IMG/VR virus record: IMGVR_UViG_3300042387_002244
Location: 1 to 21,756 of that record
Reading direction: 5' to 3' (one strand)
Source: a virus
Length of the DNA stretch: 21,756 nt
Shown: positions 1-21,756 of the stretch, in pieces
Layout: the number at the start of each line of letters is the position of its first letter
Numbering within the stretch: the first letter of the stretch is position 1
The notes under the pieces: model-generated
The model's database searches: none
Told to the model about the DNA's origin: nothing
What the model saw: only the letters and a program-made list of their open reading frames with translations
Position numbers and translations under genes: made by a program

Positions 1-2
1 AA

Positions 3-689
3 AAAACAGGTAAGCAAGAAATTACTGTTATTCCAAACTTCCCTCCATTTTTCTGGATGGGATATTTGTTTAATCATGCACGTATTTGTAATAACTTAGA
101 TAAGCATTATAAAAAGCCTCGTATTCTGTACACCGGATCTGGTGCACACTATGATGTTGAAAATAAAGCAGGTGGTAAAGACGATTTTGAGCATGTATTA
201 AAAGCTATAATTGATACACGCCACAAATATCAGTGGGTATTTATGGGTGCATTCCCACCACCACTCTTACCATATGTTAAATCAGGTGAAATTGAATTTC
301 ATCCATGGCAACCTTTATATGCATATCCTAAAAAGATTTACGATTTGAATATTAATTTGATGATTGCTCCTTTACAGGATAATCCATTCAATAGAGCTAA
401 ATCTGACATCAAATATATTGAAGCATGTATTTTAGGCATACCTGTGATTTGTCAAGATATTTGCACTTATAAAGACGCAATGTTAAAATTTAATAGTGGT
501 GAAGAATTATTAGAAAAAATTGCATCCACGCTTAAAAATAAACCAAAGTATCGGGTAATGTCTACTGAAATGAGAAAGATTGGAGAAACACGTTTCTTAG
601 AAAGTGCTGAAAATGTTGGTTGTGTATATGAATCTTATATGACACCATATAATAGTTCTGAACGAAAATACTTGAAAAAATGGAATTAG
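3..689 (+). CDS. Glycosyltransferase, GT4-like, 5'-truncated by window edge
   Basis: The reading frame is open to the left edge, so the gene starts outside the window; the first ATG inside (57) is probably internal because sensible protein sequence (ITVIPNFPPFFW) precedes it. About 228 residues are visible. The segment APLQDNPFNRAKSDIKYIEA followed by CILGIPVI resembles the C-terminal nucleotide-sugar-binding half of GT-B glycosyltransferases of family GT4, where a conserved acidic residue contacts the donor sugar and a Gly-x-Pro-Val turn follows. The phage protein would transfer a sugar to an unknown acceptor, for example DNA, a virion protein or host surface glycan. It ends 18 nt before the polymerase gene. 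A second, unrelated-fold glycosyltransferase lies at 7366-8016. Family call is fairly secure; acceptor unknown. Confidence 0.7.
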   Translation, partial: KTGKQEITVIPNFPPFFWMGYLFNHARICNNLDKHYKKPRILYTGSGAHYDVENKAGGKDDFEHVLKAIIDTRHKYQWVFMGAFPPPLLPYVKSGEIEFHPWQPLYAYPKKIYDLNINLMIAPLQDNPFNRAKSDIKYIEACILGIPVICQDICTYKDAMLKFNSGEELLEKIASTLKNKPKYRVMSTEMRKIGETRFLESAENVGCVYESYMTPYNSSERKYLKKWN

Positions 690-699
690 TGTATATAAT
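672..699 (+). promoter_or_regulatory. Sigma70-like promoter for polymerase gene
   Basis: TTGAAA at 672-677, a 16-nt spacer, and a perfect TATAAT at 694-699, followed by 8 nt and then the polymerase ATG at 708. The -35 box lies in the last codons of the preceding gene. A start 6-8 nt downstream of the -10 box would give a leader of about 0-2 nt. No Shine-Dalgarno sequence is present. Confidence 0.5.
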
Positions 700-707
700 T
701 CCATATT

Positions 708-3281
708 ATGTCGTATCGTAATTGTTATTATAACAATATTAACAGGTGTGTAGAGCTCTTTACTTGGGATGAAGATGGTAAGCGTGTAAGGTATACTGTA
801 TCTCACGACCCGTATTTGTATTTGGAAGACGCTAAAGGCGAATTTACTTCAATTTATAATACTAAGTTGAAGAAAAAAGTATTCCGAAATAGTTATGAGC
901 GTAGTAAATTTTTACGCGATGGAGGTGTTCGGCGTGTGTTTGAAAATTTACCACCAGTTCAGCAGTATCTATTAGATACGTTTTGGAAAGAAAATGAAAC
1001 TGCAGAGTTTACACAGCATCCAATTAAGATTTGTTTTTTGGATATTGAAACATATTCGGTTGATAGCTTCCCAAATCCTGAAGACCCAACGCATGAAGTA
1101 ACTGTTATTACATGCTATGATAGTTTAACAAAAACGTTCAATACATTTGGAATCAAACCATATACTGGGTCAAATAAATCGATAAAATATACTCATTGTA
1201 AAAATGAAAAAGAACTGTTTATAAAGTTTATCGAATATCTTAAAAAAGATTATCCTGATATTATGTCGGGTTGGAACTCGGAATTTTTTGACATACCGTA
1301 TATTATTAATCGTTGTACGCGAGTTTTGGGTGAGGAATATACTAAAGATCTTTCACCACTTGGTAATGTTCATTATAGAGACATTATCGGTAAGTTCGGT
1401 AGACAGCAACGTCGTTATTATATTGACGGTATTTCTATTCTTGACTACTTAGATATTTATAAACGGTTTTGCTTTAAAGAACGTGATAGTTATAAACTTG
1501 ATAATATCGGTGAAATTGAACTTGGTGAAAAGAAAGTTGGATTGAACGGTATGACACTAGCTCAACTAACTGATACAGATTGGGATACATTTATCGATTA
1601 TAACGTTCAAGACGTTAACATTATTGTTCGTCTTGAAGAAAAGTTACAATATGTAAATCTATTAAGAATGTTATCCTATGCAGGTTTGTGTACGTTTGAA
1701 CAAGCGATGGGTACGTTATCTGTTATCAATGGAGCTTTATGTGTTAAAGCTCGTGAGGTTGGTAAAATAATTTCAACGTTTATTCGTAATGATCCGGATA
1801 GCACAAATCCAGGAGCATATGTAGCTGAACCTCGAGGTGGGTTTCAAGAAAAGGTAATTTCTTTTGATGCAAATTCACTATATCCTAATGTGATGATTTC
1901 ACTTAATTTATCACCAGAAACAAAGGTTGGTAAGTTTAGTAAAAATGATGATGGTACATTTACAATTAAACATGTGAGTGGTAAAACTCTTAATTTTACA
2001 AAAGAAAGATTTATAGAATTAATTAAAGCAGAAGAGTTGTCAATAACAAAAGCTAACTTTTTATTTACTCAAAAGTTTAAAGGAGTTGTGCCATTATTTG
2101 TGGATCACTTTTATAACAAACGTGTTGAAATTAAAAAAGAACTTCAGAAATATAAAGTTGAGTTAAGTAAACTCAAAAAGGGTACTGCTGATTATAAACG
2201 AGTATCAGATATGGTTGCTAAACTGAATGCACATCAGATGTGTGTGAAAGTGCTTATCAACAGCTGTTATGGATATTTTGGTAATAAACAAGCTCCTATT
2301 GGGGATGACGATATTGCAGCTTCTGTTACACTAACTGGTCAAGCGGTAATTAAAGAATCGAATACACTTATCAAAGAATATTTGAAAGAAAAATTACCAA
2401 ACATCACAGACAAAGAACTTGAGGAAGCAATCATTTATAATGATACGGACAGCTCATATGTTTCAATTAAGTCATTGTTTAAAACGGGGTTATCATTTAC
2501 AGATGAAAATAATAAACTGACTAAAGATACTCATGAAATCGTACAAAATATTGAAAACTATCTTAATGCAAAGATTAAAGTCTGGGGTACAAAAACTTTA
2601 AATTCTAAAGATTGTAGATTTGTTTTCAAACGTGAAAGTATCGGTGATGTTGGTCTATTTTTGCAGAAAAAACGATATGTATTACATGTTTTAGATGATG
2701 AAGGTATTGCATGTGATAAGTTTAAGTATACTGGTGTTGAGGTTGTAAGAACTACAATGCCTAATGCAATCAAACCGTACGCAAAGAAAATAATTGAGAC
2801 AATGTTGTTAACAAAATCTCAAGCTGAAACAAATAAAGTACTGAATGAGACGTATGATATTTTCAAAGGACTTTCAATTCAAGATGTTGCATTTGTTATG
2901 GGATTGAAGGGGTACGAAAAGTATGCAGTTAAATGTAGTGACTTTGATACAACAAAGTCCATGCCATTGCATGTCAAATCAAGTTATTACCATAATCTAT
3001 TATTAGATAAATTGAAGCTCGATAAGAAATATGAAAAGCTTTCTTCTGGTGAAAAGGTAAGATATCTATATGTTGAAACACCAAACAAATACATGATTGA
3101 ATCTATAGCTTTTAAAAATGAATTCCCTGAAGAGTTCAATCAATATTTTAAAATTGACTATGATACAATGTTTGATAAGATTTTGTTCCAAGCAATTGAA
3201 CGTTTTTATGAAGCGGTGAATTGGCGAATTAGAAAACCAAAAGATAATGTACAAACAGAATTGTTTGATTTATTTGGTTGA
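708..3281 (+). CDS. 43: Family B DNA polymerase (T4 gp43-like)
   Basis: Replicative DNA polymerase with 3'-5' proofreading, 857 residues against about 900 for T4 gp43. Exonuclease motifs are intact: Exo I LDIET (D112, E114), Exo II in GWNSEFFDIPY, and Exo III in YNVQDVN. Polymerase motifs follow in the right order: motif A FDANSLYPN (D387), motif B KVLINSCYG (K514, N518), and motif C YNDTDS (D579, D581). All catalytic aspartates are present, so the enzyme should be active. It heads the run polymerase, small unknown protein, UvsX, QueC-like, an arrangement of polymerase next to recombinase that suits T4-type phages. The ATG at 708 is the first in frame after the previous stop and has a good -10/-35 pair just upstream. 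Confidence 0.97.
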   Translation: MSYRNCYYNNINRCVELFTWDEDGKRVRYTVSHDPYLYLEDAKGEFTSIYNTKLKKKVFRNSYERSKFLRDGGVRRVFENLPPVQQYLLDTFWKENETAEFTQHPIKICFLDIETYSVDSFPNPEDPTHEVTVITCYDSLTKTFNTFGIKPYTGSNKSIKYTHCKNEKELFIKFIEYLKKDYPDIMSGWNSEFFDIPYIINRCTRVLGEEYTKDLSPLGNVHYRDIIGKFGRQQRRYYIDGISILDYLDIYKRFCFKERDSYKLDNIGEIELGEKKVGLNGMTLAQLTDTDWDTFIDYNVQDVNIIVRLEEKLQYVNLLRMLSYAGLCTFEQAMGTLSVINGALCVKAREVGKIISTFIRNDPDSTNPGAYVAEPRGGFQEKVISFDANSLYPNVMISLNLSPETKVGKFSKNDDGTFTIKHVSGKTLNFTKERFIELIKAEELSITKANFLFTQKFKGVVPLFVDHFYNKRVEIKKELQKYKVELSKLKKGTADYKRVSDMVAKLNAHQMCVKVLINSCYGYFGNKQAPIGDDDIAASVTLTGQAVIKESNTLIKEYLKEKLPNITDKELEEAIIYNDTDSSYVSIKSLFKTGLSFTDENNKLTKDTHEIVQNIENYLNAKIKVWGTKTLNSKDCRFVFKRESIGDVGLFLQKKRYVLHVLDDEGIACDKFKYTGVEVVRTTMPNAIKPYAKKIIETMLLTKSQAETNKVLNETYDIFKGLSIQDVAFVMGLKGYEKYAVKCSDFDTTKSMPLHVKSSYYHNLLLDKLKLDKKYEKLSSGEKVRYLYVETPNKYMIESIAFKNEFPEEFNQYFKIDYDTMFDKILFQAIERFYEAVNWRIRKPKDNVQTELFDLFG

Positions 3282-3304
3282 TTTTATTATTAACGAGCTA
3301 TATT
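3278..3304 (+). promoter_or_regulatory. Putative sigma70-like promoter before 3311 gene
   Basis: TATATT at 3299-3304 sits exactly 6 nt before the ATG at 3311. A possible -35 TTGATT is at 3278-3283 (15-nt spacer), or GGTTGA two bases upstream with 17 nt. The -35 overlaps the polymerase stop codon. The geometry predicts transcription starting on the A of ATG. Confidence 0.4.
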
Positions 3305-3310
3305 TAAAGT

Positions 3311-3646
3311 ATGAAATCACAAGTTAAACTTATTATTGACCACATTGGTCGTTTTATTATTGGTACTGTTGCATCTGAATCAGATACTATTTTGCGCTTA
3401 AGCAAGCCTATCATTCTGCATGTACAGCCAAGCCAAACTGGTCAGTTGCAAGTTCAAACCCTACCACTTTTATTCAATGAATTTTTAGGTGATAAAGAAA
3501 CAAATGTTTGGACCTACCATAAAGAATCAATTGCAATTAGTGAAGCAACTTTAGATGAACGTTTGCTGCAGCAATATGAATCTATGTGTAACCCAGCTCC
3601 AATTGCACAGAACGAGACAGAAGTTGTAAAACTTTTTGATGAGTAA
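3311..3646 (+). CDS. Conserved-type small phage protein, unknown function
   Basis: A 111-residue protein I do not recognise as a named family. The first half is rich in alternating hydrophobic residues (VKLIIDHIGRFIIGTV, then LRLSKPIILHVQP), suggesting a small beta-rich domain; the second half is more helical and acidic, ending ETEVVKLFDE. There are no cysteine clusters, signal peptide or membrane segments. It lies between polymerase and UvsX and is followed directly by a strong terminator, so it closes the polymerase transcription unit. A role in replication or its regulation is only inferred from position. Confidence 0.75.
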   Translation: MKSQVKLIIDHIGRFIIGTVASESDTILRLSKPIILHVQPSQTGQLQVQTLPLLFNEFLGDKETNVWTYHKESIAISEATLDERLLQQYESMCNPAPIAQNETEVVKLFDE

Positions 3647-3662
3647 AAGTTACAATGCCAAC

Positions 3663-3686
3663 CCCCACCGAAAGGTGGGGTTTTTT
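3663..3686 (+). terminator. Rho-independent terminator with GAAA loop
   Basis: Perfect 7-bp GC-rich stem CCCCACC / GGTGGGG (3663-3669 and 3674-3680) closed by a GAAA tetraloop and followed by six T. It ends the polymerase unit 16 nt after the stop of the 111-residue gene. The -35 region of the next promoter begins two bases after the T run. Confidence 0.93.
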
Positions 3687-3687
3687 G

Positions 3688-3714
3688 TTGATCTAATTTG
3701 TTTAGGTATATATT
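3688..3714 (+). promoter_or_regulatory. Putative sigma70-like promoter for uvsX
   Basis: TATATT at 3709-3714 is exactly 6 nt before the ATG at 3721; TTGATC at 3688-3693 is a possible -35 with a 15-nt spacer. The site lies directly behind a terminator, so uvsX needs its own promoter. Predicted transcription start falls on the start codon. Confidence 0.5.
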
Positions 3715-3720
3715 AAATGT

Positions 3721-4836
3721 ATGGATAAAGAACTAAAAGCAGCTTTAGATAGTATTGATGAAATTAACCCGTATGCAACATATCTCGATAAGAACTCTCT
3801 TAGTCTGGTAGATGGTTGGATTGATACAGGTTCAATGGTGTTAAACGCTCTCATCTCTGGTAAATTAGATGGTGGTATTCCGAAGGGTAGAGTTACTCTT
3901 TTAGCTGGTGAATCAATGACTGGTAAGTCTCTTTTCGTACAAAAGATTCTTGCTCGAGCTCAACGCCAGGGGTTAACTCCAGTTATTTTTGATACTGAAA
4001 ACAGTATCGATCCGGAAGGTGCAACTCGCTTAGGACTTGATGTTTCTAAGGTAAAATATGTACCATCTGTAACAATTGAAGAAACTCGAAATGCAATTTT
4101 CAAATTCTTGACTAATGTGAAGGCAAAAGGTCTTGAAGGTAAGTTTATCATTGCTGTTGATTCGTTGGGTAACCTTCAATCCCAACAAGAAATGAATCGA
4201 ATGGAAAAAGAAAGCACATCAGCTGATATGGGTAGTGCAGCTCGTGCAATGAAGTCCCTACTTAAGACTTGCAACAATATGGGTGCTCTTACCAAAACCA
4301 CCATTCTTTGCACTAATCATGTATATGATGACCCATCTGCAATGTTTCCATCGCTTGAGAAGCATATGCCTGGTGGTAAGGCTGTAACGTATCTACCATC
4401 GGTGTCTGTGCAATTAGCTCGTAAGCCTATGAAAGACGATGGAGGTAAGACTTTTGATAGTAATATGGTTGCTGGTCAGAAGAATTATTCTGGTGTGATC
4501 ATTCGTGCTCTTACACGTAAGAATCGTTTCATTAAGCAGTACCTTGAAGCTGAGATGTACTTGAGCTTTTCAACGGGATTAGACAAATATTACGGTCTTC
4601 TTGATCTTGCAGTGGGTATGGGTGCAGTTGTTCAAAATGGTTCAACTTATGCTCTACCAGATGGAACTAAGCTCGGTTATTACAAGAGCTGGCGGAAAGA
4701 CTCTGACGTATGGGATCAAATTCTACCTAAATTGCAGGTTGAAATTACTAAGAATTGGTCTTATAGTGAAGGAGAGGCTCCTACAGAAGACGTTGATGAA
4801 TTAGACGAACTTGATGAGCTTGAAAATAACGAATAA
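3721..4836 (+). CDS. uvsX: UvsX, RecA-like recombinase
   Basis: Strand-exchange ATPase for recombination-dependent replication and repair, 371 residues against about 390 for T4 UvsX. The Walker A loop is GESMTGKS (63-70); a RecA-type Walker B region follows in FIIAVDSLGNLQSQQE, the segment that in T4 UvsX reads similarly as VVVFIDSLGNLASK. A later CTNHVYDDP segment matches the conserved Asn-His sensor of this family. The C-terminus is an acidic tail (DELDELDELENNE), as in UvsX and RecA, where such tails modulate SSB and DNA interaction. It is the first gene of a unit with the QueC-like gene, which starts 3 nt after its stop. Confidence 0.96.
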   Translation: MDKELKAALDSIDEINPYATYLDKNSLSLVDGWIDTGSMVLNALISGKLDGGIPKGRVTLLAGESMTGKSLFVQKILARAQRQGLTPVIFDTENSIDPEGATRLGLDVSKVKYVPSVTIEETRNAIFKFLTNVKAKGLEGKFIIAVDSLGNLQSQQEMNRMEKESTSADMGSAARAMKSLLKTCNNMGALTKTTILCTNHVYDDPSAMFPSLEKHMPGGKAVTYLPSVSVQLARKPMKDDGGKTFDSNMVAGQKNYSGVIIRALTRKNRFIKQYLEAEMYLSFSTGLDKYYGLLDLAVGMGAVVQNGSTYALPDGTKLGYYKSWRKDSDVWDQILPKLQVEITKNWSYSEGEAPTEDVDELDELDELENNE

Positions 4837-4839
4837 AAT

Positions 4840-5568
4840 ATGTCAAAAGTTGTATTAGCATTCTCCGGAGGTGCTGATTCTTCAGTCCTACTTCATATGG
4901 CAGCTGAAAAGTTTGATGAAGTGTATTGTTTGTTCTTTGATTATGGTCAAAGACATAAGAAAGAATTAGATTGCACACAAAAGCAACTGAAGAGTTTGAA
5001 GAAAAAGGTTGAGATGTTGGTTATTGATACACCATTAAATCTTCTTGCTCCAACTTCTTCTCTTACTAATCCAGATATTGATACACCTGATGTAAGAGAG
5101 ATGAGAGGTGAAGCTCAACCTAAGAGCTATGTAGCATTTCGAAATATGCTATTCATCTCTTATCTTTTGTCTTATGCAGAAGGTATCGGAGCTGACAAGG
5201 TTTGGTATGGTGCAGCTCAAGTTGACTCGTTAGCCGGCTACTGGGATGGAAGCCCTGAATTCTTAAAAAAGATCAATGATGTGGCTGCTTTGAATAGAGA
5301 GCATCGCATTGTTGTTGAAGCTCCTCTTTTGACTATGTCTAAGAAGGATATCATCTTAGAAGGTATTAGACTTGGAGTTAAGTTTAGTGATACTTGGACT
5401 TGCTATGCAGGTGAAGATAAAGCAGATGCATATACACCTTCATCAAGTCTCAGATTGCAAGGGTTTGTTGAAGCTGGATATATTGATCCAATTCCTTACA
5501 AACAAGACTTAACTAATGTTTGGGAAAAGAATAATTGTAAGAAGATATCTTACGAGAATTACCTATAA
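4840..5568 (+). CDS. queC: QueC-like 7-cyano-7-deazaguanine synthase, zinc site altered
   Basis: QueC is a PP-loop ATPase that converts 7-carboxy-7-deazaguanine to preQ0, the precursor of queuosine, archaeosine and phage 7-deazaguanine DNA bases. Visible signatures are the PP-loop SGGADSS (9-15), FDYGQRHKKEL, and the AFRNMLFIS segment; length (242) is normal. Odd point: QueC normally binds zinc with four cysteines, one in SCY/TCY and three in CGxCxxC before LR. Here only C188 remains; the other three positions read D196, T199 and S202 in DAYTPSSSLR. The enzyme may be zinc-free, altered in substrate, or stabilised differently. The start lies 3 nt after the uvsX stop (TAA-AAT-ATG), so it is probably translated by reinitiation. 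The 3' end overlaps a convergent gene by 10 nt. Confidence 0.88.
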   Translation: MSKVVLAFSGGADSSVLLHMAAEKFDEVYCLFFDYGQRHKKELDCTQKQLKSLKKKVEMLVIDTPLNLLAPTSSLTNPDIDTPDVREMRGEAQPKSYVAFRNMLFISYLLSYAEGIGADKVWYGAAQVDSLAGYWDGSPEFLKKINDVAALNREHRIVVEAPLLTMSKKDIILEGIRLGVKFSDTWTCYAGEDKADAYTPSSSLRLQGFVEAGYIDPIPYKQDLTNVWEKNNCKKISYENYL

Positions 5569-6617
5569 AACATTTCTTGTTGTGCAACCTTCTGCCAGAA
5601 GGTCTTAGGTTGGAATCGATCTTTGTTTGAGATAAATTGCACTTTTGGTTTTGCGTTTTCTGTTACAGGCTCTTCTTCATCTTCGAATGGATTAGCAAGA
5701 CGACGTTCAGAATCATCACCAGCTATAGTACCCATTCCATACCCTTCGGTGTCAACACCTGAACGTTGCGCAAAAGTGCGACGTTTTGGTTCGTCTTGTG
5801 GAAATTCAATTGTTGTGGGTTCATGAACAACAACACTAAATTCATCAATTGAAAGACCCAACATTTTAGCAAGAGAAGCTTTAATTGATGCTTCAACTTT
5901 ATTTGATCCAATCTTTTTAACTACCTTAGCAATTGGATCATTTTCTGTAAACTCAATATCAATCATATTTGGAGCTTCTTGATCCACACTAAACTCACCA
6001 CCTTTATTAGCAGCGGTAAAGAATTTTTTGACTTTTTCGTTGTCAATTTCAATTCCTTCTTCACCTACAATTTCAATTAATGTAGTGTTAGCTTCAATTG
6101 TTGAAAGTGGTGATATATCTTCTGCACGAGCTCGTTCAGCTTCTTTTTTAGCTTCTCTTTCTGCTGCTAGCTCTTCAGCTGTTTTTACTTTACGTAATTC
6201 ACCAGCAGCTTTTCCTCTTTCTTCACCACCTTCCATTTGCTGTTTTTTAGCAAATTCACCAGTTCTGTGTTTTGTGGTTTGAAACTTACGACCAATAAAA
6301 TCTCCTAAATTATTTTTTGTATATTCTTTAAACTCATCAGCAATCTCGTCTTTAATCATGCCTTCATCGACAAGTTTCTTAATAAATTCACCAGCTTCAG
6401 CAGCGTATCTTGATCCCTTAAAAGCTGTTCCTTCTGGAACAAGGCCTTTACTTTCTAAGAAATCCATAATAAACTGGAATACAAGAGGTCTTGGTACACC
6501 AACACCTTTATCCATCATAGCTTTTTTAAGATAACCTGTTTGAAAAAGGTTTTCAAAGCGACCAGCTCTTGCTTCTTCGATAATTTCAAGTTTATTGTAC
6601 AGTGAATTAAAATTCAT
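5559..6617 (-). CDS. Charged late-type protein, probably virion-related
   Basis: A 352-residue soluble protein that I cannot assign to a family. The N-terminal ~110 residues look helical; residues about 121-166 form a very charged Ala/Glu/Lys/Arg stretch likely to be coiled coil; the rest is acidic with hydrophobic strands and a basic-aromatic C-terminus (FWQKVAQQEMFYR). There is no signal peptide or membrane segment. An I-E-E/A sequence at residues 13-16 fits the T4 prohead protease consensus (I/L-x-E before A/G), but one match is weak. It is transcribed opposite to the replication genes, from a T4-type late promoter element exactly 5 nt before its ATG, which suggests a structural or assembly role. 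Function is inference. Confidence 0.8.
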   Translation of the reverse strand: MNFNSLYNKLEIIEEARAGRFENLFQTGYLKKAMMDKGVGVPRPLVFQFIMDFLESKGLVPEGTAFKGSRYAAEAGEFIKKLVDEGMIKDEIADEFKEYTKNNLGDFIGRKFQTTKHRTGEFAKKQQMEGGEERGKAAGELRKVKTAEELAAEREAKKEAERARAEDISPLSTIEANTTLIEIVGEEGIEIDNEKVKKFFTAANKGGEFSVDQEAPNMIDIEFTENDPIAKVVKKIGSNKVEASIKASLAKMLGLSIDEFSVVVHEPTTIEFPQDEPKRRTFAQRSGVDTEGYGMGTIAGDDSERRLANPFEDEEEPVTENAKPKVQFISNKDRFQPKTFWQKVAQQEMFYR

Positions 6618-6622
6618 AGAAT

Positions 6623-6630
6623 TATTTATT
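6623..6630 (-). promoter_or_regulatory. T4-type late promoter element (AATAAATA)
   Basis: Read on the minus strand, AATAAATA is separated by exactly 5 nt (ATTCT) from the ATG at 6617. It matches the T4 late promoter octamer TATAAATA in 7 of 8 positions. In T4 the octamer ends at about -6, so transcription would begin at the start codon. Confidence 0.6.
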
Positions 6631-6667
6631 GTTTTCTGTTATTTATTAGCTATATTTTATATATTAT

Positions 6668-7369
6668 ATGTGCGCCATCTACGGTTCTCCAAATCTATCA
6701 ATGTTCGAAGTTTTATACGAAGCAAATAAAACTCGTGGTAATTTTGCTTCATCATTAGTTACACTAATGAAATCACCTGTTGGTGTTGTTGACGATGTTA
6801 GCATTATTAAACAAGAAGGGTATGTTAATATTGATAAGCTCAAATTAAAGGAAAAAGAACATGCTTACTTTATTGGACATGTGCAAGCACCAACATCAGC
6901 AGTTCGCAAGTTTAATTACGATACTTCGCATCCATTTGAACAAGAAGATTGGATGGTATTTCATAATGGTGTTTTAACCAATCATGAAATGTTGAATGAA
7001 AAATACTGCAGCTGGAATGAAAACAAAGTAGATACTTCAGTAATTGTTTCGATGTTGCAAGAAGACTGGACTGATCTAAAATGTAAAAAGAAAGCAACTT
7101 CATCGGTTGAAGAAGTTAATATTATTGAAAAAATTTGTAATCGATTAGAAGGTACATTTGCTCTTGCTATTGTAAATACAAGTACTTTAAATATTTACCT
7201 AGTAAGACAGGGTAGTACACTCTTCTATGACGACAATGGTAACTATTCTTCCATTCAAGGTAAAACTATGAAAGAAGTGCCAGAAGGTAAAGTATTAAAA
7301 CTTAATAGAGAGTTTAAATTTAAAGAAGTTGGTAAGTTTAAATCCAAATCCCCATTTTTAATCGTATGA
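6668..7369 (+). CDS. Class II (Ntn-type) glutamine amidotransferase domain protein
   Basis: Stand-alone glutaminase domain that would release ammonia from glutamine for a partner enzyme. It starts MCAIYG, so removal of Met leaves the catalytic N-terminal Cys2, as in the MCGI start of PurF/GlmS/AsnB enzymes. Further family marks are GHVQAPTSA (70-78), SHPF (87-90), and FHNGVLTNHEML, containing the oxyanion-hole Asn-Gly (N100, G101). The Arg that normally follows GHx and binds the glutamine carboxylate is Gln here. No synthase domain is attached (233 residues). The stop overlaps the next glycosyltransferase start as ATGA, which suggests a joint role in sugar modification; another possible partner is the QueC-like protein upstream, since fused Gat-QueC enzymes are known from archaea. 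Confidence 0.85.
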   Translation: MCAIYGSPNLSMFEVLYEANKTRGNFASSLVTLMKSPVGVVDDVSIIKQEGYVNIDKLKLKEKEHAYFIGHVQAPTSAVRKFNYDTSHPFEQEDWMVFHNGVLTNHEMLNEKYCSWNENKVDTSVIVSMLQEDWTDLKCKKKATSSVEEVNIIEKICNRLEGTFALAIVNTSTLNIYLVRQGSTLFYDDNGNYSSIQGKTMKEVPEGKVLKLNREFKFKEVGKFKSKSPFLIV

Positions 7370-8016
7370 TCCAACTAATATCAGCAACTAAAGGAAACTT
7401 ACAAACCACTTTACTACATAATAGCGTTGGTTTTATACACCCGGTAGCTTTTTCAGAGAATAATACCGACCCATTGCCTGTTGTTTATAATGATGCTATT
7501 GATGATTTTCAACAAACAACTGAGTGGCTTGTTTTTGTTCACGATGATGTAATAATTGAAGCACCTGAAGCATTAGAACGTCAACTTGATGTATTAGGAC
7601 ATGACTTCGATGTCGTTGGGTGTGCAGGTACAAGAGAGGCTAAATTACAAGAGCCAGCATTATGGCATTTGATGGGTGATAGATTACAGCATAGAGGTGC
7701 TGTAGCTCACTTAAGTGACTCAACTGGTAAGAAATTTATGACTAGTTTTGGTAGTTATCCTGATCGAGTTATATTAATCGATGGGGTGTTTATGGCTGTA
7801 AAGACAGAAGTCTTTAATAAAGTCAGATTTGACACAAACAATCCAGCTGGCTTTCACTTCTATGACTTAGATTTTTCTATGGCTTGTCATAAAGCTGGCT
7901 ATAAAGTCGGTGTTGGTGATATAGTAATCACACATGCATCACCAGGGTTGAGAAGCTTTACTGATGAATGGAAAAAAGGACAAGAGTGGTTCCTTAAAAA
8001 ATGGAAATCGAAATAA
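7366..8016 (+). CDS. Glycosyltransferase family 2-like protein
   Basis: A 216-residue GT-A-fold-like protein. The segment WLVFVHDDVII (H59, D60, D61) resembles the acidic DxD-type metal and nucleotide-sugar site; GFHFYDLDFSMACHKAGYKV near residues 162-182 and THASPG afterwards are typical of the small glycosyltransferase-like family described as Glyco_tranf_2_5. Together these suggest transfer of a sugar to an unknown acceptor. Translation is coupled to the amidotransferase through a 4-nt ATGA overlap. A strong bidirectional terminator follows immediately after the stop. Confidence 0.78.
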   Translation: MIQLISATKGNLQTTLLHNSVGFIHPVAFSENNTDPLPVVYNDAIDDFQQTTEWLVFVHDDVIIEAPEALERQLDVLGHDFDVVGCAGTREAKLQEPALWHLMGDRLQHRGAVAHLSDSTGKKFMTSFGSYPDRVILIDGVFMAVKTEVFNKVRFDTNNPAGFHFYDLDFSMACHKAGYKVGVGDIVITHASPGLRSFTDEWKKGQEWFLKKWKSK

Positions 8017-8047
8017 AAAAAAGGCGGCTTTAAGCCGCCTTTTTTTT
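8015..8047. terminator. Bidirectional rho-independent terminator
   Basis: GGCGGC / GCCGCC stem (extendable to 8 bp with a minimal loop) at 8023-8039, flanked by a run of A on the left and a run of T on the right. Read on either strand it is a stem followed by about eight U. It separates two convergent genes: the glycosyltransferase (stop at 8016) and the minus-strand DUF1501 gene (stop at 8046). Confidence 0.95.
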
Positions 8048-9305
8048 ATGCTAAGATCTTTTCTATTGGATCAGCTTCGTAAACAACCTCAACTGGTCTT
8101 AAATCAGGTGTCATTAGCTTCTTTCTTGGTGAAACACCAATTAAATGATAGAGAGTAGCAGCTATTTCACCAGGACTTACTGGATTTTCATCAGGTTCAG
8201 CTGCTAAAGCATCAGAAGTACCATAAGCAAAGCCTGCTTTAATACCCCCACCAGCTAAAACAGTAGAAAATACACGAGGCCAATGATCTCTACCGTTTGT
8301 ACTGTTAATTTTTGGTGTACGACCGAACTCAGACGATACCATTACGAGAGTGGATGATAATAAACCACGTTGTTTTAAGTCTGTAATGAAGTATGCATAA
8401 GCTTTATCAAAGTTTACCATGTTAGATTCAAAAGCTTGCTTGATATTTGAGTGGTGATCCCAGCCACCATATGTAACTGTGATCATTCTAACACCTGCTT
8501 CAATTAATCTACGTGTTAAAAGTAAGCGTTGACCAGCTGCGTTGCGTCCATATGCATCACGAACACTATTTGGCTCTTTAGATAGGTCAAATGCTTCACG
8601 AGCTTCTTTAGAAGAAATCATTGCATATGCTTGATTGTAAAAAGAATCCATTGCTTTAATGTTATCAACGTTAGATTCTCTTGTTTTGAAAAAATCATCA
8701 ACAGCACCAAGAAGAGCTTTACGTCTATCAAATTGTTTATCGGAAATATCCCTTGGTGTATTAAGATCTTTAACAACAAATCCAGGATCTTCTGGATTTG
8801 CACCTAAAGCAAATGGTCCATACTTAGTTGATAGATATCCTGTGCCATTTTCTGGTGCAAATTGATTAGGAACTAACACATATGGTGGTAAATTGTTACG
8901 ATTTCCTAATTCATGACTAATAACACTACCAAATGATGGATAAGTTAATGCTGGTGATGGTTTATAACCTGTCAACATATTATGAGTTCCTCTTTCATGA
9001 GCAGCTTCACCATGTGTAACAGAGCGAATTACAGTAAGATTATCAGCAATCTTAGCAGTTTCCTTAAGAAGTTCACCAAAATATACACCATCAATTTTGG
9101 TTTTGATACCACTAAATGGTCCTCTATATTCAGGTGAGCCATTCATCTTGTAATCCCACGATTCTTGATGAGCCATTCCACCTGGCAAGTAAATTTGCAC
9201 AACGGCATTAGCTTTTGGCTGTGTTTCTTGCTCAGCTTTTAACAGTTGAGGTAGTGAAATGCACCCAGCTGTACCGATTTTTAATATTTCGCGTCTGTTA
9301 TACAT
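8046..9305 (-). CDS. Tat-exported DUF1501 protein (copy 1), late-expressed type
   Basis: DUF1501 proteins are exported members of the alkaline phosphatase/sulfatase fold group, abundant in Planctomycetota; their substrate is unknown. The 419-residue protein starts with a twin-arginine signal (YNRREILKIGTAG) followed by LPQLLKAEQ. Family signatures: LPGGMAHQESWDYK, TYGGWDHHSN, SEFGRTPKINSTNGRDHWP, VLAGGGIKAG, and SPGEIAATLYHLIG near the end. Compared with the usual GGxSHxDxFD motif it reads GGMAHQESWD, so one acidic ligand may be changed. It is not a recent duplicate of the copy at 16742. It lies alone, opposite to the replication genes, behind a perfect TATAAATA late promoter, hence probably made late. 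Confidence 0.93.
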   Translation of the reverse strand: MYNRREILKIGTAGCISLPQLLKAEQETQPKANAVVQIYLPGGMAHQESWDYKMNGSPEYRGPFSGIKTKIDGVYFGELLKETAKIADNLTVIRSVTHGEAAHERGTHNMLTGYKPSPALTYPSFGSVISHELGNRNNLPPYVLVPNQFAPENGTGYLSTKYGPFALGANPEDPGFVVKDLNTPRDISDKQFDRRKALLGAVDDFFKTRESNVDNIKAMDSFYNQAYAMISSKEAREAFDLSKEPNSVRDAYGRNAAGQRLLLTRRLIEAGVRMITVTYGGWDHHSNIKQAFESNMVNFDKAYAYFITDLKQRGLLSSTLVMVSSEFGRTPKINSTNGRDHWPRVFSTVLAGGGIKAGFAYGTSDALAAEPDENPVSPGEIAATLYHLIGVSPRKKLMTPDLRPVEVVYEADPIEKILA

Positions 9306-9310
9306 ATTTG

Positions 9311-9318
9311 TATTTATA
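9311..9318 (-). promoter_or_regulatory. T4-type late promoter, perfect TATAAATA
   Basis: On the minus strand TATAAATA is followed by exactly 5 nt (CAAAT) and then the ATG of the DUF1501 gene at 9305. This is the complete T4 late consensus, with the same spacing as at 6623-6630 and 20360-20367. Confidence 0.72.
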
Positions 9319-9354
9319 TAATACCAGCAGGACTATAACTTTTCAACTTATTTC

Positions 9355-9382
9355 TTGATATTACACCAACATATCATATTAT
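9355..9382 (+). promoter_or_regulatory. Sigma70-like promoter for helicase gene
   Basis: TTGATA (9355-9360), 16-nt spacer, TATTAT (9377-9382), then exactly 6 nt before the helicase ATG at 9389. Divergent from the late promoter at 9311-9318. Confidence 0.5.
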
Positions 9383-9388
9383 AAGTTA

Positions 9389-10711
9389 ATGTTGAAACTC
9401 GACTTAGACTTTTTCGAAAATATTTTTCTGTATAAATGTTGTACAGATAAGACTTATCTTACTAGTGTCATTGATTTTACTAGGGATATATACTTCAAGA
9501 ACAAAGATAACAAGCAAATCTTTGGTATTATTAAAGATTTTTACAATAATCGCAATGAATTACCTAATTTAACTGAAATTAAACAGTTTTGTACTGATGA
9601 ATCTATCAAGGAATCGTTTAAAAACGTGTTAATCATGTTTAAAACTCTTGATACATCATACAATAATGATGATTTGTATGTTAATACTGAGCAGTTTCTT
9701 AAAGAAAAGGCAGTTTTTAATACGCTATTAGAGATTGCTGCTGAGGTTTCAAAAGGTAATGCAGATACGTCAGTTATATTAGATAAATTTGAAAAGAGTT
9801 GCAACATATCTTTACAAACTGACATGGGTTTAGACCTATATGATCAGATTGAAACTGTTATTAAAGAAATTTTATCTGTGCAAGAAACCATCCCAAGTAC
9901 GTGGCCATGGTTAGATGACTATATCGGGGGTGGGTTTCAACGTGATGGTAGAGCTTTATATGTGTTTGCAGGCGAGACAAACATTGGTAAATCTATATTC
10001 TTAGGTAATATTGCTGCAAATATAGCTAATCAAGGTAAGACGGTGCTATTGATTACCTTAGAAATGCCTGAAATCTTGTATGCAAAACGTATTTGTACTA
10101 ATGTGAGTAAGATTCCAATGAAAACATTGCATCTAGAAACGAAAGCACTCAAAGATGCAATAACTGAAATAAAGAAAAAGACACCAAAAGGTAAAATTCT
10201 CATTAAAGAATTTCCTCCAGCAACGATGACACCAAGACAAATTCAAGCTTTCATTAAAAAGATTGAAGATAAGGGGTTAAAAATTGATGCAATCGTGTTA
10301 GACTATTTGAATCTACTACATTCACCTATTGGTAACAACAGTTATGAACGTATTAAACATATCACTGAGCAAGTTCGTGCAATGTCTTATATATTCAATT
10401 GCCCAGTTATTAGTGCAACTCAGTTAAATCGTTCTGGGTTTGATATATCTAACCCAGATCTTAATACAATTAGTGAATCAATCGGGTTAGCAGCTACAGC
10501 TGACGTCATTGTATCTATCTTTCAAAACGATGAAGATCGTGAACTTGAAATTATTCGTATGGGTATGATGAAAAATCGATTTGGAGCACGTGATACCTCA
10601 ACTGCTATGAAAATTGACTACTCAACTTTAACTATTACAGAGGCAGATAGTAGCAATAATGTAGGATTGGATAGTCAATCATTGAGTAATCTTTCATTAT
10701 TCGCAAGTTGA
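9389..10711 (+). CDS. 41: Replicative DNA helicase (T4 gp41-like, DnaB type)
   Basis: Hexameric 5'-3' fork helicase, 440 residues, close to T4 gp41 in length. An N-terminal helical domain of about 150 residues precedes a RecA-like core. Walker A is GETNIGKS (195-202); Walker B lies in IDAIVLDYLNLL; SATQLNRSG and GMMKNRFGA correspond to the DnaB-family H3/H4 motifs, with the latter expected to supply an arginine finger. It begins the replication unit that runs through SSB and clamp. In T4 this helicase works with primase gp61, which is encoded at 18871. Confidence 0.95.
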   Translation: MLKLDLDFFENIFLYKCCTDKTYLTSVIDFTRDIYFKNKDNKQIFGIIKDFYNNRNELPNLTEIKQFCTDESIKESFKNVLIMFKTLDTSYNNDDLYVNTEQFLKEKAVFNTLLEIAAEVSKGNADTSVILDKFEKSCNISLQTDMGLDLYDQIETVIKEILSVQETIPSTWPWLDDYIGGGFQRDGRALYVFAGETNIGKSIFLGNIAANIANQGKTVLLITLEMPEILYAKRICTNVSKIPMKTLHLETKALKDAITEIKKKTPKGKILIKEFPPATMTPRQIQAFIKKIEDKGLKIDAIVLDYLNLLHSPIGNNSYERIKHITEQVRAMSYIFNCPVISATQLNRSGFDISNPDLNTISESIGLAATADVIVSIFQNDEDRELEIIRMGMMKNRFGARDTSTAMKIDYSTLTITEADSSNNVGLDSQSLSNLSLFAS

Positions 10712-10726
10712 TTATTCATCAACAGC

Positions 10727-10734
10727 TCTAAATA
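10727..10734 (+). promoter_or_regulatory. Possible late-type promoter element (TCTAAATA)
   Basis: TCTAAATA matches TATAAATA in 7 of 8 positions and lies exactly 5 nt before the GTG start at 10740, the same spacing as at the three minus-strand late genes. It is the only such element found before a plus-strand gene with that exact spacing, so it may be chance in an AT-rich genome. Confidence 0.3.
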
Positions 10735-10739
10735 TATGG

Positions 10740-11066
10740 GTGAATCAATATTTTGCGAATTTTTTAAAAGAAAAATTTACATCAACACAATTCTTTAATC
10801 TTAAAACTAATAAGGCATATTTTATTAGCTTTTTTGATACAACTACCACCCCTATTGAGTTTTTAACCCTTCTTTTTAAAAAATTTAATTGCGATATCAT
10901 CTTTGTTGTTAATATAAAAAATAAAGAAGTAACGGTTTACAAAAATGAAACATCATCAATTGATTATAATGATGTAGTTAAAAAGATTTTCGGTAAAAAT
11001 ACTGGCAAAGTGTTCAAACTTACAAATGAATTTTTAGGCTTAACAAAACACTTCACACCCTTATGA
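10740..11066 (+). CDS. Unknown small protein between helicase and SSB genes
   Basis: A 108-residue protein, not recognised. It is rich in Phe, Lys and Asn, with no signal peptide, membrane segment or cysteine motif. The start is taken as GTG at 10740 because no ATG lies in frame upstream; an ATG at 10736 is out of frame and gives only about 20 codons. The stop overlaps the next ATG as ATGA, so the two are translationally coupled. Its position in the helicase-SSB interval, where T4 relatives keep loader and accessory genes, hints at a replication accessory role, without sequence support. Confidence 0.6.
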   Translation: MNQYFANFLKEKFTSTQFFNLKTNKAYFISFFDTTTTPIEFLTLLFKKFNCDIIFVVNIKNKEVTVYKNETSSIDYNDVVKKIFGKNTGKVFKLTNEFLGLTKHFTPL

Positions 11067-11350
11067 TATTAAACGTTAACCCAATAATGCCATCCAGTGC
11101 AATAATCGAAGATGAAACTGAGCATACGCTTCTTTCATTTTGTACTTTTTGTACTTTATTAATCGGTAAAAAGTTATCTTTTCAAAATATTTTTCTTTTA
11201 GTGTTGAAAGACCCAAAGTTTAAAGCTATATTAAAACAGTTGTTAGATGCAGATTCAGATTATGAAATCGTGAAAATGTTTATCGACTACGATAATACTA
11301 TTACAAAATCGAAATATGTCACAAAATATATCAATTCTCTCAAAAAATGA
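11063..11350 (+). CDS. Unknown small protein
   Basis: A 95-residue protein, not recognised. A hydrophobic stretch with two close cysteines (LSFCTFCTLLIG) is followed by a mostly helical, charged C-terminal half. The hydrophobic part is short and could be a buried helix instead of a membrane segment. Its start overlaps the previous stop (ATGA), and its last 35 nt overlap the start of the next gene in another frame. Confidence 0.6.
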   Translation: MILNVNPIMPSSAIIEDETEHTLLSFCTFCTLLIGKKLSFQNIFLLVLKDPKFKAILKQLLDADSDYEIVKMFIDYDNTITKSKYVTKYINSLKK

Positions 11351-12011
11351 CATAACACAAGAAGAGAAAAATATATACAACACATTTTTAGTAGCATCGA
11401 AAAAATCTAAAAACAAACCATTTAAATTACGTCAAGATTTTTCTAAACTAGATGACGAAATTTATATAGCACTTAAAAAGCTAGGTTCATTTTTTAAAAA
11501 TAACAAAAACATTTCTTTAAATGATTATTTTTGGGCACCATATGAGGTTTACTCAAAGGATGAATACTTTGATTTAAGTTTTTATAATACCCGAAAAGCA
11601 ATAATTGCATATACCCAATATTTGAGACAAAAAGAAACTCAAGACGCAGATAGTGAAGGGTGTATTAATGATTGTAAAGCAGGATTAAAAAATATATACA
11701 CGTTTTGTGCTGAACAAAATCTTACATTGAATGAATATAAAGAACTAAATAATACATCGATACCTATCTTTCTCGTACATTTAAAAGAACACAAAATCAA
11801 TTTTTATATATTACACGGCTTATCCATTGAACAACATATTAAACGAATCGAACCAGAACTATTAGATTTTTATTGCAAAGATTTTTATGACATATACTAT
11901 AAAACACGAACCAAATACACCACATCCACTAAACTCAAACATACAATCAGAAAAGCACTTGAAATAATACAAACAAAATTGTTGATTTTAACTAAACCTA
12001 ATCCATTATAA
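11316..12011 (+). CDS. Unknown 231-residue protein upstream of SSB gene
   Basis: Lys, Tyr and Asn rich and mainly helical, without signal peptide, membrane segment or metal motif. The ATG at 11316 is the only ATG in the N-terminal region, giving a 35-nt overlap with the previous gene. In T4 the gene just before 32 is 59, the helicase loader (217 residues), so position and size fit a loader, but I could not see gp59 motifs. One acidic-aromatic block (YEVYSKDEYFDLSFYNTRKA) looks like a conserved core. Function is left open; positional analogy only. Confidence 0.7.
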   Translation: MSQNISILSKNDITQEEKNIYNTFLVASKKSKNKPFKLRQDFSKLDDEIYIALKKLGSFFKNNKNISLNDYFWAPYEVYSKDEYFDLSFYNTRKAIIAYTQYLRQKETQDADSEGCINDCKAGLKNIYTFCAEQNLTLNEYKELNNTSIPIFLVHLKEHKINFYILHGLSIEQHIKRIEPELLDFYCKDFYDIYYKTRTKYTTSTKLKHTIRKALEIIQTKLLILTKPNPL

Positions 12012-12012
12012 T
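12007..12012 (+). promoter_or_regulatory. -10-like box before SSB gene
   Basis: A perfect TATAAT lies 8 nt before the ATG at 12021. A -35 box at normal distance is not convincing (TTGATT is 19 nt upstream). It may give the abundant SSB its own transcript in addition to read-through. Confidence 0.35.
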
Positions 12013-12020
12013 ATCATACT

Positions 12021-12872
12021 ATGAGTACATTCAATCTATCAATGTTCGAATCGATTAAACAAGCATTAACAACTGAAACCAAGTCAAATAACGGTCTCGG
12101 TGATATTCTTCAACTTAAACCAGGTCATACCTATACTGTAAGGTTACTACCAAATGTTAAAGACCCCAAGAAGACATTCTTCCATTATTACAGTCATGGT
12201 TGGAACTCTCTTGCAACAGGCAAATATGTGAGTGCAATTTCACCAACTACTTTTGGTGAACGTGATCCAATTGCAGAAGAACGTTACCGTGTTATGCGTA
12301 CCGGTACAGAAGAAGAAAAAGAACGTATGAAGATCATTCGTCGTTCAGAACAATGGATGGTAAACATCTATGTTGTTGATGATCCTACCAATCCAGAAAA
12401 TAATGGCAAGAATAAAATCCATCGTTATGGTAAGCAATTGAATACTATTATTAATAGCGCTATTAGTGGTGAAGATTCTGAAGAATATGGTCCTCGTATT
12501 TTTGATCTTGGTAAAGAAGGTATTAGTTTCAAGATTAAGGTTGAAAAGCAAGGTGATTATCCAGTTTATACTTCTAGTAGGTTTACAACCGTTGGTCGTG
12601 ATTTAGGTTTGTCAGCTGAAAAACAAAAAGAGATCTACGAAAGCGTTTTCGATCTTGAAAATGTATTTAGACTTAAGTCTGCAGACGAACTTAAACAAAT
12701 GCTTGATGAGCATTTCTATTGCAAAAATGTTGACGAGGTTGCAAAACCAGCTGTTACATCTCTTCCAGCTGCAGATGAAGCAATTGCAGAATTGAGCGGT
12801 GCAAAAGCTGTTCATGGTGGTGTTTCTACAAATAATGACGCTAGTATTGATGATATCTTGAGCCAGCTGTAA
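12021..12872 (+). CDS. 32: Single-stranded DNA-binding protein (T4 gp32-like)
   Basis: Coats single-stranded DNA during replication and recombination; 283 residues against 301 for T4 gp32. It has a short basic N-terminal segment, a central OB-like core (LKPGHTYTVRLLPNVKDP, FFHYYSHGW) and an acidic C-terminal tail ending DASIDDILSQL, the part that contacts partner proteins in T4. Unlike T4 gp32, which binds zinc with three cysteines and a histidine, the core has no cysteine at all; the only Cys is near the C-terminal domain (FYCKN). The next gene starts 2 nt after the stop (TAA-AT-ATG). Confidence 0.9.
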   Translation: MSTFNLSMFESIKQALTTETKSNNGLGDILQLKPGHTYTVRLLPNVKDPKKTFFHYYSHGWNSLATGKYVSAISPTTFGERDPIAEERYRVMRTGTEEEKERMKIIRRSEQWMVNIYVVDDPTNPENNGKNKIHRYGKQLNTIINSAISGEDSEEYGPRIFDLGKEGISFKIKVEKQGDYPVYTSSRFTTVGRDLGLSAEKQKEIYESVFDLENVFRLKSADELKQMLDEHFYCKNVDEVAKPAVTSLPAADEAIAELSGAKAVHGGVSTNNDASIDDILSQL

Positions 12873-12874
12873 AT

Positions 12875-13393
12875 ATGAACCAGGAGATCGAACAACGTAA
12901 CGCTTTATTAGGGCTGTTAGGTACCGTTTATGGTGAATCAAAAAAACTAGATCAAAATTTAGTTGGTAGTTCAACTAATTTACAGCCTACTAGTAACCAT
13001 ATAAAGAACTTGTTTGAGAGGGAGTTGAGAGGTCCTCAACTCCCTCCTCCTCAACCTCAATTTTTACCACCTCCACCTCCTCCAGATAATGCGGTTAATT
13101 TACCTTATGTTATGCCACCACCACAACAACAAAGTGGTCAGGTAAACTTAGTTGATTCTAATGAATTGGTGACCACATTAAAAGGTATAGAATCAAACCT
13201 TGGTAAGTTAGTTGAAATATTCACAGCATATGACATTAAAGTTCAAAAAAAATCAAATCGAAAAATTTCTAAACTCAATCTCGAAGATAAACGACCAGTG
13301 CATCATGAAGGTGGAGAAGGAACAGGTGTCAACAATAGTAACGTCGACGGACAACACCCTGATCCTGTACTCCATACTAAACCTTTCGAATGA
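12875..13393 (+). CDS. Proline-rich protein overlapping the clamp gene
   Basis: A 172-residue unknown. The N-terminal 50 residues are helical, then comes a proline/glutamine-rich linker (about 53-90, including a run of seven prolines), then a short helix (ELVTTLKGIESNLGKLVEIF), then a basic and finally Gly/His/Asp-rich tail. The last ~164 nt are shared, in another frame, with the start of the clamp gene. Such Pro-rich linkers often connect interaction modules; a bridge between SSB and clamp is a guess based on location. The start follows the SSB stop by 2 nt, which supports expression. Confidence 0.65.
   Translation: MNQEIEQRNALLGLLGTVYGESKKLDQNLVGSSTNLQPTSNHIKNLFERELRGPQLPPPQPQFLPPPPPPDNAVNLPYVMPPPQQQSGQVNLVDSNELVTTLKGIESNLGKLVEIFTAYDIKVQKKSNRKISKLNLEDKRPVHHEGGEGTGVNNSNVDGQHPDPVLHTKPFE
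13018..13046 (+). repeat. 12-bp perfect inverted repeat (hairpin) inside coding sequence
   Basis: GAGGGAGTTGAG (13018-13029) and CTCAACTCCCTC (13035-13046) are exact reverse complements around a 5-nt loop. The stem is GC-rich against the AT-rich background and lies in the proline-rich gene about 185 nt before the clamp start. There is no T run directly after it, so it is not a standard terminator; it could affect mRNA stability or ribosome access. Confidence 0.6.
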
Positions 13394-13940
13394 ATTCGAA
13401 AGATCTTTAAATATACCCGATTTAAAAAAGCTGAACCGAGTACTTGATTGCATTGAATCAGATGATTTTAACTTAAATGTTGGTCCAAACTATTTAGAGT
13501 ATAAGTCACCTGCAATTAAATTCAAATATCATTTATTTGAAGATGATTTTCTTGTACCACCTCCTATTAAACCTGAAAAGATAAATGGATTTGAAACATC
13601 TTTCTCTTTTGAACTAACAAAAGATGATTTTGCAAAAATTAACAAAGCATCTACATTTACAACTGAAACAAATAAGATTTATTTTTATCAGGAAGATGAT
13701 GTGGTTAAGTGTGAGTTAACTGATAAAGCAAGACATAATACTGACTCGTTTCAATTGACTGTTGGAAAAAATTGTCAAGGTGATGAATTAAAAATTCTAC
13801 CGGTTAGTTTTGATAATTTTAAACTTATTAACGCTGAAAATGTAAAAGTATCTGTGAATAACAAGTTTGGTGTTTTAATATTTGATATTACCCAAGACAA
13901 CCTTAAATTAAGATATATCTTATCATCACTTACACAATAA
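13230..13940 (+). CDS. 45: Sliding clamp, DNA polymerase processivity factor (T4 gp45-like)
   Basis: Forms the trimeric ring that holds polymerase on DNA and, in T4, also activates late transcription. About 237 residues against 228 in T4. The N-terminus (MTLKFKKNQIEKFLNSISKI), a following ITSTD-like strand, the NIPDLKKLNRVLDCI helix region and the final beta-rich part ending LRYILSSL follow the clamp pattern. ATG 13230 is chosen because it aligns with the T4 start region; ATG 13212, six codons earlier, is possible. The first ~55 codons overlap the proline-rich gene out of frame. The clamp loader genes that follow 45 in T4 are absent here. If T4-type late promoters are used, this clamp is the expected coactivator. 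Confidence 0.85.
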   Translation: MTLKFKKNQIEKFLNSISKINDQCIMKVEKEQVSTIVTSTDNTLILYSILNLSNEFERSLNIPDLKKLNRVLDCIESDDFNLNVGPNYLEYKSPAIKFKYHLFEDDFLVPPPIKPEKINGFETSFSFELTKDDFAKINKASTFTTETNKIYFYQEDDVVKCELTDKARHNTDSFQLTVGKNCQGDELKILPVSFDNFKLINAENVKVSVNNKFGVLIFDITQDNLKLRYILSSLTQ

Positions 13941-13941
13941 T

Positions 13942-14292
13942 ATGCAACAGCTAACATTCCAAGACAAAAATAAACTCAAAACACCTGGTTACTTTATCAA
14001 AAGACTAAAAGATAATGGTATAATTACGTTGAGAGTGTTTCAAAAGTATAGTGTAATTGATCCTCGTAAATGGACTGTGCTAGTTGACCCTGGTAATATG
14101 TCAATTTATATTACTTGTTATCAGAATAAAAATAATTTGAACGAAGTTATGTTTGAATTTGACGACGGTGGTAATAGATTTGCTAAAAACTTTTTCATTA
14201 AAACTCATTCGATTGAAATTATTGTTGAACATTTATTGAACAATGGAGTATCTCAACGTGATGAAACAAACCCGTTCTTTAAGACTAAATAG
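13942..14292 (+). CDS. Unknown 116-residue protein after clamp
   Basis: Not recognised. It has a basic N-terminal third (KNKLKTPGYFIKRLKDNG), then alternating hydrophobic segments suggesting a small alpha/beta domain (WTVLVDPGNMSIYITCYQ, EVMFEFDDGG) and a C-terminal helix. No membrane segment. The start is 1 nt after the clamp stop (TAA-T-ATG), so it is co-transcribed and likely translated by reinitiation. This is where T4 places clamp loader genes, but size and sequence do not fit gp44 or gp62. Confidence 0.7.
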   Translation: MQQLTFQDKNKLKTPGYFIKRLKDNGIITLRVFQKYSVIDPRKWTVLVDPGNMSIYITCYQNKNNLNEVMFEFDDGGNRFAKNFFIKTHSIEIIVEHLLNNGVSQRDETNPFFKTK

Positions 14293-14296
14293 TTAT

Positions 14297-14674
14297 ATGA
14301 GTGATGAAAAACCAAAAAAGACTAAAAAATCATCACTAAAAAAAACTTCACCAAATCAATCTAAACCTGATAGTGTTATTGATGAACAGGATGCTGTCAA
14401 TATCCAACATTTAATTAGTGAATTAATTCAACAGCGTACACAACATATTGTAGCACGCCGTAATGTTGAAGATGTTAATACTGCATTAGTAAATACTATT
14501 AGTGAATTCTTAAACTGTTTTATGATTATAGGGTTTACCGGTGAAGGTTCACCGGTAGCTATTACAAAATCAAATAATCTTATGGAAAAAGATGCATTAC
14601 AAACCTTATTGCAGAAGTTTTTTACAATCAACATGTTGAAAACTCAAGATGGTTTGATGGGTGAACTTGATTAA
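14297..14674 (+). CDS. Unknown 125-residue protein with basic N-terminus
   Basis: Begins with a Lys/Ser-rich, probably disordered tail (KPKKTKKSSLKKTS), followed by helices (NIQHLISELIQQRTQHIVARRN, ALVNTISEFLNCFMIIGF) and a C-terminal helical part. The basic tail could contact nucleic acid. Start ATG 14297 is preferred over ATG 14243 because it lies 4 nt after the preceding stop, like other starts in this unit, whereas 14243 would overlap the previous gene by 50 nt. No family recognised. Confidence 0.65.
   Translation: MSDEKPKKTKKSSLKKTSPNQSKPDSVIDEQDAVNIQHLISELIQQRTQHIVARRNVEDVNTALVNTISEFLNCFMIIGFTGEGSPVAITKSNNLMEKDALQTLLQKFFTINMLKTQDGLMGELD
14536..14557 (+). repeat. 10-bp perfect inverted repeat in coding sequence
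   Basis: TACCGGTGAA (14536-14545) and TTCACCGGTA (14548-14557) are exact reverse complements with a 2-nt centre. In RNA this would form an 8-bp stem with a 6-nt loop. It encodes GFTGEGSPVA in the 125-residue gene. It could be a protein-binding palindrome or chance; no T run follows. Confidence 0.4.
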
Positions 14675-14678
14675 TGTT

Positions 14679-14933
14679 ATGGCTCCAGAGAAATATAAAG
14701 CATACGCGGTAACTCGTGGTACTTACCTAGGTGAAATGCTCATTTGGATTGAAAACGTTGCAGAAGACTATGGGTTTATTTCAGTTCCTAAAAATATTAA
14801 CAGATTAATACCTAAAGATAAGTTTAAATTTGGTATTGAAAATGAAATACTAGATATAGTTGATACTATACCAGAAAACGTGTATAAAATACTACACGCA
14901 CAGTACATGTATAACAAAATACACAAAAAATAA
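14679..14933 (+). CDS. Small unknown protein, 84 residues
   Basis: Compact globular-looking protein: YAVTRGTYLGEMLIWIENV, GFISVPKNINRLIPKDKF, then a helical end. No membrane segment or cysteine motif. The ATG at 14679 (MAPEKY) is chosen over an in-frame GTG at 14661 because it lies 4 nt past the previous stop. It looks like one of the small conserved proteins of T4-type phages, but I cannot name it. It is the last gene before the DUF1549/DUF1501 pair. Confidence 0.65.
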   Translation: MAPEKYKAYAVTRGTYLGEMLIWIENVAEDYGFISVPKNINRLIPKDKFKFGIENEILDIVDTIPENVYKILHAQYMYNKIHKK

Positions 14934-14952
14934 TTAAATAATATAGGTTCAT

Positions 14953-16737
14953 ATGAAAACGTTATTTTTTATCCTAATGTTTGCGGTAACTGCTGTTGCT
15001 GCTACTGTCGAGCAACTCAATAATTATAGTGGTTGGATAGATTCAGTGTTAGAAAAGCAATATACCGCTATAAACATTACACCTTTGAATCGAATTAACG
15101 ATGATACGTTCGTTCGCAGAGCATATCTTACTATTGTTGGCCGTAATCCTACATATGAAGAGTATGAAATGTTTAGTAAGGTAAATGACCCAAACAAAAG
15201 ACAAGGATTAATCCAGTTTTTATTGAAACACCCAGGTCATATTTCACATATGTTCAATTTCTGGGCTGAATCTTTAAGATTAAGAGATAGATTAAGCAAT
15301 ATCAATAACTTTTCTGGTGGTCCTTATATTGATTATATTAAAGATTCAATTGCAGCAAATAAACCATATAATAAATTTGTAACAGAGCTATTAACATCAA
15401 CCGGTTCATATTATGATAACCCAGCTACTGGGTATTTCTATCGTGATTTAGGAATGCCTTTAGATAATCTTATTGCTACTGGTAAAGTATTCATGGGTAC
15501 TGATATTGGTTGTGCACAATGTCACGACGACCCATTCCAAGACTTTACTCAAATGCAGTTCTATAAGATGGCCGCTATGTTTAATCAGGTGGAACTTAGA
15601 GGTCGTGGTAAAGATAAAGATCCAGCTGTTGCAGCTCGTCAAAAAGCTTTGAGAGATGAAGTAGATGCTTTGATTAAAGCTGATCCAATGAAAAATCGTG
15701 GATTGAACAATACAATTAATAACTTTGTAGCAGCAATGCGTGCAAATCTTGAAATTGATGGTGGTAGACAATTAAAATTACCACATGATTACAATTATAA
15801 AGATGCAAAACCAAATGATGTTGTGGAACCTGCAGTGCTCACAGGTAAAGCTCAAATTAAAAACAAAGATGATATGAGACAAGATGTGGTTAGCTGGTTA
15901 GTTAACCCAGAACACCCAACATTTACTAAAAATATTGTCAATCGCTACTGGAAATGGGTGTTTGGTAAACATATTATTGATGATTATGATAATATCCATG
16001 ATAGTGAAAAGCTAAATGGTGAGCTTATGAACACCCTTGCTAAAATTATGGTAAGTGTTGGGTATGATAATAGACAATTCCTTTTTGTGCTTCTCAATAC
16101 AAAGCTTTTCCAACGTGAACTTTACGATGGAGCATATTCTAACTCTGAAAAGTTTGTGTTTATTGGACCCGTTAAACAAAGATTAACAGCAGAACAAATG
16201 TGGGATTCAGTTATGGCTGTTGCAGTTGATAGACCTGATTCATTTAAACTTACATTCCAAGACGAATATGTTAAGGTAATGAGATATACCATTGAAGATC
16301 TTACTATTGATCGTTTGAAAGCAAAGAACGAAGAATATCAAAAGATTATGCGTTCAAAATATGAAACAGCACCGAAATATCGTAATTACCCACTAGTTAG
16401 AGCATCTGAAGTAAATGATAACAGCCCTGTTAATACAATTCTAGAACAACTTGGCCGTGGTGATCGTGAACTTATTGATACATCTTCAAGAGAAGGTTCT
16501 GTTACACAGGTGATTTCGTTCATGAATGGCCAACTAGCTGAGGTAGCTGTTAATAAAGATACATATCTCGCTAAAAACATTGCTGGTAAACCTCCAGGTG
16601 ATACTATTGAGATTATTTTCAAGTCTGTTTTATCAAGAAAACCAACAATGGATGAAAAAGCCACGTTTGTTGGTGTGCAAGATGATGACATCATCTGGGC
16701 ACTTATCAATAGTTCTGAATTTAAATTTAATAAATAA
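14953..16737 (+). CDS. Secreted DUF1549/DUF1553 protein with CxxCH motif (Planctomycetota type)
   Basis: A 594-residue exported protein of the DUF1549-DUF1553 type, known as planctomycete cytochrome-associated proteins of unknown reaction. A Sec signal peptide (MKTLFFILMFAVTAVAA) leads. DUF1549 covers roughly residues 25-205: INDDTFVRRAYLTIVGRNPTYEE and VFMGTDIGCAQCHDDPF, with C187-A-Q-C190-H191 forming a c-type haem motif. DUF1553 covers roughly 310-580: MRQDVVSWLVNPEHPTFTKN, NRYWKWVFGKHIIDDYD, RLTAEQMWDSVMAV, and LSRKPTMDEKA. The DUF1501 gene starts 4 nt after the stop, the same pairing found in Planctomycetota. No premature stops, so it is probably functional. Host-derived acquisition is inferred. 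Base composition looks like the neighbours, suggesting it is not very recent. Confidence 0.93.
   Translation: MKTLFFILMFAVTAVAATVEQLNNYSGWIDSVLEKQYTAINITPLNRINDDTFVRRAYLTIVGRNPTYEEYEMFSKVNDPNKRQGLIQFLLKHPGHISHMFNFWAESLRLRDRLSNINNFSGGPYIDYIKDSIAANKPYNKFVTELLTSTGSYYDNPATGYFYRDLGMPLDNLIATGKVFMGTDIGCAQCHDDPFQDFTQMQFYKMAAMFNQVELRGRGKDKDPAVAARQKALRDEVDALIKADPMKNRGLNNTINNFVAAMRANLEIDGGRQLKLPHDYNYKDAKPNDVVEPAVLTGKAQIKNKDDMRQDVVSWLVNPEHPTFTKNIVNRYWKWVFGKHIIDDYDNIHDSEKLNGELMNTLAKIMVSVGYDNRQFLFVLLNTKLFQRELYDGAYSNSEKFVFIGPVKQRLTAEQMWDSVMAVAVDRPDSFKLTFQDEYVKVMRYTIEDLTIDRLKAKNEEYQKIMRSKYETAPKYRNYPLVRASEVNDNSPVNTILEQLGRGDRELIDTSSREGSVTQVISFMNGQLAEVAVNKDTYLAKNIAGKPPGDTIEIIFKSVLSRKPTMDEKATFVGVQDDDIIWALINSSEFKFNK
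15511..15525 (+). other. CxxCH c-type haem-binding motif in coding sequence
   Basis: TGT GCA CAA TGT CAC encodes Cys-Ala-Gln-Cys-His, residues 187-191 of the DUF1549/DUF1553 protein, within the family-conserved G-x-x-CAQCH-D-x-PF block. Whether haem is bound depends on export and a host cytochrome c maturation system. Confidence 0.7.
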
Positions 16738-16741
16738 TAAT

Positions 16742-17977
16742 ATGAATACACTAACCCGCCGTAATTTTGTACTTAACCTAGCGTCTACTGGGTTGGGTGT
16801 AACCGTTCTACCACATGTTATAGCTGCACCAGCTAGCAAAAAAGCAGAACATATCATTTATCTGTTTATGAATGGTGGTATGAGCCATTTGGATACTTTC
16901 GATCCAAAAACTAATGCTGAAGTTAAAGGTGAATTCAATTCTATTGCTACAAATGCAGATTATCACATTTCTGAACACTTACCTTTAATGGCTAAGCATG
17001 GTGATAAGATGGCAGTTGTTCGTTCTATGATGGTTACAACGGGAGATCATGCAGGTGCGCAGTATTTGCAAAGAACATCATTCAAGAAGATTGGTACAAT
17101 TATTCACCCTAATATGGGAGCTTGGATGTGTCATTTTACTGAAGATAACAAACCAAAAGTCATCCCACAAAACGTTTTAATTGGTGGTGGTGCAGATCAT
17201 CCTGGTTCTGGTTGGATGCCAAAGAAATATTCTCCAATTCCAGTTACAGATCCAATGAGAGGTCTTGATAATACCAAGCTTAAAGATGCTGCTGAGTTCT
17301 CTAAGAGAGTTGCGATCTTGGATAAGCTTGAAAGAGATGCAAATAAGATTATTAACCCAGCTCAAAAGTCATACGCTGAGTTTTATGATCAAACTATTCG
17401 TCTTCTTAACTCAAAAGATCTTGATGTGTTCGATCTTTCTAAGGTAGATCAAGCAACAAGAGAAAAATATGGTAATAACCGTTTTGGTCAAGGTGTTTGC
17501 TTAGCAAAACGTCTTATCCAAGAAGGTGGTTGTAAGTTTATTGAAGTAACAGATGGTGGTTGGGATACTCACGTGAATAACTTCGAAGCTCTTGAAAATA
17601 AACTTAAGATTCTCGATCAAGCTGTCAATACCCTTATTGAAGATCTTAAATCTTCTGGTCTTCTTGAGAAAACTCTTATCGTAATTGCAACAGACTTTGG
17701 TAGAACGCCAAATATCAATATTAACAACGGTAGAGACCACCACCCAGGTGCATTTAGCGGTGTTCTCATTGGTGCAGGTATCAAAGGTGGTCAAGTATAT
17801 GGTAAATCTGATGAAAAAGGTATGAAAGCAGTTGAATCACCTGTAAGCCCAGCTGATTTTAATGCTACTATCGCTGCTGCTGCGGGATTACCTGTTGAAG
17901 AGATTGTAATCTCACCAGAAGGTAGACCATTCAAGATCGCAGATAAAGGCAAGCCTGTACAACAACTTTTAGCTTGA
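16742..17977 (+). CDS. Tat-exported DUF1501 protein (copy 2), paired with DUF1549/DUF1553 gene
   Basis: A 411-residue member of the DUF1501 family (alkaline phosphatase/sulfatase-like fold, substrate unknown). The twin-arginine signal is LTRRNFVLNLASTGLGV, R6 and R7. Signatures are closer to the family norm than in copy 1: NGGMSHLDTFDPK (D51, D54), TDGGWDTHVNN, ATDFGRTPN, NGRDHHPGAFSGVLIGAGIK, GQVYGKSDEKG, and SPEGRPFKI near the end. These Asp and His residues are candidate metal ligands. ATG 16742 is chosen because it lies 4 nt after the previous stop and starts the Tat signal; a longer in-frame opening from 16580 would add sequence overlapping the upstream gene. Both proteins are exported, one by Sec and one by Tat, so they probably act together outside the cytoplasm. 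Confidence 0.94.
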   Translation: MNTLTRRNFVLNLASTGLGVTVLPHVIAAPASKKAEHIIYLFMNGGMSHLDTFDPKTNAEVKGEFNSIATNADYHISEHLPLMAKHGDKMAVVRSMMVTTGDHAGAQYLQRTSFKKIGTIIHPNMGAWMCHFTEDNKPKVIPQNVLIGGGADHPGSGWMPKKYSPIPVTDPMRGLDNTKLKDAAEFSKRVAILDKLERDANKIINPAQKSYAEFYDQTIRLLNSKDLDVFDLSKVDQATREKYGNNRFGQGVCLAKRLIQEGGCKFIEVTDGGWDTHVNNFEALENKLKILDQAVNTLIEDLKSSGLLEKTLIVIATDFGRTPNININNGRDHHPGAFSGVLIGAGIKGGQVYGKSDEKGMKAVESPVSPADFNATIAAAAGLPVEEIVISPEGRPFKIADKGKPVQQLLA

Positions 17978-18001
17978 TTGTTTAAGGAAATCATCTATAA
18001 T
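17974..18001 (+). promoter_or_regulatory. Sigma70-like promoter for exonuclease gene
   Basis: TTGATT (17974-17979), 16-nt spacer, perfect TATAAT (17996-18001), then exactly 6 nt (AAGGGT) before ATG 18008. The -35 box overlaps the DUF1501 stop codon. This is the best promoter of its type in the window and supports 18008 as the start. Confidence 0.6.
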
Positions 18002-18007
18002 AAGGGT

Positions 18008-18874
18008 ATGACAACTCTTATTATAGATGGTAATAACCTAGTGCACCGCTGTTACTGGGTAGCTAATCAAACAAAAACGCAAGAAAATAGCTTTTTGCAT
18101 GTGTTTATGTTTATCAATGCGATTAAATCATATGTAGAGAAGTATAAACCTGATAAGATTTTTTGCTGCTGGGATGAAAAACACGAAAACAACACTAACG
18201 AACGTAAAGAGCAGTTTGCTGACTACAAAGGCAACCGAGATAAGGTATATAGTGCTGAAGTTCATGCAAAAAACTCTTATATTAAGAAACTTCTTGATTC
18301 TCTCGGTGTAAAGAACTTCTTTCCGTTACGTTTGGAAGCTGATGACTGTATGGCTTTCTTATCGAAAGAAATGCCAGGTAAAAAGGTTATCGTTACAGTT
18401 GATCGAGACATGTACCAATGCATTAATGAGCATGTAAAGGTGTATGACCCTATTCGCAAACGTGAAGTTAACGTTAAAAACTTTGAAGAAATCGTTAAAG
18501 TTCCTTTAACTCGGTTTTTAATTGATAAATGCTTTAGAGGTGATAAGTCTGATAACGTTCCAGGTGTAACTGGAATGGGTTCTAAAGCTATCGAAAAGTA
18601 TTTCAATGGTAAATATAGCACAACTGATGAGCAGAATAATCAGTTTAAACGCAATTATGAACTTTTTCGATTAGACAAATATTCTTCATCTACAGATGAA
18701 TTGAGCTGGTATAAAGAACAGCTTGAAATTGAACAACCTCATAATTTCAAGCTGTTTAAACAACATTGCGAAGAAATGAACTTGAGTTCTGTTCTTTCAA
18801 ACGAAAGTAAATGGTATAATGCATTTTGTTTTGGAAAAGACTTTAATGGGTATATATTGAATTTGTTAAAATGA
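18008..18874 (+). CDS. rnh: 5'-3' exonuclease / RNase H (T4 Rnh-like, FEN family)
   Basis: Removes RNA primers and flaps from lagging-strand fragments. 288 residues against 305 for T4 RNase H. The FEN active-site acids are visible: LIIDGNN (D7), CCWDEKHE (D56), LEADDCMAF (E110, D112, D113), TVDRDMYQ (D132, D134), and FRGDKSDNVPGVTGMGSKA (D179, D182), the last being the helix-hairpin-helix region. All appear intact. ATG 18008 is preferred over an in-frame TTG at 17978 because the protein then starts MTTLIIDGNN, standard for the family, and a TATAAT box sits 6 nt upstream. Its stop overlaps the primase start (ATGA), tying the two lagging-strand genes together. Confidence 0.94.
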   Translation: MTTLIIDGNNLVHRCYWVANQTKTQENSFLHVFMFINAIKSYVEKYKPDKIFCCWDEKHENNTNERKEQFADYKGNRDKVYSAEVHAKNSYIKKLLDSLGVKNFFPLRLEADDCMAFLSKEMPGKKVIVTVDRDMYQCINEHVKVYDPIRKREVNVKNFEEIVKVPLTRFLIDKCFRGDKSDNVPGVTGMGSKAIEKYFNGKYSTTDEQNNQFKRNYELFRLDKYSSSTDELSWYKEQLEIEQPHNFKLFKQHCEEMNLSSVLSNESKWYNAFCFGKDFNGYILNLLK

Positions 18875-19932
18875 TCTTACCTGAAGAGTATATCATAGAA
18901 AAGTTCTATACATTTGGTTACCAACCGAAGCATAATAGGTATAACAAAACATATCAGTGTGGTTGTCCTATTTGCAGAGAGGGTAAATCACTTGGATTAA
19001 AACGTCGTTGTTTCTTTATACCGAAGAACAACAATATATTCTGTCATAACTGTGGTTGGAGCTCAACTCCATATAACTGGATTAAAAAAGTTTCAGGTTT
19101 AGATGATCAACAAATATTAAACGAAGTTTCAAAGTTTGATTACAGTAAAGAAGTATCATTTAAAGACGTAGAAATTAAAAAAGAGTACGTAGCATCCACA
19201 CTACCTAATGATAGTATCAATTTATTTGATATGCAGCAATTATCTTTTTATAAAGATGATAAAGTTGTAAAAGAATGTATTGAACTAATGAAGGATCGTC
19301 GGTTATTTACAGCTGTAAATAGACCAAAGTCGTTGTATATTTCTTTGAAAGATAAAACGCATAAGAATCGTCTAGTTATTCCATTTGTTGATGAGAGGAA
19401 TGAGATTGTGTTTTACCAAACAAGAACGGTTTTACAACAAGATCTTAGATCTAAACCAAAGTACATGTCTAAAATAGGGAGCGACAAAGCTCTTTATGGT
19501 ATTAACAATATAGATACAGATCTAAACTATTTGTTTTTGTTTGAAGGACCTATTAATGCTATGTTCACCAAAAATGGACTAGCAGTCGCAGGTATTTCAA
19601 AAGGTAATCATAATTTCACACCATTACAACAGCAACAACTCAAACGATACGCATTGATGAATCATATTTGGGTGTTAGATTCTCAATGGATTGATAAAAC
19701 ATCATTAGTGAAAACGAGAAAGCTGTTAGAACAAGGTGAACGAGTCTTTATCTGGCCAGAAAAATATGGTAGAGAGTTGAAAGACTTTAATGACATTTGT
19801 ATGAAGTATAGTTTGGATGAAATAACTCCAGAATTTATCATTTCAAATAGCTATACACATTTGCAAGGGATGGTATTACTTTCGCAAATAATAAAGGCGC
19901 ATAGTAGTTATGCGCCTTTATCTGGTAAATGA
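18871..19932 (+). CDS. 61: DNA primase (T4 gp61-like)
   Basis: Makes RNA primers with the gp41 helicase; 353 residues against 342 for T4 gp61. The N-terminal zinc-binding domain has CPIC (C32, C35) and CHNCGW (C58, C61). The TOPRIM part has YLFLFEGPINAMF with the catalytic Glu. The later acidic site reads WVLDSQWIDKTS, with one Asp followed by Ser-Gln instead of a classical DxD; the related T4 enzyme also departs from the bacterial DnaG pattern here, but I could not align it. The last codons lie within a 13-bp hairpin (19891-19921). The start overlaps the exonuclease stop as ATGA. Confidence 0.9.
   Translation: MILPEEYIIEKFYTFGYQPKHNRYNKTYQCGCPICREGKSLGLKRRCFFIPKNNNIFCHNCGWSSTPYNWIKKVSGLDDQQILNEVSKFDYSKEVSFKDVEIKKEYVASTLPNDSINLFDMQQLSFYKDDKVVKECIELMKDRRLFTAVNRPKSLYISLKDKTHKNRLVIPFVDERNEIVFYQTRTVLQQDLRSKPKYMSKIGSDKALYGINNIDTDLNYLFLFEGPINAMFTKNGLAVAGISKGNHNFTPLQQQQLKRYALMNHIWVLDSQWIDKTSLVKTRKLLEQGERVFIWPEKYGRELKDFNDICMKYSLDEITPEFIISNSYTHLQGMVLLSQIIKAHSSYAPLSGK
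19891..19921. terminator. Hairpin terminator-like element within the primase 3' end
   Basis: A 13-bp perfect inverted repeat, ATAAAGGCGCATA and TATGCGCCTTTAT, around a 5-nt loop (GTAGT). The right arm ends in TTTAT and the left arm begins in AT-rich sequence, so it could work in both directions. It lies between convergent genes, starting 42 nt before the primase stop ends and 26 nt from the stop of the minus-strand gene. The stem overlaps the final primase codons, which is unusual. Confidence 0.7.
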
Positions 19933-19946
19933 TGTGAAAGTCTAAA

Positions 19947-20354
19947 TCAAACGTTCTTATACTTCGGATCACGTGCAGTAGCAAGATAACCTTGTAATAC
20001 CTGTGAAAGAGCTGCTAAATCCATTGCAGAACGAGCAATTTTCTTTGTTTCAGTGGATCTAATCTTATCAAGAATTGTATCAGGAATAGCATTTTTAAGA
20101 GTCATCTGGATTGAATCACCGGTTGGTGAGTTAAGATACTTTACAAACTCATCAAGCTTTGTAATCCAACTCTGGATTGTTTGAACCATTTGTTGCTGTT
20201 GCTGTGCTACTGCAGTAGCAGCTTGTGCATCAACATCTGCACCTAAGTCAGCTGGAGCAACATCACCCTCAAGTGTTGCAGCCATTGCTGCTTCATCAGG
20301 GGTCTGTTCGTCTTGTTCTAAAAATGTTAAAAACTTTTTACCGAATTTACTCAT
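19947..20354 (-). CDS. Small late-type protein, unknown
   Basis: A 135-residue protein, not recognised. N-terminus basic (MSKFGKKFLTFLEQ), then an Ala/Asp-rich acidic low-complexity region with a Gln run (about 20-55), then a helical domain (QSWITKLDEFVKYLNSPTGD, ARSAMDLAALSQVLQGYL). No signal peptide or membrane segment. Transcribed opposite to the replication genes from an AATAAATA element exactly 5 nt before ATG, like the 352-residue and DUF1501 genes, which points to late expression and perhaps a virion or scaffold role. Confidence 0.75.
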   Translation of the reverse strand: MSKFGKKFLTFLEQDEQTPDEAAMAATLEGDVAPADLGADVDAQAATAVAQQQQQMVQTIQSWITKLDEFVKYLNSPTGDSIQMTLKNAIPDTILDKIRSTETKKIARSAMDLAALSQVLQGYLATARDPKYKNV

Positions 20355-20359
20355 AATAT

Positions 20360-20367
20360 TATTTATT
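20360..20367 (-). promoter_or_regulatory. T4-type late promoter element (AATAAATA)
   Basis: Minus-strand AATAAATA, then exactly 5 nt (ATATT), then the ATG at 20354. Same octamer and spacing as at 6623-6630. Confidence 0.6.
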
Positions 20368-20374
20368 CAAAGAT

Positions 20375-20382
20375 GATAAATA
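20375..20382 (+). promoter_or_regulatory. Possible promoter element for 20389 gene
   Basis: GATAAATA lies 6 nt before the ATG at 20389; it matches the late octamer in 7 of 8 positions but with one extra spacer base. The same bases can be read as a weak -10 (TAAATA, 20377-20382) 6 nt before ATG. It is back to back with the minus-strand late element 8 nt away. Confidence 0.3.
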
Positions 20383-20388
20383 TATTTA

Positions 20389-20715
20389 ATGAAAAACACA
20401 GGAAATCCAATAAGCGTAGGTCAAGCTCCAACACCAGCTGGTGGTAATGATTATTCTGCAGTATACGATATTATTAAACAAGATCAAGAAGAAGCTGCTC
20501 AGGCACCACCTGAATTACCTTATGAGATTAATTCTTTTCCACAAAGACTTGGTAACATTTTAACAGATTTGTTTGAAATGAGAGATATTTTACAAGCTGC
20601 GAGTACAAGCGATTCATTTAAGACAAAACGCATCGACCATCAAATAGACCAGATATCTGGTATTATTGACTCCCTTTTGGAGTTGAATAATTCGATTTAT
20701 GATCTTAAATTATAA
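20389..20715 (+). CDS. Unknown 108-residue protein
   Basis: Not recognised. The first 45 residues are Gly/Pro/Ala/Gln-rich and probably disordered; the rest is helical and amphipathic (QRLGNILTDLFEMRDILQ, HQIDQISGIIDSLLELNNSIYDL), likely a coiled coil. It is divergent from the minus-strand late gene, with only 34 nt between start codons carrying both promoters. The next gene begins 1 nt after its stop. Confidence 0.7.
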   Translation: MKNTGNPISVGQAPTPAGGNDYSAVYDIIKQDQEEAAQAPPELPYEINSFPQRLGNILTDLFEMRDILQAASTSDSFKTKRIDHQIDQISGIIDSLLELNNSIYDLKL

Positions 20716-20716
20716 G

Positions 20717-21139
20717 ATGGTACGTAAGATAATTATTAGTGTTGTTATCACTGCTTTAATAAGCATTGGTGTGGGGTTTGCACTTGCACCTATTTTAGGA
20801 TTTATACAAAGCTGTTTACTAGCACTCATTGTGCAGCTTATTGGTAATTGGTTCTATAATGATTACAAAATTAGACAAACAAATAATGAGCAAGAACGCA
20901 TCTTAAACGAACGGTTAGATATTCTTTCACGCAACCTTGTAAAATTTGATTGTCCTTGCGGTAAAAATGTATTTGAAGAAATTGTTTATGTTGGTAATGA
21001 TAATATCTTTGAGTGTGCACAATGCCAACAACAAATTAAAGTTGATGTAACTCTTACCCCTATAATTGTTACAAAAATTATAGATATACAAAACACTCTA
21101 GAAAAAATAAAAGAACTAGATATTTCAGAGGAAATATAA
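20717..21139 (+). CDS. Membrane protein with zinc-ribbon-like C-terminal domain
   Basis: A 140-residue protein, family unknown. One or two N-terminal membrane segments (about residues 4-46; hydrophobic with Gly and Pro in the middle), then a charged helix (NNEQERILNERLDILSRN), then CPCG (C79, C81) and CAQC (C100, C103), which together look like a small zinc ribbon, then a short helix. Topology would place the ribbon in the cytoplasm if the two segments form a hairpin. ATG 20717 is used because it is 1 nt after the previous stop; an ATG at 20699 would overlap it. A role at the inner membrane is inferred. Confidence 0.72.
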   Translation: MVRKIIISVVITALISIGVGFALAPILGFIQSCLLALIVQLIGNWFYNDYKIRQTNNEQERILNERLDILSRNLVKFDCPCGKNVFEEIVYVGNDNIFECAQCQQQIKVDVTLTPIIVTKIIDIQNTLEKIKELDISEEI

Positions 21140-21145
21140 TATAAT
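21140..21145 (+). promoter_or_regulatory. -10-like box (TATAAT) 6 nt before start
   Basis: A perfect TATAAT overlaps the area just after the previous stop and lies exactly 6 nt (TGGTTT) before ATG 21152. No convincing -35 box was seen. Confidence 0.4.
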
Positions 21146-21151
21146 TGGTTT

Positions 21152-21409
21152 ATGAAAAATAAACCAAAACGTTACGTTACAGTTAATACTAAAGATAGCA
21201 AAGTCAATATGTCGATCGATCAGTACTCTCGATGGATGTGCTTAATTGAAGCAATTGACTTTATTGATAAGAAGTGTGAGGAATGGGGTAAAGATATTGA
21301 AGAAGTAGATTGGGTTAAGCCTGTTGCACTACAAAAGTATATCGATGAACGGTTTCATAGTATGAAACACGATGTTACTGTGGAATATGATATGGGGTTG
21401 TTTGCTTAA
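21152..21409 (+). CDS. Small unknown protein, 85 residues
   Basis: Not recognised. It has a basic N-terminus (KNKPKRYVTVNTKDSK), then a helical section with Trp and acidic residues (YSRWMCLIEAIDFIDKKCEEWGKD) and a short C-terminal part. No membrane segment. The last 4 nt overlap the stop of the convergent RCC1-like gene. Confidence 0.65.
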   Translation: MKNKPKRYVTVNTKDSKVNMSIDQYSRWMCLIEAIDFIDKKCEEWGKDIEEVDWVKPVALQKYIDERFHSMKHDVTVEYDMGLFA

Positions 21410-21756
21410 TTTTGTATGTAAGCACGACGTGGTACGGGATTTGACAAAGCAGCATCAGCGTATGCATAATTATCATAACCAGCTGTACCATATGTGTTGT
21501 CACCCCACGTCCATAGGTTATTATTTGTATCAACAGCCATTACTGTGGTTCTCCAGGCTCCATTGTTGAACGCGTGTTGAGAAAAATCAAATTTAGACCA
21601 TAACGTTCCTTGAGGTTGTAATGTTTTTCTCCAACCTACTTGAGTATATGTAGTACGATTACCAATACCTCCTATGGTACCATCACCTAAGAAACCGGTA
21701 ACAAAAATTGAATTACCAGTTAAAATAGCAGCAAATGTAGCATCACCATAACCTCC
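21406..21756 (-). CDS. RCC1-repeat-like protein, 5'-truncated by window edge
   Basis: The minus-strand frame is open from the right edge to a TAA at 21406-21408, giving 116 residues of a C-terminus without an internal start requirement. The segments NNNLWTWGDNTYGTAG and SIFVTGFLGDGTIGG fit RCC1-type beta-propeller repeats, where a Trp-Gly-Asp-Asn core and a following Gly-x-Gly recur about every 50 residues; WRTTVMAVDTNNN precedes the first, as is usual. Such propellers in phages are likely to be virion or receptor-binding parts. The minus strand is the late strand here, in line with that. The 3' end overlaps the 85-residue gene by 4 nt. Confidence 0.75.
   Translation of the reverse strand, partial: GGYGDATFAAILTGNSIFVTGFLGDGTIGGIGNRTTYTQVGWRKTLQPQGTLWSKFDFSQHAFNNGAWRTTVMAVDTNNNLWTWGDNTYGTAGYDNYAYADAALSNPVPRRAYIQN

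Follow-up and report, generated by a model that had tools for sequence, protein, structure and literature searches.

The window, meaning the whole stretch of DNA that was analysed (21,756 nt), derives from a T4-like phage; this 21.8-kb IMG/VR fragment encodes the T4-type replication genes gp43, uvsX, gp41, gp32, gp45, and gp61 together with a 5'-3' exonuclease, here termed RNaseH. A sister genome of 184.5 kb (G001, loci L214-L223), in which the gene order around c1 is as in the window, contains gp23 (PF07068), and the T4-like set gp43/uvsX/gp41/gp32/gp45/gp61/gp23 is complete when G001 is combined with the window, which, itself a fragment, supplied the other members. The window also carries QueC (4840-5568) and G001 carries QueD-like and GTP cyclohydrolase families, which possibly form a deazaguanine DNA modification pathway. 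The sequence-only reading had described a second, divergent DUF1501 gene on the opposite strand, and this gene, c1, is borne out by its open reading frame, by its match to the Pfam family DUF1501 (PF07394; 359.4 bits at a cut-off of 27, c1 residues 33-418 against profile positions 2-390 of 390) and by an overall identity of about 33% to the other copy, c2, which matches the same profile with 334.8 bits. c1 lies alone and inverted, flanked by a glycosyltransferase (GT2) gene and the helicase gene gp41, whereas c2 is preceded by the PSD1 gene and forms with it a pair within the replication block (Table 1). The starts of c1 and PSD1 lie 5.65 kb apart, rather than the 5.4 kb given by the sequence-only reading. 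The start of c2 is the ATG followed by a Tat-type sequence, the listed start at 16580 being too early. The difference between the two copies in the first motif (GGMSHLDTFD in c2) is seen in the translations.

Table 1. Positions of c1, PSD1, c2 and their associated features in the window
Feature	Positions	Strand	Remarks
Terminator-like hairpin	8013-8049	-	17-pair stem, T (A/T) runs on both flanks; c1/GT2 interval
c1 (DUF1501 copy 1)	8046-9305	-	ORF, ATG start, 419 aa
GRDHWP, c1 residues 338-343	8277-8294	-	H341 candidate metal ligand
EFGRTP, c1 residues 326-331	8313-8330	-	E326 candidate metal ligand
GGWDHH, c1 residues 280-285	8451-8468	-	D283 and H285 candidate metal ligands
His103 (H103) codon of c1	8997-8999	-	invariant, 91/91
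First motif GGMAHQESWD, c1 residues 42-51	9153-9182	-	sequence alignment
Tat-type signal motif NRREILK, c1 residues 3-9	9279-9299	-	sequence motif
T4-type late promoter octamer TATAAATA	9311-9318	-	exact match, 5 nt before c1 ATG
Late-type motif (TTAAATA core)	14933-14940	+	12 nt before PSD1 ATG
PSD1, DUF1549 (PSCyt2) + DUF1553	14953-16737	+	594 aa, signal-peptide-like N-terminus, c2 partner
CxxCH (CAQCH) heme-c-type motif in PSD1	15511-15525	+	sequence motif
AATAAATA	16729-16736	+	late-type motif, 5 nt before c2 ATG
c2 (DUF1501 copy 2)	16742-17977	+	411 aa, Tat-type start MNTLTRRNFV

Nearly all phage DUF1501 copies, including c1 and c2, share a Tat-type motif (recognised as a motif rather than by a signal predictor), which supports the predicted export of c1 via Tat. 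The CxxCH motif of PSD1 is kept in every phage copy covering that region and suggests that PSD1 may bind heme. Comparison with relatives gave dN/dS values of 0.06-0.19 for c1 and of 0.04-0.10 for c2, the latter range leaving out a low-identity comparison with L004 in which the wrong copy had been matched, and these low values indicate that both genes are functional in phages. Among the phage records of INPHARED, a single weak partial match to c1 and no match to c2 were obtained.

As a string, the octamer upstream of c1 occurs at chance level, as 74 copies with one mismatch were found in the whole window versus 73.6 expected, and its significance therefore lies in its position. In G001, 32 of 232 ORFs have a TAAATA whose end lies exactly 5 nt ahead of the ATG, where 0.15 would be expected per position, and 9 further ORFs have it at 6 nt, while random placement of the 70 TAAATA hits of this genome yielded at most 8 at any one position in 2000 trials. 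The genes with the motif at -5 include those for the portal (gp20) and the head protease (gp21), both named by homology. The objection that 5 nt is too near the ATG for a T4 late promoter is overturned by this spacing statistic. The same peak is present in G005, G006, G008, G009, G013, G015, and G051. A weak -5 signal was also noticed in the Pelagibacter phage Mosig (4 of 39 ORFs), and further late-type TAAATA sites following the 5-nt rule occur in the window at 6623-6630 and 20360-20367. In front of c1 itself the gap is 5 nt in nine lineages (the window, L004, L005, G001, L007, L008, G005, G008, and L170), even where a holin-like gene adjoins c1, and 6 nt in G009 and L012; among the lineages compared for the c1 upstream gap, no TAAATA was found before c1 in G006 and G030. 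The exact spacing that had been pointed out for the window is thus conserved.

In T4, late transcription depends on gp55, gp33, and gp45, the late octamer lies at about -13 to -6, and transcription starts about 6-7 nt after it. The phage group studied here resembles T4 in the octamer TATAAATA, in the gp55-type late sigma encoded by G001 (phrog_234) and in the gp45 encoded by the window (phrog_223). It differs from T4 in the gap of 5 nt between octamer and ATG; the same simple method, applied to T4 as a control, places the motif 27-28 nt upstream. Shine-Dalgarno-like sequences precede only 9 of the 232 ORFs in G001 versus 22 of 38 in the T4 control, and rare Shine-Dalgarno sequences combined with the 5-nt gap point to leaderless late mRNAs in this phage group. 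If the T4 initiation geometry is followed, the c1 transcript would begin at the A of the ATG, and we infer a transcript start at or adjoining the start codon. From this promoter and its spacing, it is very likely that c1 is expressed late, and with the hairpin that follows it, c1 is very probably a monocistronic, near-leaderless late gene with its own terminator. A sigma-70-like candidate on the c1 strand (TTGAAA-17-TATTAT, 9346-9318) was rejected, as the number of such sites is within chance expectation; it also deviates from early-type promoter spacing.

The PSD1-c2 pair is likewise preceded by late-type motifs, with gaps of 12 nt for PSD1 in the window, 6 nt in G005 and 5 nt for PSD1 in G051. 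The motif AATAAATA in front of c2 is weaker evidence for a promoter, because it overlaps the end of the PSD1 coding region. A second promoter class was observed in G001, in which TATAAT ends 6 nt before the ATG of 31 ORFs, accompanied in 25 of them by AGGA ending at -19; these are probably leaderless early promoters. A site of this class in the window (17996-18001, ATG at 18008) suggests that RNaseH starts at 18008 rather than at 17978.

To place both copies among their bacterial homologs, a DUF1501 tree of 91 phage and bacterial rows was used. c1 joins Verrucomicrobiaceae (support 98) inside a family of 33 rows (support 99), whereas c2 belongs to a different family (support 99), in which most bacterial genes are immediately preceded by PSD1. 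The position of c1 and c2 in different bacterial clades indicates that their split is older than the phages, and a recent duplication in a phage is ruled out. Strong c1-type matches were found in all 15 bacterial genomes searched, as a single gene in 13 and as two genes in the remaining ones; the genomes examined for c2-like genes gave 5-54 matches each. In many of the 15 genomes, genes for a long exported protein and a PSD1 protein come after the c1-type gene. There is little doubt that the module is host-derived, and on these sequence relationships the host of the window phage is probably a PVC bacterium, most likely of the Verrucomicrobiota.

Searches of IMG/VR contigs gave 94 confirmed c1-type and 25 confirmed c2-type matches. 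In four diverged sisters (G005, G006, G008, and G009), c1, PSD1, and c2 are contiguous and co-oriented. These sisters share 66-71% capsid and 58-61% portal identity with G001, and the common capsid and portal identify them as relatives of the window phage. In G005, G006, and G008, the unit is directly followed by gp15-like, portal, gp21, and gp23 genes, whereas in G009 a distance of about 18 kb separates it from gp23. Conversely, GT2 adjoins gp41 without c1 in 68 contigs (40 non-redundant; gp41 61-66% identical), and orf14661 adjoins RNaseH without PSD1-c2 in 43 contigs. Inserts are carried by 6 contigs of the window lineage at the c1 site and by 5 at the PSD1-c2 site, and both inserts occur in that lineage alone. 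As both are missing at the same sites of relatives, a joint gain is favoured over two unrelated gains. The insert-less relatives are mostly fragments and a large one, G051, carries PSD1-c2 elsewhere, which speaks for relocation or gain at these sites and does not show that those phages lack the module.

It is likely that c1, PSD1, and c2 constitute one functional module. Its distribution is most simply explained by a late module whose genes stand together in several sisters but were separated and moved in the window lineage, with the c1 promoter retained. The three genes are not obligatory together, as is evident from phages that carry only PSD1-c2 (G015, 197 kb; G051, 171 kb) and from marine contigs with DUF1501 genes but without PSCyt2. 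That the module passed recently from phage to phage was considered, because c2 is about 90% identical and the portal only 58-61%, but was rejected: the fourfold-site figures for c1 and PSD1 in G005 and G006 (0.54-0.65) are near saturation, and constraint explains the high identity of the module better than recent transfer does. For c2 in G005 this figure is 0.41, and this gene may be an exception to the constraint reading.

These arrangements bear on the view of the sequence-only reading that the two copies represent two gains or an old duplication and act at separate times. The old split holds. Independent acquisition of c1 and c2, each with its own function and timing, would agree with the different bacterial clades and opposite strands of c1 and c2 and with the phages that carry just one of them, but it appears very unlikely given the contiguous c1-PSD1-c2 units of four diverged sisters, the relatives that have neither insert at the corresponding sites and the late-type motifs on PSD1 and, less clearly, on c2. 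In view of the same contiguous units and the late-type motifs of the PSD1-c2 pair, a temporal separation of the two activities is not supported.

Some observations on the wider gene neighbourhood may be added. Large marine viral contigs (L034-L082; G022-G027), lacking PSCyt2 and a Gp23-type capsid match, carry as many as four distinct DUF1501 genes per contig, one copy being c1-type. One DUF1501-bearing viral contig encodes a DUF1559-like protein (L064:7239-8216; PF07596 was among the scanned neighbours), DUF1559 being a family typical of Planctomycetes. A phrog_3704 ('ferredoxin') gene occurs near c1 in G006 (L224:3422-4054), in G009 (L233:8551-9243) and probably in G030 (G030:37006-37707), and away from c1 in G001 (45354-45959), where it is 70-79% conserved.

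A sequence search of the PDB with c1 gave no match. Its AlphaFold model (pLDDT 86) matched sulfatases and LtaS in a Foldseek search (E 1e-7), and with VIA it matched nucleotide pyrophosphatase/phosphodiesterases (NPP) and PafA (Z 20.1, rmsd 3.4, 248 aligned). According to the model, c1 thus appears to have the fold of the NPP/PafA/sulfatase (alkaline phosphatase) superfamily. H103, D283, H285, F327, R329, R339, and H341 are invariant in all 91 DUF1501 rows, and position 326 is E or D in every row (D in c2). By hhalign, EFGRTP of c1 was aligned with SEYG of the phosphodiesterase family PF01663, and the candidate ligands D283, H285, E326, and H341 are conserved in the motif order of the superfamily, as judged from sequence alignments rather than from superposed coordinates. 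c1 therefore resembles the superfamily in fold and in the order of the D-x-H, E/D, and H motifs, but differs from it in showing no recognisable Ser/Thr/formylglycine nucleophile of the usual kind. At the start of the corresponding helix it has the invariant H103 instead, which we infer, from secondary structure rather than superposition, to be the first residue of the helix bearing the superfamily nucleophile. For the two-metal site of the superfamily, the structure prediction suggested earlier provided a fold and the alignments an ordered set of candidate ligands, but not the nucleophile, and H103 may point to an unusual or non-hydrolytic chemistry of c1. Neither the sequence nor the structure model of PSD1 had a match in the PDB, and a missing fold match does not prove a new fold.

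The predicted fold would also suit an auxiliary metabolic module, whose exported enzymes would free phosphate or sulfate or aid polysaccharide use and so sustain growth of the infected cell, the late motif merely reflecting strong expression. The abundance of DUF1501 genes in host genomes, with 5-54 c2-like matches each, can be counted for this explanation, as can the discussion of planctomycete-specific cytochrome genes alongside saccharide degradation in lake Verrucomicrobia (PMC5615132). We consider it rather unlikely, as c1 has a late promoter, the module adjoins the structural block in three sisters, and c1 shows an invariant His where no phosphatase or sulfatase nucleophile can be recognised.

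The explanation that we prefer, with a probability of roughly 0.45, is that of a host-derived, late, periplasmic three-gene module that would modify the host envelope and loosen or alter the surface for progeny release or against re-adsorption. An envelope system of PVC-bacterial origin, most likely from Verrucomicrobiota, would be carried by this T4-like phage group, and gp55/gp45-dependent late transcription would initiate at or adjoining the c1 start codon and yield a short or leaderless mRNA. c1 would fold with metal ions in the cytoplasm and then be exported in folded form by the host Tat system, joined by c2, likewise through Tat, and by PSD1, which bears a c-type heme motif and would be exported through Sec. 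Once in the periplasm or envelope, the three proteins might act on an envelope glycan or on a phospho- or sulfo-ester, and the resulting change would release progeny or prevent re-adsorption. The assignment to envelope and egress as such is tentative. It is favoured by late timing, by export and by lysis-type neighbours in two sister lineages. In G005 (L230:12101-12436) and G006 (L224:4063-4914), c1 is preceded at a distance of 29-35 nt by a holin-like gene, further upstream of which G006 has a matrixin-type (Peptidase_M10) protease gene, and a holin-like gene also adjoins c1 in L014, L015, and L170 (L170:4410-4739); the holin assignment is weak (phrog_126, E 1e-4; Pfam score under the cut-off). 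In G009, an NlpC/P60-type hydrolase with a signal-peptide-like start is encoded between c1 and PSD1 (L233:10899-11393). Among the c1 neighbours at 34 viral loci there is no general enrichment of lysis genes, as only 2 of 136 proteins match a holin family, and a general lysis cassette was rejected on this tally; c1 itself has no homology to holins, endolysins, or spanins. Of the late roles envisaged by the sequence-only reading, virion assembly is unlikely because c1 carries a Tat export motif, while c1 may act in lysis or release, for which these neighbourhoods give partial support.

A late, exported and envelope-directed module could also be imagined to serve superinfection exclusion or receptor masking, with a changed cell surface that stops progeny and debris from trapping new virions or keeps competitors out, and glycosyltransferase-like genes are also present in the window. 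However, exclusion functions are early as a rule and no connection of the module to receptor genes was found, which makes this alternative distinctly improbable. It is likewise doubtful, at a similarly low level, that the envelope-modifying module represents a new class of late egress or envelope-remodelling system for PVC bacteria, composed of two Tat-exported superfamily enzymes, whose catalytic region has an atypical invariant His, and an exported c-type heme protein, all made from leaderless late transcripts.

Planctomycetes and Verrucomicrobia have strongly expanded sets of DUF1501, PSCyt, and PSD1 genes, which are without known function, and the minimal phage set of three proteins, under purifying selection and with late-type promoters, offers a small and tractable route to the function of these families. 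The promoter spacing leads to a general testable prediction, namely that late mRNAs are leaderless throughout a large aquatic group of T4-like phages. In the literature covered, which comprised few subscription journals and preprints, no account of DUF1501 systems in phages was found beyond a weak match to a 61-aa protein. In PVC bacteria, a genomic module of DUF1501 and PSCyt/PSD1 genes has been described (Kamneva et al., 2012), as far as it is conveyed by PMC4452313 and PMC4960237. The phage module consists of the same families and shares with the bacterial one the position of PSD1 directly upstream of DUF1501, but the bacterial PSD1 proteins encoded near c1-type genes measure about 810-1080 aa and the phage PSD1 about 594 aa, and the phage units carry late-type promoters. 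With phage auxiliary metabolic genes the module has in common that it is host-derived and under purifying selection in phage genomes, whereas it differs from them in being late and exported and in having a partner gene with a c-type heme motif.

Follow-up and report, generated by a model that had tools for sequence, protein, structure and literature searches.

Exported PSCyt2-PSD1 and DUF1501 genes of host origin, preceded by late-type promoter boxes, in T4-like phages: a possible role in egress

The window, the whole stretch of DNA analysed here, is the IMG/VR virus fragment IMGVR_UViG_3300042387_002244, 21,756 bases in length. It contains a T4-type replication region encoding a family-B DNA polymerase, a RecA/UvsX-like protein, a DnaB-type helicase, a gp32-like protein, a clamp (13212-13940, phrog_223), an exonuclease (17978-18874, phrog_107) and a primase (18871-19932, phrog_47), and it also carries QueC, glutamine amidotransferase and glycosyltransferase genes. 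Two plus-strand genes are located between a small gene (14661-14933) and the exonuclease gene. The first, CYT (14953..16737), encodes an exported protein of 594 amino acids with DUF1549 (PSCyt2) and DUF1553 (PSD1) domains and the Sec signal peptide MKTLFFILMFAVTAVAA. The second, B (16742..17977), encodes a 411-amino-acid DUF1501 protein with a Tat twin-arginine signal. B starts with the ATG at 16742, 4 nt after the CYT stop codon, whose last base is 16737. The preliminary description had reported this pair as two full-length exported genes with their family motifs kept, lying within a T4-type replication block, and all of this was borne out by the Pfam profiles, the signal and haem motifs and the PHROG matches around the pair. 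As an account of the whole finding it was incomplete, since a second DUF1501 gene and the late-type promoter boxes had been missed. The second gene, A (8046..9305, minus strand), is placed between the glycosyltransferase and helicase genes and encodes a 419-amino-acid protein with a twin-arginine start. A and B are about one third identical, and A belongs to a different subfamily in the tree. The end of A is marked by a terminator-like, bidirectional hairpin (8013..8049, minus strand), which separates it from the glycosyltransferase gene. On the other side of CYT-B, a TATAAT box (17996..18001, plus strand) lies just upstream of the likely true start of the exonuclease (ATG 18008) and would supply this gene with its own promoter downstream of the insert.

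CYT matched PSCyt2/DUF1549 (E 5.6e-36, 124.9 bits; curated cut-off 29.8) and PSD1/DUF1553 (E 2.1e-26, 93.3 bits; curated cut-off 28.5) in Pfam. It contains a single CxxCH motif, the c-type haem motif, in the form CAQCH (15511..15525, plus strand), which is invariant in our alignment of CYT proteins (A2). Exactly one CxxCH per protein was found in 65/65 full-length viral CYT proteins, and in phages close to the window the sequence reads CAQCHDDP, with D in place of the H that otherwise follows the motif. Covalent attachment of c-type haem takes place outside the cytoplasm, so the Sec signal of CYT, which is conserved across distinct viral relatives, fits the haem motif, and CYT may carry haem c. 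The structure model of CYT was fairly confident (pLDDT 84), and no solved structural relative was found for it; a weak resemblance to phycobilisome-linker/DUF4214 folds covered part of the protein and was rejected. Complete host PSCyt2-PSD1 relatives are 695-893 amino acids long, whereas the phage protein is shorter and lacks the extra host segments. In another contig (G019), the start of a minus-strand protein (L105, 14592-15398) resembles by eye an SHD1-like segment of host PSCyt proteins, a likeness that Pfam did not confirm.

Both DUF1501 proteins matched their family over the full profile (B, E 6.7e-100, 335.4 bits; A, E 3.5e-107, 359.4 bits; cut-off 27). The twin-arginine, assigned from the motif without a signal predictor, occupies residues 6-7 in B and lies near the start in A; R6 is invariant and R7 nearly so in our alignment of DUF1501 proteins (A3). 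B was modelled with AlphaFold2 using viral and bacterial rows (pLDDT 83). Foldseek of this model returned sulfatases, sulfamidase and LtaS (E to 8.5e-8, TM about 0.4, probability 1.0), and B is accordingly predicted to have the fold of the sulfatase/alkaline phosphatase superfamily, as in carrageenan sulfatase (6bia) and LtaS (2w5q). The SDxG of sulfatases is metal-binding, and in a profile search the E/D-F-G of B was aligned with the SDxG of solved sulfatases. D275, H277 and H333 are invariant across A, B and the host proteins, and the metal-ligand motifs are present in 218-219 of the 219 viral DUF1501 proteins. B differs from sulfatases in that no formylglycine nucleophile motif (CxPSR/SxPSR) was seen in the DUF1501 alignment and in that its score with Pfam sulfatase PF00884, 20.2 bits, falls below the curated cut-off of 25. 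For these two reasons B was assigned to DUF1501 only. On the model the DUF1501 proteins would act as metal hydrolases.

The late promoter is TATAAATA in T4 and NATAAATA in the cyanomyovirus S-PM2 (PMC2984593). The exact T4 core, TATAAATA, is found 13 nt upstream of A (9311..9318, minus strand). A TAAATA late-type box with the full form TTAAATAA precedes CYT (14935..14940, plus strand), and another before B (16731..16736, plus strand) overlaps the end of CYT and may be coincidental coding sequence. The complete TATAAATA proved too strict a criterion on its own, and the counts that follow are for its core, TAAATA. In the phage group it is sharply positioned 15 to 11 nt upstream of the start, in 189/888 ORFs, and it was found upstream of 24/38 head-region genes versus 0/47 replication genes. 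With CYT starts set by the signal peptide, TAAATA was present upstream of CYT in 22/29 distinct sequences (p 2e-13 versus replication genes, 1e-8 versus all other genes; these values are optimistic, as related sequences were taken as independent after a 90% identity filter). It was also present upstream of A in 7/10 closest relatives. The box before the module persists despite differing flanks, including inside the replication block. From these T4-type motifs, CYT-B and A are probably transcribed late. Shine-Dalgarno-like AGGAG is almost absent in the phage group, and with TAAATA at 11-15 nt from the start many transcripts may be leaderless. In the window as a whole TAAATA is rarer than expected (26 versus 43 in shuffles). 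Within the replication block, TAAATA boxes also lie immediately before two minus-strand genes without annotation (5559-6617 and 19947-20354); these genes, too, may be late inserts.

G002, a contig from another metagenome, shares both insertions and their junctions with the window (89-96% amino-acid identity), and at least six further distinct contigs have the module at the replication-block position. The same junctions in independent IMG/VR contigs rule out an assembly chimera, which the preliminary description had named as a refuting outcome. In three more distant relatives (G005, G017 and G019) the corresponding replication genes adjoin one another, uninterrupted by CYT-B or A. The DUF genes of distant relatives are found elsewhere. 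They form an A-CYT-B block that immediately precedes the genes for tail-sheath stabiliser, portal, head protease and capsid, or they are close to a QueE-type gene or to ribonucleotide reductase. The module therefore behaves as mobile cargo. In IMG/VR, 250 places had a confirmed DUF1501 relative. The places fetched gave 229 unique viral DUF1501 proteins, which fell into 97 clusters at 90% identity; CYT fell into 43 clusters, and in 38 of these a same-strand DUF1501 gene follows CYT. The pair, sought in viral collections as the preliminary description had proposed, is widespread in uncultured phage contigs, and no phage in which it has been characterised was found. B and CYT are absent from all 50,697 named phage records. 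Among 17 long contigs with a related polymerase, both families occur in the same three and neither in the other 14; some of these contigs may be incomplete, though one of 221 kb has neither family. This distribution indicates that the module is optional.

Relatives of CYT were sought in 84,980 species genomes covering all prokaryote phyla. All 14 confirmed loci belong to Verrucomicrobiota, mostly Verrucomicrobiaceae, and the next gene is a B-like DUF1501 gene at every locus with downstream room. The best identity of B to Verrucomicrobiota proteins is 48%. A shows about 58-64% identity to a subfamily present (E <1e-160) in 37/40 Verrucomicrobiaceae genomes, and in three examples this host subfamily lies near a larger PSCyt protein. 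PSCyt2-PSD1 and DUF1501 pairs of Verrucomicrobiota and Planctomycetota share families, order, adjacency and export with phage CYT-B. The scan, in which every prokaryote phylum was covered, gave no support to the Planctomycetota-type source of the preliminary description, and the Verrucomicrobiota pairs are taken as the direct source of the phage pair. In trees sampled without Planctomycetota, viral B grouped in a single clade (100/99), as did viral CYT (85/80), and the branching orders of the two were much alike. CYT-B accordingly looks like one old acquisition, while A appears to be a separate one from a separate host subfamily, its unity being less certain. Judged from these bacterial relatives only, the phage host is most likely a member of Verrucomicrobiota. 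A search for prophage or host DNA matches in 388 Verrucomicrobiota genomes gave good matches for the DUF genes only, other short matches being at chance level.

Between the window and G002, dN/dS was 0.084 for A, 0.093 for CYT and 0.056 for B, compared with 0.03-0.09 for core genes and 0.13 for the glycosyltransferase. CYT, B and A are under purifying selection, which upholds the earlier view that the host-derived exported module is kept functional. In the comparison of the window with G005, identity is 78-89% for the DUF genes but 35-51% for the polymerase, gp32, clamp and exonuclease, and among the genes compared B alone has a clearly unsaturated dS (0.89). Such values suggest that the DUF genes were exchanged between phage lineages, although strong constraint would add to their likeness. 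CYT-B and A are thus intact, selected, export-signal-bearing, host-derived, mobile and late-box-preceded genes of T4-like phages.

Clustering of the neighbours at 55 representative loci gave no constant neighbour beyond CYT and DUF1501 themselves. Holin-like genes (phrog_6384, phrog_785; holin superfamily III; E 7e-3 to 2e-5 in the copies tested) lie directly upstream of A in several head-type contigs. In three marine relatives Amidase_2 endolysins (E down to 7e-26) adjoin CYT-B or lie a few genes off, and in G022 an exported NlpC/P60 protein is encoded between A and CYT. No lysis gene adjoins the module in the window or in the other replication-block contigs, and CYT, B and A had no PHROG match, including to any holin, endolysin or spanin family. 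The association of lysis genes with the module, which was found post hoc, is suggestive. A matrixin-type metalloprotease gene (PF00413, E 7e-9; L123 4063-4542, L020 7070-7594) was observed just before the holin gene and A, or before CYT. A role in defence or counter-defence was considered and dropped, as PADLOC gave no match.

The explanation that we place first, and hold tentatively, is that CYT, B and A are late exported enzymes altering the host envelope or a surface polymer around egress. CYT would be exported by Sec late in infection and gain one haem c outside the cytoplasm. Like many host pairs, it would act with the Tat-exported putative metal hydrolases B and A, and together they would modify a polymer of the host's envelope or surface that bears phosphate, sulfate or other esters. 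This change would let lysis and progeny release succeed in a host with a polymer-rich surface. The late boxes, the kept export signals, the sulfatase/LtaS-type fold, the ligand motifs and purifying selection all support the egress role, as do the lysis-type neighbours in several lineages and host PSCyt gene neighbourhoods, which hold sulfatases and carbohydrate-binding domains (PMC5615132). We infer this role, together with haem binding, hydrolase activity and substrate, from these lines of evidence. Against it stand the lack of a constant neighbour, the lack of a lysis gene beside the module in the window and in other replication-block contigs, a late timing that is read from a motif, the missing sulfatase nucleophile motif and the failure to find a solved relative of CYT. 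Since 14/17 long relatives do without it, the module is not a general part of lysis. The preliminary description had suggested effects on the host envelope, extracellular polymer handling or periplasmic redox state; any of these may apply, and the late boxes and some of the lysis-gene neighbours favour the envelope.

The main rival is that these are auxiliary metabolic genes which boost one of the many host PSCyt/DUF1501 units to yield more sulfate, phosphate, sugar or periplasmic electron flow. It agrees with the great expansion of the host families, each of six Verrucomicrobiota genomes having 48-101 DUF1501-like matches, with the sulfatases and carbohydrate-binding domains near host PSCyt genes and with the optional nature of the module. 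An APS-kinase-like gene that follows B in G004 also speaks for it. However, late-type boxes are less expected of genes that feed replication, and the lysis-type neighbours in several lineages and the retention together of two or more different DUF1501 subfamilies also tell against metabolism, which we consider less likely than the egress role, though a live rival. APS-kinase-like P-loop kinases (PF01583) were observed at L123 9637-10089 and L078 8385-8837 (both E about 1e-7) and at L014 7293-7733 (minus strand); in G004 the gene is immediately downstream of B, and in relatives it is close to A or CYT. In a 222-kb contig (L236, 10648-13079) two sulfotransferase-like proteins, recognised by motif and eye only, are encoded close to a DUF1501 gene. 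A general sulfation theme was rejected, as a motif scan of the other flanks found nothing beyond the kinase-like gene of G004 and these two proteins.

A further live rival, though an improbable one, is that the proteins change the surface against competitors, removing or masking a receptor so that progeny do not re-adsorb to the dying cell or debris, or so that superinfecting phages are excluded. Export signals, the predicted hydrolase fold and late boxes fit this as they fit egress, from which present evidence does not distinguish it; a beta-barrel outer-membrane-like gene near CYT-B in G019 and the glycosyltransferase gene adjoining A in the window are further points in its favour. Superinfection exclusion genes, however, are usually early and small. 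A place in or on the virion, with action on the envelope at entry, is highly improbable: late boxes, the place directly ahead of the tail-sheath stabiliser and portal genes of head-type contigs and a module between baseplate genes and others in L374 would suit it, whereas the kept Sec and Tat signals would export the proteins from the cytoplasm, the site of virion formation, and positions vary widely. That the module is a selfish or neutral passenger, or an assembly artefact, functionless for the phage, is hardly credible despite its mobility and its absence from many relatives, being refuted by dN/dS below 0.1 and by recurrence in 43 CYT and 97 DUF1501 viral clusters and in independent contigs with the same junctions; the phage-type late boxes also speak against it.

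Cyanomyovirus-type auxiliary genes of T4-like phages are likewise host-derived, optional, selected and exchanged between phages; CYT and the DUF1501 proteins differ from such cargo as exported haem-motif and DUF1501 proteins. The lysis cassettes of phages (holin, endolysin) are comparable in late-type boxes, envelope destination and, in several lineages, neighbourhood, whereas the module has no homology to lysis proteins, is absent from most relatives and is not lysis-adjacent in the window. Host pairs occur in tens of copies, while the phages have one or few, with a 4-nt gap and late-type promoters. In the open literature searched, no paper linking the DUF1549, DUF1553 or DUF1501 families with phages was found, consistent with the earlier remark that no phage role had been described; the only mention of DUF1501 in a phage was a weak match of a 61-amino-acid protein.

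The module would extend the known cargo of phages by a kind that is exported and possibly redox-linked. The phages keep two to three trimmed genes under late-type boxes, which point to an envelope role and offer a minimal unit to express and assay. If the reading as late egress genes is true, they would provide a handle on the biochemistry of very expanded bacterial families. The module probably also marks phages of Verrucomicrobiota, from which, to our knowledge, few phages have been isolated.

An unrelated phage lineage, which has a DnaE-type polymerase (phrog_405), carries 3-4 DUF1501 genes in a row; they belong to different subfamilies and have Tat-type starts. Large phages of Verrucomicrobiota that are not related to one another may repeatedly have acquired at least two different DUF1501 hydrolases, in many cases together with a haem-motif partner. 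In the T4-like group these may have turned into genes devoted to late egress, which would serve beside holin and endolysin as a further component that opens the envelope and is adapted to hosts whose surface is special. We regard this wider proposal as unlikely. In marine contigs with a DnaE/PHP-type polymerase (L261, L307, L313 and L316), the clustered DUF1501 genes have Shine-Dalgarno-like sites and not the T4 late box.
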